Shown here in pieces: positions 1 to 64,000 of a DNA stretch of 64,000 nucleotides. Numbering within the stretch: position 1 is the first letter of the stretch; every line of letters starts with the position of its first letter. Under the pieces are notes generated by a model. It worked only from the letters and a program-made list of their open reading frames with translations, was not told the origin of the DNA and ran no database searches. The stretch lies in contig NZ_JADDXW010000005.1 in the NCBI RefSeq assembly GCF_017183135.1, forward strand, positions 124,001 to 188,000, given 5' to 3'. A program made the translations under genes and the position numbers. Origin of the DNA: Aurantimonas marina (GTDB lineage: Bacteria > Pseudomonadota > Alphaproteobacteria > Rhizobiales > Rhizobiaceae).

Positions 1-132
1 GGGACCCCAGGGGACGATGAACTCGATAGCCCGCTCAGGATAGTCCTGAGCCTGCGTGGCTGTGACCAGACCTGTCAGCGTCGAAAGCGATACCGCGCCC
101 GCGATAACCAGATTCTTCAGATTGACCAGCAT
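1..132 (-). CDS. TctC/Bug-family tripartite tricarboxylate transporter substrate-binding protein (N-terminal part)
   Basis: The gene starts at 132 and runs off the left edge, so only 44 residues are visible. They begin with a short basic stretch (MLVNLKN), a hydrophobic core and an Ala-rich end (TATQAQ), which is a typical Sec signal peptide. The mature start, DYPERAIEFIVPWGP, is the hallmark of the Bug/TctC family (usual form YP.RPI..IVPW.PGG). These periplasmic proteins capture carboxylates or other small organic acids for a TctAB membrane pair or for signalling. TctB and TctA would be expected outside the window, so the substrate cannot be told. No Shine-Dalgarno was resolved. Family assignment is firm; completeness is unknown. 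Confidence 0.85.
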   Translation of the reverse strand, partial: MLVNLKNLVIAGAVSLSTLTGLVTATQAQDYPERAIEFIVPWGP

Positions 133-789
133 GATTGTATCTAACTTTCTCTCTCCGGAAGGCCCGCCGGCCGTTGTGCGCCGGCGACGTCCAGTGATCT
201 CTGTGGGAATGGGCGACTGGCTGCATGGTCAGCACCGTCCCGGCTACAGGTGACAAGAAGCCTAAGTGGTATACCTGATATTGGCAAGCCATGCTTGCTG
301 GACTCCAGGCTCTCGATGTCTCGCCAATGCAGCCGTTCGCTTTCGATGTCGACCATGCTTTCCGGCTCGCAGAGTCAGATTCAAGAATTCGCGAACAGGT
401 CGAATATCTTGCGATGCGTCTCGTTAGCTTGCGGATGCTGGAACGGGGGCCCAAGCCGCTTTCGGTGGATCGCTCCCATCTATATCATTGTGCCGCCGTC
501 ACGGTTCTGTAAGTCGGCCCATGGATGAACACGATCGGTATCGGGTCAGGTGAATCTGGTACCAGGGGATGCTGCGTCCTTTGGTCGTTTCCCGGGGAAG
601 CGCAGCCCGTTTCGCGCACTACGGATTCCGGTGCCTTCATCATCGTTGAATGCCCAGCCGAAAAGGCTATGGGTGCAATTGCTGTTTCCCAACGAGCCGG
701 TTCTGAGCAAGCAGATCGTTTGCGCGACCCGGAATGGCCGTGCGCCTCGGCCCGATCATATATCCCGTAAGCCGATCCAGTCAGGTGCT
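133..789. other. Long region without a supportable gene
   Basis: This stretch of about 650 bases separates the TctC-type gene from phnN. The open frames are short, overlap each other on both strands and lack recognisable motifs and ribosome sites. It should hold the promoter of the divergent-facing TctC gene. The only clear structure I see is the 8-bp palindrome listed separately at 268-275. It may contain remnants of decayed genes, since the neighbouring phn locus is also decayed, but I could not identify any. Confidence 0.5.
264..279. promoter_or_regulatory. GGTATACC palindrome, possible GntR-type operator
   Basis: A perfect palindrome GGTATACC lies at 268-275, about 135 bases upstream of the TctC-family start. 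GntR/FCD regulators commonly bind GTATAC-centred sites, and TctC/TRAP-type transport genes are often under such regulators. No regulator gene is visible here. An 8-bp palindrome can occur by chance, so this is only a candidate. Confidence 0.25.
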
Positions 790-1470
790 TCATAGATCGT
801 CGATTTTTGGAACGGGCGAACTGGCGACCACTGACCCGGGCAGCGTGGCCGGCGCGTTGTCGCCGACCCGTCGCAGGATGGCAACAAAGGCGGCGGCCGC
901 CGCGTCGATCGCCCCGGCATTGTCAATGCGATGGATCGCTTCGACCCCGAGGGGCACGTCGAGCGTCGTCTGGCGTCGTAGTCGCCGGTCGATCTCCTCC
1001 GGGGACTCCCGGCCTCGCGCGGCGATCCGCTCGACGAGCAGGTGGCGCGGGGCGGTGATTTCGATGACGTAAAGGCGGGGGAAGCGTTCCGCCGCGTTTC
1101 GCAAAGCGCCGCGCGAGATGTTGGCGACGACGGCTTCGCCGGCCTCCAGGCGTTTCGAAATCTCGGTCGGCAGGCCATAGGAGAGGCCGTGCGCCGACCA
1201 CGTCAGGCAGAAGGCACCTTCTGCCTCGGCCATGGCGAACGCCGCTGGCGTCAGGCTGTCATGATCTTCCGCCTCCGCGAGCGCAATGCGGGTGACGACG
1301 CGGCGGGGGAAGAAGAAGCCGGTGTCCGGAGCGAGCGTCGCGGCGGCGATCGCCAGCAGCGAATCCTTGCCGACGCCGCTTGGTCCGACTACCGCGACGA
1401 ACGGCCCGGGCAAACCGTTTTCGACAGGAGCCACCGCGCCGCGTTGGCCGGCGCCGGTGTCAGGCGACAC
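790..1470 (-). CDS. phnN: Ribose 1,5-bisphosphate phosphokinase PhnN
   Basis: The 226-residue product belongs to the PhnN kinases, which phosphorylate ribose 1,5-bisphosphate with ATP to give PRPP, the last step that links C-P lyase products to central metabolism. A guanylate-kinase-like P-loop GPSGVGKDS is at residues 29-37, followed by family signatures RRVVTR, WSAHGLSYG and VVANISR. The reading frame is intact. Its start overlaps the 3' end of phnM by 11 bases, so the two are translationally coupled. It has about 20 more N-terminal residues than the core family. It is the last gene of the truncated phn operon and would still be usable for PRPP salvage. Confidence 0.93.
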   Translation of the reverse strand: MSPDTGAGQRGAVAPVENGLPGPFVAVVGPSGVGKDSLLAIAAATLAPDTGFFFPRRVVTRIALAEAEDHDSLTPAAFAMAEAEGAFCLTWSAHGLSYGLPTEISKRLEAGEAVVANISRGALRNAAERFPRLYVIEITAPRHLLVERIAARGRESPEEIDRRLRRQTTLDVPLGVEAIHRIDNAGAIDAAAAAFVAILRRVGDNAPATLPGSVVASSPVPKIDDL

Positions 1471-2587
1471 GGTGATCCTCCCGCCAGACCGAGCGGACCA
1501 CCGGCGTCGCGCGGATGCGCACGAGATCGGCGCGCAGGCCCTCGGCGATCGCGCCGCGATCGGTAAGGCCGACGGCTTCGGCCGGGTTTTGGCTCACCAA
1601 TCGGATGGCATCCGGCAGATCGGCCGCGCCCTGATCGGCGAGATGAAAGACCGCCTGGAGCATCGAAAATGGCACATAGTCGGACGACAGCACGTCGAGG
1701 ACGCCGAGGCGCAGGAGTTCGATCGCCGAGACATTTCCCGAATGCGAGCCGCCGCGCACGATGTTCGGCGCGCCCATCAGCACATGCAGGCCGGCCTCGC
1801 GCGAAGCCCTGGCGGCCGCGACCGTCGTCGGAAACTCGGCGACGCTTGTGCCGAGCGCGATCGCTTCGTCCACATGGGCGGACGTCGCGTCATCATGGGA
1901 GGCGACCGCGATGCCGCGCACGCGGCAGCGGTCGGCGATCGCAAGGCGGCTTTGCGGCGCGAATTTCGCCGATTCGGCCCGCCGCCTGGCACTGAAGGCC
2001 GCGAACTCGCGGTCCGACAGTCCCAGCTTGCCCTGATAGTAGATGCGATAGGCGTTCAGATCGGCGAACTGCCGCTGGCCCGGTGCGTGATCCATCAGCG
2101 AGACCAGTTTGAGCCGCGGATTCGTTTCGATCTTGTTGAAGCCCTCGACCACGTCGCTCGCCGATACCTCGCATCTGAGATGAATGTGATGGTCGGCGCG
2201 CACGCGGCCCTCCACGACCGCCCGGTCGATCGCGTCCGCCATCTCGGCCATGTCGCCGGAGGTCAGCGTGGCGTTCTCGTCGGTGCCGACCCGCAGCGCG
2301 TCGAAGACGGTGGTGATGCCGGAGGCGGCGATCTGCGCGTCATGGGCCTGGATCGCCGCCATCTTGTTCCACAAGACCTTCGGGCGCGGGATGTAATGAC
2401 CCTCGATATGATCGGTGTGCAATTCGACGAGGCCGGGGATGACCGTGTCCCCGTCCATGTCCTCGCCGGATGCCGCCGGACCGTCGCAGATTGCTGCGAT
2501 GCGGCCGTCGCGGATGACGACATGGCCGTCGATCACCCTGTCCGGAAGGACGATGCGGGCGTTCGTGAGAATTGTTTCGTCGGGCAT
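1460..2587 (-). CDS. phnM: Alpha-D-ribose 1-methylphosphonate 5-triphosphate diphosphatase PhnM
   Basis: The 375-residue amidohydrolase removes pyrophosphate from ribose 1-methylphosphonate 5-triphosphate to make the substrate of the C-P lyase PhnJ. The metal-binding motif HTDHIEGH (His57, His60) is followed by HIHLRCE, DHAPGQRQF and SHDDAT, all typical of PhnM. The start at 2587 gives the family N-terminus (MPDETILTNARIV); a longer frame upstream only runs back through the preceding gene. One base separates it from the stop of the DUF1045 gene. The frame is complete, but the genes supplying its substrate (phnI, phnL, phnG, phnH) and using its product (phnJ) are missing here, so its present function is uncertain unless a second phn locus exists. 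Confidence 0.93.
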   Translation of the reverse strand: MPDETILTNARIVLPDRVIDGHVVIRDGRIAAICDGPAASGEDMDGDTVIPGLVELHTDHIEGHYIPRPKVLWNKMAAIQAHDAQIAASGITTVFDALRVGTDENATLTSGDMAEMADAIDRAVVEGRVRADHHIHLRCEVSASDVVEGFNKIETNPRLKLVSLMDHAPGQRQFADLNAYRIYYQGKLGLSDREFAAFSARRRAESAKFAPQSRLAIADRCRVRGIAVASHDDATSAHVDEAIALGTSVAEFPTTVAAARASREAGLHVLMGAPNIVRGGSHSGNVSAIELLRLGVLDVLSSDYVPFSMLQAVFHLADQGAADLPDAIRLVSQNPAEAVGLTDRGAIAEGLRADLVRIRATPVVRSVWREDHRVA

Positions 2588-2588
2588 G

Positions 2589-3272
2589 TCAGCGGTCTTC
2601 GATGGGAGGGCGGAACGGATGGAGAGAATGCAGGTGGAAGGGGCCGCCGGGCTCCGGCTCGATAAAGATGCCCAGCCGGTCGACCGAAAGCGGCGCGCCG
2701 TCGACATCGGCGAAGCGCTCGCGCAGCCTGGCCTCGACGCTGGCCCTTTCGTTTGCTTCGACCGGACCCGTCAGGGTCATATGGAAGCGGAAATCCTTCA
2801 GGACATTGGGATAACCCCATTCCGTCAGGTTCTCACGCTGGCGCTCGCTCAACCGGTCCGGCCGGCGCCTGCGGTATTCCTCGTCCGTCAGCGGCGCCCG
2901 CCATGGGTCGAAGGTCCGCACGACAGTCTCGGCGAGTTCGCTGAGCGCCGGGGGAGAGCGTTCGGGGACGAAGGCGAAGAACGGCCCGAGGGCGGCGATG
3001 ACGAGGCGGTCGATCGCCACCGGCTCGCGCGAGGCGCAGAAGTCGGCGAGGCTGGCGTCGAGGTCGGCGAGATCGGCGCCGTCGGCGAAACGGAAGGGCG
3101 CCTTCATGGTCGCATGGAAGCCATAGCGGGCCGGCTCCGCGACCAGCCTGTCGATCGCCGGATCGCTATCTCGGGTCGGCTCGCCGTCGAAGGCGCCACG
3201 GCCAAGCCACTGGACGGCGGCGCGTGTCAGCGCGGCGTCGGCCGGCGGGGTGAAGAAGATCGCCGCGCGCAT
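2589..3272 (-). CDS. DUF1045 phosphonate-metabolism protein (2H phosphoesterase-like)
   Basis: The 227-residue protein has the two HxT motifs of the 2H phosphoesterase fold, FHATMKAPF (His53, Thr55) and FHMTLTGPV (His165, Thr167). This is the DUF1045 family found almost only in C-P lyase operons, where it stands close to phnM and phnN; hydrolysis of the ribose cyclic phosphate made by PhnJ has been proposed for such proteins, and PhnP does this in other bacteria. It lies one base upstream of phnM and two bases downstream of the phnE remnant. All motif residues are present, so unlike its upstream neighbours it appears intact. Confidence 0.88.
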   Translation of the reverse strand: MRAAIFFTPPADAALTRAAVQWLGRGAFDGEPTRDSDPAIDRLVAEPARYGFHATMKAPFRFADGADLADLDASLADFCASREPVAIDRLVIAALGPFFAFVPERSPPALSELAETVVRTFDPWRAPLTDEEYRRRRPDRLSERQRENLTEWGYPNVLKDFRFHMTLTGPVEANERASVEARLRERFADVDGAPLSVDRLGIFIEPEPGGPFHLHSLHPFRPPIEDR

Positions 3273-3274
3273 GG

Positions 3275-3475
3275 TCAGGTGACGAACCGGCGCAGCTGCT
3301 GGGACAGAAGATCGGTCAAGATGACGGTCGCAACCACGATGATGAGAATGGCGGCGGATTGCGGATAATAGAAGCCGCGGATCGATTCGAACAACACCTG
3401 GCCAATGCCGCCGGCACCGATGACCCCCAGCACCGTCGCCGCCCGCACGTTGCCGGCGGTCCTTTCCTCGCGCAT
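3275..3475 (-). pseudogene. phnE: phnE remnant: C-terminal end of phosphonate ABC transporter permease
   Basis: Only 66 residues remain. From NVRAATVLGVIGAGGIGQ to the end the sequence matches the C-terminus of PhnE, the membrane permease of the phosphonate ABC transporter, including the last transmembrane segment (AAILIIVVATVILTDLL). A complete permease is about 260-290 residues with five or six segments. The first eight residues (MREERTAG) are not PhnE-like and mark the deletion junction. The ATG shares one base with the stop codon of the phnG remnant (TGATG), the spot where phnH would normally begin. So the segment from the start of phnH through most of phnE appears to have been lost in one event. 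Confidence 0.8.
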
Positions 3476-3879
3476 CAGTCGTCTCCCCGCACCATGATGA
3501 AGAAATCGACGCGGGTCGCCTCGGTCTCCTCGGCGGATTTCAGATCGGCCTCAGCTTTTCGGCGCAAGGTCGGTTCGAACACCTCGGCCGCGATCGCGGC
3601 GTGCCAGTCGGCGCGCTGTCAGCCGGCGTCGAAGAACGCGGCCAGCCGCGCATGGTCGGTGTCGCGGCCGAGCACCATCGCGTGGCCGACTTCGCCGGAC
3701 GCGAGGCGCACGCTCGCCCTGGCAACGCACGCCTCGCCCAGATTGAAAGGCGCGCCGCCGCCAATCCGGCCGCGCCGCATGACCAACCCGGCTTCCGGCG
3801 CGCGCAGCGTCGTCGCCGGCTGCGACGACCTTCGCGAGCATTTCGGGAAGGAGGTCAAGCACGAGGACGAAACGAGCAA
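3475..3879 (-). pseudogene. phnG: phnG remnant (C-P lyase subunit), frameshifted and with internal stop
   Basis: The frame reads LRAPEAGLVMRRGRIGGGAP, then the PhnG core (PFNLGEACVAR, VGHAMVLGRDTDH) and ends with TRVDFFIMVRGDD, the near-invariant PhnG C-terminus (VDFFTMVRGD). A TGA at 3619-3621 interrupts it right after AAFFDAG, in frame with the downstream part. Upstream, DLLPEMLAKVVAAGDD is found in a different frame, so a frameshift lies near 3810, and no convincing N-terminus remains. PhnG is an essential subunit of the PhnGHIJ C-P lyase core; this copy cannot make a normal protein. It sits about 100 bases downstream of the formate dehydrogenase operon. Confidence 0.85.
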
Positions 3880-3973
3880 TAAGCCGTCGGTACGATGACG
3901 GGCTGGGTCCGGCTGGTGGCGACGGTGTGGTCGCTGTTTCCAGTGGTGACGACGTCGTCCTGCCAGTAGCAGC

Positions 3974-4270
3974 CTACGCGCCGTCCAGCATCTGCCGCAG
4001 GCCGTCGCGCGTTTGTTCGAAGCGGTTGTGGTGCAGGCCGCTCAGCGGGAACTCTCCGCCGTAGGCGAGGCTCAGGAGCACATTCGCCTTGTCGAGGTAA
4101 GTCTTAGAGGCGGTCCCCTCGCGGTGCATCTTCAGCGCGCGGTCGCGAAAAGCAAGGATCGAGAGCGTGGCGGCCTGGATCTCGGCGTGGGATGCGTCGG
4201 CTCCGCGCTCGAGCACGTGATCGAGCCGGGCAATCGCCTCGTGAACATGCCGCTGCAGCTCGGCGTTCAT
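3974..4270 (-). CDS. Small hypothetical protein of the formate dehydrogenase operon
   Basis: I do not recognise this 98-residue protein. It looks wholly helical and soluble, with no signal peptide or cysteines (ELQRHVHEAIARLDHVLE, IQAATLSILAFRDRALK). Its ATG overlaps the TGA of the NrfD-like gene by four bases (ATGA), the same coupling used between all other genes in this operon, so it is very probably translated with them. An accessory or chaperone-like role in formate dehydrogenase assembly is a guess from position only. It is the last gene of the operon; the phnG scar follows. Confidence 0.7.
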   Translation of the reverse strand: MNAELQRHVHEAIARLDHVLERGADASHAEIQAATLSILAFRDRALKMHREGTASKTYLDKANVLLSLAYGGEFPLSGLHHNRFEQTRDGLRQMLDGA

Positions 4271-5316
4271 TTCGAGCGTCCCGTGAGGCGGCGGCGCTGC
4301 GTCCCCGGCAGGTGCCGCGGTTGCGCCAGCGAAAAGGCCGCCTCGGGTCGACTTGCCGCGCGCTTGCCGGTGTCGAGGATGCTGTGGCGCATCACGAAGC
4401 TGCCGGCGAGGACCGCGAGCGATCCCGCGACCGCGGCGGCCGGTGCCCGGCGCCCGGCAGCGTAGCTCAGCGCGTAAGCCGCGAGCGGGATGGCGCCGGC
4501 GATAACCAGGTCGGCCGCCTCCGACTTGCGCGCGGAATCGGCAACGGCCGGCTCGACGCCCGTTTGGCGGCGGCGGCGGCCGGCGGCGAGGGTGGCGCCG
4601 ATATGGGCGAGAGTTGCTGTGACGGCGACGTCCTCCAGCCGCTCCGCAATGCGCTTTCGCCCGCCCGCCCGCTCACCCAGCGCCAGTGCCGCCGCCCCGG
4701 CTGCGACGGCGGAGGTCGCGAACTGCGCGCCGAGGCCGCCCGGCGCGGCGGCCCAGTACGGGTTAGACGTGGCCGACATCAGCGCCGCCGTATAAGTGGC
4801 GGCCCCTGCACCACTCACCGCCGCGCCGACTTGTGCCCCATCGGCGACGCGGCGCAGCGGGGGGTGACGGCGCACGGCGGGAAGGTCGCCGAGGGCGGAG
4901 ATTGTCGTGGCGAGGCCGAACGCGCCGAGGATATAGGTGCCGAAGGACATGGGCGAGGTGGGGCGCAGGATACGCAGCATGTTGTACCAGCGTCGCGGCG
5001 TCTTCAAGTCCGCGACCAGTAGCGCCGAGCCGGTGGCCATCCCGGCGAGACCGAGGAGGTTGGCATTGCGCCGGGCGGCGCGGAACGCCCTGCGGTCTCG
5101 GAGCGCGCCAAGGAAGGCGAGCGCCTGCGCCGCCCCAGCGGTGCCCGCGACGGCGATGTAGCCGCTGACCTTCCAGTCCCATTGCGGGTTCTTGAGCGGC
5201 GGCTGGCCGTAATAGTTTTCGCCGCGCCAGCCCCGCGGAAGGGCGCGTGCGGGATCGTCCTCCTCCGGGCCGGATCCTTGGCGGGAATTCGTGGAGTGCA
5301 ACGAACGGCCGGTCAT
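4267..5316 (-). CDS. NrfD/PsrC-like membrane subunit of formate dehydrogenase
   Basis: The 349-residue protein has several hydrophobic segments (GYIAVAGTAGAAQALAFLG, ANLLGLAGMATGSALLV, GTYILGAFGLATTISAL and others) and the NrfD-like entry ENYYGQPPLKNPQWDW. Such subunits anchor molybdo-enzymes to the membrane and pass electrons to quinone without haem. Start at 5316 gives an ATGA overlap with the iron-sulfur subunit; a longer frame extending upstream is Arg/Pro-rich and is only the shadow of that gene. In place of the cytochrome b subunit of E. coli FDH-N, this operon uses an NrfD-type anchor. Confidence 0.85.
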   Translation of the reverse strand: MTGRSLHSTNSRQGSGPEEDDPARALPRGWRGENYYGQPPLKNPQWDWKVSGYIAVAGTAGAAQALAFLGALRDRRAFRAARRNANLLGLAGMATGSALLVADLKTPRRWYNMLRILRPTSPMSFGTYILGAFGLATTISALGDLPAVRRHPPLRRVADGAQVGAAVSGAGAATYTAALMSATSNPYWAAAPGGLGAQFATSAVAAGAAALALGERAGGRKRIAERLEDVAVTATLAHIGATLAAGRRRRQTGVEPAVADSARKSEAADLVIAGAIPLAAYALSYAAGRRAPAAAVAGSLAVLAGSFVMRHSILDTGKRAASRPEAAFSLAQPRHLPGTQRRRLTGRSK

Positions 5317-6161
5317 CTGCGGTCTCCGAGAAGGACGGTGGCAACGAGGGCGAGACCGGCGAAGGCGGCGAGGCCGGTGCCGAGGGCGGTGCCGATGCGC
5401 TCGGCGGGGCGCGTCGGCGCGGCGGGGAAGTTGTAGACCTCCGGCCGGTCGAGGAGCAGGAAGAAGGCGTTCAGCTTCTCGATGCCGCCGGTGGCCCCGG
5501 GGTGGCCGGGGGCGCCGTAGAGGTAGGCGTCGGTCGTGCCGCGCTCGTGCAGGGCGGCGACGCGGCCCTCGGCGCGGGGGATCAACTGGTCGATTGGGCC
5601 GAACTGGATCGAGTCGGTGGGGCAGACCTTGGAGCAGGCAGGCTCCAGACCCCCCTTCAGTCGGTCGTAGCACATGGTGCACTTGTGTGCCTTGCCGTCG
5701 ATCTCGTCGAGGTCGACCACGCCGAACGGACAGGCCGGCACGCAGTAACCGCAGCCGTTGCAGATGTCCTGCTGCACGACGACGGTGTCGAACTCGGTGC
5801 GGAAGATCGCGCCCGTCGGGCAGGCCTCGAGGCATGGCGCGGGGTCGCAGTGCTTGCAGACGTCGGACGACATCAGCCAGCGGCTCTGGAACTCGGGCGT
5901 CTCGCCGTCGGGGCGGTGGTCCATCTGCTCGATGAAGGCGACGTGGCGCCAGGTGGTGGCGGAGAGGTCAACGGTGTTGTCGTAGCTCATCCCCGAGAGG
6001 CCGCCCTCCTCGGCGGGGAGCTGGTTCCATTCCTTGCAGGCGACCTCGCAGGCCTTGCAGCCGATGCAGACCGAGGTGTCGGTGAAGAAGCCGTAGGCGC
6101 GGCCAGGCTCGATCCGTGTGTCGGCGGTCTGTTCGGCCTCGTGGGGCGCATCAAAGCTCAT
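5313..6161 (-). CDS. fdhB: Formate dehydrogenase iron-sulfur subunit
   Basis: The 282-residue protein has sixteen cysteines in four clusters (CIGCKACEVAC, CKHCDPAPCLEAC, CNGCGYCVPAC, CTMCYDRL plus CSKVC), so it should carry four [4Fe-4S] centres like FdnH. A hydrophobic stretch near the C-terminus (LGTGLAAFAGLALVATVLLG) looks like the single membrane anchor also present in FdnH. It wires the catalytic subunit to the NrfD-like anchor. Start at 6161 (MSFDAPHEAEQ) overlaps the fdhA stop by four bases; the ORF extending upstream of it is a shadow of fdhA. Confidence 0.92.
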   Translation of the reverse strand: MSFDAPHEAEQTADTRIEPGRAYGFFTDTSVCIGCKACEVACKEWNQLPAEEGGLSGMSYDNTVDLSATTWRHVAFIEQMDHRPDGETPEFQSRWLMSSDVCKHCDPAPCLEACPTGAIFRTEFDTVVVQQDICNGCGYCVPACPFGVVDLDEIDGKAHKCTMCYDRLKGGLEPACSKVCPTDSIQFGPIDQLIPRAEGRVAALHERGTTDAYLYGAPGHPGATGGIEKLNAFFLLLDRPEVYNFPAAPTRPAERIGTALGTGLAAFAGLALVATVLLGDRR

Positions 6162-9100
6162 TCGGCGGCCACTCCTCGTGTCAGGCGTCCGGCGCGGACG
6201 GCGCAGGTGAGCGACTTGTTCTCGTGCATCGACGTATTCGGGTCGCCGACCGCGGCGGTCAGGACGTTGGCGATGTCGCCCGTCGCCTCGCCCTCCCAGC
6301 CGAAATGCCAGGGCATGCCGACCTGGTAGATCCACCGGCCGTCGAACCGCAGCGGCCGCAGGCGTTCCGTCACCATGGCGCGGGTCTCGATGGCGCCGCG
6401 GGCCGTCGAGATCACGATCCAGTCGAGCGTCCGCACGCCGAGCTCATCCGCAAGCTCGGGCGGCAGCTCGGCAAACCCCTCGGGCTGAAGCTCGGCGGTG
6501 TGGGGCACGCCGCGCGTGGGCGTGCCGCCGCAATGGTGCTCGGTCAGGCGGTAGGTGGTGAGGACGTGCGGGTAGCGCGGATCGCCCGGCTCGTGCAGCG
6601 GGTTGTCATCACGGGGGAACATCTTGGCGACCGGGCTCTGCCGCTGCGCGTAGAGCGGATTGCGGCCAGGGCTCTCCACCGGCTCGTAATGCGTCGGCAG
6701 CGGCCCGTCCTTGAGGCCGGAGGGCGAGTAGATCGCGGCGCGGCCGTCCGGCATCATGATGAACGGCTCGGCGCCGCCGATCGCGTCCATGCCGGTGGCG
6801 CCCTTCTCCCAGTCCGGACGGTAGTCGGGGCGCTTCGTCGGCTCGAAGTCAATGGCGTCGGTACCCTGCCACTCGCCTTTTGTCTCGTCCCACCAGACGA
6901 GGCGCTTCTTTTCCGACCACGGCTTGCCCTCCGGGTCGGCGGAGGCGCGGTTGTAGAGGTTGCGGCGGTTGTCGGGCCAGGCGAACGCCCAGCCGAGATG
7001 GCTCCCGGGGCCGTCGGGCCCGTCGGCCTTGCGCTCACGGGTCTTGTTGAAGCCGGGATAGGCGCCGGAGTAGAGCCACGAGCCGCAGGCGGTCGAACCG
7101 TCGTCCTTCAGCTCGTTGAAGTCCTCGAGTAGGCGCTTTTCGGGCCAGGTGTAGCCGTTGATCTCCTTCAGCACCGCCTCGCCGTCGATGTCGCCCCGCT
7201 CGTTCACCAGCGGGTAGTCGAGCGTCAGCGCCTGAATCGGGCGGTCGTGCTCCTGCTTGCTGTCCGCGTAGAGCGCCTTCATCCGGCGGCCGAGGTGGTA
7301 CATGAACCAGAGTTCTGAGCGGCTGTCGCCCGGACCGTCGACCACCTTGTCGTGCCATTGCACCAGACGGTGCGTGTTGGTGAAGGTCCCGCCCTTCTCG
7401 CCGGCGAGTTCGGCCGGCATCAAGAAGACCTCGGTGCCGATCTCCTCGGGGCGGATCTCGCCGTTGCGGACGGGGTGGCCCTTCTCCCAGAAGTTCGCCG
7501 CCTCGACCATGTCGGTGTCGCGCACCACCAGCCAATCGAGCTTGGCGAGCCCGCGCTGGATCATCTGGCTGTTCGAGCCGCCCATGACGACGTTCTGGCC
7601 CATCAGGAACAGGCCCTTCACAACGCCGTCGTTCATGGCCAACGTCAGCGCCAGCTGGCTGTGGTCGCCGACGATCTTGGGCAGCCAGTGAAAGCCCCAC
7701 TCGTTCTCGGGCGAGACCGCGTCGCCGTAATAGGCGCGCAGGAGGCTGGTCATGTACTTGGGAAAGTTGTTCCACCAGCCGGTCGGCATGGTCTCGTCGT
7801 CGAGGAACTGGTCGTAGTGCTGCGCCTGTGGCTTGAATGCGTTTGGCTGCGGCAGGTAGCTCGGCAGCATGTTGTAGAGCGTCGGGATGTCGGTCGAGCC
7901 CTGGATCGAGCAGTGGCCGCGGAGCGCGATGATCCCCGCGCCGGGCCGCCCGACGTTGCCTAGGAGAGACTGCACGAGACCGGCCGAGCGGATCATCTGC
8001 ACGCCGACGGTGTGATGGTTCCAGCCGACGGCGTAGGCAATGGCGCCGGTTTTATCTGGGCCAGAGGCTTCGGCGAGGGTGTCGGCTATCTTCAGGAACA
8101 GATCCCGCGGGCAGCCGGTCACCTCCTCGACCATCTCGGGCGTGTAGGGCGCGTAGTGCCGGCGGAGGATCTGGTAGACGCACATCGGGTGCTGCAGCGT
8201 CGGGTCCTGCCGGGGCGGCTTGTCGGTGAGGCGGCTGGTCATCTCCGAGAAGGACTCGGCGGTGTTGAGGTAATGCTCGGAGAGGGCCGAGGGGACGACC
8301 ATCCCCTCGTACTGCCAGCTGTCGTAGTCGTAGGCGCCCTTCTTGGCGTTCCAGCCCGAGAAGCGGCCGTCCTCGCGCTCGGACGGGCTCTGGAAGCCGT
8401 CCTCGATGATCGTGGCGAGGTTGGTGTAGGGGATCGCCCAGTCGCGCCACCAGAGATCGTTCTCGAGCAAGTGCCGGATCACGCCGCCGAGGAACGCGAT
8501 GTCGGTCCCTGTCCGGATCGAGGCGTGGATGTCGGCCAGGGCCGAGGTGCGGGTGAAGCGGGGGTCGACGTGGATGACCTTGGCGCCACGCTCCTTGGCC
8601 TGCATCACGAAGCGGAACGCGATCGGGTGCGCCTCGGCCATGTTGGAGCCCATGACCAGCACGCAGTCCGAATTGGCGAGGTCCCATTGCGGCATCGTCG
8701 CCGCGCCCCGCCCGAACGACGCGCCGAGGCCGGGGACGGAATTCGAGTGGCAGACCCGCGCCTGGTTCTCGATGAAGACCATGCCGAGGCCCGCGCCGAA
8801 CACCTTCTTGATGAGGTAGTTTTCTTCGTTATCGAGGGTCGCGCCACCGAGCGAGGCAATGCCGAGGGTATGGTTCACCCGGACGCCGTTCGGCAACGCC
8901 TCGACGAAGGTCTCGTCGCGGGTCCGCTTCGTCAACTGCGCGATCCGCTCCATCGCCCAGTTCAATGGCCGCTCTTCCCACTCGGTGGAGTAAGGGGCGC
9001 GGTATTTCACCTTTGTCAGGCGCGTCGGGCTGGCGTGGAGGCTGAAGAGCGTTGCGCCCTTCGGGCAGAGCGTGCCCTCGTTGATCGGGCTTTGCGGGTT

Positions 9101-9343
9101 GCCCTCAACGTGGATCAGCCGACCGTCACGCGCGTACATCAGAGTCGAGCAACCGACGGCACAGTAGGGGCAGACACTGACGCCGACCCTGTCGGCCTGT
9201 TCGAGGCGCGGGCGCAGGCCGTCCGACATCTCGCTGCGGGCGGCATCGGAACGGTGGCTCTCTCCCCGGACCTGCCGCGGCAGGGACCAATTGCGCAGAA
9301 AGTGCCTTGCCCTCTGCCCCGTCCGGGGAGCTGCGCGCCTCAT
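6158..9343 (-). CDS. fdhA: Formate dehydrogenase catalytic (molybdopterin) subunit, cysteine form
   Basis: The 1061-residue subunit oxidises formate to CO2 at a bis-MGD molybdenum or tungsten centre. The N-terminal CPYCAVGC...CPKG motif binds a [4Fe-4S] cluster. At the metal-ligand position the sequence is ARVCHSNSVPGLG, aligning with ARVUHGPT of E. coli FdnG: cysteine stands where E. coli has selenocysteine, and no in-frame TGA is used. No twin-arginine signal is evident, unlike FdnG. The start at 9343 overlaps the small upstream gene by four bases; Met39 (9229, MSDGLRPRLEQ) is an alternative. Together with the NrfD anchor this suggests a quinone-linked enzyme, possibly facing the cytoplasm (inference). 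Confidence 0.94.
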   Translation of the reverse strand: MRRAAPRTGQRARHFLRNWSLPRQVRGESHRSDAARSEMSDGLRPRLEQADRVGVSVCPYCAVGCSTLMYARDGRLIHVEGNPQSPINEGTLCPKGATLFSLHASPTRLTKVKYRAPYSTEWEERPLNWAMERIAQLTKRTRDETFVEALPNGVRVNHTLGIASLGGATLDNEENYLIKKVFGAGLGMVFIENQARVCHSNSVPGLGASFGRGAATMPQWDLANSDCVLVMGSNMAEAHPIAFRFVMQAKERGAKVIHVDPRFTRTSALADIHASIRTGTDIAFLGGVIRHLLENDLWWRDWAIPYTNLATIIEDGFQSPSEREDGRFSGWNAKKGAYDYDSWQYEGMVVPSALSEHYLNTAESFSEMTSRLTDKPPRQDPTLQHPMCVYQILRRHYAPYTPEMVEEVTGCPRDLFLKIADTLAEASGPDKTGAIAYAVGWNHHTVGVQMIRSAGLVQSLLGNVGRPGAGIIALRGHCSIQGSTDIPTLYNMLPSYLPQPNAFKPQAQHYDQFLDDETMPTGWWNNFPKYMTSLLRAYYGDAVSPENEWGFHWLPKIVGDHSQLALTLAMNDGVVKGLFLMGQNVVMGGSNSQMIQRGLAKLDWLVVRDTDMVEAANFWEKGHPVRNGEIRPEEIGTEVFLMPAELAGEKGGTFTNTHRLVQWHDKVVDGPGDSRSELWFMYHLGRRMKALYADSKQEHDRPIQALTLDYPLVNERGDIDGEAVLKEINGYTWPEKRLLEDFNELKDDGSTACGSWLYSGAYPGFNKTRERKADGPDGPGSHLGWAFAWPDNRRNLYNRASADPEGKPWSEKKRLVWWDETKGEWQGTDAIDFEPTKRPDYRPDWEKGATGMDAIGGAEPFIMMPDGRAAIYSPSGLKDGPLPTHYEPVESPGRNPLYAQRQSPVAKMFPRDDNPLHEPGDPRYPHVLTTYRLTEHHCGGTPTRGVPHTAELQPEGFAELPPELADELGVRTLDWIVISTARGAIETRAMVTERLRPLRFDGRWIYQVGMPWHFGWEGEATGDIANVLTAAVGDPNTSMHENKSLTCAVRAGRLTRGVAAE

Positions 9344-9561
9344 GGGCCTGCCTCCCTGATACAGTGGGCTGTCATCGCCTTGCGGCCGCTTTGGGCGCTG
9401 AAGATGATCTCCACCTCCGGTCCAGAAACCAGTGACTGCAGATCTTGCGGCTCCAGAGTCGCATCGCCGGCGAGGGTAAAGATGATCGACCGTCCATCAC
9501 CAGTGGAGAGCCGGAACCGACTTTCCTGCACGACCGAAATTATGCCTGAGATGCGCGCCAC
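9340..9561 (-). CDS. Small protein leading the formate dehydrogenase operon
   Basis: I read a 73-residue protein starting with GTG at 9561 (MARISGIISVVQESRF), with GGGAGG as ribosome site about seven bases before it. The open frame extends further upstream but that part is Pro/Ala/Arg-rich and not protein-like. Alternating hydrophobic residues suggest a small beta-barrel; there is no signal peptide or transmembrane segment. The stop overlaps the fdhA start (ATGA). The role is unknown; position suggests an accessory to formate dehydrogenase. It is the first gene of a five-gene coupled operon (73 aa, fdhA, fdhB, nrfD-like, 98 aa). Confidence 0.65.
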   Translation of the reverse strand: MARISGIISVVQESRFRLSTGDGRSIIFTLAGDATLEPQDLQSLVSGPEVEIIFSAQSGRKAMTAHCIREAGP

Positions 9562-10121
9562 GAGGCCTCCCTGATATCGCTTCGAAACGCACCGCCGGCC
9601 GGTGAGGTTCCGCCCCGGACGTCTGGTGCGCAATTGCGGCTCTCCCTCTGCTACGCAGTCCACCTTCGCGGGCGCGGCGCCTGGCGTCGCCACGCCAGCC
9701 GCTCCGCCGCCCTTCATGGTGCGGCTGTCGGCCAGCACTTCCCGCGCGGGCGGGGCCTTGGTGGCGGAGGCAGTCTCCCCGATCGGGAACCGCTCGCCCA
9801 CTGGCACACGGGGTCAGCGAGCCGGCGCGACGCAGGGTTCTCAGCAAGGGTTGGATCATCGCGGCATCTTCGGCAACGGTCGGATCGTAACTCACCCTTA
9901 TCGAGCAGCACCGGCGCCGGAAAGTCCCGGATTTCAAGGGTCAGCTAGCGTACAAAGGCGCACGAGCCGTATCTTTCCGCTGCGGGATGCCATAGGTCCA
10001 ACGACCGCGTGCAGGGTCGACCAGGCGCACGCGGCTGTGAGCGCATCGGCTTCCGCCCCAGGAGCGGGCGATGCCATGCGGAATACTCCCATCGAGCCAG
10101 ACAACCGTCTCTTGCGTCAGA
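9562..10121. other. Region upstream of the formate dehydrogenase operon, no intact gene seen
   Basis: About 560 bases lie between the GTG start of the formate dehydrogenase leader gene and the first recognisable gene fragment. Long frames are open on both strands because of the high GC content, but none has a ribosome site plus a recognisable family motif. A promoter for the fdh operon must lie here or upstream; I could not pick a convincing -35/-10 pair. The composition fits decayed DNA left by an insertion at tRNA-Cys. Confidence 0.4.
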
Positions 10122-10313
10122 TGCCGGCGGCTGCTGCCATGGCTGTATATTTTCAACCTGCAGACGGCGCAGACGACGTTGTCCAACGCCGGCTACAATG
10201 TCGAGGCCCGGCTCACCCGCTGGCTGCTGATGTGCCACGACCGCATCGACGGCGACAGGATCCCGCTGACCCACGAATTCCTCGGAATCATGCTAGCGGT
10301 GCGCCGTTCTCCG
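10122..10313 (+). pseudogene. Fragment of a Crp/Fnr-family regulator
   Basis: One frame reads NLQTAQTTLSNAGYNVEARL, then RWLLMCHDRIDGD and IPLTHEFLGIMLAVRR. This is the region after the cAMP-binding domain and the first helix-turn-helix part of rhizobial Crp/Fnr regulators (usual form VEERLARWLLMCHDR...LTHEFLA.MLGVRR). The nucleotide-binding domain before it is not found and the sequence stops in the recognition region, where the usual PGVT continuation is lost. So only about 60 of about 230 residues remain. It abuts the HerA fragment, pointing to rearranged DNA. Confidence 0.7.
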
Positions 10314-10330
10314 GCCCCAGTGACGAACGC

Positions 10331-10546
10331 GTGACGGCGCCAACCTTTCTCGGACGGGTCGGGAGCGTCGCCGGCGCCACGATCAGCGTGTGCCAGGCGG
10401 ATTCGGTTGCTTCGGGCATCGCAATCATCGGCGGGCGCAGCTACCGCGTCGGCCAGGTCGGCAGCTGCGTGCGCATTCCCCAAGGCTATCACGACCTCTA
10501 CGGCGTAGTCTCTGAAGTCGGCGCCCAGGCTACGCCCAAGACGGCA
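10331..10546 (+). pseudogene. Truncated HerA-like ATPase (N-terminal HAS-barrel only)
   Basis: From a GTG at 10331 the frame encodes FLGRVGSVAGATISVCQ, IIGGRSYRVGQVGSCVRIP and DLYGVVSEVGAQATP. This is the N-terminal HAS-barrel of HerA/DUF87 ATPases (usual forms IGRVG.V.G..I.V, G..Y.VGQ.GSF.RIP.G). The P-loop ATPase domain is absent; the frame runs on without homology into the antisense of tRNA-Cys. HerA proteins of this kind are often partners of SIR2 or nuclease effectors in phage-defence islands. Here only about 70 residues are left, some 30 bases from the tRNA 3' end. Confidence 0.72.
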
Positions 10547-10577
10547 ACGACATCTTTAAGGGGTGCGTACAGAGGAA

Positions 10578-10651
10578 TGGAGGCCTCGGAGGGAATCGAA
10601 CCCCCGTACAAGGATTTGCAGTCCTCTGCGTAACCACTCCGCCACGAGGCC
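10578..10651 (-). tRNA. tRNA-Cys (GCA)
   Basis: The reverse strand folds as a cloverleaf: acceptor GGCCTCG/CGAGGCC, anticodon loop CTGCAAA with anticodon GCA, T-arm GGGGG-TTCGATT-CCCTC, discriminator T and an encoded CCA. The 3' end faces the patch of gene fragments at 10122-10546, a usual layout for an island integrated into a tRNA 3' end. Confidence 0.95.
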
Positions 10652-10943
10652 TCATCGGCGCCGTACCTACGGATTTCGTTGGGTTTCCGCAAGGCCGGAA
10701 AATTTCATCCGGAAAATCCGGTCCTTCCGCCGTCCTGACCGAGCGATCGCGGCACATTGGCGCCGCTCAGCGCGTGATTTCATAGACGCGGCATCCTGCG
10801 CCATCTCGTTGCGTGCCGGCCGTCGTCGTATCGCCAACCGACACCCGTTCCTCAGCTGGCATCCGGTCCTTTGTCGCATTCGTCTGAAATCTTCCGCAGG
10901 CTTGCATCGCCTTGTCGGCTAGGGGGCGGGAAGGGCGCGCGTC

Positions 10944-12188
10944 ATGTCTTGCCAACCGTCGGGATTGGGCGCACGCCTAGTCAAATTCGCAGCTGAGCGT
11001 CCCGACAGACAGAAGATGATTCGAAGCCATTCGCGAGCGCATTCCGCGCCTGCCAGCCCCAACGCCGCCGATAGCCTCATTCGTGCGGCTCGGACGGATG
11101 ATGTCGATCGGCTGGTCGAGATCGAGGTGGCTGCTTTCGATGTCGATCGCATCTCACGCCGCTCGTTTCGTAATCTCGTCGGCGCTGACAGTGCGATCGT
11201 GCTCGTCGCCGAGGATGGCGGACTTGATGCACAAGCCTGCCGGGTCGTCGGCTACGCGGCCATCCTGCTGCGTCGCGGCACGGGGCTTGCGCGGCTCTAC
11301 TCCCTTGCCATCGCACCGGATGCGTCGGGGCGTGGGATCGGTCGAAAGCTGCTCGAAGCGGCTGAATCCGCAGCCTTCGATCGCGACCGCATCGCCCTTC
11401 GACTTGAGGTTCGCGAGGACAATGCCGCGGCGATCGCGCTCTATCGCTCCCGCCATTTTCGTTCGATCGGACGCTATCTCGATTATTATGCCGATCACAT
11501 GCCGGCGTTGCGCTTTGAAAAGACCTTGCGGGGCGACCAGGCGATCGAGACGGGTGTTCCCTATTACGAGCAGACGACGGACTTCACCTGCGGCGCCTGC
11601 TGCCTGATGATGGCGCTGGCGCGGGATGTTCCCGGTTTTGTGCTGGAGCCGGTGGCGGAGATCCGCCTCTGGCGCGAGGCAACCACGATCTTCATGATGT
11701 CCGGCCCCGGCGGCTGTGAGCCCTATGGCCTGGCGGTGGCGTCGCATGAAGCCGGACTCGACGCCGAAATTCATGTGTCGGAGCCCGGCGACCTGTTCCT
11801 GGAAGGCGTCCGCAGCGCGGAGAAGCAGCGAGTGATGGCGCTGGCCCAGGAAGATTTTCGCCGCCGCGCCGACGCCTACGGGATTCCCGTCGTCATCCGT
11901 CCGTTCACTCTGGTCGAACTACGCGCGGCCATCTCCGCCGGCAAGACGGCGGTGGTCCTGATCTCGGGCTATCACATGTTCGACAAGAAGGTGCCGCATT
12001 GGGTGCTTGCCCACGGCGATGACGGACGGCACATCGTCATCCATGATCCCTGGGTGGCGGACGAACGTGGCGAGTCGATCGCCGACGCAGCCAGCCTTCC
12101 AATTCCTTACGAAACGTTTGACCGGATCGCGCGTTTCGGCAAGGTCGGCCTCCGCGCCGCCGTCTTCCTCTCTCGGCGCGAGTCATAA
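10944..12188 (+). CDS. GNAT acetyltransferase fused to C39-like cysteine peptidase
   Basis: The 414-residue protein has two domains. Residues ~45-190 form a GNAT acetyltransferase with the acetyl-CoA loop SGRGIGRKLL. Residues ~200-410 form a papain-like C39 peptidase: FTCGACCLMMALA holds the catalytic Cys, HWVLAH the His and HDPW the Asp. It lacks a signal peptide and the transporter part of bacteriocin-processing C39 enzymes. A GGAAGG site precedes the ATG at 10944; Met25 (11016) is an alternative closer to the first conserved residue. Eleven bases separate it from the ATP-grasp gene, so the two form an operon. Pairs of this type were predicted to make or tailor small peptides; substrate unknown. 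Confidence 0.85.
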   Translation: MSCQPSGLGARLVKFAAERPDRQKMIRSHSRAHSAPASPNAADSLIRAARTDDVDRLVEIEVAAFDVDRISRRSFRNLVGADSAIVLVAEDGGLDAQACRVVGYAAILLRRGTGLARLYSLAIAPDASGRGIGRKLLEAAESAAFDRDRIALRLEVREDNAAAIALYRSRHFRSIGRYLDYYADHMPALRFEKTLRGDQAIETGVPYYEQTTDFTCGACCLMMALARDVPGFVLEPVAEIRLWREATTIFMMSGPGGCEPYGLAVASHEAGLDAEIHVSEPGDLFLEGVRSAEKQRVMALAQEDFRRRADAYGIPVVIRPFTLVELRAAISAGKTAVVLISGYHMFDKKVPHWVLAHGDDGRHIVIHDPWVADERGESIADAASLPIPYETFDRIARFGKVGLRAAVFLSRRES

Positions 12189-12199
12189 GAAGTCGTCCA

Positions 12200-13654
12200 A
12201 TGTCTCAATGGGTCGTCCTCGTCGGGCGCGCGTCCGATCTCGACAACGGCGCGACGCCGCACAAGATCATGACCAGTCGCGAGTATCTCGCGCGACCGGG
12301 CCTCTTCCGAGGGCAACGGCCCAAGGTCATCAACCTGTCGCGCTCCTACGCGTACCAGAGCCGCGGCTACTACGCGTCGCTGCTGGCCGAAGCCCGCGGC
12401 CACCGCATCGTCCCGTCGGTCGAGACGATGATCGACCTGTCGGAAAAGAAGCTTTACGAAAACGCCTTGCCCGAACTCGATGCCGCGCTCGCCAAGGCGT
12501 TCGACAAGAGCGATGCGCCGGCCCCGCCGATCCGCATCTATTTTGGTACTGCCGAGGATGTTCGCCTCGACCGCTTCGCCAAACTGATCTTCGACTGGTT
12601 TCGGGCGCCGGCCCTCGAGGTCCATCTGGAGCCGAAGAACGGGCGGTCGCGGATCCGCCGGATCGGCTTTGCCTCGATCGGCAAGCTCGACGATGTCGAG
12701 ACCGCGCGCCTGTTGGCCGCGATGGAACGATACACCGCCCGCCAATGGCGTGTCGCGAAGGCGAAGACGCCGGCGAAATACGCCTTCGCGACGCTCTACG
12801 ATCCCAAGGAAGCGATGCCACCATCGTCGGTCGGTACATTGCGGCACTGGGCACGCATCGCCGCCCGGCTCGGTGTCGATGTCGAACCGATCGGTCGCAA
12901 GGATCTGCCGCGGCTGGCGAATTTCGATGCCTTGTTCATCCGCGAGACGACCTCGATCTCCAATCACACCTACCGTTTCGCTCGCCGCGCCATGCAGGAG
13001 GGCATGCCGGTCATCGACGATCCGATCTCGATGATCCGCTGCACGAACAAGGTCTATCTCAACGAACTGATGGCCGCCAACGGTGTCGCCACGCCGTCGT
13101 CGGTGATGATCGGGGGCAAGGAGGACCTCGCCCGGGCGGCGGACGAACTGGGCTTTCCGATGGTGCTGAAGATCCCCGACGGGTCGTTCTCGCGCGGGGT
13201 AAAGAAGGTCGACGACGTCGCCGGTCTCGCAGCGCTGGCCAATGCCTGGCTGGAAGACAGCGATCTTCTGATTGCACAGAAGTTCATGCCGACCAGCTTC
13301 GACTGGCGAATTGGCGTGCTCGGTGGTGAGCCCTTGTTCTCGGTTCAGTATCTGATGGCCAAGAGTCACTGGCAGATCATCAACCATGACAATGGCGGGC
13401 GGCCATTGGAAGGTGGGTTCAAGGCTTTCTCGCTAGGCGATGCGCCGCCGCATGTGCTGGATGCCGGACTGAGGGCGGCCCGCTGCATCGGCGAGGGACT
13501 CTACGGTGTCGATCTCAAGGAGACGGACGATGGGGTGTTCCTGATCGAGGTCAACGACAATCCGAACCTCGAGCATGGGATCGAGGATATTGCGGAGAAG
13601 GACGAGGTCTGGACCCGTCTCACCCGGTGGTTCATCGACCGCATCGAGCGCTGA
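12200..13654 (+). CDS. RimK-like ATP-grasp ligase with RLAN N-terminal domain
   Basis: The 484-residue protein begins with the RLAN domain found in front of some RimK-like ligases (VVLVGRASDLDNG, INLSRSYAYQSRGYYASLLAE), followed by a pre-ATP-grasp part (FIRETTSISNHTYRFAR) and a C-terminal ATP-grasp fold with KIPDGSFSRGVKKV for the ATP loop, FDWRIGVLGGEP and the Mg-binding FLIEVNDNPNLEHGIED. ATP-grasp enzymes join a carboxylate to an amine through an acyl phosphate; RimK adds glutamate to peptides. With the upstream GNAT-C39 protein it probably builds, acylates and trims a peptide or modifies a protein C-terminus (inference). No precursor peptide gene is visible nearby. Confidence 0.88.
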   Translation: MSQWVVLVGRASDLDNGATPHKIMTSREYLARPGLFRGQRPKVINLSRSYAYQSRGYYASLLAEARGHRIVPSVETMIDLSEKKLYENALPELDAALAKAFDKSDAPAPPIRIYFGTAEDVRLDRFAKLIFDWFRAPALEVHLEPKNGRSRIRRIGFASIGKLDDVETARLLAAMERYTARQWRVAKAKTPAKYAFATLYDPKEAMPPSSVGTLRHWARIAARLGVDVEPIGRKDLPRLANFDALFIRETTSISNHTYRFARRAMQEGMPVIDDPISMIRCTNKVYLNELMAANGVATPSSVMIGGKEDLARAADELGFPMVLKIPDGSFSRGVKKVDDVAGLAALANAWLEDSDLLIAQKFMPTSFDWRIGVLGGEPLFSVQYLMAKSHWQIINHDNGGRPLEGGFKAFSLGDAPPHVLDAGLRAARCIGEGLYGVDLKETDDGVFLIEVNDNPNLEHGIEDIAEKDEVWTRLTRWFIDRIER

Positions 13655-13772
13655 AACGTCGTGGATCGGGCCGTCGTGAACGGCCGTCGCGCCTTGCGTG
13701 CGACCGGAGCCGCGACTATGGAAAACGGGCAGCCGCAAGGCGACGATGCGGCAAGACACGAGGACTTTGGCC

Positions 13773-14429
13773 ATGGATTTCGAGACTGCCCGCACGAAAA
13801 TGGTGGACAACCAGATCCGCACCACGGACGTGACCCGTCATGACATCCTGCGGGCGTTCTTGCAGGTGCCGCGGGAAGAATTCGTGCCCGCCTCGTCGCG
13901 CAAGCCGCTGGCCTATATCGACGAGGATCTGCCGCTCGGCCACGGTCGCTATCTGATGGAAGCGTCGCCCTTCGCCAAGCTCCTGCAACTTGCCGCGGTC
14001 ACGCCCGAGGACGTCGTCCTCGATGTCGGATGCGGGACGGGCTACTCATCCGCAGTCCTGTCGCATCTCGCTGGCTCGGTGGTCGCGCTGGAAGAGGACG
14101 TCGAACTCGCCGCGTTCGCCAGCGAGAATCTGATGCGACTCGACTACGTCACCTGCGTCGTCGTCGAGGGAAAGCTGGAGGATGGCTACCCGTCCGAGGC
14201 GCCTTACGACGTGATTGTCTTCGAAGGGGCGGTCGGGTGCTTGCCGGACACCTTCTTGGAGCAGTTGCGCGAAGGCGGGCGTCTCGTGGTCGTTGAGGGC
14301 GTCGGCAACGCCGCCTCGGCCAAGCTTTACTTCAAGGACGAGAATGGCATCGTCTCGGACCGGTTCGGCTTCAACTGCAGCGTCAAGCCGCTTCCGGGAT
14401 TCGAGAAGAGGCGGGAGTTCGTTTTCTGA
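13773..14429 (+). CDS. Protein-L-isoaspartate O-methyltransferase-like protein
   Basis: The 218-residue protein is of the PCMT-like type that precedes tolC in many rhizobia. It has an N-terminal MDFETARTKMVDNQIRTTDV, the SAM-binding motif I VLDVGCGTGYSSAVL and PYDVIVFEGAV. The canonical PCMT motif around QTISQP is changed (GRYLMEASP), so activity on isoaspartyl residues is uncertain. The start at 13773 has AGGA at good spacing; the frame extends upstream without similarity. It lies 118 bases after the ATP-grasp gene and about 180 before tolC. A second, SurE-linked PCMT-like gene is at 37401. Confidence 0.88.
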   Translation: MDFETARTKMVDNQIRTTDVTRHDILRAFLQVPREEFVPASSRKPLAYIDEDLPLGHGRYLMEASPFAKLLQLAAVTPEDVVLDVGCGTGYSSAVLSHLAGSVVALEEDVELAAFASENLMRLDYVTCVVVEGKLEDGYPSEAPYDVIVFEGAVGCLPDTFLEQLREGGRLVVVEGVGNAASAKLYFKDENGIVSDRFGFNCSVKPLPGFEKRREFVF

Positions 14430-14612
14430 GCGGCCGGTCGTTGCAGATATGTGTCGTTGCCGCGCAAAGCATTCCAGGTGCCGGCTTGCCTCTTGATCCA
14501 GGGGGCGGGAAACTGATCAGATAGTCCCCCTATGGGACGGACAAGCCGAATGGTCGCTGTGGTGGCATTGCTCCATTGTGATACGCGTTGTCTGCGGTTT
14601 GGAGTCATCGGG

Positions 14613-16046
14613 TTGCGTAGTAGAATTTGGATTACCGCCGCTCTTGTAGTCGGTGTGGTCGCATCGGTCCCCGCCACCGCGGCGGCCGAAACCCTGACCG
14701 GAGCGCTGGCTAAAGCCTATGCCAACAGTCAGGGGCTGAATTCGGCGCGAGCGCAATTGCGCGCCACTGACGAGAATGTTCCGCAGGCGCGGGCGGGTCT
14801 CAGGCCGTTCGTCAGCGGGGTAGGCTCAGCCAACGCCACCCGGAGTCGGACGACCTTCGGCGACGATATCTCGTCCCAGACTGCACGGACGGAATCAATC
14901 GGCTTCGGCATCCAGCTCAACCAGACGCTGTTCGACGGGTTCCAGACACCCAACAACGTCGCCGCCGCGCAGGCACAGGTCCGCGCCTCGCGGGAAAACC
15001 TCGCCAATACCGAGCAGAATACGCTGTTCGATGCGGCGACCGCCTATATGGACGTGCTACGCGATAGGCAGATCGCCGCGCTGCGCCGCCAGAATCTTGG
15101 CTTCCTGCAGGAGCAGGTACGCGCGTCGCGGGCGCGCTTCGAGGTGGGTGAGGGGACGCGCACCGACGTGGCCCAAGCCGAGTCCCAGCAGGCGCTTGCC
15201 ACAGCGCTGCTCAACAGCGCGCTGGCGCAGGTGGCCTCCAGCGAGGCGACCTATTTCGATGTCGTGGGTAATCCGCCAAGGAATCTCCAGCCGGGCAGAG
15301 CTCCTTCGGCTTACATCCCGAAGTCGCTCGATTCGGCGTTTGCCATCTCTCAGCGCGAGCATCCGGCCATTCTGGCGACGCTGGCCGCCGTTGACGCCGC
15401 GGCTTTTCAAGTCAAGTCGGCCGAAGGCGCGCTGCTGCCGACACTGAGCCTGACCGGCCGCGTCGACGATACCTATGCACTGAGCGAGAGCCGAGGAGGC
15501 GACCTGCCCGGCGTCAATAGTTCGCTCGGGCGGCCCAGCGTCAATACCCAGAACCAGGTGTCGGCGACGATCGGAGCGCAACTTACCATCCCTATCTATC
15601 AAGGCGGGCGCGCGAGTTCCCAGGTGCGCCAGTCCAAGGAAGTGCTCGGCCAGCGCCGGATCGAGGTCGACGGAACACGCGATCAGGTGAGAACTGCGGT
15701 GGCCAGCGCCTGGGCACAATTGCAGGCGGCGCGCGCCAATATTACCGGCTTTCAGGCGCAGGCGCGGGCCGCTCGCCTGGCACTTGATGGCGTGATCGAG
15801 GAGCGCAACGTCGGCCAGCGAACCACGCTCGACGTGCTCGATGCCCAGGCCGAGGTGATCTCGGCGCAAATCCTACTCGTCGGATCGCAACGCGACGAGG
15901 TGGTCGCCGGCTATGCCGTGGTCTCGGCCACCGGCCGTCTGTCGGCTGAGCGGCTCGGATTGGCCGGCAAGACCTACAAGCCGGAAGAGCATTACGAACA
16001 GGTCCACGACAAGTGGTACGGCCTGAGAACGCCGGACGGGCGCTGA
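14613..16046 (+). CDS. tolC: TolC-family outer membrane channel protein
   Basis: The protein (477 residues from the proposed start) is an outer membrane factor of type I secretion and efflux. A signal peptide (IWITAALVVGVVASVPATAAA) is followed by the internal repeat of TolC, with motifs ALAKAYANSQGLNSARAQL, LNQTLFDGFQT, GTRTDVAQAE in the first half and LTIPIYQGGRASSQV, GQRTTLDVLDAQAEV in the second. I prefer a TTG start at 14613 because GGAG sits eight bases before it and the signal peptide then begins properly; an in-frame ATG at 14532 has no ribosome site. It should trimerise across the envelope with ABC or RND pumps encoded elsewhere. Confidence 0.9.
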   Translation: MRSRIWITAALVVGVVASVPATAAAETLTGALAKAYANSQGLNSARAQLRATDENVPQARAGLRPFVSGVGSANATRSRTTFGDDISSQTARTESIGFGIQLNQTLFDGFQTPNNVAAAQAQVRASRENLANTEQNTLFDAATAYMDVLRDRQIAALRRQNLGFLQEQVRASRARFEVGEGTRTDVAQAESQQALATALLNSALAQVASSEATYFDVVGNPPRNLQPGRAPSAYIPKSLDSAFAISQREHPAILATLAAVDAAAFQVKSAEGALLPTLSLTGRVDDTYALSESRGGDLPGVNSSLGRPSVNTQNQVSATIGAQLTIPIYQGGRASSQVRQSKEVLGQRRIEVDGTRDQVRTAVASAWAQLQAARANITGFQAQARAARLALDGVIEERNVGQRTTLDVLDAQAEVISAQILLVGSQRDEVVAGYAVVSATGRLSAERLGLAGKTYKPEEHYEQVHDKWYGLRTPDGR

Positions 16047-16223
16047 GCGCTCCGCTTGAGGATCGCGGGCGAGACGGCCATCGCGACAGCCTCGCCCAAG
16101 AAGCTGGTGATAGTTTCAGCCAAAGAGCTTGCGGGATTCACGCCGGGGTTCTTTCCATTTAGGCTTCGCGCATGATTCGATCGATAGGGTCGGCCCCTGT
16201 CGCGGAATTTGCGGGAGCGTCCC

Positions 16224-17255
16224 ATGAGCAATGCCCTTCCGGCCCATGAGCCGTCGATGGACGAAATCTTGGCCTCGATCAGGCGGATTATCGAGAGTGG
16301 CGATGAGACGGTCGCCGCGACAAAAGCGCGTGACCTCGAGCCTTTGCATGGCGAGCCGGCAAACACCGCCGGCAAGGCCGCGGATCTGGCGGCCGATGCG
16401 GTGGTCTGGAGAGCCGAAACCCCATCGAAATCAGAGCGCGCCAATGCGCCCGAGCGTCCCAGACTGGGGATCGTGCCGCCCGTCGAACCGGTCGATGCCG
16501 CGTTTGCCGACCAGCCAGACGAGGCTTTCGACGATCGGTCGGGACGAGGCCTGAACGCTGAGCCTGTTGCCGAGGCGAGCCGTTTGCCGGATGGGCAAGC
16601 GGCCGGAATGGCGCAGGACGAGGTCGGATTGGGTGAATCCGGCGACGGGTCAGTGCCGTCGGCCGCGCGTCTGCGGGCGGTCTCGCCGGCGTTTGCATCC
16701 GAGAGCGACGAGGACGAAACCGCGGACTTATCGCCGGATAGCGACCAGCTGGCCGGCGGGAGCGATCCGGGCGGCGGGAGCGATGAAGCGGACGCCATCG
16801 GCGAATTCGACGAAGACGAATTTACGTGGGAGCTGAACGAGAACGCAAGCTTGATCGCGTCCGAATCGCAAATGGAAGAACGCCGAGATGCAGCGGATGC
16901 AGGTCCGGCCGAGGCGGCGTTGCCGCCGGCTGCCACCGCCACCGAGGCGGTCCAGCACGATCTACCGGCAGACCTGCAAGAGCCGGATTCAGAGGCGGCG
17001 GAGACCGTTCATGGAAACGCGACCAACGCTCCGATCCACGAATTGATTTCACAAGAGACGGGGAGCCGTGTGGCGGCATCCTTCGACAATCTCGCACGCG
17101 TCATTCGTGAGGAGCATCTGAACTCCATCGACGAGACGGTCGGCGAGATTCTGCGGCCAATGCTGCAGGAATGGCTGGACGACAATCTGCCGAGCCTGGT
17201 CGAAAAGCTCGTCCGCGAGGAAATCGAGCGGGTCGCGCGCGGCGGCCGCCGCTGA
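16224..17255 (+). CDS. popZ: Polar organising protein PopZ (DUF2497)
   Basis: The 343-residue protein starts with the conserved N-terminal helix (PSMDEILASIRRIIE), has a long acidic, Pro-rich disordered middle, and ends with the PopZ helices that drive assembly (REEHLNSIDETVGEILRPML, WLDDNLPSLVEKLVREEIER). PopZ forms a polymeric matrix at the cell pole and holds the chromosome centromere and signalling proteins. GGGAG stands before the ATG at 16224. It lies upstream of valS, as in other alphaproteobacteria. The middle is longer than in Caulobacter PopZ (177 residues), as is usual in rhizobia. Confidence 0.9.
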   Translation: MSNALPAHEPSMDEILASIRRIIESGDETVAATKARDLEPLHGEPANTAGKAADLAADAVVWRAETPSKSERANAPERPRLGIVPPVEPVDAAFADQPDEAFDDRSGRGLNAEPVAEASRLPDGQAAGMAQDEVGLGESGDGSVPSAARLRAVSPAFASESDEDETADLSPDSDQLAGGSDPGGGSDEADAIGEFDEDEFTWELNENASLIASESQMEERRDAADAGPAEAALPPAATATEAVQHDLPADLQEPDSEAAETVHGNATNAPIHELISQETGSRVAASFDNLARVIREEHLNSIDETVGEILRPMLQEWLDDNLPSLVEKLVREEIERVARGGRR

Positions 17256-17400
17256 TCGCGCCGACGAGGGTTGTTCTACGGGACTTTGGGCGCCTGTCGC
17301 GAACCGCTCTTCGTTGACAGCCGCGAAAGCGAGGCTGTAACCGGAAGGCACGCTTCAACGCCCTCGGGCAATGCCCCGTGCCGGGGCCACCGGACATGTG

Positions 17401-20241
17401 ATGATCGAAAAGACCTACGACGCCGCGGCGATCGAGCCGCGCATTGCCGAACGCTGGGAGAAGGCCGGCGCCTTTCGGGCCGGGGCGGGAGCGGCCGAGG
17501 ACGCCGAAGCTTTCTCGATCGTGATACCACCCCCCAACGTCACCGGCTCGCTCCATATGGGGCACGCCCTGAACGATACGTTGCAGGACATCCTGATCCG
17601 CTTCGAACGGATGCGGGGCAAGAACGTTCTATGGCAACCGGGCCTCGACCACGCCGGCATCGCCACGCAGATGGTCGTCGAGCGGCAGCTCATGGAGCGG
17701 CAGGAGCCGAATCGCCGCGCCATGGGGCGCGACGCGTTCGTCGACCGGGTCTGGCAGTGGAAGGGCGAATCCGGGGGCGCGATCCTCGACCAGTTGCGCC
17801 GGCTCGGCGCGTCCTGCGACTGGTCGCGCGAACGCTTCACCATGGACGAGGGCCTGTCGAAGGCGGTTCTCCATGTGTTCGTCGAGCTTTACCGCAAGGG
17901 GCTGATCTACAAGGACAAGCGGCTGGTCAACTGGGACCCGAAGCTGCTGACGGCGATCTCGGACCTCGAGGTCGAGCAGAAGGAGGTGGCGGGCCATCTC
18001 TGGCATTTCCGCTATCCGTTGGCCGACGGTGTCACCTATGAGCATCCTTACAATCTGGACGAGGAGGGCAACCGCACCGCTTGGAAACCTTCGGACGGCG
18101 AACCAGCGGGATACGAAACCCGCGACCATCTGGTGGTGGCGACGACGCGGCCCGAGACCATGCTGGGCGATACCGGCGTCGCCGTTCATCCGGATGATCC
18201 GCGTTACAAGAATCTCGTCGGCAAGCATGTCATCCTGCCGCTGGTCGGCCGCCGCATTCCTATCATCGCCGATGACTATCCGGATCCTGAGGCAGGCACC
18301 GGCGCGGTGAAGATGACGCCGGCGCATGATTTCAACGATTTCGAGGTCGGCAAGCGCCACGACCTGCCGCAGATCAACATCCTGACGGTTGGTGCGGTGA
18401 TCACGCTGGCCGAGAATCCGGATTTTCTCGACGGTGTCGAGCCGTCGGGCGACCTCGATCGCACGATCGCCGAGCTCGATGGCAAGGATCGCTTTGCCGC
18501 GCGGGATATGATCGTGACGATGATGGAGGATCGCGGCTATCTCGACCGGGTCGAAAACCACGCTCATACGGTGCCGCATGGCGACCGCGGCGGGGTTCCG
18601 ATCGAACCGTTTCTCACCGACCAGTGGTATGTCGATGCCAAGACCCTGGCCGAGCCGGCGATCGCCAGCGTGCGCGAGGGCCGGACCAAATTCGTGCCGA
18701 AGAACTGGGAAAAGACCTATTTCGACTGGATGGAAAACATCCAGCCCTGGTGCATCTCGCGCCAGCTCTGGTGGGGGCACCAGATTCCGGCGTGGTACGG
18801 GCCGGACGGCGAAATCTTCGTCGAAAAGAGCGAGGAGGAAGCGGTCGCCGCTGCGCTCGCCCATTACGTGATGAACGGCACGATCTCTGATGACGAAGCC
18901 AAGGCGATGGCGGCCGATCCGGCTCGCCGCGACGGCTTCCTGCATCGCGATAAAGACGTTCTCGACACCTGGTTCTCGTCGGCGCTGTGGCCGTTTTCGA
19001 CGCTGGGCTGGCCGGACGAGACGGCGGAGCTTGCCACCTATTATCCGACCAGCGTGCTGGTCACCGGCTTCGACATCATCTTCTTCTGGGTCGCCCGGAT
19101 GATGATGATGGGGCTGGAGTTCATGGACGAGGAGCCGTTCCATACCGTCTATGTCCATGCGCTGGTCCGCGACAAGACCGGCGCCAAGATGTCGAAGTCG
19201 AAGGGCAACGTCGTCGACCCGCTCGATCTGATCGACGAATACGGTGCCGACGCGCTGCGCTTTACGCTGGCGATCATGGCGGCCCAGGGCCGCGACGTGA
19301 AGCTCGATCCGCAGCGCATTGCCGGCTACCGCAATTTCGGCACCAAGCTCTGGAACGCCACCCGTTTCGCCGAGATGAACGGCGCGCTCCATGGCGCCGC
19401 GCTCAATCCGGCACCGTTGACGCTGCCGTTGAATCGCTGGATCGTCACCGAACTCGGCCGCACCATTGCCGACACCGAAGCGGCGATCTGCGCCTACCGC
19501 TTCAACGACGCGGCGGCAACGCTCTATCGCTTCGTGTGGAACCTGTTCTGCGACTGGTACGTGGAGCTCGCCAAGCCGACCCTTGGCGGCAGCGACGAGG
19601 CGGCGGCGAACGAAACGCGGATCGTCATGGGATCGGTGCTCGACCGCATCTATGCGCTGTTGCATCCCTTCATGCCGTTCATGACCGAGGAATTGTGGGC
19701 GACGACGACCGAGAGCCGACCCTCGCTCCTGTGTCATGCGGCGTGGCCGTCGCTCGATTTCGCCGATCCGGACGCCGCCGACGACATCAACTGGCTGATC
19801 GCGGTGGTGTCTGAGATCCGTTCGGTTCGCGCCGAGACGAACGTGCCGCCGGGGGCGCAAGCGGCGCTGCTGGCGATCGCGCCCGACGCGGCGACGGCGG
19901 CGCGACTCGAGCGACACGGCACGGCGCTGAAGCGATTGGCCCGGCTTGCCTCGATCGAGACCAGCGATGGCGCGCCCGACCAGTCGGCCCAGATCATCGC
20001 GGGGGGCGCCACCTTCGCCCTGCCGCTGGCCGGCATGATCGACATCGCGGCGGAGCGGAGCCGGTTGGAAAAGTCGCAGGCAAAGGCATTGGCCGAGATC
20101 GAGCGGATCGACCGCAAGCTGTCGAACCAGAAATTCGTAGCCAATGCGCCGGAAGAGGTCGTCGAGCAGGAGCGGGAAAAGCGCGAGGCTTATCGGCTCG
20201 AAGCCGAGAAACTTGCCGCCGGACTCGAGCGGCTGCGATAG
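17401..20241 (+). CDS. valS: Valyl-tRNA synthetase
   Basis: The 946-residue class I synthetase charges tRNA-Val. The HIGH motif appears as PPPNVTGSLHMGHALND, the KMSKS motif as GAKMSKSKGNVVDP, with a CP1 editing domain between them (TTRPETMLGDTGVAVHP) and the C-terminal coiled coil (ERSRLEKSQAKALAEIERID). Length is normal for the family. The start at 17401 (MIEKTYDAAAIEPR) matches homologues better than the upstream in-frame codon. It follows popZ by about 145 bases. Confidence 0.97.
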   Translation: MIEKTYDAAAIEPRIAERWEKAGAFRAGAGAAEDAEAFSIVIPPPNVTGSLHMGHALNDTLQDILIRFERMRGKNVLWQPGLDHAGIATQMVVERQLMERQEPNRRAMGRDAFVDRVWQWKGESGGAILDQLRRLGASCDWSRERFTMDEGLSKAVLHVFVELYRKGLIYKDKRLVNWDPKLLTAISDLEVEQKEVAGHLWHFRYPLADGVTYEHPYNLDEEGNRTAWKPSDGEPAGYETRDHLVVATTRPETMLGDTGVAVHPDDPRYKNLVGKHVILPLVGRRIPIIADDYPDPEAGTGAVKMTPAHDFNDFEVGKRHDLPQINILTVGAVITLAENPDFLDGVEPSGDLDRTIAELDGKDRFAARDMIVTMMEDRGYLDRVENHAHTVPHGDRGGVPIEPFLTDQWYVDAKTLAEPAIASVREGRTKFVPKNWEKTYFDWMENIQPWCISRQLWWGHQIPAWYGPDGEIFVEKSEEEAVAAALAHYVMNGTISDDEAKAMAADPARRDGFLHRDKDVLDTWFSSALWPFSTLGWPDETAELATYYPTSVLVTGFDIIFFWVARMMMMGLEFMDEEPFHTVYVHALVRDKTGAKMSKSKGNVVDPLDLIDEYGADALRFTLAIMAAQGRDVKLDPQRIAGYRNFGTKLWNATRFAEMNGALHGAALNPAPLTLPLNRWIVTELGRTIADTEAAICAYRFNDAAATLYRFVWNLFCDWYVELAKPTLGGSDEAAANETRIVMGSVLDRIYALLHPFMPFMTEELWATTTESRPSLLCHAAWPSLDFADPDAADDINWLIAVVSEIRSVRAETNVPPGAQAALLAIAPDAATAARLERHGTALKRLARLASIETSDGAPDQSAQIIAGGATFALPLAGMIDIAAERSRLEKSQAKALAEIERIDRKLSNQKFVANAPEEVVEQEREKREAYRLEAEKLAAGLERLR

Positions 20242-20620
20242 CGGCCACAAGGGAGTTCCATCGCCCTCTCGGCGACGGCGAATCACCTTCGCCGTCACCT
20301 GGCTCACACGGACGGCGAGCCTTGTCACATTTTTGGCACGCTAGCGGTGCGAAAGCTCGCCGCCGGCGGACCGAGGCGATGATGCGCACTATGTCAGGTC
20401 GCATCGAGACCGTCGTCGATCTGCGGATTTTGTAGGAAATACAAAATCTCCGCGACGATTTCTAAGGTTATGAATGATCTTCCTTTATCCTGTTGCGCCG
20501 CTGCCGCAAGTTGGTCCCAGTTTCAGCAGGGCCGTTCCGCCGATCGAATTTCTCGTTTACGTTTGCGTCAACTCCCTGGGCATAAGCTCTTTCGATACGG
20601 GAGCTTGAAACGGGGGGGCC
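20242..20620. other. Intergenic region between valS and the FadL-like gene
   Basis: No gene is supported in these 379 bases. A hairpin GACGGCGAA/TTCGCCGTC (20274-20296) stands 33 bases after the valS stop and may end its transcript although no T-run follows. A second perfect inverted repeat lies at 20426-20448. The stretch from about 20460 to 20600 is less GC-rich than the surroundings and should hold the promoter of the porin gene. Confidence 0.5.
20426..20448. promoter_or_regulatory. Perfect 9-bp inverted repeat upstream of FadL-like gene
   Basis: GATTTTGTA and its exact complement TACAAAATC are separated by five bases (GGAAA). No T-run follows, so it is not a standard terminator. It is AT-rich in a GC-rich genome and lies about 175 bases before the porin start, so an operator for a TetR- or GntR-type regulator or a 5'-leader stem-loop is plausible. 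The regulator is not identifiable here. Confidence 0.5.
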
Positions 20621-21895
20621 ATGACGAAATCTCGAAACCTGATTGCCTGCGCATCGATTGCGAGTATGGCGCTGACGACGACGGCGCTCGCGGGGGGCTT
20701 CCAGCGCGGTACGGCCGACACCGACATTCTGTATGAGTCGGGACCGGTCTCAATGCGGACAAGCTTGATTTATGTGAATCCGATGCGCGGCTTCGATTCG
20801 ATCAATGGCCAGAGCGGCGATTTCGGCGACTACACCCAAGCCTACAACATTCCGACCTATGCGATCGGCTTCGGCGGCGAAAATTTCGGTTGCGCCGGTA
20901 CCTACATCATCTCCTTCGCGGCGGAATCGGACTACACGGGCTCGCCCGGTGGGGCACTGCCGCCCGGACCGACTGCCAGATCGCGCACGCTCGTCAATGA
21001 GTTCGATTCCAACGAGTTCGGCATGACGTGCCGCGCCAGCTACAGCAGCGACATGGGCCGGTTCAGTCTGCTGGGCGGTGCGTTTGCCGAAGACTTCAAT
21101 TTCACGGGCACAAGCGCCTCCAATACTCCGATCGGGGTACTGGGTGGGCAACCGATCTTGCTGCCGGTCCAGACCTCCGTCGATACCCGGAGTGATTACA
21201 GTCTCGGCTATCGCATCGGTGCTGCCTATGAGAAGCCGGAGATCGCGCTGCGCGCCCAGGTGCTTTATCGTTCGGAAGTGACCCACGACACGTTTACCGG
21301 CACCGGTACAGTAGCTGCTGCGGGCGACGCCTATGTGATCGGCGGGGGCGGTCAACAGGTGGTCATCCCCAACGCCGCGCCGCCGGTCGGCACGCCGGTG
21401 GCTGTCGGAACGTCGAGCTTCAACGAGGTTACCAGCCCACAGAGCCTCTACATCAACGCGCAGACTGGCATCGCCGAGGGCACGCTGCTGCTCGCGTCCT
21501 TCCGCTGGACGGACTGGAGCACCAACAAGTCCGCGATCAGTTCGATTACAACCACGCGCGGGACCTCTTCGAGCGTCTCTCCTTACAACTGGCGCGACGG
21601 CTACACCGCCTCTATCGGCATCGGCCGCGCCTTCAACGAGGAAATCGCCGGTGCGATCTCGATCGGCTACGATCGTGGCGTGTCGACGGGGTCGGAGACG
21701 ACCTACACCGACTTGTATACAGTTGCTGGCGGACTCTCGTTCAAGGCCAACAAGTGGAGCGAAATCCGCGTCGGTGGCCTCGTCGGCTACTGGACTGATG
21801 GCGAACAGTCGATCAGCGACGGGGCCTATTTCAACGCCACCGTCGGCGACGATATCGTGCTGGCCGGAAATGCTTCGATCAAGCTGAACTTCTGA
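20621..21895 (+). CDS. FadL/OmpP1-family outer membrane transport protein
   Basis: The 424-residue protein has a signal peptide (ACASIASMALTTTALA) and then GGFQRGTADTDILYE, the start typical of rhizobial FadL-like barrels. The remainder is rich in alternating beta strands, with aromatic-rich strand ends (SFRWTDWSTNK, YNWRDGYTASIGIGR) and a C-terminal strand ending in F (NASIKLNF). FadL proteins let long-chain fatty acids and other hydrophobic compounds cross the outer membrane. GGGGGG stands near the ATG. It forms a single-gene unit with its own terminator. Confidence 0.88.
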   Translation: MTKSRNLIACASIASMALTTTALAGGFQRGTADTDILYESGPVSMRTSLIYVNPMRGFDSINGQSGDFGDYTQAYNIPTYAIGFGGENFGCAGTYIISFAAESDYTGSPGGALPPGPTARSRTLVNEFDSNEFGMTCRASYSSDMGRFSLLGGAFAEDFNFTGTSASNTPIGVLGGQPILLPVQTSVDTRSDYSLGYRIGAAYEKPEIALRAQVLYRSEVTHDTFTGTGTVAAAGDAYVIGGGGQQVVIPNAAPPVGTPVAVGTSSFNEVTSPQSLYINAQTGIAEGTLLLASFRWTDWSTNKSAISSITTTRGTSSSVSPYNWRDGYTASIGIGRAFNEEIAGAISIGYDRGVSTGSETTYTDLYTVAGGLSFKANKWSEIRVGGLVGYWTDGEQSISDGAYFNATVGDDIVLAGNASIKLNF

Positions 21896-21943
21896 TCGGC
21901 AAGTTCCCGGACTTCAAAGTCCGAGGCTTGCGAGAACGACGAT

Positions 21944-21970
21944 AAGGCGCGCCGAATGGGCGCGCCTTTT
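21944..21970 (+). terminator. Rho-independent terminator after FadL-like gene
   Basis: AAGGCGCGCC and GGCGCGCCTT pair around loop GAATG, followed directly by TTTT. It lies about 50 bases after the FadL-like stop and separates it from ilvD. Confidence 0.85.
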
Positions 21971-22155
21971 CGCGTTTGGCATTTGCCATTCGCTGCGCGA
22001 AATCGGCGCTGTGGGATCGCGGCAACACTATTGCAGGAGAGCATCGATTATAGTCGCCGGTGACACACGACGCCCCGTTGCCGCCACAAAACGCCGTCAC
22101 CTCAAGGGCGCGGCTTGGGTCCGGTCGCGCGGCGGGTAAAGAGTACGAGGGGACG

Positions 22156-23880
22156 ATGGACGCGCACGCAATCAACAAGAACAAGCTGCCCAGCCGACAT
22201 GTAACCGAAGGTCCGTCACGGGCGCCGCATCGATCCTATCTTTATGCGATGGGCCTGACCAAAGAGGAAATTCATCAGCCGCTGGTAGGCGTTGCCTCGT
22301 GCTGGAACGAAGCCGCGCCCTGTAACATCTCGCTGATGCGCCAGGCGCAAGTGGTCAAGAAGGGCGTTACGGCCGCGAAGGGCACGCCGCGCGAATTCTG
22401 CACCATCACCGTCACCGACGGCATCGCCATGGGCCATCAGGGCATGAAGGCGTCGCTGGTCTCGCGCGACCTGATCGCCGACTCAGTGGAACTGACCATG
22501 CGTGGCCACGCCTATGACGCGCTCGTCGGGCTGGCCGGTTGCGACAAGTCGCTACCGGGGATGATGATGGCGATGGTGCGTCTGAACGTGCCGTCCGTCT
22601 TCATCTATGGTGGCTCCATCCTGCCGGGCAATTTCCGTGGTCAGCAGGTGACGGTGCAGGACATGTTCGAGGCGGTTGGCAAGCATTCGGTCGGTGAAAT
22701 GTCCGATGCCGATCTCGACGAAATCGAGCAGGTTGCCTGTCCCTCGGCCGGTTCCTGCGGCGCACAGTTCACCGCCAATACAATGGCGACCGTGGCCGAG
22801 GCGATCGGCCTGGCGCTGCCCTATTCCTGCGGCGCCCCGGCGCCTTACGAAATCCGCGACAAGTTCTGCTACGCCTCCGGCGAGATCGTCATGGAACTCC
22901 TCGCTCGCAACATCCGGCCGCGCGACATCGTGACGCGGCAGTCGCTGGAGAACGCCGCGGCGGTGGTCGCTGCTTCCGGTGGTTCCACCAATGCAGCGCT
23001 GCATTTGCCGGCGATCGCCCATGAATGCGGCATCGAATTCGATCTGTTCGACGTCGCCGAGATCTTCAAGCAGACCCCCTATGTGGCCGACCTGAAGCCG
23101 GGCGGCCGCTATGTCGCCAAGGACATGTTCGAGGCCGGCGGTATTCCACTGTTGATGAAAACGCTGCTGGAGCACGGCTATCTGCACGGCGATTGCCTGA
23201 CCGTCACCGGCCGCACCATCGCCGAGAACATGGCGAAGGTCGCATGGAATTCGGATCAGGATGTCGTGCGTCCGGCTGACAAGCCGATTACGGTGACCGG
23301 CGGCGTGGTGGGTCTCAAGGGCAATCTCGCGCCCGATGGCGCAATCGTGAAGGTTGCCGGCATGAAGAACCTCAAGTTCTCGGGCCCGGCGCGCTGCTTC
23401 GATTCGGAGGAGGCCGCCTTCGAGGCCGTCTCGAAGCGACAATACAAGGAAGGCGAGGTCCTTGTCATCCGCTATGAAGGGCCAAAGGGTGGCCCGGGAA
23501 TGCGCGAGATGCTGTCGACGACGGCGGCCTTGTACGGGCAGGGGATGGGCGACAAGGTCGCGCTGATCACCGATGGGCGGTTTTCCGGGGCGACTCGCGG
23601 CTTCTGCGTCGGCCATGTCGGGCCGGAGGCGGCCGTCTGTGGTCCGATCGCGCTTCTGCGTGACGGCGACATCATCACCATCGATGCAGTCGAAGGTACG
23701 CTGGACGTCGGCCTGTCGGATGACGATATGAAACAACGGGCGGAGGGCTGGCAACCACGGGAGACCGACTTCCAGTCCGGCGCCATCTGGAAATATGCGG
23801 AGCTGGTGGGAACGGCGCGCCATGGCGCGGTGACCCATCCTGGCGGAGCCGCGGAAAAACATTGCTATGCGGACGTCTAG
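22156..23880 (+). CDS. ilvD: Dihydroxy-acid dehydratase
   Basis: The 574-residue enzyme converts 2,3-dihydroxy-isovalerate and -methylvalerate to 2-oxo acids in valine, isoleucine and leucine synthesis. Cluster cysteines are visible in [22 protein letters not shown] and [16 protein letters not shown]. Other signatures are GGSILPG and [19 protein letters not shown]. Start at 22156 has a GAGGGG ribosome site; the frame extends upstream without similarity. Its 3' end overlaps exoR by 14 bases. Confidence 0.96.
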
Positions 23881-24700
23881 ACTGATCCTTTCGGTTGCGC
23901 TTGTCGCCATGGCTCTGGCCGGGGGCGGGGGGCGAAGCTTTGCCCTCGATCCGGAGGCGAAGGTCGATCCGGACGCGGGCTCGCTGGAGCTGTTCTCCTT
24001 TGGCTTTAAGGCCTATCAGCGCGGCGAGAAGCTGGAGGCGTTCGAGGCTCTGCGCTTCGCCGCCGACAAGGGACATCCGGGCGCGCGCTGGAAGCTCGGC
24101 AAGATGTATGCCGAGGGCGACGGCGTTCCAGAGAATGATTACGAGGCCTACAAGATTTTCGAGCAGATCGTCCGCGAACAGGACGAGGATGGCGGGGGCT
24201 TCTCCAACGCCGCATATGTCTCGAGCGCTGTCGTGGCGCTGGCCGACTACCTTCGGCGAGGGATCGCCAACAGCCCGGTCGCAGTGGATTTGCCGCGCGC
24301 CCGCCAGTTCTATTTTCACGCCGCCTCGTTCTTTGGCGACGCCCGGGCGCAGTTCGAACTCGGCCGCATGACCCTTCATGGCGAGGGCGGCAAAGCCAAT
24401 CCACGGCAGGCGGCGCGCTGGCTGAAGCTGTCGGCCGACAAAGGGCACGTCGGTGCGCAAGCCCTGCTCGGGTATTTACTCTTCGACGGCCAGAAGATAT
24501 CGCTGCCGGCCGCACCCGTCCGTGGGCTCGCCATGCTGACCATGGCGCTCAGGAAGGCATCGATGCAGGATCAGGATTGGATCCGCGGGCTTCAGGAAGA
24601 GGCGTTCTCGCTGGCTTCGGAGGCCGACAGGCGCACGGCGCTGGCCTATGCCGAGCAGCAGATGGCATCTGCCGCCGAGGTCGTCAGCACCAAGAACTGA
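23867..24700 (+). CDS. exoR: ExoR-type periplasmic regulator with Sel1-like repeats
   Basis: The 277-residue protein has a signal peptide ([15 protein letters not shown]) and Sel1-like helical repeats. It matches rhizobial ExoR in order: [106 protein letters not shown]. In Sinorhizobium and relatives ExoR binds and inhibits the sensor ExoS/ChvG and so controls exopolysaccharide, motility and acid response through ChvI. The gene starts inside the end of ilvD (14-base overlap in another frame), so it may be co-transcribed with it. ChvG/ChvI are not in the window. Confidence 0.88.
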
Positions 24701-24736
24701 GCGTTCCCGCGCAACCGATTGGGATCGCTGGCGCTT

Positions 24737-25531
24737 TTACGACCCAGCCTGATCGACGAGTTCAATGACGACCGGAACGTGGTCGGAAGGTTTTTCCCAA
24801 GCCCTTACATGCTTGTCGATGCCGACGGAAACGAGACGCTCCTGTGCCTCCGGCGACAGTAGCAGATGGTCAATCCGGATACCGTTGTTCTTTTGCCAGG
24901 CGCCGGCCTGATAATCCCAGAACGTGTAGGTGCCGTCCGCGTCTGTCGAGGCGCGCAGAGCATCGACCAGGCCCAGATTCATCAGGCGCCGGAAGGCGGC
25001 ACGGCTTTCCGGCTGGAACAGCGCGTCGCCGAGCCAATTGTCCGGAAACGCCGCGTCGGCTCGCTGCGGAATCACATTGTAGTCACCGGCGAGCACCAGC
25101 GGCTCCTCGCGCTCCAGCGCGGCCCGCGCTTGGACGATCAGCCGCTCCATCCAGGCGAGCTTGTAGGCGAATTTCGGCGTGTCGATCGGGTTTCCGTTCG
25201 GCAGGTAGAGTGAGGCCACACGGAGCGGGCCGCTGTCGGTTTCCCAGACGCCTTCGATGTAGCGGGCATGCTCGTCGCTATCGTCGCCCGGCAGGCCGCG
25301 ATCAACCGCGGTCGGCGCCGTCTTCGAGACCAGGGCAACACCGTTGAAACCCTTTTGGCCGTGGGTTTCGACATGGTAGCCGCGCTCCTCTATCGCCTGA
25401 CGCGGGAAATTCTCGTCGACGCTCTTGATCTCCTGCAGGCAGGCGACGTCCGGCGAACGCTCGTCGAGCCAAGCGAGGAGGGCGTCGAGGCGGGCCTTGA
25501 CGCCGTTGATGTTCCAGGTGGCGATCAGCAT
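24737..25531 (-). CDS. xthA: Exodeoxyribonuclease III
   Basis: The 264-residue protein is an AP endonuclease/3'-5' exonuclease of the ExoIII family used in base-excision repair. Catalytic motifs are ATWNINGVKARL, CLQEIKS, LAGDYNVIP, RIDHLLLSP and SDHVPVVIEL at the C-terminus, so all metal and general-base residues are in place. It is transcribed together with the downstream-oriented A-type carrier gene (9-base gap) and converges on exoR. Confidence 0.95.
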   Translation of the reverse strand: MLIATWNINGVKARLDALLAWLDERSPDVACLQEIKSVDENFPRQAIEERGYHVETHGQKGFNGVALVSKTAPTAVDRGLPGDDSDEHARYIEGVWETDSGPLRVASLYLPNGNPIDTPKFAYKLAWMERLIVQARAALEREEPLVLAGDYNVIPQRADAAFPDNWLGDALFQPESRAAFRRLMNLGLVDALRASTDADGTYTFWDYQAGAWQKNNGIRIDHLLLSPEAQERLVSVGIDKHVRAWEKPSDHVPVVIELVDQAGS

Positions 25532-25540
25532 CCCGCGACG

Positions 25541-25882
25541 TCAGACCGAGAAGCTGGTGCCGCAGCCGCAGGATGCGACGGCGTTGGGGTTGCGGATCTG
25601 GAAGGACTGGCCCATCAGATCGTCGACGAAATCGACCACCGCTCCCTCCATATAGGCGAGCGAGACCTGATCGATCAGAACGCGCGCGCCATCCCGCTCC
25701 AGAAGCAGGTCGTCGTCTTCGCGCCCGCTGGTGAGGTCGTATTTATAGGAAAAGCCCGAACAGCCGCCGCCTTCCACTGAAATACGCAACGAGTCGGCAT
25801 CGTCGGTCTTCGAGAGGATTGCCGCGATGCGCTGGGCTGCGGCTTCGGAGACGGTGACGGAATGGGTCGCTGTTTCGCTCAT
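25541..25882 (-). CDS. erpA: A-type iron-sulfur cluster carrier (ErpA/IscA family)
   Basis: The 113-residue protein has the three conserved cysteines that hold the Fe-S cluster: GGGCSGFSY and CGCG near the C-terminus. It transfers clusters to apo-enzymes. The [10 protein letters not shown] ending and the linkage to xthA with divergent dgt fit ErpA-type proteins of alphaproteobacteria. It is divergent from dgt with about 105 bases between, which must hold both promoters. Confidence 0.92.
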
Positions 25883-25988
25883 CTTGGCGTCCGGCGCGGG
25901 TCAATTGGCCACGCCGCTCCTTGTTCGAGAACTGCCACTTAAGTATGGACCGGGACGAAGCCGGTCAATCGGGACGGATCGTTTCCGC

Positions 25989-27203
25989 ATGGATGAGACA
26001 GATTTCGCGCAGATCGGAATGGGTGGCCTGGGGCGCGCCGTCTATGCTGTGCGGCCGGAACGTTCGCGTGGCAGGCTCTTCGTCGAGCCCTCAAGCCCCA
26101 CCCGAACACCCTACCAGCGTGACCGCGACCGAATCGTCCACTCCACGGCGTTTCGTCGGCTGAGCCACAAGACGCAGGTTTTCGTCGCCGATGAGGGCGA
26201 CCATTTCCGCACCCGGCTGACCCATACGATCGAGGTGTCGCAGATCGCCCGCGCCTTTGCCCGCGCGCTGCGGCTCGATGAGGATTTGACCGAGGCGATC
26301 GCGCTGGTTCACGATTTCGGCCATACGCCCTTTGGCCATGCTGGCGAGCGAGCGCTTGATCGCCGGATGCGGGCCTATGGCGGCTTCGACCACAACGCCC
26401 AGTCGCTCAGGGTCGTCACGGCGCTCGAACGTCGTTATGCCGAATTCGACGGGCTGAACCTTGCATGGGAAACGCTCGAAGGGCTGGTCAAGCACAACGG
26501 CCCGCTGGTGGGGCCGAACGCTCCGAAGCCAGCGCCGGTGCCCAAGCCGATCGCCGATTTCGACGCGCTGTTTCCGCTCGATCTCGGCGGTTTCGCGAGC
26601 CTCGAGGCGCAGGCGGCGGCGATCTCCGACGACATCGCCTATAACACCCACGATCTGGACGATGGGTTGCGGGCCGGTCTCATCGACATTGCCGATCTGG
26701 GTGAACTGGAACTGGCGGGATCGATCCTCGACGATGTCCAGGCAGCCTATCCCGGGCTCGACCATGGCCGAATGGCGCACGAAATCCTGCGCCGCCATAT
26801 CACGCGGATGGTCGAGGACGTGATCGGAACCACGCTCGCGGGCATTGCGGATCTCGCGCCGGCCGATGTCGATGCGGTGCGCGCGGCCGAGCGGCCGCTC
26901 GTGGCCTTTTCGCTGTCGATGGACCGGGCGGTGAAGCAGACCAGGGAGTTTCTGTTCCAGCGCGTCTACCGCAACGATCACGTCATGCGCGTCATGCAGA
27001 CTGCCGAGGGTATCGTCGAGGATCTGTTCGCGCTTCTGTTCGAACGACCTGACCTGATGCCGGGCGAGTGGAGCCGAAATGTTGACCGTCTACCGGAGGA
27101 GAAGCGCGCGCGCCGGGTCGCGGATTATTTGTCCGGGATGACCGACACATACGCCTTGAGCGCGCATCGGCGCCTGTTTGACGCGACGCCGCAATTGCGT
27201 TAG
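25989..27203 (+). CDS. dgt: Deoxyguanosine triphosphate triphosphohydrolase-like protein
   Basis: The 404-residue HD-domain protein hydrolyses dNTPs to nucleoside and triphosphate. It has [21 protein letters not shown], then [11 protein letters not shown] (metal His) and [16 protein letters not shown] (HD pair), plus [15 protein letters not shown]. The start at 25989 gives the family N-terminus ([16 protein letters not shown]); the longer open frame would run back through the divergent erpA. It is followed by argS after about 100 bases, the usual rhizobial order. Confidence 0.93.
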
Positions 27204-27307
27204 CCGGCCATTCCTCTTTACACAGCAGACGGTAAGACGTCCGGACCGCGAATGCAGTCACCGGGCGCGCGGCCATGTCGGCCCGCCGGAACCAGTCGAG
27301 GCCAAGC

Positions 27308-29059
27308 ATGAACATCTTCGCCGATTTCGAAGATCGGGTGAGAAAAGCAGTGGAAGCGATTCTGTCGGAACGCGAAAACGCTTTGCCCGACCTGTCGCGG
27401 GTCACGGTCGAGCCGCCGCGCGACGCAAGCCATGGCGATCTTGCCACCAATGCGGCGATGGTCCTGGCCAAGCCCCTCGGCGTCAAGCCGCGCGGGTTGG
27501 CGACTGAGATCGCGGCGCGTCTCGTCCGCGATCCGGACGTCGCGACCGCCGAGGTCGCCGGACCGGGCTTTATCAATCTCAGGCTGGAGCCGGGGTTCTG
27601 GACTGGGCACCTGGCGGCCATTCTGAAGGCCGGCGGCGATTACGGGCGGGGACGGCGCACAGGCCATAAGGTCAATGTCGAATATGTCTCGGCCAACCCG
27701 ACCGGTCCCATGCATGTCGGCCATTGCCGCGGCGCCGTGGTCGGCGACACCATCGCCAACATCATGGCTTTTGCCGGCGACACCGTCACGCGCGAATACT
27801 ACATCAACGACGCCGGCGAGCAGGTGAACGTGCTCGCCCGGTCCGCCTTCTTGCGCTACCGCGAGGCGCTGGGCGAGACGATCGGCGAGATCCCGGCGGG
27901 ATTGTATCCTGGCGAGTATCTCACGCCGGTCGGCGAAGCCTTGAAGGCCGAATTCTCGGACCGGTTGTTGGCGATGGACGAGGCCGAGTGGCTGCCGCTC
28001 GTCCGCGACCGCGCCATCGACGCGATGATGGCGATGATCCGGGACGATCTGAAACTGCTCGGCATCGAACATGAGGAGTTCTTTTCCGAGCGAACGCTTC
28101 ATGCCGACAATGGCGGAAAGATCGCCTCGGCGATCGATGATCTGCGGGCCAAGGGCTACATCTACCAAGGCGCCTTGCCACCACCCAAGGGGCAGGCGCC
28201 GGAGGATTGGGAGGACCGCGAGCAGACCTTGCTTCGCTCCACGGAGGTCGGCGACGATCAGGACCGGCCGTTGGTGAAGTCCGACGGCCGCTACACCTAT
28301 TTCGCCGCCGACGTCGCCTATTTCCGCGAAAAGTTCGAGCGCGGCTTCGAGGAGATGGTCTACATTCTGGGCGCCGACCACGGCGGCTACGTCAAGCGCC
28401 TGGAGGCGGTCGCGAAAGCGATTTCCGGCGGAACGGCTGAGATCGACGTGGTGTTGTGCCAGCTCGTGAAGCTGTTCCGCGACGGTGAGCCGGTGCGCAT
28501 GTCGAAGCGCTCGGGCGACTTCGTGACGCTCGCCGAAGTGGTCGAGGAGGTCGGCCGCGACCCGGTGCGTTTCATGATGCTGTTTAGAAAGAGCGACGCG
28601 CCGCTCGACTTCGATTTCCAGAAGGTGACCGAGCAGTCCAAGGACAACCCGGTCTTCTACGTGCAGTATGCCCACGCCCGCTCGGCGGCGATCTTTCGCC
28701 AGGCGGCGGAGGTCGGCGTACAGCTCCCCGATTTCCCGAGGCTCGATGCTAGCGTTCTCGTGGGACTTTCGGATGAGGGTGAGCTAGCGCTGATCCGCAA
28801 GCTGGCGGAGTTTCCGCGGCTCGTCAAAGCCGCGGCTGAGGCGAAGGAACCACACCGCCTGGCCTTTTATCTCTACGATCTCGCCTCGGCTTTCCACAGC
28901 CAGTACAATCGCGGCAAGGACTTTCCGGCCTTACGCTTTGTTAACTCTGAGGACGGCATGATAACGCAAGCGCGACTGGCGCTGGTCAAGGCTGTAGCGG
29001 TTGTTCTCCAAACCGGACTCGGCTTGATTGGTGCCGACGCACCGGAAGAAATGCGCTGA
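27308..29059 (+). CDS. argS: Arginyl-tRNA synthetase
   Basis: The 583-residue class I synthetase has the N-terminal Add1 domain ([18 protein letters not shown]), the HIGH motif as [16 protein letters not shown], the KMSKS-like loop [10 protein letters not shown] and a C-terminal DALR anticodon domain ([17 protein letters not shown]). Start at 27308 follows a GAGGCCAAGC stretch and matches homologues. Confidence 0.96.
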
Positions 29060-29143
29060 TTCATCACGCTTTGGTCAAGTTCCTCTCCTAGCGGTTGATG
29101 ACAGGGGCCGGCAGCCTCCGGAATGAGGGGAAGGGCAGGGGAT

Positions 29144-31048
29144 ATGTCGATGGCGGATACGACGAGTTCCAATCAGTGGAGCGATCAGCAGGTCGACAAT
29201 ATCGAGGATGATCCTTTCGCCGAACTGTCACGGCTGATCGATGAGCCATGGGGCTTGGAGCCGGTCATTGACCGGCCGGACCTGATGGACGCGGCGCCGC
29301 AAGGTGGTGAAAATCCCGTGTTCCTGGGCGATGAGGGTGGCGTCTCCGCACCCGAGGCCTCCGAAGCGCTGGGCCGTCCGGCCGATGAGGCGGCGAATTC
29401 GCTCGGTGTCGACGTGGAAGACCTGGTCGGCGCACTCGATGCGGAATTGAGCGTATCATTCCTGGAGGAAGAAGCGCGCGAATCGACGCAGCACTTCGGC
29501 CAGCCCGCCGCCGCTATTTCCGATCCGGAAGTCATCGCGCCGCAGGCGGCGAATTGGGGTGTGGGAGCCAGCGCTAGCGCTTTGGCGATGCAGCCGATCG
29601 ATGCGGTGCCGGTCAGCGACCTGGAGATCGCGTTGCGCGGTCTCTCGGCGCCGGTCAACCCGCGCGAAATCGGTTTGCAGCACAGTGAAGCCTTTGCACC
29701 GGCGCGTCACGATACGTCGCCGGCGCCGGACGTCGCCGACAAGCCCTTCGACGATTTCGACGAATTGATCGCCAGCGAACTCGCCGCGATGAATCCGGCG
29801 CCTCGGGCGGTCGCGGCGACGCCTACCCCAGTCGAAGGGGCGGGCGCTAACGCTGGCGCGCCCACGGGTCACGCAGCTGCGCCGGCCCTGCATTCGAAGG
29901 CAGGCGAGGATGCTCCCGCCGCCAAGGTGCCCGTCGCCAAGGTGGCAGGCCGGCCTGCCGTCGCGGATACGATTTCACCCGCATTCGCACCGGCTACGGC
30001 AAGCCGGGTCCGCTTTTCGCCCCGCATGTCCAGCCTCGCCGCCAGCGTTCTGGCGATCACCGTAGTTGGTGCCGCGACGGCCTATTGGGTCTCGGGCGAT
30101 GTTGCCGGGGGCTCGGGCGATCTGCTGATTGTGCGGGCCGATACCGATCCGGTCAAAGTGGCTCCGAAGGATCCCGGCGGCCGGGCGATCCCGAACCAGA
30201 ACAAGGCGGTCTACGAACGCGTGCAAAGCGCCGACGCCGACATCGTCCCGGCGCAGCAGACCCTCGTCACGGCAGCCGAGGAGCCGGTCGATCTTCCTGG
30301 CGTCGATCTGAACCCGATCAGCAGTGCGCGCGCAGCGGAGCCGGTGCGGATCGCCGATGCCGCCAATGACGGCTCGCCGATCGCGGTGCTGACGCCCCGC
30401 CGCGTGCGCACCATGACGGTTCGACCGGATGGAACGCTCGTCATGGCTGATACGGTTCCCGAGACCTCCATGGACGATATGCGCGGCAATGGGGCGGCGC
30501 TGATCGAAGTGTCATCCCGGTCGGTGGTTCCCGGTGAGAATGCCGCGCCATCGGCTGCCGAGGCGAACGCCAGCGTTCTCGGTCAGTCGTCGTCGGGTGT
30601 GCCGGTGCCGGCCTTGCGACCGGGAAGCGACAATGCCGCCCCGGTCAGGGTTGCGGCGGTAGCGACGCCGGAACCGATCTCGGATGCGGGCGGCTCGACC
30701 GCCGTTGCCGCGGTGAAGACAACATCGCCTGAGACGGTGGGATCGATCGCAGCCGCTCTCGCCGCGACGCCGGCCCCTGTTTCCGCAGCCCAGACGCCGG
30801 TCGCCGACGGCTATTTCGTGCAGATATCATCGCAGCCGAACGAGGCCGCCGCCAAGCAGACGTCGCAGACGCTCGGGCAGCGCTATGCCGAGGTTATCGG
30901 CCAGCGTGATCTCGTGATCCAGTCGGCGGACATCCCCGGTAAGGGGACCTACTATCGCGTGCGGATCGCCACCGGCTCGAAGGCCGAGGCATCGACCCTA
31001 TGCACCGAGTTGAAATCAGCCGGCGGCAGCTGCTTCGTGGCGCGCTGA
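29144..31048 (+). CDS. SPOR-domain cell-envelope protein
   Basis: The 634-residue protein has a long acidic, Ala/Pro-rich N-terminal half in the cytoplasm, one transmembrane helix near residues 295-317 (SLAASVLAITVVGAATAYWV), a low-complexity periplasmic linker and a C-terminal SPOR domain (GYFVQISSQPNEAAAKQTSQ, YRVRIATGSKAEASTLCTEL). SPOR domains bind denuded glycan strands at the septum. It stands between argS and nagZ, the conserved rhizobial position. AGGGG precedes ATG 29144; ATG 29150 is an equally possible start. Confidence 0.88.
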   Translation: MSMADTTSSNQWSDQQVDNIEDDPFAELSRLIDEPWGLEPVIDRPDLMDAAPQGGENPVFLGDEGGVSAPEASEALGRPADEAANSLGVDVEDLVGALDAELSVSFLEEEARESTQHFGQPAAAISDPEVIAPQAANWGVGASASALAMQPIDAVPVSDLEIALRGLSAPVNPREIGLQHSEAFAPARHDTSPAPDVADKPFDDFDELIASELAAMNPAPRAVAATPTPVEGAGANAGAPTGHAAAPALHSKAGEDAPAAKVPVAKVAGRPAVADTISPAFAPATASRVRFSPRMSSLAASVLAITVVGAATAYWVSGDVAGGSGDLLIVRADTDPVKVAPKDPGGRAIPNQNKAVYERVQSADADIVPAQQTLVTAAEEPVDLPGVDLNPISSARAAEPVRIADAANDGSPIAVLTPRRVRTMTVRPDGTLVMADTVPETSMDDMRGNGAALIEVSSRSVVPGENAAPSAAEANASVLGQSSSGVPVPALRPGSDNAAPVRVAAVATPEPISDAGGSTAVAAVKTTSPETVGSIAAALAATPAPVSAAQTPVADGYFVQISSQPNEAAAKQTSQTLGQRYAEVIGQRDLVIQSADIPGKGTYYRVRIATGSKAEASTLCTELKSAGGSCFVAR

Positions 31049-31167
31049 GCGCCAGCGCTGTCACGCTTGTCGGCGGGGCGTCCAGCCCGGCCACTTTTAC
31101 CCATGACCATATCGAAGGACGGATCGGCCGCACAGCCGCGCCGTCCGCTCTTGCATCGGAGATACGG

Positions 31168-32190
31168 ATGAGCGGATCGAAGGCCTGGATCGCCGCCCCG
31201 GCGGCGCCTCGACTGAGCGCGGACGAGCGCAGGTTCTTCGCCGACGAGCGCCCGTGGGGTTTTATCCTCTTTGCGCGAAATGTCTCGGAGGCATCCCAGC
31301 TTGAGGATCTGGTCGCGGAACTGATCGAGCTTGGCGGCCGAGCTACAACGCCGATCTTCATCGATCAGGAGGGCGGGCGGATTCAGCGGTTGAAGCCGCC
31401 GCTCGCGCCACAATATCCGCCGGCGGCCACGATCGGAGAGGTTTATGCCTCCGATCCGGAGGCCGGGCAACGGGCCGCCTGGCTGCAAGGCCGCCTGCTT
31501 GCCGATGACCTGATGGCCTACGGCATCAACGCCGATTGCATTCCATGCATCGACGTGCCGACGACAGATGCGCACTCGGTGATCGGCGATCGTGCCTATG
31601 CGACGAATCCGGAAGCGGTGGCGACGCTTGGCGGGGCCGCCGCAGACGGCCTTCTCGCCGGTGGCGTGTTGCCGGTGATGAAGCATATTCCCGGCCACGG
31701 CCGCGGCAATGCCGACAGCCACCTCGCGCTGCCGGTGGTCGCGACGCCGCGCGACGAGTTGTCACGCACCGATTTCGCCCCATTCCAAGCGCTTCGGACA
31801 CTGCCGGCGGCGATGACCGCGCACATCCTCTACAGCGCCATCGATCCGGCCCATCCGGCGACCTTGTCGGCGACGGTCATCGAAAGCGTTATCCGCGAGG
31901 AGATCGGGTTCGACGGACTGTTGATGAGCGATGACATCTCGATGAAGGCGCTAGTGGGCGATCTGACTGAACTCAGCCGCAGGGCCCTCGAAGCCGGCTG
32001 CGACGTGGTCCTTCATTGCAATGGCGATTTCGACGAAATGCGAAAAGTAGCGCGTGCGGCGCGGCCGTTGTCTGGCGACGCGGAGCGGCGTGCCGAAGAT
32101 GCCGAATCGGCCATTTCGGCCCGCGCGGCGAGCGGCGAAATGCCGGCGCTGCGAGCCGAATACGACGAATTGGTGGGCGCGTCTGTCTGA
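31168..32190 (+). CDS. nagZ: Beta-N-acetylhexosaminidase NagZ
   Basis: The 340-residue family-3 glycosidase removes GlcNAc from anhydromuropeptides in peptidoglycan recycling. The catalytic His/Asp loop KHIPGHGRGNADSH and the nucleophile motif LMSDDISM are present, with WGFILFARN and FIDQEGGRIQRL. The start at 31168 has GGAG six bases before it and gives the usual cytoplasmic length. The frame, however, is open back to an ATG at 31000, overlapping the SPOR gene, and that extension carries a twin-arginine-like signal (ISRRQLLRGALSASAVTLVG). Which start is used decides where the enzyme works; see findings. Confidence 0.9.
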   Translation: MSGSKAWIAAPAAPRLSADERRFFADERPWGFILFARNVSEASQLEDLVAELIELGGRATTPIFIDQEGGRIQRLKPPLAPQYPPAATIGEVYASDPEAGQRAAWLQGRLLADDLMAYGINADCIPCIDVPTTDAHSVIGDRAYATNPEAVATLGGAAADGLLAGGVLPVMKHIPGHGRGNADSHLALPVVATPRDELSRTDFAPFQALRTLPAAMTAHILYSAIDPAHPATLSATVIESVIREEIGFDGLLMSDDISMKALVGDLTELSRRALEAGCDVVLHCNGDFDEMRKVARAARPLSGDAERRAEDAESAISARAASGEMPALRAEYDELVGASV

Positions 32191-32428
32191 CGCGGCATCA
32201 CCGCGGTCGCCGCAATTCTAGGGCGGAGACCTTACCACAAAAGAGAATCGATCCCGCATATGAATCGGATCGGATCGATCCTATTTGAGCGGAATATGGG
32301 CGGCAAACGTCGTGAGCGTGTCGGGTTGACCGTCCAACGCAGTTGCCGTTCCAGTGGCGAGCGGGTACCGAGGTCGCGAATTGGCGGGCCTCAAGGCTTC
32401 GCCGGCGAACCGACGGACAGGCCGAAGC

Positions 32429-33553
32429 GTGCAGGACCACCAGAGCACAGCCACCGCTCCATCGACGAAGGGCTCCGGACGCACCAGTGCCGGCGTCAGC
32501 TTCGCCGCGCGCCTGGTGTTCGAGGACGTTGTCCACACCGTTGGCTCGACTACGATCCTGTCGGGAATCAGCCTGACGGCCGAGCCTGGCGAAATTCTCT
32601 GTCTGCTCGGGCCGTCCGGTTCCGGCAAGACGACGATGCTGCGTATCGCCGCTGGAATCGAGCGTCAGACCGCCGGCCGCCTGGTGCTCAACGGTCAGGA
32701 GATCGCCGGTCCCAATGCGTTCGTGCCGCCGGAAAAACGCGGCATCGGCCTGATGTTTCAGGATTTCGCTCTGTTCCCGCACATGAGCATCGCTGAGAAT
32801 GTCCGCTTCGGCCTGACGGCGCTTTCCGGCGCGGCGGCGAAGAAGGAGGCGATGGTGGCGCTCGAGCGGGTAGGGCTCGCCGACGTTGCCCGCCAATACC
32901 CGCACACCCTGTCCGGCGGCGAGCAGCAGCGGGTTGCGCTGGCGCGGGCACTGACTCCGCGGCCGACGGTTCTGTTGATGGACGAACCGTTTTCCGGTCT
33001 CGACAGCCGTCTCAAGGACGTGGTGCGGACCGACACACTGCAAATTCTGCGTGAAAGCCGGGCGACGGCGATCATCGTGACTCACGATGCCGAGGAGGCG
33101 ATGCGGATGGGCGACCGAATTGCGCTTCTGCGCGATGGTCGGCTTGTGCAGGTGGGGACCGCCGCGGAACTCTACAGCCGCCCGGCCGATCTTTTCACGG
33201 CCGGCTTTTTTTCCGAGCTCAACGTCATCGACGGGGAAGTACGCGGCGGCCGCGTCGTCACGGCGCTGGGTCCGGTCGCGGATTCGCCTTTGTCCGACGG
33301 TACGCCGATGACAGTGGCGTTGCGCCTCATGGGCTTGCGCCTGGAGGAGCAGACCAGCGGCGTCCTCGGGCGTATCGTCGCCCGCCGTTTCCTCGGCGGC
33401 GTCGACCTTATGACCGTTGCGATCGAGGGGCTCGATTATCCGCTCCGATCGCGCATGCGCGCCAGAATCGTACCAGACGGTAAACGCGATGTCGTTGTTT
33501 CCGTTGATTTGCAAGACGTTATCGTGTTTGAAAAGATCCCAGATCATCGTTAG
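32429..33553 (+). CDS. ABC transporter ATP-binding protein (FbpC/PotA type)
   Basis: The ~374-residue protein has a complete ABC ATPase domain: Walker [13 protein letters not shown]-loop [12 protein letters not shown], signature [15 protein letters not shown], Walker [13 protein letters not shown] and H-loop [10 protein letters not shown], followed by a TOBE-like C-terminal domain. This is the iron(III)/spermidine/sulfate importer class. No permease or binding-protein gene is adjacent. GTG at 32429 with GGACAGG before it is my preferred start; another GTG at 32354 has no site. It lies between nagZ and tatA, where related genomes usually have scpA and scpB. Confidence 0.85.
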
Positions 33554-33597
33554 CTTGGCGGGAGCGAACGGCTCACGCGTTCCATGGAGAATTTGTT

Positions 33598-33840
33598 ATG
33601 GGTAGCTTCAGCATTTGGCATTGGCTCATCGTCCTTGCGGTCGTGCTGCTCCTGTTCGGTCGCGGTAAGATTCCCGAGTTGATGGGCGACGTCGCCAAGG
33701 GCATCAAGAGCTTCAAGAAGGGCATGTCGGACGAGGACGCGGAAAAGACTGAGGCCACCGCGCAGGAGCGCCGGACTCTCGATCACAACGAGGCCGACGT
33801 GGTACGGCACGACGTGGCGACGAAGAAGACGGTCAACTGA
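33598..33840 (+). CDS. tatA: Sec-independent translocase subunit TatA
   Basis: The 80-residue protein has one N-terminal transmembrane helix ([16 protein letters not shown]), the [12 protein letters not shown] hinge and the amphipathic helix ([11 protein letters not shown]), then a charged tail. TatA forms the pore-like assembly for folded twin-arginine substrates. It starts tatABC. Confidence 0.95.
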
Positions 33841-33926
33841 TCGTCTGATCGCCCTGCCGTCTGGCGACCGAGCCATGTTCGTGCCCGCTCGCCATTTTTC
33901 CTGGTTGTCGCTCTCGAGGCCTTGCG

Positions 33927-34502
33927 ATGTTTGATATTGGTTGGGCCGAACTGATGATGGTCGCCGTGATCCTTGTGGTCGTGGTTGGCCCCAAAGACCT
34001 GCCACGCATGCTGCGCACCTTCGGGCGCACGACCAAGCAGTTGCGCTCGATGGCCGGGGACTTTCGCCGGCAGTTTGACGACGCGTTGCGCGAAGCCGAA
34101 CTCGACGATGTGCGTTCGACGGTGAGCGATATTCGCAAGCTCGATCCCACGAAGGACGTGCGCGCGGCGATGAACCCGATGAAGGCGGTCGGGGATGAGA
34201 TTCGATCGTCGCTCAAGGCAGCGGCCAGCGCGCCGGAACCAAAGCTCCCAAGCTCGACGGCCGACGCGAATACGGACAAGCCTGACAAGATCGGCGCGAC
34301 CGCGAAAGGCGGTGGTTCCTCGGCAACGCCGGCGCCAGCCGCAAGTGCGACGCCGGCCGCTGCCTCCGGAAACGGAAAGGCTGCCCCCGTCAAGCGTGCG
34401 ACAAAAGCCAAGCCGGCCGTCAAGGCCAAGCCTGCTGCCAAGGCCAAGGTTCCACCCAAGGCCAAGCCCACGGCGAAAAAGACAACCGAGGACGTCGCGT
34501 GA
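33927..34502 (+). CDS. tatB: Sec-independent translocase subunit TatB
   Basis: The 191-residue protein starts with MFDIGWAELMMVAVILVVVVG-type membrane helix, the PKDLPRMLRTFGR hinge and an amphipathic helix. The C-terminal half is a long Ala/Lys/Pro-rich tail (repeated AKPA/KAKP units), longer than in E. coli but usual in rhizobia. TatB with TatC recognises twin-arginine signals. Its stop overlaps the GTG of tatC. Confidence 0.94.
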   Translation: MFDIGWAELMMVAVILVVVVGPKDLPRMLRTFGRTTKQLRSMAGDFRRQFDDALREAELDDVRSTVSDIRKLDPTKDVRAAMNPMKAVGDEIRSSLKAAASAPEPKLPSSTADANTDKPDKIGATAKGGGSSATPAPAASATPAAASGNGKAAPVKRATKAKPAVKAKPAAKAKVPPKAKPTAKKTTEDVA

Positions 34503-35305
34503 CACGCACTGACAGCGATATCGACGCCTCTTCGGCACCACTGATCGATCATCTCATCGAATTGCGGACCCGACTGATCTGGAGCATTGCCGGATTCCTG
34601 GTGGCGTTCATCTTCTGCTTCTTTTTCGCCAAGCAGATCTTCAATTTCCTGGTCGTGCCGTATCAGACGGCCACGATCTGGGCCGGGATCGACGACCGTC
34701 AGGTCGAACTGATCTACACTGCGCCGCAGGAATTCTTTTTTACCCAGGTCAAGATCGCTGCCTTCGGCGGCTTCTTCATCGCGTTCCCGCTGATCGCGGC
34801 ACAGATCTACAAGTTCGTGGCGCCCGGCCTTTACAAGGAGGAGAGGGGAGCGTTCCTGCCGTTTCTGGTGGCCACACCGCTCCTGTTCCTGCTAGGCGCG
34901 GCGCTGGTCTATTACTTCTTCACCCCGATGGTCATGTGGTTCTTCCTGTCGATGGAGCAGTCTGGCACCAAGGAGGGGCAGGCGGCCATTCAATTGCTGC
35001 CACGGGTTTCGGAATATCTGTCGCTGATCATGACGCTGATCTTCGCGTTCGGTCTGGTGTTCCAGCTTCCGGTCGTCGCCACCTTGCTGGTCAGAGCCGG
35101 CATCACCTCAGCCGAGGGTCTCGCCTCGAAACGAAAATACGCCATCGTGCTGGCGTTCATCGCGGCGGCGATTTTGACGCCCCCCGATCCGATGTCGCAG
35201 ATCGGTCTTGCCCTGCCGACGATCCTTCTCTACGAGGTGTCGATCTTTGCGGCGCGGATGATCGAGAAAAAGCGGGCTGAAAAACTCGGCGCGAACGAGA
35301 CGTAA
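34499..35305 (+). CDS. tatC: Sec-independent translocase subunit TatC
   Basis: The 268-residue protein has six membrane segments and the TatC signatures LIDHLIELRTRLI near the N-terminus and GLVFQLPVVATLL. It starts with GTG, overlapping the tatB stop by four bases (GTGA). It binds the twin-arginine motif of substrates. serS follows after about 60 bases. Confidence 0.96.
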   Translation: MTRTDSDIDASSAPLIDHLIELRTRLIWSIAGFLVAFIFCFFFAKQIFNFLVVPYQTATIWAGIDDRQVELIYTAPQEFFFTQVKIAAFGGFFIAFPLIAAQIYKFVAPGLYKEERGAFLPFLVATPLLFLLGAALVYYFFTPMVMWFFLSMEQSGTKEGQAAIQLLPRVSEYLSLIMTLIFAFGLVFQLPVVATLLVRAGITSAEGLASKRKYAIVLAFIAAAILTPPDPMSQIGLALPTILLYEVSIFAARMIEKKRAEKLGANET

Positions 35306-35365
35306 GACCGAACGCGACGTCTTGGAACCGTATCCCGTCGCATATCGGTCGGGAACGGGGATTAC

Positions 35366-36649
35366 ATGCTCGACATCAGATGGATACGCGAGAATCCGGA
35401 AAAACTGGATGATGCGCTTGCGCGCCGCGGCGCCGCGCCCGCATCCGCCGAACTCATCCGGCTCGACGAGACGCGTCGCGAACATCTAACCCGGCTTCAA
35501 CAGCTTCAGGGCCGGCGCAACGACGCCTCGAAGGCCATTGGCAAGGCCAAGGGCTCGGGCGATGCCGGCAAGGCCGACGAACTCATCCGCGAGGTGGCCG
35601 AGATCAAGGCGGCGATCCAGGAGGGCGAGGAGACCGAGCGGCGTATCGACCAGTCCCTCGAAGACGCGCTGGCGCGCATTCCGAACCTGCCGGCCGACGA
35701 TGTTCCGGCTGGCCTGGACGAGAGCGCCAATGTGGAGATTCGCCGGGTTGGCGACAGGCCTGACTTCGGCTTCGAGCCGAGGGAGCATGACGAGCTCGGC
35801 GAAGCGCTGGGCATGATGGATTTTGAACAGGCCGCGAAGATTTCTGGTGCGCGCTTCACGATCCTGCGCGGCAGTCTGGCCCGTCTTGAACGGGCGCTCG
35901 GGCAATTCATGCTTGATCTTCATACCGGCGAGCACGGTTACGAGGAGGTGGCGACACCGTTGCTGGTGCGCGACGAGGCGCTGTTCGGTACCGGCCAGCT
36001 GCCGAAATTTTCCGAAGACCTCTTCCATACGACCGCCGGGCAATGGCTGATCCCGACCGCCGAGGTGCCGTTGACCAATCTCGTGCGGGAACAGGTTCTC
36101 AACGCGGCCGATCTTCCGATGCGGGTGACAGCGCTGACGCCCTGTTTTCGCTCTGAAGCAGGCTCGGCCGGACGCGATACGCGCGGCATGTTGCGCCAGC
36201 ATCAGTTCTATAAGGTCGAGCTGGTATCGATCACGGCTCCCGAGACATCCGTCGAGGAGCACGAGCGCATGACGGCCTCAGCCGAGGAGGTGCTGAAACG
36301 CCTCGGCCTGTCATACCGCGTCGTCACGCTGTGCGCCGGCGACATGGGGTTCTCGGCGCGCAAGACCTACGATATCGAGGTCTGGCTGCCGGGGCAGGGC
36401 GCCTATCGCGAAATTTCCAGCTGCTCGGTCTGCGGTGACTTCCAGGCGCGGCGCATGGGCGTCCGCTACCGTCAGGACGGCGAGAAATCCCCCCGCTTCG
36501 TCCACACGCTGAACGGCTCCGGTGTCGCCCTCGGGCGCGCCCTGATCGCCGTGATGGAGAACTATCAGAACGCCGATGGAAGCATCACCATGCCCGAAGT
36601 GCTCCGACCCTATATGGGCGGGATCGAACGGATCGAGAGGCCGGCCTGA
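35366..36649 (+). CDS. serS: Seryl-tRNA synthetase
   Basis: The 427-residue class II synthetase has the N-terminal coiled-coil arm ([20 protein letters not shown]) that holds the long variable arm of tRNA-Ser, motif 2 [20 protein letters not shown] and motif 3 [18 protein letters not shown]. Its TGA shares one base with the surE start (TGATG), so the two are coupled. Confidence 0.96.
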
Positions 36650-37404
36650 TGCGACTCCTGCTCACCAATGACGATGGCATTCACGCCGAGGGCCTCCAAG
36701 TCCTGGAACGGATTGCCCGAACGCTGAGCGACGATGTCTGGGTCGTCGCGCCCGAGACCGACCAGAGCGGCCTGTCGCACTCGCTGACGCTTTCCTCACC
36801 CCTGCGTTTGCGCAAGATCTCGGAAAAGCGGTTCGCGCTGTCGGGCACGCCGACCGACTGCGTCATCATGGCAGTCAAGCGGCTGATGGAGTCGCCACCG
36901 GACATGGTGCTGTCGGGGGTCAATGCTGGCCAGAACATTTGCGACGACGTTACTTATTCGGGCACGGTGGCCGGCGCCATGGAGGGCACGATGCTCGGGC
37001 TGAAGTCGGTGGCGCTAAGTCAGCAATTTACCCGTGGCAGCGACCGGGAGGCTCTATGGGAGACGGCCGAAAAGCATGCCCCGGCCGTCCTCGAAGCGCT
37101 TGCCGGCTATGAAATTCCGGCTGGCCATCTCGTCAATATCAACTTTCCGGCTGTGCCCGCTGGTGCGGTCACCGGTGTGGAGGTCACCCGCCAGGGCAAG
37201 CTCGACTATTCCCTCGGCATGGAAGAGCGGCGCGACGGCCGGGGCTTTCCGTATTTCTGGCTGACCTTCGGTCGCCAGGCGGGGGAGGAAGTCGAGAGTT
37301 CCGATATCGCCGCTTTGTCGGCCGGACGGATTTCGGTGACACCGCTGCATCTCGATCTGACCGCTCATGCGCTGCGAGAGGGTCTTGGAGACCTGTTCCG
37401 GTGA
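36649..37404 (+). CDS. surE: 5'/3'-nucleotidase SurE
   Basis: The 251-residue metal-dependent phosphatase has [13 protein letters not shown] with the two metal-binding aspartates, [11 protein letters not shown], and [21 protein letters not shown]. SurE removes phosphate from nucleoside monophosphates and helps survival in stationary phase. It overlaps pcm by four bases, the usual surE-pcm pairing. Confidence 0.95.
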
Positions 37405-38051
37405 GGCCCGAGGGCCAGGACCGCGAGGACCTCGCGGCATTTCTCCTGAGCCTGCGAACCCGGCGGATCGGCGATCCCAAGCTGCTCGATGCGATCGAGA
37501 CAGTGCCGCGTCGTTTCTTCCTGCCTGACGGCATCGACAACGCGTATGAGGATCGGTCCGCGCCGATCGATTGCGGGGAAACCATGCCTGGCGCGCTGTT
37601 CGCGGTCCGGCTGGTGTCGGCACTGGAGATCGAGGCGGACAATCGGATTCTCGAAATCGGCACCGGCAGCGGCTACGTCACCGCGCTGATGGCGCGTCTT
37701 TGCGCCCATGTCACTTCGTTCGATCGCTATCGACGCCTGGTGGAGGCGGCGAGCCGGCGATTGAAACTGGTTGGCGTGAGCAACGTCTCCCTCTTTCTCG
37801 AAGACGGCAGCGACGGCTTCGCCGCCGGGGCGCCCTTCGATCGGGTCATCGTTCACGCTGCCTTTCCGACCGTGCCGCGCCTGTTTCTCGACCAGATCCG
37901 TCCGCACGGGGTGCTGATTTGCGCGCTCGGCGAGGAAGGCGGAGAACAGGCGCTGGTGCGCCTGCGCAAGGTGGGCAGCCGCTTCGAGCGCGAAGATCTC
38001 GGTCCAGTCCGCTACCAGCCGCTGGCGTTCGGCACGGCCGAGATGCTGTAG
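37401..38051 (+). CDS. pcm: Protein-L-isoaspartate O-methyltransferase
   Basis: The 216-residue protein has the SAM-binding loop [24 protein letters not shown] near the N-terminus and [15 protein letters not shown]. It starts repair of isoaspartyl residues in damaged proteins. GTG at 37401 overlaps surE (GTGA). The substrate motif region ([16 protein letters not shown]) differs from the E. coli QTISQP form but is common in rhizobial SurE-linked copies. Confidence 0.92.
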
Positions 38052-38188
38052 CTGGGCCGTTACTTTCAAGCCGCTCGCTTGGGCTGCTCCACAAGAAATA
38101 ACGTCGGCCGCCCGGTGATTTAACCGGGTAGTAAGATTAACGCGCTTCAATGGTTCCGAGAGTAATCCGGCGTGCTCAAGGGACGACG

Positions 38189-39370
38189 ATGCCTATCAAT
38201 GTGCTGAAATCTCTGCGACTCCCTATGGCTCGCTCCGTTGCGGTGGTCGCCCTGGTGGGGTTTGCCGCTGGATGTAGCTCCGATGTGGCGCGCTTCGATG
38301 ACGGCTTCTACACTGGAGCCGTCCCGCAGACGCCCACCCGCACGGCGGCTGTCAGCCAGCCCTATCCGGGTGATGTCGATCGGATGAATACCGCCGGTAT
38401 CAGCCGCTCATCGGGATATGCGCCCTCGTCCGGCCGCGCGCCCACCGCTTCTGTGCAGCGCAACACGCTGCCGCCGCCACCGCCGCCCGCCTATCAGGCC
38501 TCCGCTCCCGCCGCCGTGGCGCCCTCTGCGTCCCAGCCGACGGCACGGGGCATGCCAGCATCGACATTGGGAGACCAGGCGGCGCGAATCGCCAAGCCCG
38601 CGCCACGGCAGTCCGAGGGCGGTCCGAAAGTGACGGTCGAAAGCGGCGACACGCTGTTGTCGATCGCCCGGCGAACCGGCGCTTCGGTTTCCGACATCAA
38701 GCGTGCGAACGGTCTCGACGACAGCACCATTCGCATCGGTCAGACGCTCACCGTCCCCGGCGGAAAAGTCGCTGCGACGAAAGTCGCCAGCGTGGAAACC
38801 AAAGTTGCGCCGACCAAGGAGATCACCAAGCCGCGTCCCGAGAGCGCGGCACCGGAGCCTTACACGCCGCCGGCGACGGCCGAGAAGGCTGCCCGCCCGT
38901 CTGCCGAGACTGCCTCGAAGCAATCGCAGCCAACGACCACCGTCAGCCAGGAAGTGGAATCCAAGGTCGCGGCCATCGCGCCCGACGCTACCGGCATCAG
39001 CCAGTTTCGCTGGCCGGTCCAGGGTCGGGTGATCAGTCGTTTCGGCGAAAAGGTGGGGTCGCGGCGCAATGACGGCCTCAACATCTCGGTGCCCCGCGGT
39101 ACCCCGGTCAAAGCAGCCGAGAACGGTGTGGTGATCTATGCCGGCGATGGCCTCAAGGAGTTCGGGAACACCGTTCTTGTAAAACACGACGACGGCCTCG
39201 TTACCGTCTATGGCCATGCTGATTCGATCTCCGTCGAGCGCGGCGCGAAGGTGCGCCGTGGCCAGGAGGTTGCCAAGTCCGGCATGAGCGGTGACACCGA
39301 TGTTCCGGTCCTGCATTTCGAAGTGCGCAAGAATTCCGCGCCGGTCGATCCGACCAAGTACCTGCAATAA
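38189..39370 (+). CDS. LysM and LytM/M23-like lipoprotein (NlpD/EnvC type)
   Basis: The 393-residue protein has a lipobox (VGFAAGCSS), a Pro/Ala-rich linker, a LysM domain (VTVESGDTLLSIARR, LDDSTIRIGQTLTVPGG) and a C-terminal LytM domain (GTPVKAAENGVVIYAG, VTVYGHADSI, VLHFEVRKNSAPVDP). The first zinc ligand motif of active M23 enzymes (HxxxD) is replaced by NDGLNISVP, so it is probably not a hydrolase but an activator of cell-wall amidases, like NlpD. Start at 38189 has AAGGGA before it; an upstream in-frame start at 38150 lacks a site. It follows pcm and is followed by a terminator. Confidence 0.9.
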   Translation: MPINVLKSLRLPMARSVAVVALVGFAAGCSSDVARFDDGFYTGAVPQTPTRTAAVSQPYPGDVDRMNTAGISRSSGYAPSSGRAPTASVQRNTLPPPPPPAYQASAPAAVAPSASQPTARGMPASTLGDQAARIAKPAPRQSEGGPKVTVESGDTLLSIARRTGASVSDIKRANGLDDSTIRIGQTLTVPGGKVAATKVASVETKVAPTKEITKPRPESAAPEPYTPPATAEKAARPSAETASKQSQPTTTVSQEVESKVAAIAPDATGISQFRWPVQGRVISRFGEKVGSRRNDGLNISVPRGTPVKAAENGVVIYAGDGLKEFGNTVLVKHDDGLVTVYGHADSISVERGAKVRRGQEVAKSGMSGDTDVPVLHFEVRKNSAPVDPTKYLQ

Positions 39371-39747
39371 ACGCCGACCTCCAGGCGTTACGGCCCGGCC
39401 ATGCGTTGCGGCGCGTGGCCGGGTCTTTCCCTCTCCAATCGCCTGGCATGCCACAACCGGCGAGGGTCGAGCTGGTCAAAAGGTGCTGTTCGCAAGCTGA
39501 ACCATTTGCGACGGGTGGTTGCCGCCGGCTTTCTCCGTCTGCAGGTTGATCTCAATTCTTGCTCATGAGTCAAAGGATGCTCTGGCACTTTAATCGAGAA
39601 TCGGCATCATCCAAAAATCGGATTCCGCTTCCGGGTCTCATTCCCTTACGCAGGACGAATTGGCTTTGATTTCAATTTATGGGTGGAGACCTGTTTCTTG
39701 GGGTTAACCCGACAATCTTCAGTCCTGCCTACGGGTGAGTTATGGTG
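39371..39747. other. Intergenic region between two convergent genes
   Basis: Apart from the terminator at 39394-39428 I see no gene in these 377 bases. The part from about 39490 to 39740 is noticeably richer in A and T than the surroundings. Short repeats of AATCGG occur near 39600-39620 but form no regular array. Confidence 0.4.
39394..39428 (+). terminator. Terminator after the LysM/LytM gene
   Basis: A 12-bp stem CCCGGCCATGCG/CGCGTGGCCGGG (one G-U pair) with loop TTGCGG is followed by TCTTT. It stands 24 bases after the stop and should end the serS-surE-pcm-lytM transcript. Confidence 0.75.
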
Positions 39748-40635
39748 TCACACAACGCCAATCGCGGTCAGGGGCCGCTCCTTCCGTCCGGCCAGATCCT
39801 GGACAAATTGGTAGGCGACGCGCCCCGATCGGCTGCCCCGGGTCGTCGCCCATTCGAGGGCTTCGCGCCGAACAACCTCGGAATCGGCGGCAATGTCATA
39901 GGCAGCTAGATAACCGTCTATCATCGCCAGGTATTCGTCCTGGCTGCAGCGATGGAAGCCCAGCCAGAGGCCGAATCGATCCGATAGCGAGACCTTTTCT
40001 TCGACCGCTTCACCGGGATTGATTGCGGTCGAACGCTCGTTTTCGATCATGTCGCGGGGCAAAAGATGGCGGCGGTTCGATGTGGCATAGAACAGCACAT
40101 TGGGCGGCCGACCCTCGACGCCGCCCTCCAGTGCCGCCTTCAGCGATTTATAGGCGCTGTCACCCATGTCGAAGGAGAGATCGTCGCAGTAGAGAAGGAA
40201 CGGGCAGGACACTTCGCGCACCAGACTCATCAGCTGCGGCAAATGATCGATATCCTCACGGTGAATTTCGATCAGCTTGAGTCGCGGGGTCCCGGCGGGA
40301 AGCGCCGCGTTCACCGCGGCGTGCGCGGCCTTGACCAAGGACGATTTGCCCATGCCGCGGGCGCCCCACAAAAGCGCGTTGTTGGCGGGAAGGCCGCGGG
40401 CAAAGCGCTCGGTGTTTTCCAAGAGAATGTCGCGCGAGCGGTCGATGCCCCTGAGCAGTTCGATGGGGACGCGGTTCACGATTCGTACCGGCACCAGGGC
40501 GGCTGGAGGCTCGAAGACGAAGCAGTCGGCGGCGGTGAAATCCGGCGCGGGCGCTGGCGGCGGCGCAAGCCGTTCGAGACCTTGCGCGATCCGTTCCATG
40601 GTCTGTATCAAGCGGGTGAACTCAGCGGAATCCAT
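39748..40635 (-). CDS. DUF815 AAA-type ATPase
   Basis: The 295-residue protein has a Walker A loop (GARGMGKSSLVKA), a Walker B-like FLLYCDDLSFD and the DUF815 signatures NNALLWGARG and VLFYATSNRRHLLPRDM. Such ATPases are widespread in proteobacteria, stand next to yajC-secDF in rhizobia, and have no settled function. It is divergent from yajC with about 130 bases between. No transmembrane segment is present. Confidence 0.9.
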   Translation of the reverse strand: MDSAEFTRLIQTMERIAQGLERLAPPPAPAPDFTAADCFVFEPPAALVPVRIVNRVPIELLRGIDRSRDILLENTERFARGLPANNALLWGARGMGKSSLVKAAHAAVNAALPAGTPRLKLIEIHREDIDHLPQLMSLVREVSCPFLLYCDDLSFDMGDSAYKSLKAALEGGVEGRPPNVLFYATSNRRHLLPRDMIENERSTAINPGEAVEEKVSLSDRFGLWLGFHRCSQDEYLAMIDGYLAAYDIAADSEVVRREALEWATTRGSRSGRVAYQFVQDLAGRKERPLTAIGVV

Positions 40636-40765
40636 AAGGAAATCTCATCTCTTTCGTTGCGGTCCGCCGGGTCTTTCGCCGGCTTGTTGCATTCGAGGCG
40701 ACCGATCGTATATTCCGCGCTCATCGTAAAGGCCTTATGCCGACCCATTTCCTGAGAGGTTCCTG

Positions 40766-41107
40766 ATGTTCGTGTCCGAGGCTTTCGCCCAGACGGCTTT
40801 GCCCACTGGTGGCGGAAGCGATATCCTGATCAGTGTGCTGCCATTCGTCGCGGTTTTCGCGATCATGTATTTCCTGATCATTCGGCCGCAGCGCACCACG
40901 ATGAAGAAGCGTCAGGAAATGCTCAGCAACATCCGCCGCGGCGATACGGTCGTCACCGGCGGCGGCATCGTCGCGAAGGTGACCAAGGTGCTGGATAATG
41001 GGGAACTCGAGGTGCAGATTTCCGAGCAGGTGCGCGTGCGGCTGGTACAGGCGATGGTCGCCGAGGTGCGCGTCAAGGGTGAACCGGCTGCGGCGAACAC
41101 CAAATAG
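40766..41107 (+). CDS. yajC: Preprotein translocase accessory subunit YajC
   Basis: The 113-residue protein has one transmembrane helix (VLPFVAVFAIMYFLII) followed by the YajC signature RPQRTTMKKRQEML and GDTVVTGGGIVAKVTKV. YajC associates with SecDF and the SecYEG channel. GAGAGG precedes the ATG. It leads the yajC-secDF operon. Confidence 0.95.
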   Translation: MFVSEAFAQTALPTGGGSDILISVLPFVAVFAIMYFLIIRPQRTTMKKRQEMLSNIRRGDTVVTGGGIVAKVTKVLDNGELEVQISEQVRVRLVQAMVAEVRVKGEPAAANTK

Positions 41108-41246
41108 CCGCTTTGCTTGAGCAAACGAGGCCACTGACTTAAAATCGTCCGCGACACAACACTCACGTGTCGCCGGCTGCGTTGATCGAACGCTGAATAC
41201 GGATTGCGCCCCCCCTGGAGCGACCGTCGACCCTTTCGGGACCCAC

Positions 41247-43826
41247 ATGCTCTATTTTTCGCGCTGGAAGACGTTCCTAATCTGGCTGACGGTCGCTCTC
41301 GGGGTCGTCTACGCCGCCCCGAACCTGTTTTCCTCCCAGACGCTCGATGGACTGCCGTCATTCGTGCCTGACAACAAAATCACGCTCGGGCTCGATCTAC
41401 AGGGCGGGTCCTACATCCTGCTCGAGATCGACAGTCCGTCGCTGACCGGCGAGCGACTGCAGACCTTGCGCGACGACGCGCGCCAGATATTGCGGACCGA
41501 GCGCGTCGGCTATTCGGGCCTGAGTGATTCTGGCACGACAGTGACGGTGCGGCTCCGCGATCCCGCGCAGGCCGATGCCGCGCGCGAGGCATTGCAGCCG
41601 CTGACTCAGCCGCTTTCAAGCGGATTGCTGAGCGGGGGTACGGTCACGGAAGTAGCGATCGCCGAACCCCAGCCGGGCGTGCTGACCCTGTCGCTGACCG
41701 ACCAGGGAATCGCGTACCGAACATCGACCGCCGTCGCGCAATCGATCGAGGTGGTACGTCGACGCGTCGACGAGCTCGGCACGACCGAGCCGCTGATCCA
41801 ACGCCAGGGCGATGACCGGATCATGGTGCAGGTGCCGGGCCTCCAGGACCCGCAACGTTTGAAGGCGTTGCTCAATCAGACCGCGAAGCTGACCTTCCGT
41901 CTCGTAGATCAAAGCGCTTCTGCTGAAGAGGTCGCCAGGGGCGCCCGCCCTCCCGCCGGCTCGGAACTACGCTATACGAATGACCAACCCCCTCAACCGA
42001 TCCTGGTCCAGCGACAGGTGATGGTCTCCGGCGAAAATCTCACCGACGCGCAGGCCGGATTCGACAGCCAGACCAACCAGCCTGTCGTCAATATCCGCTT
42101 CGACACGCAGGGCGCGCAACGATTCGGTGCGGTGACACAGCAGAATGTAGGCCGTCCCTTCGCCATCGTTCTCGACGACGAAGTGTTGTCGGCGCCGAAT
42201 ATCCGCGAGGCGATCCTTGGCGGCCAGGCCCAGATCAGCGGTAATTTCACCGTCGAGAGCGCCAACGATCTGGCGGTTCTGCTGCGTGCCGGCGCGCTCC
42301 CCGCGACATTGAACATCATCGAGGAGCGGACGGTCGGCCCGGGATTGGGCGCCGATTCGATCGCCGCCGGGGAGATCGCCGGCATCATCGGATCGATCCT
42401 CGTCGTCGCCTTCATGTTGGCGGCCTACGGGTTCCTTGGCATCATCGCCAACATCGCGCTTGTCGCCAACATCGTCATGATCGTGGCGCTCTTGTCGGTC
42501 GTCGGTTCGACTCTGACGCTGCCCGGGATTGCCGGCATTGTGCTGACCGTCGGCATGGCGGTCGATTCGAACGTGCTGATCTACGAACGCATCCGCGAGG
42601 AGCGACGCGGTGGACGATCCATTGTGCAGGCGATCGACGTCGGGTTCCAGAAGGCGCTGGGGACGATCATCGATGCCAACATCACCACGCTGATCGCGGC
42701 GGTCGTGCTGTTCTCGCTCGGTTCCGGCCCGGTCCGCGGCTTCGCGGTGACACTTGCCTTCGGTATCGTCACGACGGTCTTTACCGCTTTCACGCTGACC
42801 CGTTGGCTCGTGGCTGAATGGGTTCGCCGCAAGCGCCCGAAGGAGCTTCCGAAAGGATTCCTCCATCTGGTTCCGGACGTGACGAAAATTCCGTTCATGG
42901 CCATTCGCAAATGGACCTTTGCGGCCAGTCTCGCGGCCTCGGTCGCGGCGCTGGTCGGCTTTGCGACCCTCAGCATGAATTACGGCATCGATTTTACCGG
43001 CGGGACGCTGATCGAGGTGCAGGCCAAGGCAGAGGCTGCCGACATTGGCGGCATCCGCTCGGCTTTGACCGGGCGTCCGGTCGGCGACGTGTCGGTGCAG
43101 GAATTCGGCTCCCCGAAAGAAGCGCTGATCCGGATCGGTTCGCAGAATGCGGATGGGCAAAGCGGCGACGCTGCCCAGCAGGCGACGGTCAACGAAGTGC
43201 GCGACGCGCTCTCGGCGGACTATGAGTTCCGGCGGGTGGAGGTGGTCGGGCCGACGGTTTCCGGCGAATTGGCTCTGGCCGGCACGATCGCGGTCCTCGC
43301 GGCCATGCTGGCGATCCTCGTCTATGTCTGGATCCGCTTCGAGTGGCAGTTCGCAATCGGGGCGATCGTCGCCACCTTGCACGACGTCATCATGACGATC
43401 GGTTTCCTGGTCGTGACGCAGATCGAATTCAACCTGTCCAGTATCGCGGCAATCCTGACCATCGTCGGCTACTCGCTGAACGACACCGTCGTCGTCTACG
43501 ACCGCGTGCGCGAGAATTTGCGTCGCTACAAGAAGCTGTCGCTGATCGAACTGTTCGACAAGTCGATCAACGACACCTTGTCGCGAACCACTCTCACGGC
43601 GTTGACGACCTTGCTGGCGCTGGCAGCCTTGGCGATTTTCGGCGGCGAGGTCATCCGCTCCTTCGTGCTGGCGATGTTGTTCGGCGTGGTAATCGGCACC
43701 TATTCGTCAATTTTCGTAGCGGGTCCGATTCTCATCCTGTTCAAGTTGCGCCCCGCCGATTTCCAGGCGGATCGCGAAGAGAACGCAGCCGCGCGGACAG
43801 GTATCCCGGCACCGCGCGAAAGCTGA
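41247..43826 (+). CDS. secDF: Fused protein-export membrane protein SecDF
   Basis: The 859-residue protein combines SecD and SecF in one chain with about twelve membrane segments. The SecD half has LGLDLQGGSYILLEID, the P1 periplasmic domain and GMAVDSNVLIYERIREE; the SecF half has MNYGIDFTGGTLIEV and GYSLNDTVVVYDRVREN. It uses the proton gradient to pull proteins out of the Sec channel. Fusion is normal in many rhizobia. The Mth938-like gene follows after only seven bases. Confidence 0.96.
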   Translation: MLYFSRWKTFLIWLTVALGVVYAAPNLFSSQTLDGLPSFVPDNKITLGLDLQGGSYILLEIDSPSLTGERLQTLRDDARQILRTERVGYSGLSDSGTTVTVRLRDPAQADAAREALQPLTQPLSSGLLSGGTVTEVAIAEPQPGVLTLSLTDQGIAYRTSTAVAQSIEVVRRRVDELGTTEPLIQRQGDDRIMVQVPGLQDPQRLKALLNQTAKLTFRLVDQSASAEEVARGARPPAGSELRYTNDQPPQPILVQRQVMVSGENLTDAQAGFDSQTNQPVVNIRFDTQGAQRFGAVTQQNVGRPFAIVLDDEVLSAPNIREAILGGQAQISGNFTVESANDLAVLLRAGALPATLNIIEERTVGPGLGADSIAAGEIAGIIGSILVVAFMLAAYGFLGIIANIALVANIVMIVALLSVVGSTLTLPGIAGIVLTVGMAVDSNVLIYERIREERRGGRSIVQAIDVGFQKALGTIIDANITTLIAAVVLFSLGSGPVRGFAVTLAFGIVTTVFTAFTLTRWLVAEWVRRKRPKELPKGFLHLVPDVTKIPFMAIRKWTFAASLAASVAALVGFATLSMNYGIDFTGGTLIEVQAKAEAADIGGIRSALTGRPVGDVSVQEFGSPKEALIRIGSQNADGQSGDAAQQATVNEVRDALSADYEFRRVEVVGPTVSGELALAGTIAVLAAMLAILVYVWIRFEWQFAIGAIVATLHDVIMTIGFLVVTQIEFNLSSIAAILTIVGYSLNDTVVVYDRVRENLRRYKKLSLIELFDKSINDTLSRTTLTALTTLLALAALAIFGGEVIRSFVLAMLFGVVIGTYSSIFVAGPILILFKLRPADFQADREENAAARTGIPAPRES

Positions 43827-43833
43827 CCGGACC

Positions 43834-44223
43834 ATGGCGAAGGGTATCGAAATCCGCGCGGCGCATTTTCCCGGCCGCGCCCCGATCGAAGCCTATGGCA
43901 ATGGCGGATTTCGGTTTGCCGACATGTCCCATCGCGGCTCGATCCTGTGTCTTCCCTCCGGCATTTACGGTTGGGACGCGACTGTCGAGACGCCATTCGC
44001 GGGGGATCGGCTGGCCAAGGTCTTCGAGGAAGCGGACGATATCCGCTTTCTTCTGTTCGGAACCGGCCGCGAAATTCGGCGCCTGCCGCCAGCGCTGGCC
44101 GATCGAATGAGGCAGGCGGGCATCTCGTGTGATCCGATGTCGACCGGGGCTGCCGTGCGGACCTTCAATGTCATGTTGGCCGAGAGCCGTCCGGTGGCCG
44201 CGGCGCTTGTGGCGGTCGACTGA
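43834..44223 (+). CDS. Mth938-like domain protein (NDUFAF3 homologue)
   Basis: The 129-residue protein is the Mth938/DUF498 fold: IEAYGNGGFRFADMSHRGSI, LFGTGREIRRLPP and MSTGAAVRTFNVMLAESR. The human member NDUFAF3 is an assembly factor of respiratory complex I. It is tightly linked (7 bases) to secDF and (6 bases) to the NDUFAF6-like gene. In bacteria its exact role is not established; assembly of the complex I encoded at the end of this window is a natural hypothesis. Confidence 0.88.
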   Translation: MAKGIEIRAAHFPGRAPIEAYGNGGFRFADMSHRGSILCLPSGIYGWDATVETPFAGDRLAKVFEEADDIRFLLFGTGREIRRLPPALADRMRQAGISCDPMSTGAAVRTFNVMLAESRPVAAALVAVD

Positions 44224-44229
44224 TATCGC

Positions 44230-45060
44230 ATGAGCGAGAACGCCAACGAATGCATTCGTTTGGTCGAGGCGGAGGATCGCGACCGTGCGATCTCGCTGGC
44301 CTTCGCGCCAGCGGAGAAGCGGCCGGACCTTGCGGCGCTCTATGCCTTCGATGTCGAGACCACCCGGATTCGCGATAGGGTTAGCCAGCCGATGCCGGGC
44401 GAGATCCGGCTGCAATGGTGGCGCGATGTGCTCTCGGGAGAGGGCGAGGGGGCGGCCGCACACCCGGTCGCGGCGGCCGTTTCGGAGACGATCGAACGCC
44501 ATCAATTGCCCCGTTCCGCCTTTGATCGCCTGCTCGAGGCTCGGATATTCGATCTTTATGATGACCCGATGCCGTCGCGCGATGCGTTCGAGGCCTATGC
44601 CGGCGAAACCGCTTCGACGCTGATCATGCTGGCGGCGATGATCCTGTCGCGGGGCGAGGTGGATCGTTTCAGCGACGCCGCGGGCCATGCCGGCGTCGCA
44701 ACGATGGTCGCGGGCGTCCTGCGGTCGCTGCCGGTGCATCGTGCGCGGGGACAGGTCTATCTTCCGGCCGATCTGCTGGCGGCGGCGGGATGCACGGCCG
44801 GCGATCTCGTCAAGGGCGAGGACGAACCATCAAGTCGGGTCCTAGCCGCAATGGTCGCCTTCGGTCGTGACCATGATCGCGCTTGGCGGCAAGATCTGGC
44901 GGACATGCCACGAGCGGTCCGCCCTGCCTTCCTGCCAGCGGCGCTGGCGGCTTCGTATCTCGACCGGATCGAACAGGCGGGGCTCGCGACGCTCGACAAA
45001 CCCGTCGAGATCGGTTCGCTGAGAAAGACCTTCCTGTGCTGGCGGACCATGCGTATCTAA
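44230..45060 (+). CDS. Squalene/phytoene synthase-family protein (NDUFAF6 type)
   Basis: The 276-residue protein has the trans-isoprenyl synthase fold but with altered Asp-rich motifs: the first reads AFDVETTRIRDRVSQP and the second is reduced. This is the NDUFAF6 (C8orf38)-like branch, needed for complex I assembly in mitochondria, rather than a true phytoene synthase. No carotenoid genes are nearby. It follows the Mth938-like gene by six bases, so the operon is yajC-secDF-NDUFAF3-NDUFAF6 type. Confidence 0.85.
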   Translation: MSENANECIRLVEAEDRDRAISLAFAPAEKRPDLAALYAFDVETTRIRDRVSQPMPGEIRLQWWRDVLSGEGEGAAAHPVAAAVSETIERHQLPRSAFDRLLEARIFDLYDDPMPSRDAFEAYAGETASTLIMLAAMILSRGEVDRFSDAAGHAGVATMVAGVLRSLPVHRARGQVYLPADLLAAAGCTAGDLVKGEDEPSSRVLAAMVAFGRDHDRAWRQDLADMPRAVRPAFLPAALAASYLDRIEQAGLATLDKPVEIGSLRKTFLCWRTMRI

Positions 45061-45128
45061 TTGTGTGAGACGGCTGTCCGGTCCGTTGCAATATGGAAAC
45101 GAGCGACTGGGACGCAACGGGGATCGTC

Positions 45129-47048
45129 ATGATCGGCAGATTGAAACGCGTCCCGGGCCGGTTCGGCCGATTTACGCAATCGCTTGCCGAAGGGGCCGGC
45201 TCCGCAGCGATTCGCTTCCCGGTCGCGACGCTGCTGGTCGTCGCGATCGCAATTGTCTCCAACCTCGCCGTTCGGAACGTCTATCTGCCGAACGAACCCG
45301 ATTTCGTCTGGCTCCTCGCCGCACTTTACGGGGCGGCTGCGAGTTCCGTCGTTGCGGCGATCTTCGCCGAGACTCGGCGCTTGCCCGTGTCAGTACGGGT
45401 TGTCTCGCCGATCGCGGCCGCATTGATCGTCGGACTCGTGATCTGGTTCGGGCCTGACCTTGGTGTCACCGCACCACCCTTGATCCTCGCCGCAACTCTT
45501 GCCGTTCCGCTGGCACCTTATATCGGACGTCACGACGCGTGCCGCTTCTGGGTCTTCTCCCTGGGGACCATCGTCGGCGTCGCGCTGGCGTTTCTGTCGG
45601 TGCTGCTTTTCGTGCTCGGCCTGTCCGCAATTCTGGAAATGATTCGGTTTCTGCTCGATGTCGGACTGCCGAATGACGCCTACGAGCACATCTATGTGAC
45701 CGCCTTCGCCCTGATCGGACCGCTGTTTTCCCTCGGACGTATCCCGCGGGATTTCGACGAGGCAATGCCGGTACCGGGCGATGACCGGCTGATTGCCGGT
45801 GTGCGGATCCTGGTCGACTGGGTGGCGGCACCGCTGGTGTTGGCCACGGCGGTCGTTCTGCATCTCTACGCCGCCAAGATTCTCGTTACGATCGAGGTGC
45901 CGAAAAACGAGATTGGCTGGATCGTCGCCACATTTGCATTTCTCCTGCTGTCGCTTCGGATCGCAAGCGATCCCTTCATCGCGGGCGGGGCGTGGCCCAC
46001 GCGGTTTCTGGCGCGAATCTGGGCGTTCGTCTTGCTCGTCCCACTCGCGCTCCTCTTTTACGCAGTCTCGCTGCGGGTCGCAGCCGAGGGTGTGACGCTG
46101 GAGCGCTACTACCTGGCCCTGGCTGCGGTCGCAGCAGTGATCGTGATCGTGCTGGAGGCCGTGCCACGCGCTCGCGGTGATATCCGTTGGATGGCCGCGG
46201 TTCCGATCGTGCTACTGGCACTGTCGTCATTCGGGCCCTGGGGCGCGGCGAGCACTGTAGGGCGAAGCCAGACCAGCCTGATCGTGACCGAATTCGGCTG
46301 GAGCGGCGCAGCGGTCGGAGCGGGAATCTCAGCGGCCGATCGCCCCGCGAATGCACAGGTCCGGTTGCGCTCGCGTCTTTATGCGCTGGAAGAGGCCGGC
46401 GAACTCGACCGAATTCTGCCCTTTCTCGATCCCGGTGCAGCGGCGCGCTACGCCGAGGCAAAGCGCGGCAGCCCCGGCACGGAAATCAATAGGGTCTTCG
46501 CGGAGCTGGGCTTGGCGGCTCCGTCACAATTGAGCGAGTTTCGCAGCTTCACCGCCAACGCTGGGACCACCGTCGATCTCGCTGGCTTCGATCGCGCGGT
46601 GCTGGAACGCGCTGTAGCGGTCATCGAAGGCGTCGGCGGAGCAAGCCGCGGGGCATCGACGCGCCCAGGCGACGTCGCGCTCGCGATCTCGGGCTCGGAT
46701 CTCACGATCCGGATCGGTACCGTCGAGGATCACGTCGATCTGGCGGCTGCGATCGCCGCTCTCCCCGAATCCGTCTTTGCCACCGATCCCGATCGGTTGG
46801 CGCCACCGGTGCTCGACCTGACCAGCGAAGCCGGGCGTCGGATCCGGCTGGCGCTGCGCCAATTGTCGCTGTCCGGCGCCACCAACGCGATCCTTTCGGG
46901 GACCCTGGCGCTCTACTACCGGGCCGCCGACTGGCCGGCGGAAGCGGTCGAAGCGCCTGCTGGCGCCGCGGCGCAAACGTCACTCGGCGGCGGTGGCGAC
47001 CGAATCGAGCCCGAGCCACGCGGTGTAGTCGGCGAGGGCGCGCGCTGA
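45129..47048 (+). CDS. DUF4153 membrane protein
   Basis: The ~639-residue protein has about eleven predicted membrane segments in its first 400 residues, for example [54 protein letters not shown], with the family feature [15 protein letters not shown] before a soluble C-terminal part. The function of DUF4153 is unknown. Start at 45129 ([13 protein letters not shown]) is preferred; the upstream in-frame start at 45093 has no site. Its last 69 bases overlap the convergent trmFO gene. Confidence 0.8.
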
Positions 47049-48401
47049 CATCGCCTTCTTCTTGGCGATCGCCTTTTCCTTGCCGCGAAATCGCTTCTGG
47101 CCTTCCGGTTTCTGGATCGTGCCGGGGTCGAGCGGCGGGAACAAGCCGAAATTGACGTTCATCGGCTGGAACGAGCGCTTGCCGCCGTCTTCTTCGTGAG
47201 CCAGATGCCCGCCGGTGATGTGAGCGACGAGCGCGCCCATCGCCGTCGTCTGCGGCGGTGGGCTCAATGTCTCGCCGAGCCGCTCAGCGGCCGCGAAACG
47301 CCCGGTCATCAGGCCGACCGCAGCCGATTCGACGTAACCCTCGCAGCCGGTGATCTGGCCGGCGAAGCGCACATGCGGCAAGGCCTTGAGCCGCAGCGTC
47401 GCATCGAGCAGCACCGGCGAGTTGAGATAGGTATTGCGATGCAGGCCGCCCAGTCGGGCGAACTCGGCGTTTTCGAGGCCCGGAATCATTCGGAAGATAT
47501 CGCCCTGGGCGCCGTATTTCAGCTTCGTCTGGAAACCGACGATATTATAGAGCGTGCCGAGGGCATTGTCCTGGCGCAGCTGCACGACCGCATAGGGCTT
47601 GATGTCGGGCTCGTGGGCGTTGGTCAGACCCATCGGCTTCATCGGGCCATGGCGAAGTGTCTCGGGGCCTCGCTCCGCCATCACCTCGATCGGCAGACAA
47701 CCGTCGAAATAGGGCGTGCCTTCCCATTCCTTGAACTCGGTGCGGTCACCCTCGATGAGCGCCGCCACGAAGCGCTCGTAGGTTTCCTTGTCGAGCGGGC
47801 AGTTGATGTAGTCCTTGCCGGTGCCGCCGGGGCCGACCTTGTCGTAGCGCGACTGGAACCAGGCCTTGTCCAGATCGATCGAATCGAAATGGACGATCGG
47901 CGCGATCGCGTCGAAGAAGGCCAGCGCATCCGATCCCGTCGCGGCGCGAATGGACTCGGCCAGGGCGGGCGCTGTCAGCGGACCGGTGGCGACGATGCTG
48001 GGGTCCCACTCCTCGGGCGGCAAACCTTCGACCTCGCCGCGTTCGATTCGGATCAGCGGATGGTCCTCGATCGCCGCGGTGACGGCCTCCGCGAATCCTT
48101 CGCGGTCGACGGCGAGCGCGCTGCCAGCCGGCACCTGATGGGCGTCGGCCGCCCGCATGATCAGCGAGTTCGCCAGACGCATTTCTGCGTGCAGAACGCC
48201 GACGGCGTTGGTTTCGCTGTCGTCCGAGCGAAACGAGTTCGAGCATACCAGTTCTGCCAAGGAATCCGTCTGGTGCGCGTCGGTCCCGCGCACGGGCCGC
48301 ATTTCGTGGAGCACCACCGGGATGCCGCGCTCGGCGATTTGCCATGCGGCCTCTGAGCCGGCGAGCCCGCCGCCGACGACATGAATAGGTTTGTTCGACA
48401 T
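46980..48401 (-). CDS. trmFO: Methylenetetrahydrofolate-tRNA (uracil-5-)-methyltransferase TrmFO
   Basis: The 473-residue flavoprotein methylates U54 of tRNAs with methylene-THF. An FAD-binding Rossmann motif [19 protein letters not shown] opens the protein; other signatures are [38 protein letters not shown] and [16 protein letters not shown]. It converges on the DUF4153 gene with a 69-base tail overlap. The small-RNA array begins about 70 bases upstream of its start, on the same strand. Confidence 0.95.
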
Positions 48402-48470
48402 GGAGAAGATTTAGCAGCCGGTGCGCCGTCCCGAAAGGGCTGGATGGACCGCCATGTGCAGAAACGACGA

Positions 48471-48580
48471 AACCCGCCGGGGGGAGGACCCGACGGGTTT
48501 CAAACGTACCTGCGCTGGGAGGAGGATGCGCAGGCTACAATCCGCATCCGGCCCGGGAGGAGGTGGACCTTCAGCGAAAC
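48471..48580 (-). ncRNA. Cuckoo/CcsR-like small RNA, unit 3
   Basis: It begins with GTTTCGC (48580-48574), 128 bases after that of unit 2. Stem-loops are GGCCC/GGACC (48550-48569, one mismatch), a perfect 7-bp CCTGCGC/GCGCAGG (48509-48534) and AACCCGCCGGG/CCCGACGGGTT (48471-48499, one mismatch). Loops again read CCUCCUCCC, CCUCCUCCC and UCCUCCC. After the last hairpin the RNA strand has TTTCG, a weak terminator at best. trmFO lies downstream. Confidence 0.8.
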
Positions 48581-48595
48581 TTTTGCCTCTCTCAT

Positions 48596-48708
48596 CGGCC
48601 GCCGGGGGGAGGACCCGACGGCCGACCAAGAGATGCCCGCGCTGGGAGGAGGATGCGCAGGCACTTGTCCGCCTCGGGTTCTGGGAGGAGGTGAACCCTT
48701 GGCGAAAC
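48596..48708 (-). ncRNA. Cuckoo/CcsR-like small RNA, unit 2
   Basis: It begins with GTTTCGC (48708-48702), 130 bases after the same element of unit 1. Stem-loops are GGGTTC/GAACCC (48676-48698), GCCCGCGC/GCGCAGGC (48635-48662, one mismatch) and CGGCCGCCGGG/CCCGACGGCCG (48596-48624, one mismatch). Loops read CCUCCUCCC, CCUCCUCCC and UCCUCCC in the RNA sense. Stems differ from unit 1 yet keep pairing, which is compensatory change. Confidence 0.8.
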
Positions 48709-48723
48709 TCTGATCTTCATGGC

Positions 48724-48838
48724 GCCCGCCGGGGGGAGGACCCGGCGGGCGTCTTTGAAAGATCCGCCCCATTCTGGGAGGAAGATGGGCGGACCTTTAT
48801 CCGCTAGGCCCTGGGAGGAGGATGGGCCGTCGCGAAAC
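48724..48838 (-). ncRNA. Cuckoo/CcsR-like small RNA, unit 1
   Basis: The unit begins with GTTTCGC (48838-48832), 20 bases after the DUF1127 stop. It has three stem-loops on the minus strand: GGCCC/GGGCC (48807-48828), TCCGCCC..AT/ATGGGCGGA (48763-48793) and a perfect 10-bp GC stem GCCCGCCGGG/CCCGGCGGGC (48724-48750). Read in the RNA sense the loops show CCUCCUCCC, UUCCUCCC and UCCUCCC, able to pair with Shine-Dalgarno-like GGAGG. The GC hairpin resembles a terminator but has no U-run. Confidence 0.8.
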
Positions 48839-48858
48839 CGAATGGGTCAGGTGGCCGT

Positions 48859-49002
48859 TCAGCCGACCGTGCGGCGAGCGATCGCGCTGATGTCGCCGCG
48901 GGCGATGCCGAGGTCGGTGAGTTCGCGCTGCGACAGACGGCTCAATTCGTTGACCGTCTCGCGGTAGCGGCGCCAGTTGTTGTAAGAGCGGACGATGTTC
49001 AT
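48859..49002 (-). CDS. DUF1127 small Arg-rich protein
   Basis: The 47-residue protein (MNIVRSYNNWRRYRETVNEL, then LSRLSQRELTDLGIARGDI) is a DUF1127 protein. Members bind RNA or interact with metabolic regulators, and in Rhodobacter one stands directly before the CcsR small RNAs. AGGTGAAG precedes the ATG at 49002; the longer open frame runs back into the promoter region. The small-RNA array follows on the same strand after 20 bases, so both may share one transcript. Confidence 0.92.
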   Translation of the reverse strand: MNIVRSYNNWRRYRETVNELSRLSQRELTDLGIARGDISAIARRTVG

Positions 49003-49423
49003 GGTCTTCACCTGGTTGTCTGACTTTAATCGATTGAAGCGGCCCGGTTGATCCCTCAGCGTCGCCTCGTTGACCAGGAAGTTAGGCGGCCGGATCGAAG
49101 GATGCCAGCCGTCCAAACGCATGGCAGCTTTGCAATTTGTGCAACGCAACAAAAATATGGCGCAACACGAGCGAAATCAATATGTTGATGAGAGGATCGG
49201 GACATTCGGTCTCTGCGAGGCGTGCTGCGTGAGCGTTTCGTTAAGCTGCGGTTAAGTATCATGTGAGGCATCAGGCCGCGTCGGTCCTCAATCGGCGTCG
49301 GTCGGCGCTGGTCTTCTCCAAACAGGGTACACGGCCGATTCAAGCCAAATTTGCCCTTTCGTGGCCGGAATGCCGGTGATATAGAGGCGCGCGCCTCGCG
49401 TCGCCCATTGTTCGGCGCACCAT
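49003..49423. other. Promoter region of the DUF1127/small-RNA operon and tRNA-Leu
   Basis: No gene is supported here. The part around 49110-49200 is AT-rich for this genome and carries the inverted repeat listed at 49130-49144. It lies upstream of the DUF1127 start on the minus strand and so probably contains its promoter. The tRNA-Leu promoter should lie just before 49424. Confidence 0.45.
49130..49144. promoter_or_regulatory. LysR-type box upstream of DUF1127
   Basis: TTGCA and TGCAA form a perfect inverted repeat with a 5-base spacer, about 130 bases before the DUF1127 start. The T-N(11-13)-A form is typical of LysR-regulator sites. In Brucella and Agrobacterium the LysR regulators VtlR/LsrB activate DUF1127 genes and a small RNA, which gives the site some meaning. 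No direct evidence. Confidence 0.4.
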
Positions 49424-49508
49424 GCGGGTGTGGCGGAATTGGCAGACGCACTTGGTTTAGGTCCAAGCGCCGAGAGGCATGGGGGTTCAAGTCCCTCCAC
49501 CCGCACCA
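49424..49508 (+). tRNA. tRNA-Leu (UAG)
   Basis: Cloverleaf with acceptor GCGGGTG/CACCCGC, anticodon stem CTTGG/CCAAG around loop TTTAGGT (anticodon TAG), a long variable arm (CGCCGAGAGGCATG) typical of leucine tRNAs, T-arm GGGGGTTCAAGTCCCTC and an encoded CCA. Confidence 0.96.
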
Positions 49509-49585
49509 TTCGGGCGCTTTCAAGGAATTCATAACGGGCTCGGTCGGCACAGGTCGGCCCTGGCAAGATCAAGAAGGTATCGAGA

Positions 49586-50950
49586 ATGCAGGTAACGGAG
49601 ACCAAGGCCGAGGGGCTGAAGCGCGAGATCGAGATCGTCGTGCCCGCCTCGGATCTTGAAGCGCGCCTCCAGACACGGCTCTACGAGGCCAAGGACCAGG
49701 TGCGGCTGAAGGGTTTCCGGCCGGGCAAGGTCCCCGTCGCACATCTTCGCAAGATGTACGGCAAGTCGATGATGGCCGAGATCGTCAACCAGATCCTCAC
49801 GGAAACGCCTCGCACGGTCATCGCCGAGCGCAACGAGCGTTCCGCCATGCAGCCCGAGATCGGGATGACCGAGGACGAGGGCGAGGCGGAGAAGGTTCTG
49901 AGCGGCCAGTCGGACTTCAAGTTCACGCTCGCCTACGAGACGCTCCCGGCAATCGAGCTCAAGGACACCACGGGCATCAAGATCGAGCGCCCGATCGTCG
50001 AGGTTTCCGACGAGGAGATCGACGAACAGGTCAAGCGGATCGCGGAGAACGCCAGGACCTACGAGCCCAAGAAGGGCAAGGCCAAGGACGGCGATCGTGT
50101 CACCATGGACTTCGTCGGCAAGATCGACGGCGAAGCCTTCGACGGCGGTGCGGCCACCGATTCCAATCTGGTGCTGGGCTCCAACCAGTTCATTCCCGGC
50201 TTCGAGCAGCAGCTCGTCGGCGTCAAGGCAGGCGACGAGAAGACCGTCGAACTGACATTCCCCGAGGATTACGGCGCGGCCCATCTGGCGGGCAAGGCAG
50301 CCACCTTCGACGTCACCGTCAAGGAAGTGTCGGCGCCGGTCGAGACGGCGATCGACGACGAGATGGCCAAGAAGCTGGGCGTCGAATCGCTCGAGCGCCT
50401 GCGGACGGTCGTGCGCGAGCAGATCGAAAGCCAGTACGGCCTCGCTACGCGCCAGAAGGTCAAGCGGCAGCTGCTCGATGCTCTCGACGAGACCTATGAT
50501 TTTGTCCTGCCGGAAAAGCTCGTCGAAGCCGAGTTTACCAATATCTGGACCCAGGTCGAAAACGAGCTGAAACAGAACGGCAAGAGCTTCGAGGACGAGG
50601 ACACGACCGAGGAGGATGCCAAGGCCGAATACCGCCGTCTCGCCGAACGCCGCGTCCGTCTTGGCCTGGTCCTGTCGGAAATCGGCGAAAAGGCAGGCGT
50701 GCAGATCACCGACGAGGAACTGCAGCGCGCGATGTTCGAGCAGGTTCGCCGCTACCCGGGGCAGGAGAAGGAGGTCTACGAGTACTTCCAGAAGAGCCCG
50801 GACGCGGTGGCAAGCCTCAGGGCGCCGCTCTATGAGGAGAAGGTGGTCGATCACCTTCTTGCGGAGGTCGACGTCACCGACAAGACCGTCAGCAAGGAAG
50901 AGCTGATGGCCGAGGACGAGGATGACAAGGAAGCGGCTCTCGCCTCCTGA
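49586..50950 (+). CDS. tig: Trigger factor
   Basis: The 454-residue chaperone binds the ribosome exit and nascent chains. The N-terminal ribosome-binding domain holds [17 protein letters not shown], the middle FKBP-type PPIase domain [19 protein letters not shown] and [15 protein letters not shown], and the C-terminal part is the helical chaperone arms, ending in an acidic tail. It heads the tig...clpP-clpX-lon block, with an MscS gene inserted between tig and clpP. Confidence 0.97.
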
Positions 50951-50982
50951 TGCCTGCTATTTTGCGAAGCGAAATGTAGCGT

Positions 50983-51008
50983 GGGGTCGGCGAAAGCCGG
51001 CCCCTTTT
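50983..51008 (+). terminator. Rho-independent terminator after tig
   Basis: GGGGTCGGC and GCCGGCCCC (one G-U pair) pair around a GAAA tetraloop and are followed by TTTT, 33 bases after the tig stop. Confidence 0.9.
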
Positions 51009-51118
51009 GCGTGGCGCTGTCGGTCTTGGGCCTCAGTCTCGTCAAAGCCCAGCGCAATAGATCGGGACCGAGAGGGGAAGGCGTCAGCTCGCGCCGAACG
51101 ACACAGGCTATCTCCAGT

Positions 51119-53506
51119 ATGCAACGATTCACAACCGCCGGCATCATCGCATTGTTCATCGGCATTCTCGTTTGGGCGGGAACGAGCGCGGCCCAGATTT
51201 CCGGCCTTCCGAACATCGCGTCAGCCGCCAACGAGACCGGCGGGCAGGGCGGCGATACAGCCAATCTCGATGATCTGATCAAAATCCTGGAGAACGACGA
51301 GACTCGCGCCAAACTCGTCGAATCACTGAAAGCCGCGGCCTACAAGGCGCCAGAAGACGAGGGCACGAATGGCGCCGCCCAGCCTGGCGGAGCGCCGGTC
51401 ATCGGAACGTTGCCCGGGGAGATCGCCGCATCCACCCGGGCCCTCATCGGCGGTGTCGCCGAGACCTGGGGAAATCTGCGGCAAAGCGCAAGCTCGGGGC
51501 TCGCCATACTGGCCGGTGCGGGTGCTATCGACCTCCCGAACGTCCTTGTGGCGACCTTGCCGGTCGGTCTCGTTGCCATCGTCGTGTTTCTTGTCCTGGC
51601 TGCGAGCCGTCTGCTGAAGACGCCCATTTTTCGCCGGCTCGCGGCCGAAGCCTCGCAGTCGAGCCCCGTGCGCAAATTGCTGCTTCTGCTTCTTTCCGCC
51701 CTTGTCGACGCGGTGTCGATCGTCGGTAGCTGGGCGGCCGGCTACGTGGCGGCAACCATCTTCTTCGGCGGTCGGCCGGGCCTCAATCAGGCCCTGTTCC
51801 TCAATGGTTTCCTTTTGATCGAGATGATCAAGGTGGCGCTCGGGACATTCGTTGCCCCGACCTATCCCAAGCTTCGCCTGACACCGTTTTCAGACCGCCA
51901 GGCGAGCTATTGGTACTTCTGGATTTCCCGTCTGATCTCGATTCTCGGCTACACGTTTCTCTTCGTCGCCCCGATCGTGCAGCAGTCTTCGAGCGTGGCG
52001 GCAGCCGATGCCACCCGGCTCATCGGCGTGGTGTTGTCGCTGTTCCTCGCGGTCGGCCTGATCCTGAAGAACCGCGGCATCGTCCGCGAACGCCTGAAGC
52101 GCGCCAAGCACCAAGGCGACAAAAGCTTCGGCGCGCGCTTCAACGCGTTCATCGGACAGGTCTGGTGGATACTGGCCATCGGCTTCGTGCTGGCGCTGTT
52201 CGTGGTGTGGCTGCAAAGTCCTGACACCGGTCTAACCTTCGTCATCACCGCGACCCTCAAGTCGATCGGCGCGATGGCGTTAGGCGGACTGATCGTCTCC
52301 ATCCTGTCACGGATAATCGCCAAAGGCATTCCGATCCCGCAGGGCTGGCGCGAGCGGATACCGCTGCTGGAAAGGCGCGTGAATGCGTTCATCCCGAAAA
52401 TGCTCACCGTGGTTCGGGTCGTCGTCGTCCTCATCGTTCTCGGGGTCATACTGGAATCGTGGCATCTGTTCAGCTTCCGCTTCGGTTTGGGCGGCCTGCT
52501 GAGCCAGCGCGTCATGGGCAGCCTCATCGGGGCCGGCGTCATCCTGGCTATCGGCGTGGCCTTCTATATCGGCGTCTCGTCCTGGATCGAATATCGGATG
52601 AATCCGAATTTCGGCTCGGTTCCGACCGCGCGGGAACGCACGTTGCTCTCGCTGTTTCGCAACGCCTTCACCATCACCATGGTGGTGATCGTGTCGATGC
52701 TGGTCCTGTCGCAAATCGGCATCGATATCGCGCCGCTGCTCGCCGGTGCCGGTGTCGTTGGTCTGGCGATCGGTTTCGGTGCCCAGAAGTTCGTGCAGGA
52801 CATTATCACGGGCGCCTTCATCCAGATCCAGAATGCCATGAACGAGGGTGACATCGTCGAGTTGAATGGCGTCTCCGGCGTTGTCGAACAGCTCACCGTT
52901 CGCTCGGTCGGGCTCAGAACCGTCGACGGAACCTGGTATCTGATCCCGTTCTCGTCCGTCGATCAGGTCGCCAACTACTCCAAGGATTTCGCCTATTACG
53001 TCGCCGATATCGGGGTCGCGTATCGTGAGAATGTCGAGGATGTGAAGCAGATGATGCACGACGCCTTCGAAGAACTGAAGGAAAGTTCGGTCGGTCCCAA
53101 TCTGATCAGCGATCTCGATATGTGGGGCGTGCAGGAACTGGGCGATTCGGCTGTCGTCGTGCGCGCCCGTGTGATGACCAAGCCGAGCACCCAATGGGGT
53201 GTCGGCCGCGCCTATCGCGAGATCGTGAAGCGCCTTGCCGACGAACGCGGCATTGAAATTCCGTTCCCGCATATGACGGTCTGGTTCGGAGAGGACAGGG
53301 CCGGCAAGGCGCCGCCCGTGCGCATAGCGGCCGAGGAGATGGTCGCGCCGGGAAGGCGCCAGATCGACGCGGCGCCCGGGTCGAGCGATGCGGGGCGAGC
53401 GACGCAGGAGACCAGCGGCTCGGACTACGGCTCCACCGACGCAACCGGGCGTCCGATTCCGCCCAGCGGCGGCGACATCGACAGCGCCGGCGGAGATCGC
53501 GGCTGA
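51119..53506 (+). CDS. MscS-family mechanosensitive channel (large form)
   Basis: The ~795-residue protein has a signal peptide (IIALFIGILVWAGTSAAQ), about ten membrane segments and a C-terminal MscS domain: the pore helix GVVGLAIGFGAQKFVQD with alternating Gly/Ala, then IQIQNAMNEGDIVELNG and YLIPFSSVDQVANYSKD. It releases solutes under hypo-osmotic stress. It is much longer than MscS (286 residues) and closer to the MscK/YbiO class. Start at 51119 gives the signal peptide; an earlier in-frame ATG at 50981 lies in the tig terminator. A disordered tail follows the channel. Confidence 0.9.
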   Translation: MQRFTTAGIIALFIGILVWAGTSAAQISGLPNIASAANETGGQGGDTANLDDLIKILENDETRAKLVESLKAAAYKAPEDEGTNGAAQPGGAPVIGTLPGEIAASTRALIGGVAETWGNLRQSASSGLAILAGAGAIDLPNVLVATLPVGLVAIVVFLVLAASRLLKTPIFRRLAAEASQSSPVRKLLLLLLSALVDAVSIVGSWAAGYVAATIFFGGRPGLNQALFLNGFLLIEMIKVALGTFVAPTYPKLRLTPFSDRQASYWYFWISRLISILGYTFLFVAPIVQQSSSVAAADATRLIGVVLSLFLAVGLILKNRGIVRERLKRAKHQGDKSFGARFNAFIGQVWWILAIGFVLALFVVWLQSPDTGLTFVITATLKSIGAMALGGLIVSILSRIIAKGIPIPQGWRERIPLLERRVNAFIPKMLTVVRVVVVLIVLGVILESWHLFSFRFGLGGLLSQRVMGSLIGAGVILAIGVAFYIGVSSWIEYRMNPNFGSVPTARERTLLSLFRNAFTITMVVIVSMLVLSQIGIDIAPLLAGAGVVGLAIGFGAQKFVQDIITGAFIQIQNAMNEGDIVELNGVSGVVEQLTVRSVGLRTVDGTWYLIPFSSVDQVANYSKDFAYYVADIGVAYRENVEDVKQMMHDAFEELKESSVGPNLISDLDMWGVQELGDSAVVVRARVMTKPSTQWGVGRAYREIVKRLADERGIEIPFPHMTVWFGEDRAGKAPPVRIAAEEMVAPGRRQIDAAPGSSDAGRATQETSGSDYGSTDATGRPIPPSGGDIDSAGGDRG

Positions 53507-53704
53507 CGCCGGCAAGGGCGGCAGCGAGGCTGAATTGGGCCATATCCGCGAAGTCAGCGAACCGAACTGCGATATTGCCATTGGCCGATGGCTTGCATAG
53601 GCCCTTTGCCAAGCCCTATCTACGGCGTCAGACACGATCATCGATTCTCAAAGGCGGGGCCGTCCGGTGCCGCTCCACCCGAACCAGCAGCGAGACGACG
53701 ACTG

Positions 53705-54337
53705 ATGAAGCACCCCTTGGAAACCGCGATGAATCTCGTCCCGATGGTGGTCGAGCAGACCAATCGCGGCGAGCGCGCCTATGACATCTTTTCGCGTCTT
53801 CTCAAGGAGCGGGTGATTTTCATCACGGGGCCGATCGAGGATTCGATGGCGACGCTGATATGCGCCCAGCTGCTGTTTCTCGAGGCCGAGAACCCGAAAA
53901 AGGAGATCGCGCTCTACATCAACTCGCCGGGCGGCGTGGTGACGAGCGGCATGGCAATCTACGATACCATGCAGTTCATTCGGCCGGCGGTCTCGACATT
54001 GTGCATTGGTCAGGCTGCGTCGATGGGCTCGCTGCTGTTGTGCGCCGGTCAGAAAGATATGCGGTTCGCGACGCCGAACGCGCGCATCATGGTGCATCAG
54101 CCATCGGGCGGATTCTCCGGGCAGGCCTCCGACATCGAACGTCACGCGCAGGACATCATCAAGCTGAAACGCCGTCTGAACGAGGTCTATGTCGAGCATA
54201 CCGGCCAGGACTACGAGACCATTGACCGGACGCTCGACCGTGACCATTTCATGACGGCGGAGGAGGCCAAGGAGTTCGGCCTGATCGACACGGTGTATTC
54301 GTCGCGGGCCTCACTTGAGGCCGATGTAACCAAGTAG
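53705..54337 (+). CDS. clpP: ATP-dependent Clp protease proteolytic subunit ClpP
   Basis: The 210-residue serine protease has the nucleophile in [12 protein letters not shown] and the His in IMVHQPSGG, with [21 protein letters not shown] at the N-terminus and INSPGG. Fourteen subunits form the chamber fed by ClpX or ClpA. Start at 53705 is chosen; Met at 53729 is an alternative and the frame upstream is not ClpP-like. clpX follows after about 235 bases. Confidence 0.96.
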
Positions 54338-54572
54338 CGCATACCATTTGCCACGTCGCGGCCACACTCAGTGGTCGATATGGCCGGGCGACGCGTTAAG
54401 GACCACTCAAGCAATCGACGTTATGTCGGATGATGTGCAAAAGTGCGCAGGACGCCTGTTCCGCGACCCTTCGGGGCAAGGTCGCTTTGCCGGCCTGCCG
54501 TGTTGGGGGTACGCTCGGCGGAGACAATGAGAAACGGATCCCTGGAGGGGACCGGATCGGAAGGAAAGACGA

Positions 54573-55841
54573 ATGAGCAAAACGAGCGGCGGCGATTCCA
54601 AGAACACGCTCTATTGCTCTTTCTGCGGAAAGAGCCAGCACGAAGTCCGTAAGCTGATCGCCGGGCCGACGGTATTCATCTGCGACGAATGCGTCGAATT
54701 GTGCATGGACATCATCCGGGAGGAAAACAAATCCTCCATGGTGAAGTCCCGCGAGGGCGTGCCGACTCCCCAGGAGATCATCGCGGTTTTGGACGACTAC
54801 GTCATCGGCCAGTCCTTCGCCAAGAAGGTGCTCTCGGTCGCGGTGCATAACCATTACAAGCGCCTGGCCCACGCGGCGAAGAACAACGACGTCGAGCTGG
54901 CCAAGTCGAACATCTTGCTGATCGGTCCGACCGGCTGCGGCAAGACGCTGCTGGCCCAGACTTTGGCGCGCATCCTTGACGTGCCGTTCACGATGGCGGA
55001 CGCGACGACGCTGACCGAAGCCGGTTATGTCGGCGAGGATGTCGAGAACATCATCCTCAAGCTGTTGCAGTCCGCCGACTACAATGTCGAGCGGGCGCAG
55101 CGCGGTATCGTCTACATCGACGAAATCGATAAGATCAGCCGCAAGTCGGACAATCCCTCGATCACCCGGGACGTATCGGGAGAGGGCGTACAGCAGGCGC
55201 TGTTGAAGATCATGGAAGGCACGGTCGCCTCGGTGCCGCCACAGGGTGGGCGCAAGCATCCGCAGCAGGAGTTCCTGCAGGTCGATACAGCCAACATCCT
55301 CTTCATTTGCGGTGGCGCCTTTGCCGGCCTCGACAAGATCATCTCCGATCGTGGCCGCAAGACCTCCATCGGCTTTGCCGCGAATGTCGCCGCTCCGGAC
55401 GAACGGCGCACCGGCGACGTGTTCCGCCAGGTGGAGCCCGAGGATCTGCTGAAGTTCGGTCTGATTCCGGAATTCGTCGGCCGTCTGCCGGTTCTGGCGA
55501 CGCTGGAGGACCTCGACGAGGTAGCCCTTGTCCAGATTCTGGAGCAGCCGAAGAATGCTCTGGTCAAGCAGTATCAACGCCTGTTCGAGATGGAGAATGT
55601 CGAACTGTCCTTCCATGAGGATGCGCTGAAGGCGATCGCCCGCAAGGCGATCGAGCGCAAGACAGGCGCCCGCGGTCTGCGCTCAATCATGGAAGCGATG
55701 CTGCTCGATACGATGTTTGATCTGCCAACGCTCGAAGGTGTGCAGGAGGTCGTGATCTCCGAGGACGTGATCGAGGGCAACGCCCGTCCGCTCTACATCT
55801 ATGCCGAGCGGAACGGTGAGAAGGAAAACGTCAGCGCCTGA
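54573..55841 (+). CDS. clpX: ATP-dependent Clp protease ATP-binding subunit ClpX
   Basis: The 422-residue AAA+ unfoldase has an N-terminal zinc domain ([26 protein letters not shown]), Walker [16 protein letters not shown], Walker B YIDEIDKI and the ClpP-binding region including IGFAANV. It selects substrates for ClpP and in alphaproteobacteria helps degrade CtrA. GGAAGG stands before the ATG. Confidence 0.97.
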
Positions 55842-55877
55842 CGGTCTCGATTTTCGGGAATTGACGGACGGCATGAT

Positions 55878-55912
55878 AGCCCGTCCCGGCTTCCCGCCGG
55901 GGCGGGCTTTTT
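55878..55912 (+). terminator. Rho-independent terminator after clpX
   Basis: AGCCCGTCCCGGC pairs with GCCGGGGCGGGCT (one G-U pair) around a short loop and is followed by TTTTT, 37 bases after the clpX stop. Confidence 0.9.
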
Positions 55913-56073
55913 GGTATCGGGCAACCGGAGTGCGACTCGGTTACAGTCCGAATCGCTTGAATTACCGGCCATCGACGCCCACATTGATGATCGATGAAGG
56001 CGTCGGCAACGAGTGCTTAGCGAAGGCTCGAGGCGGACGGCCGTAGACGGCATATGCCGTGGAAAGGAATCTC

Positions 56074-58494
56074 ATGACCCAGACGCCAGAACGCCAAGGA
56101 GCCGGAGAGGCTTTGCTGTATCCGGTCCTGCCGTTGCGCGATATCGTCGTGTTCCCGCACATGATCGTTCCTCTGTTCGTCGGTCGGGAAAAATCGATCA
56201 AGGCGCTTGAAGAGGTGATGGGCGCCGACAAGCAGATCCTGCTTGCGACGCAGAAGAATGCGAGCGACGAAGATCCCGCGCCCGACGCGATCTACGACGT
56301 CGGCACCGTCGCCAACGTCCTGCAGTTGCTGAAGCTGCCGGACGGGACGGTCAAGGTTCTCGTCGAAGGCATCGGCCGCGCCCACATCGACACCTTCACT
56401 TCCCGCGCCGAGTGGCACGAGGCTTCGGCGTGGATCATCGAGGAGGCCCACGAGGATCCCGTCGAGATCGAGGCGCTCGCCCGATCGGTCGTGTCGGAGT
56501 TCGAGAACTACGTCAAACTGAACAAGAAAATCTCGCCCGAGGTCGTTGGAGCGGCCGGACAGATCGACGACTATTCCAAGCTCGCCGATACGGTCGCTTC
56601 GCATCTGGCAATCAAGATTTCCGAAAAGCAGGACATGTTGACCCTGGTCAGCGTGCGGGAGCGGCTTGAGAAAGCGCTCGGCTTCATGGAATCGGAAATT
56701 TCGGTGCTGCAGGTCGAAAAACGCATCCGCTCGCGCGTCAAGCGTCAAATGGAGAAGACCCAGCGCGAATATTACCTCAACGAGCAGATGAAGGCGATCC
56801 AGAAGGAGCTCGGCGACGGCGAGGAAGGCCGCGACGAGATGGCCGAACTGGAGGAGCGGATCAAGAAGACCAAGCTCTCCAAGGAGGCGCGGGAAAAAGC
56901 CAACGCCGAGATGAAGAAGCTCAAGCAGATGTCGCCGATGTCTGCCGAGTCGACGGTCGTGCGCAATTATCTCGACTGGCTGCTCGGTCTGCCGTGGGGC
57001 ATCAAGTCGCGGACCAAGATCGACCTGAAGAAGGCCGAGGAAATCCTCGACGGTGATCACTACGGGCTCGAAAAGGTCAAGGAGCGGATCGTCGAGTACC
57101 TTGCGGTGCAAAGCCGGCAATCGAAATTGAAGGGTCCGATCCTCTGCCTGGTCGGTCCTCCGGGCGTCGGCAAGACGTCACTCGCAAAATCGATCGCCAA
57201 GGCGACCGGCCGCGAATACGTGCGCATGGCTCTCGGCGGCGTGCGTGACGAAGCCGAGATCCGCGGTCACCGGCGCACCTATATCGGCTCGATGCCTGGA
57301 AAGGTCATCCAGTCGATGAAGAAGGCCAAGAAAACCAATCCGCTGTTCCTGTTCGACGAGATCGACAAGATGGGTGCCGATTTCCGGGGCGATCCGTCAT
57401 CGGCGCTTTTGGAAGTACTTGATCCTGAGCAGAACTCGACCTTCATGGATCACTATCTCGAGGTGGAATACGATCTGTCCTCGACGATGTTCGTGACCAC
57501 GGCGAACACGATGAATATTCCAGGTCCGCTGCTGGACCGCATGGAGGTCATCCGAATCGCTGGCTATACCGAGGACGAGAAGGTCGAGATCGCCCGGCGG
57601 CACCTGTTACCGAAGGCGATCCGCGATCACGCGTTGAAGGAGGAGGAATTCTCCGTCGGCACCGACGCCCTGCAGGAGATCGCCAGGCGTTACACTCGCG
57701 AGGCCGGCGTTCGTAATTTCGAGCGCGAACTGATGACGTTGGCCCGCAAGGCGGTAACGCAGATCCTCAAGGGTGAAGCGACCGAGGTTGAAGTCACCGC
57801 GGCCAACATTGGCGATTTCCTCGGCGTGCCGCGGTATCGTTACGGCGAAGCCGAACTCGACGATCAGGTCGGCGTCGTGACTGGTCTCGCCTGGACCGAG
57901 GTCGGCGGCGAGCTGCTGACGATCGAAGGCGTGATGATGCCAGGCAAGGGCAAGATGACCGTGACCGGCAATCTCAAGGACGTGATGAAGGAGTCGATTT
58001 CCGCCGCCGCTTCCTATGTCCGCTCGCGGGCGCTGGATTATGGCATCAAACCGCCCTTGTTCGAAAAGCGCGACATCCACGTCCACGTGCCGGAAGGCGC
58101 CACACCGAAGGACGGTCCGTCGGCCGGCACCGCGATGGCGACCGCCATCGTCTCGGTGATGACGGGCATACCGGTGCGCAGGGATATCGCCATGACCGGT
58201 GAGATCACCTTGCGCGGCAGGGTATTGCCGATCGGCGGTCTAAAGGAGAAGCTGTTGGCGGCGCTGCGCGGCGGCATCAAGAAGGTCTTGATCCCGGAGG
58301 AGAACGCGAAAGACCTCGCGGAGATACCGGACAACGTCAAGAACCAACTCGAAATCGTGCCCGTGTCGCGTATGGGCGAGGTCCTGAAGCATGCGCTCGT
58401 TGCGGAGCTAACGCCGGTCGAATGGTCCGAGGCGGATGAACCGCTTACAGGCCGGGCGGAAGTGGAGGATGGTGCGATGGCTGTTGCCCACTAG
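56074..58494 (+). CDS. lon: ATP-dependent protease Lon
   Basis: The 806-residue protease has the N-terminal LON substrate domain ([21 protein letters not shown]), Walker [16 protein letters not shown], Walker [12 protein letters not shown], and the Ser-Lys catalytic dyad in [11 protein letters not shown] and [11 protein letters not shown]. It degrades misfolded and regulatory proteins. AAGGA precedes the ATG at 56074. Confidence 0.97.
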
Positions 58495-58515
58495 GCGCAC
58501 CGTTAAGATTTATTA

Positions 58516-58547
58516 AAAATGCCGCCATTTTTGGCGGCATTTTTTTT
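58516..58547 (+). terminator. Rho-independent terminator after lon
   Basis: ATGCCGCC and GGCGGCAT pair around ATTTTT and are followed by seven further T; the A-run before the stem allows function in both directions. It lies 22 bases after the lon stop. Confidence 0.95.
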
Positions 58548-58658
58548 GCAAACCCCGAGAAATCGGGCATCTTGCCGTTGCCGAAGGCGTTGCGATCCGC
58601 GAAAGTCGCGCACCGTGCTCACGGAGTCGTTACGACTAGAGAATCAGGAGGGTATCCA

Positions 58659-58937
58659 ATGAACAAAAACGAGCTCGTTTCTGCTGTCGCGGAGAAAGCT
58701 GAATTGTCCAAACAGCAGGCAAGCTCCGCGGTGGACGCTGTCTTCGAAGCTATTCAGGGGGCGATGGCCAAAGGCGACGATATTCGTCTGGTCGGCTTCG
58801 GGACGTTTTCCGTATCCCACCGCGCCGCATCGAAGGGGCGCAACCCGTCGACCGGCGCCGAGGTCGACATCCCGGCGCGCAACGTGCCGAAATTTGCTGC
58901 CGGCAAGGGCCTCAAGGACGCCGTCAACAACCGATAA
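58659..58937 (+). CDS. hupB: DNA-binding protein HU
   Basis: The 92-residue protein is a complete HU (MNKNELVSAVAEKAELSKQQ, the beta-arm region GFGTFSVSHRAASKGRNP with ATGAEV-like STGAEVDIPA, ending in KDAVNNR). HU bends DNA and organises the nucleoid. A strong AGGAGG stands before the ATG at 58659; the open frame further upstream is not part of it. The lon-hup order is conserved in proteobacteria. Confidence 0.96.
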   Translation: MNKNELVSAVAEKAELSKQQASSAVDAVFEAIQGAMAKGDDIRLVGFGTFSVSHRAASKGRNPSTGAEVDIPARNVPKFAAGKGLKDAVNNR

Positions 58938-58957
58938 CGATACATTGACACTTCTCG

Positions 58958-58989
58958 AATTCGGCCGGGCGTTTGCGCCCGGCCGAATT
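58958..58989 (+). terminator. 13-bp hairpin after hupB
   Basis: AATTCGGCCGGGC and GCCCGGCCGAATT form a perfect 13-bp stem with loop GTTTGC, 20 bases after the hup stop. No T-run follows, so termination would be imperfect or the stem may protect the mRNA end. Confidence 0.65.
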
Positions 58990-59212
58990 GCGTTCGGGTT
59001 CTCGTTCGCGGCTGACAAACCGGACCCAAATGCAGGAACGCGAGATTTTGACTCAGGCGCGATGTGGGATGTGTGTGGCGATCCCGGTCGCATGCCGGCC
59101 GGGCGACGCCTCGATTGCCCATCTTGCAAGCGTGGCCGGGCAGGGGGCTCGCAACAGCGGAGCAGGTTCGACGCCCGAATCGCGCTTCGCCATGGGTCGG
59201 CGGGAACCACGG

Positions 59213-59285
59213 TGGGCGATGAGAGACTCGAACTCCCGACATCCTCGGTGTAAACGAGGCGCTCTACCAACTGAGCTAATCGCCC
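59213..59285 (-). tRNA. tRNA-Val (UAC)
   Basis: The reverse strand forms a cloverleaf with acceptor GGGCGAT/ATCGCCC, anticodon stem CTCGT..ACGAG-like around TTTACAC (anticodon TAC) and T-arm TTCGAGT. The CCA end is not encoded (ACCG follows the stem). Confidence 0.94.
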
Positions 59286-59535
59286 GCCGACGTTTCGTCT
59301 AAGCGTTCGAGGTCTCGCTGGCAAGCCGTTCGGCGTTGTGCGAACAGGCATATGAGCCTCGCAAGAGGCGTCGAGTCATCCCCTGGTGGTCGTCGGCCGC
59401 AACAGCGGAATGGCCGCGATTGCCAGCATGCCGAACTTCCCACGAACCGCCCGAGAAACTTTGCCCGGTTCTGCTTGACAGCATAGGGGGATGCCCGTAA
59501 ACGACCGCCTCACAAGCCGCAGCGAGCGGTCGAGC

Positions 59536-59612
59536 GCGGGTGTAGCTCAGTCGGTTAGAGTGCCGGCCTGTCACGCCGGAGGTCGCGGGTTCGAGCCCCG
59601 TCACTCGCGCCA
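59536..59612 (+). tRNA. tRNA-Asp (GUC)
   Basis: Cloverleaf with acceptor GCGGGTG/CACTCGC (one G-U pair), D-arm GCTCAGTCGGTTAGAGT, anticodon loop CTGTCAC (anticodon GTC), T-arm TTCGAGC and an encoded GCCA end. Confidence 0.96.
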
Positions 59613-59707
59613 TTTTATCCACGACAATCGACACCGATGCCGCTTCCCCGATGGGGGAGAGCGGCCTCATGCTCGCCGGACCGGCCGGGTCCGCGTCACC
59701 TCGGCGC

Positions 59708-60037
59708 TCAAATCCCCGATCCGGCCTCCTCCGGGAAATCGCTTTCGAGGGCTGGCTCCGGCCAGTCTACTACGGGATCGCTCGCGGTCTTGCCCGATGG
59801 CGGCGCCGGCATCGGCATCCAGGCCAGAAGTTCGTCGTCCTGATAGGTGACGGGGCATTGCGGATCGCAATCCGTGGCGACCCAGCATTTTTCCGGCGCG
59901 TTGCGTGGCGTCGTCCAGCGCACTGTGTCGACTTCCGCCGGGCCTTGTTCGCTAGCCCGGAGCGTCACGAGAATGCGGTTGCCATCGCGTTGCGCATTTC
60001 TCATGGACTGCCATTGCGGCATCTCACCGGGTGTCAT
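59708..60037 (-). CDS. Small hypothetical protein, DUF551-like
   Basis: The 109-residue protein has PQWQSMRNAQRDGNRILVTL near the N-terminus and DDELLAWMPMPAPP near the C-terminus. This matches the pattern of DUF551-like proteins (W.P...AP.DG..ILV ... WMPLP.PP), seen in phages and bacterial chromosomes, function unknown. ATG at 60037 is chosen because homologous-looking sequence starts just after it. It is a single gene between tRNA-Asp and nuoA, transcribed against them. Confidence 0.6.
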   Translation of the reverse strand: MTPGEMPQWQSMRNAQRDGNRILVTLRASEQGPAEVDTVRWTTPRNAPEKCWVATDCDPQCPVTYQDDELLAWMPMPAPPSGKTASDPVVDWPEPALESDFPEEAGSGI

Positions 60038-60423
60038 CGCTCTCTCCGTGGTTGCTGCGCCGGAGCCTTGCCGACGCACCTCACATTCGGCCGGCCGCGC
60101 ACTGCGACGGCCGGCCCGATCGTCAATCTAACTCGCGCCCGAGCGGGAATACCAGAGACGCGCCGGCCTGCGCTTTTCCTGCCTGAAACCGGCGGTCGCA
60201 CGTCACATCGAGATTGGTCATCGACCATCGGGTCCCGAAGCCTTGCCTCGGCAGAAGGAAGGCGATAATCCTCGCCGCAATGCGAAGAGCGCCGGGTCTC
60301 TTGGCCGCATTGAACAACGCCCGGGACACATGATGCCATGCACTGCGGTGGCATCGCGTGGCGGCGGTCGTGGTCAAGCCCGTCGCGATTGTCAGGCTGT
60401 CCGTCAGGGATTGGAATATCGAG
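60038..60423. other. Region upstream of nuoA
   Basis: These 386 bases carry no supportable gene; short open frames on both strands lack ribosome sites and motifs. The region should contain the nuo promoter and that of the divergent small gene. I see no strong hairpin. Confidence 0.45.
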
Positions 60424-60789
60424 ATGCCGGAGTTGCTTGCATCCTACCTGCCGATCGTCATTTTCGTCGGCGTTGCCCTCGTCATCGGTCTGGCGCTTCT
60501 GGTGTCGCCGTTTTTGCTCGCCTTCAAGGCGCCGGACGACGAAAAGCTCTCAGCCTATGAGTGCGGCTTCGACGCCTTCGATGATTCGCGAATGAAATTC
60601 GACGTGCGCTTCTATCTCGTGTCGATCCTTTTCATCATTTTCGACCTGGAAGTCGCATTCCTGTTTCCGTGGGCCGCGAGCTTCGGAACCCTCGGGTGGT
60701 TCGGCTTCTGGTCAATGATGGTCTTCCTCGGCGTTCTGACGGTCGGCTTCATTTACGAGTGGAAGAAGGGGGCCTTGGAATGGGATTGA
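60424..60789 (+). CDS. nuoA: NADH-quinone oxidoreductase subunit A
   Basis: The 121-residue protein has three membrane helices and the NuoA signature [23 protein letters not shown]-type loop (visible as AYECGFDAF and [16 protein letters not shown]). It is a proton-pumping membrane-arm subunit near the quinone site. Start at 60424 ([14 protein letters not shown]) gives the usual length. Its last ten bases overlap nuoB. Confidence 0.96.
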
Positions 60790-61358
60790 GTGAGGGTTTC
60801 CGGCCGCTCGTGGCGCATGCGCCGTCGACCGGGGTCGCGAGTGCGGGCGCCGTCGCCCCCACGCAAGACCCGTTCGTCACCGACATCAACAATGAGTTGG
60901 CCGATAAGGGCTTCCTGGTCACCTCGACTGACGATCTGATCCAGTGGGCCCGGACGGGCTCGCTGATGTGGATGACCTTCGGTCTCGCCTGCTGCGCCGT
61001 CGAGATGATGCAGATGTCGATGCCGCGCTACGATGCCGAACGATTCGGATTCGCGCCGCGCGCCTCGCCGCGCCAGTCCGATGTCATGATCGTCGCCGGC
61101 ACGCTGACCAACAAGATGGCCCCGGCGCTGCGCAAGGTCTACGACCAGATGCCGGAGCCGCGCTACGTCATCTCCATGGGCTCCTGCGCCAATGGCGGAG
61201 GCTACTACCACTACTCCTATTCCGTGGTCCGCGGCTGCGACCGGATCGTGCCGGTCGATATTTACGTGCCGGGCTGTCCGCCGACCGCAGAGGCGCTGCT
61301 TTACGGGGTGCTTCTGCTGCAAAAGAAAATCCGCCGCACCGGCACCATCGAGCGCTGA
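60780..61358 (+). CDS. nuoB: NADH-quinone oxidoreductase subunit B
   Basis: The 192-residue subunit holds the N2 [4Fe-4S] cluster that reduces quinone. Its cysteines are in [22 protein letters not shown] and [12 protein letters not shown]. The start lies inside nuoA. Confidence 0.96.
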
Positions 61359-61372
61359 GGTTGACGATTGTA

Positions 61373-61981
61373 ATGCGCGAATTCGCAACCAAGGATTTGG
61401 CCGACTACGTGGCCGAAACGCTGGGCGGCAGCCTCATCGAGCATCAGATGGCGTATGGCGAATTGACGCTGGTCGTCGCGCCCAAGGACATCGTCAGCGT
61501 GCTGACCTTTCTGCGCGATGATCCGCAGACCCAGTTCGTCAATCTGACGGACATCTGCGGAGTGGACTATCCGGAGCGGGAGAAGCGTTTCGACGTGGTC
61601 TACCACCTGCTGTCTCCGCGCCAGAATCAGCGCATCCGGGTAAAGGTGCGGGTGGGGGATAACGATCCCGTCCCGTCGATCTGCGACGTTTTCGCCGGGT
61701 CCGACTGGTTCGAGCGCGAAGCCTATGATTTCTACGGCATTCTGTTCACCGGTCATCCCGACCTTCGCCGCATCCTCACCGATTATGGCTTCGAGGGGCA
61801 TCCCCTGCGCAAGGACTTCCCGCTGACGGGCTTCGTCGAGGTGCGTTACGACGAGGAGAAGAAGCAGGTGGTCTACGAGCCGGTCGAACTCAGGCAGGAA
61901 TTTCGCAATTTCGATTTTCTCTCGCCTTGGGAAGGAACGGACTACGTGCTGCCGGGCGACGAGAAGGCAAAACCGAACTGA
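61373..61981 (+). CDS. nuoC: NADH-quinone oxidoreductase subunit C
   Basis: The 202-residue 30-kDa-type subunit has [20 protein letters not shown], the signature [20 protein letters not shown] and [19 protein letters not shown]. It is a separate protein here, not fused to NuoD as in E. coli. ATG at 61373 follows nuoB by 14 bases. Confidence 0.96.
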
Positions 61982-61990
61982 GGTCCGGAC

Positions 61991-62413
61991 ATGAGTGAGG
62001 CACTACCCGGCGGATGTCTGTGCGGTGCTGCGCGGTTCACCGCAAAACCGCAGAAAATGGAAATGGATGTCTGTCATTGCCGCATGTGCCAGAAGTGGAG
62101 CGGCGGGGTCTTCATGGCCGTCCCATGTACGGACGTGAATCTTGAGGACGAGACGCAATTCGGTCGATATGTTTCGTCGGATTGGGCCGAGCGGCTGTTC
62201 TGCAAGAGTTGCGGATCGAGCCTTCTCTGGCGACTGCGCGACGGCGGTCATGCGGCCGTCTCCATGCAGGGATTCGATGACCCATCGCGCTTCGCGTTCA
62301 CCGAGGAAATCTTTATCGACGAAAAGCCCGAGACTTACCGGTTCGCCGATGCGACGCGTAAGATGACCGGGGCGGAAGTCGTGGCAGCCTTCGCTGCCGG
62401 GCAGGATAGCTAG
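61991..62413 (+). CDS. GFA-family (CENP-V/Mss4-like) zinc protein
   Basis: The 140-residue protein has the cysteine pattern of the GFA fold: [22 protein letters not shown] and [11 protein letters not shown], binding zinc. Family members include the glutathione-dependent formaldehyde-activating protein, but most have no proven activity. It lies inside the nuo operon, 9 bases after nuoC and 2 bases before nuoD, so it must be co-transcribed with complex I. Confidence 0.9.
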
Positions 62414-62415
62414 AC

Positions 62416-63606
62416 ATGGCCGAGATCGACGTCCGCAACTTCAATATCAATTTTGGACCCCAGCATCCGGCCGCCCACGGCGTTCTCCGGCTCGTGCTGG
62501 AGCTCGACGGCGAAGTCGTTGAACGCGTGGATCCGCATATCGGGCTTTTGCATCGCGGCACCGAGAAGCTGATCGAACACAAGACCTATCTCCAGGCGAT
62601 CCCCTATTTCGACCGGCTCGACTACGTCGCGCCGATGAACCAGGAGCACGCATTCTGTCTCGCCATCGAGCGGTTGGCGGAAGTCAGCGTGCCCCGGCGC
62701 GGGCAGCTGATTCGCGTGCTCTATTGCGAAATCGGCCGCATCCTCTCCCATCTTCTCAACGTGACGACCCAGGCCATGGACGTCGGCGCGCTGACGCCGC
62801 CGCTCTGGGGTTTCGAGGAGCGCGAGAAGCTGATGGTATTCTATGAGCGCGCCTCCGGTTCGCGCATGCACGCCGCCTATTTTCGGCCAGGCGGCGTGCA
62901 TGAGGATTTGCCGCTGCAACTCGTCGACGACATCGGCGCCTGGTGCGATCCGTTCCTGAAGGTCTGCGACGACATCGAAGGCCTTTTGACCGACAACCGC
63001 ATCTTCAAGCAGCGCAATGTCGATATTGGCGTGATCGGCCTCGACGATGCCTGGGCACTCGGGTTTTCCGGCGTGATGGTGCGCGGCTCGGGCGCGGCCT
63101 GGGATTTACGCAAGTCGCAGCCTTACGAGTGCTACGACGAAATGGATTTCGATATCCCCGTCGGCAAGAACGGCGACTGCTACGATCGCTATCTCATCCG
63201 CATGGTCGAGATGCGCGAATCGGTGAAGATCATGAAGCAGTGCGTCGAATTGCTGGCGGGCGCCGAGCGCATCGGGCCGGTGTCGTCGGCCGAAGGCAAG
63301 GTCGTGCCGCCGTCGCGCGGCCAGATGAAGCGCTCGATGGAAGCGCTCATTCATCATTTCAAGCTCTATACAGAAGGCTTCCATGTGCCGGCGGGCGAGG
63401 TCTATGCCGCGGTCGAGGCGCCGAAGGGCGAGTTCGGCGTCTATCTGGTCGCGGACGGCACCAACAAGCCCTATCGTTGCAAACTGAAGGCGCCGGGCTT
63501 CGCCCATCTCCAGGCGATGGACGTGATGTGCAAGGGGCACATGCTCGCCGATGTCTCTGCGATTTTGGGCTCGCTCGACATCGTCTTCGGCGAGGTCGAC
63601 CGCTGA
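62416..63606 (+). CDS. nuoD: NADH-quinone oxidoreductase subunit D
   Basis: The 396-residue 49-kDa-type subunit lines the quinone pocket with NuoB. Signatures are [51 protein letters not shown] and the C-terminal DIVFGEVDR. Further nuo genes are not adjacent; the next sequence is a broken Uma2 gene. Confidence 0.96.
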
Positions 63607-63656
63607 CCAACGTAAGCCGGCCTGTCGATTCGAACTGCGTGTGCTAGTCTGACGCC

Positions 63657-64000
63657 ATGAAAGCCGACGCCGCCCAGTATCCGACGATGACCGCCGACGA
63701 GTTCCTCGTCCGGGCGGAGAGTTGCGGCGAAGGCGGGCGCTACGAGTTGCTGGAGATCATCCGGTGCGGCTACAGGCCGAGCGTGTCAGTCATTCAGAGA
63801 CGAAATTATCGGTCGTGATTGCGCTTTGCGTGATGGCCTTCGGGGAGCGGGTCTCGACTGCACGGCCTTCATCGATGGGGTCAGCGTCAGGATCGACGAT
63901 CATTCCGTTTGCGGGGACCAGACGCCACCGTTCACTGCGGACTCTATGACCGTGACCGGTTGTATGTCGACAATCTCGTGATTGTGGCTGAAGTGGTCTC
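63657..64000 (+). pseudogene. Uma2 (DUF820)-family nuclease-like gene with several frameshifts, cut by window end
   Basis: The pieces read MTADEFLVRAES and GRYELLEII, then in a second frame VRLQAERVSHSETKLSVVIA, in a third GLDCTAFIDGVSVRIDDHS, and back in the first PDATVHCGLYDRDRLYVDN, continuing VIVAEVV to the edge. In order this is a DUF820/Uma2 protein (PD-(D/E)XK-like fold), but at least three frameshifts break it. Uma2 genes are common mobile-type genes of unknown role. It may interrupt the nuo operon, since nuoE would be expected after nuoD. Confidence 0.82.

Follow-up and report, generated by a model that had tools for sequence, protein, structure and literature searches.

The locus lies on a 64-kb stretch of the 4.0-Mb Aurantimonas marina genome, and we refer to this stretch as the window. 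On its minus strand, an array of three ~129-nt units, each folding into three hairpins, occupies positions 48838-48466, between a small DUF1127 gene and a TrmFO/GidA-family gene. The features, in the direction of the array, are as follows.

49118..49143, minus strand: candidate LsrB/VtlR-type regulator box TGCACAAATTGCAAAGCTGCCATGCG, a genus-conserved block located 141-116 nt ahead of the DUF1127 start codon.
49080..49108, minus strand: putative core promoter CTGGCA-N17-CTAACT (-35 at 49108-49103, -10 at 49085-49080), read by eye.
48859..49002, minus strand: DUF1127 gene encoding an arginine-rich protein of 47 aa (PF06568, E 4.3e-15), on the same strand as the array and directly upstream of it.
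48717..48838, minus strand: αr14 unit 1, folding into hairpins at 48836-48800, 48798-48758, and 48751-48723; RF02344 score 63.3 bits, over the cut-off.
48591..48708, minus strand: αr14 unit 2, folding into hairpins at 48706-48668, 48664-48633, and 48626-48594; RF02344 score 62.8 bits, over the cut-off.
48466..48580, minus strand: αr14 unit 3, folding into hairpins at 48578-48541, 48538-48506, and 48501-48469; RF02344 score 57.3 bits, 1.5 below the cut-off.
48458..48502, minus strand: intrinsic-terminator-like end, made of hairpin 3 of unit 3 and the tail TCGTTTCTGC.
46980-48401: TrmFO/GidA-family gene (GIDA).

Each unit begins with GTTTCGC (48838, 48708, and 48580 on the minus strand), giving spacings of 130 and 128 nt. 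The anti-Shine-Dalgarno motif UCCUCCC is present in all nine hairpin loops, with TCCTCCC starting at 48819, 48782, 48740, 48689, 48650, 48613, 48561, 48523, and 48488 (minus strand), and five of the nine carry the full 9-mer CCUCCUCCC. The initial annotation had proposed exactly this layout, with three minus-strand units starting at GTTTCGC, the motif in every loop, and an adjoining DUF1127 gene, and it was borne out in each respect. The array's five copies of the DNA 9-mer CCTCCTCCC are the only ones within the window, where 0.67 are expected, and none of 100 dinucleotide shuffles of the window reached at least five. TCCTCCC alone is not rare, occurring 14 times in the window against 10.8 expected, and 18 of 100 shuffles reached 14; the signal therefore is its clustering inside hairpins. 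Units 1, 2, and 3 fold better than shuffled sequence (z -4.4, -5.6, and -4.1; none of 200 shuffles as good in each case), as does the whole 400 nt of the array (z -7.2; none of 100 shuffles as good). The hairpin-2 loop of unit 1 reads CUUCCUCCC, and its UUC is paired with GAA in the minimum-energy fold, a pairing that may partly hide the motif there. The third loops of all three units carry only the 7-mer UCCUCCC and are closed by GGG/CCC.

The array is conserved within the genus. We compared eight genomes, seven relatives and the genome that contains the window, and all eight encode three units downstream of a DUF1127 gene, with UCCUCCC kept in 72 of 72 loops. The DUF1127 protein is 74-96% identical to those of the seven relatives, and among named relatives it is Aurantimonas species that have the closest DUF1127 proteins. 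When the eight arrays were aligned with plain, structure-blind MAFFT, 95.9% of cells were paired and 25 of 101 pairs had changed on both sides. Neither the paired share nor the double-changed count was matched in any of 500 shuffles, and sliding the partners as a control gave at most seven such pairs; further pair types in this alignment showed no excess (44 versus 45.8 in shuffles). Of the third hairpins, that of unit 1 does not vary among the eight genomes and is uninformative on pairing; those of units 2 and 3 each show three double-changed pairs. These data uphold the earlier claim that the stems vary yet stay paired. Among 40 genomes from genus to order level, our own included, an αr14 match at E <= 0.01 was found in 32, and 24 had a match over the cut-off.

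To which family do these RNAs belong? The initial annotation had placed them in the cuckoo family (Rhodobacter CcsR, rhizobial αr14 type), which is right, with αr14 favored by the covariance models. Two of the three units pass the Rfam gathering cut-off for αr14 (RF02344, 58.8 bits). The CcsR1 model (RF02791, cut-off 65.3 bits) gave 25.3, 42.2, and 28.3 bits for units 1-3, below the cut-off in all three, and CcsR1 is thereby ruled out as the best family. Weak Rfam matches to Rhizobiales-2, 6C, Scr3202, ar7, scr5239, and anti-hemB were likewise rejected, being below cut-off and on the same hairpins. The motif in the third hairpin had been called unusual. This is contradicted by the αr14 Rfam consensus, which shows it in all three loops, and by the family description, in which αr14 members have three hairpins, each with an anti-Shine-Dalgarno motif (PMC10746234). 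Relatives with three and four hairpins are known, and one family with a varying number of hairpin modules has been suggested (PMC3927594, section 2.7).

Two characterized systems resemble the locus. The αr14 founder, NfeR1/Smr14C2 of Sinorhizobium meliloti, shares the length of ~120 nt, the three motif hairpins, the variable stems, and, in putative form here, an LsrB-type box upstream of the transcript. The A. marina locus differs in its tandem set of three units placed behind a DUF1127 gene, in third loops with the 7-mer only, and in a unit 3 that falls just below the cut-off. The ccaF1-CcsR1-4 locus of Rhodobacter sphaeroides (RF02791) shares the small DUF1127 gene, the tandem CCUCCUCCC sRNAs, and the single terminator. 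However, the CcsR1 model has two hairpins where each unit here has three, and Rhodobacter has an RpoH promoter where we find a putative LysR-type box. The association of such sRNAs with DUF1127 genes, of which the Rhodobacter locus is an example, has been named CIN1 (PMC10253847). The A. marina locus is a DUF1127-αr14/cuckoo (CIN1-type) locus, a kind already described, and its array is real, conserved, and at a genomic site already described for its sRNA family.

How widespread is this arrangement? We searched with DUF1127 peptide patterns and surveyed the best 80 of 187 named loci. A motif hairpin was present within 900 nt downstream of the DUF1127 gene in 79 of these 80 loci and within 900 nt upstream in two, although the 80 are not independent, as the window's own genus is among them and one genome can contribute several loci, such that Fisher values overstate. 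Downstream, three hairpins were most frequent (33 loci), followed by four (20), nine (11), two (5), eleven (3), and six (3); 15 hairpins occurred in two loci, and 18, one, and none in one locus each. Nine hairpins, found in 11 of the best 80 loci, are thus not exceptional. The locus with none, in Bartonella queenslandensis, also lacks the regulator box (6 mismatches). Array length varies strongly: Fulvimarina manganoxydans (L055) has 15 motif hairpins and five αr14 units over the Rfam cut-off, and Aurantimonas sp. 22II-16-19i (L060) has 18 hairpins and six αr14 units, all below it. An array behind every DUF1127 gene can be ruled out, since two of the three DUF1127 genes in the window's own genome have neither an array nor a good box (best box 5 and 6 mismatches).

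Several other arrangements were seen. One distant relative (L030) has four DUF1127-like ORFs in ~1.6 kb with three sub-cut-off αr14 matches between or after them, an arrangement of repeated gene-RNA pairs. The window's own genome also encodes a second cuckoo-type sRNA (L047, G000:C9:29086-29213, minus strand), with relatives in L160, L161, and L162. In these four of the five genus loci read, it consists of two CCUCCUCCC/UCCUCCC hairpins and a motif-free terminator hairpin; the fifth (L159) contains no CCUCCUCCC. Its αr14 score is about 30-32 bits, below the cut-off, and in two of the four loci it comes after the end of a gene that reads, by eye, like putA. Finally, a tRNA-Leu lies on the plus strand at 49424-49508, opposite to and upstream of the A. 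marina locus, and an opposite-strand tRNA precedes the DUF1127 gene in five of nine sources scanned (L055, L058, L060, L064, and L101).

What might switch on the array? The block upstream of the DUF1127 gene resembles both the LsrB box of the NfeR1 promoter, TGCA-N6-GCAT (PMC10746234), and the Brucella VtlR motif, CAATGCAGCCATGCA (PMC12595884). Within it, CAAAGCTGCCATGCG has 3 mismatches in 15 positions to the Brucella motif, and by hand count the window copy has 1 mismatch in 7 to the GCAT-N3-TG-N3-T box given in PMC7486931. The genus consensus of the box is matched exactly in five and with one mismatch in three of the eight genomes, a circular comparison because the consensus was built from them. 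In the window's own genome, the box occurs at <=3 mismatches in four places, against two for the reversed pattern, and the window's is the only exact copy. Across the best 80 of 187 loci, the VtlR 15-mer was found at <=3 mismatches within 250 nt upstream in 65, compared to two of the 80 in a control stretch 650-900 nt upstream (shortened where the contig ends) and 0 of 80 shuffles. A composite box reached 68 of 80 versus 0 of 80 in the control, but it was drawn after viewing the family loci, and the 15-mer taken from the published work is the fairer test. Shuffles for the box statistics, for both the genus consensus and the 80-locus survey, were mononucleotide. The 15 loci that exceed 3 mismatches to the 15-mer include those of Aurantimonas endophytica, A. 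aggregata, and the long-array Fulvimarina.

Downstream of the box, the putative -35 and -10 elements of A. marina often have counterparts, by eye, in relatives, where CTGCAA/CTAGCG-like strings near the same place are followed 17 nt on by TTATAT/CTATAT-like strings. A strict sigma-70 scan of 48400-49250 gave no promoter. Closer to the gene, the block GCTTCAATCGATTAAAG (49024-49040, minus strand), which precedes the DUF1127 start, is nearly invariant in all eight genus genomes; the putative DUF1127 5' UTR showed no clear fold (z 0.1).

A candidate regulator is encoded in the same genome. An LsrB-like gene lies directly after trxB, and its best PDB match is 9hh1 at 2.4e-135 (next match 8.1e-34), which is Agrobacterium LsrB (PMC11975290). 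The same order, with the regulator gene after trxB, is described for Brucella vtlR (PMC12595884) and for Agrobacterium (PMC7486931). LsrB is reported to bind and activate the NfeR1 promoter (PMC10746234), and VtlR to bind the atu1667 promoter; atu1667 has small-protein orthologues in Brucella (PMC7486931), which lie under VtlR and are called DUF1127 proteins (PMC12595884). The report on Agrobacterium lists just three directly bound promoters (PMC7486931). The LysR-type box in front of the array suggests, at the level of sequence, how the array is switched on.

On the evidence of sequence and predicted structure, conservation and synteny, family scores, and motif statistics, we consider it very probable that the locus is an LsrB-activated DUF1127-αr14 operon with one transcript that is processed to a DUF1127 mRNA plus three anti-Shine-Dalgarno sRNAs. 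A single transcript would start at the LsrB/VtlR-type promoter (candidate start near 49073), run through the 47-aa DUF1127 gene and the three αr14 units, and end at hairpin 3 of unit 3. Cutting between the units, probably by RNase E, would then yield the small-protein mRNA and three sRNAs of ~120 nt. Each sRNA would expose three anti-Shine-Dalgarno loops able to base-pair at ribosome binding sites of the GGGAGGA type, and this pairing would reduce how well many mRNAs, including those of transport genes, are translated.

Transcription, processing, LsrB control, targets, and a role of the DUF1127 protein in maturation are all drawn here by analogy with relatives. In Rhodobacter, RNase E is described as releasing CcsR1-4 from the ccaF1 transcript together with the DUF1127 protein CcaF1, which helps in the cutting (PMC10253847, PMC8625941), and by that analogy RNase E is the likely nuclease here and GUUUCGC the likely 5' end. 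Whether DUF1127 proteins bind RNA is disputed (PMC12501420). The three loops of NfeR1 are reported to act redundantly, silencing targets by masking their ribosome sites (PMC10746234). Some points count against the operon reading. S. meliloti NfeR1, as tested, has its own promoter (PMC10746234). Moreover, the box is 3 of 15 positions off the Brucella motif, 15 of the 80 loci differ from that motif by more than 3, the -35 and -10 elements are weak and escaped the scan, unit 3 is below the cut-off, and the directly bound promoters listed for Agrobacterium number only three (PMC7486931).

Are the hairpins released at all? They could instead be merely a structured 3' UTR of the DUF1127 mRNA, stabilizing it or binding in cis, and never act in trans as sRNAs. 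Stable hairpins throughout would suit such a UTR. The sole terminator-like site in 48400-49250 follows unit 3 (0.7 expected in shuffles, so weak alone), with the TCGTTT of its tail invariant in all eight genus genomes. This position at the very end suits a UTR and also fits a single processed transcript. Likewise, a scan of 48400-49250 found no promoter-like site between units, although it also missed the proposed promoter. What speaks against a mere UTR is that 72 of 72 hairpin loops are kept and that a Rhodobacter locus with the same layout gives discrete sRNAs (PMC8625941), and we regard this alternative as unlikely.

It is similarly improbable, in our judgment, that an RpoH (heat-shock) promoter drives expression as in Rhodobacter and that the LysR-type box is incidental. 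The Rhodobacter ccaF1-CcsR operon does have an RpoHI/RpoHII promoter (PMC10253847), and a TTG-N17-CCATAT string can be read by eye at 49180-49155. However, that string is complete in only one of seven genus relatives, the closest (G004), whereas the LysR-type block is present in all seven (by eye) and recurs in other genera. The initial annotation had linked the array to stress. That link holds for relatives, but here the upstream block resembles an LsrB/VtlR-type site and not the Rhodobacter RpoHI/RpoHII promoter. That the array is functionless GC-rich repeat noise is scarcely credible: TCCTCCC by itself is not rare in the window, but covariation, conservation, family scores, and clustering contradict it.

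Which mRNAs might the sRNAs of the proposed operon reach? GGGAGGA occurs 4-10 nt from an ATG at 97 places in the window's own genome, a list that includes several copies of one repeated string, versus 13 for the reversed pattern. We compared the first 30 of these 97 sites with the first 30 of 85 AAGGAGA sites, in contig order, using ORFs of at least 60 codons with predicted starts. By Pfam, transport components made up 8 of 23 ORFs with GGGAGGA-ATG sites and 1 of 25 with AAGGAGA (Fisher p 0.009). The eight matches were Peripla_BP_6, BPD_transp_2, BPD_transp_1, SBP_bac_1, DctM, Peripla_BP_4, NMT1_3, and SBP_bac_3, and the single control component was Form_Nir_trans; one further control ORF (L174), with no Pfam match, reads like part of an ABC ATPase and was not counted. 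The sample is small, and transporter genes may simply tend to have strong ribosome sites. The 23 GGGAGGA ORFs also include a methenyl-cyclohydrolase (MCH) and a PQQ alcohol dehydrogenase, and C1 metabolism is reportedly modulated by CcsR (PMC8625941). AbcR1/AbcR2 are described as sharing anti-Shine-Dalgarno motifs, transporter targets, and, in some species, LsrB/VtlR control (PMC7486931, PMC7143759). However, they are a different family, and there is no Rfam AbcR match at this locus.

What our analysis adds is that, in most of the relatives sampled, the DUF1127 gene is accompanied by both a LysR-type box and an αr14 array, the latter with up to 18 motif hairpins. BAB1_0914 and BAB2_0512 of Brucella and atu1667 of Agrobacterium are, by description, also DUF1127 genes under a VtlR-type box (PMC12595884, PMC7486931). 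The passages that describe them treat them as small-protein genes and mention no αr14 array, and our comparison is with these descriptions only. We tentatively propose, at somewhat less than an even chance, that VtlR/LsrB-activated DUF1127 genes in Brucella, Phyllobacterium, Aurantimonas, and their kin are generally dual operons whose 3' part mostly holds 3 to 18 anti-Shine-Dalgarno hairpins, and that much of what the LysR regulator brings about is exerted through αr14 RNAs, in addition to AbcR. Whether atu1667 acts as protein or RNA has been called unknown (PMC7486931), and the dual-operon reading, if true, would bear on that question. Should LsrB/VtlR indeed drive these arrays, the RNAs may account for part of the phenotypes that have been attributed to the small proteins.
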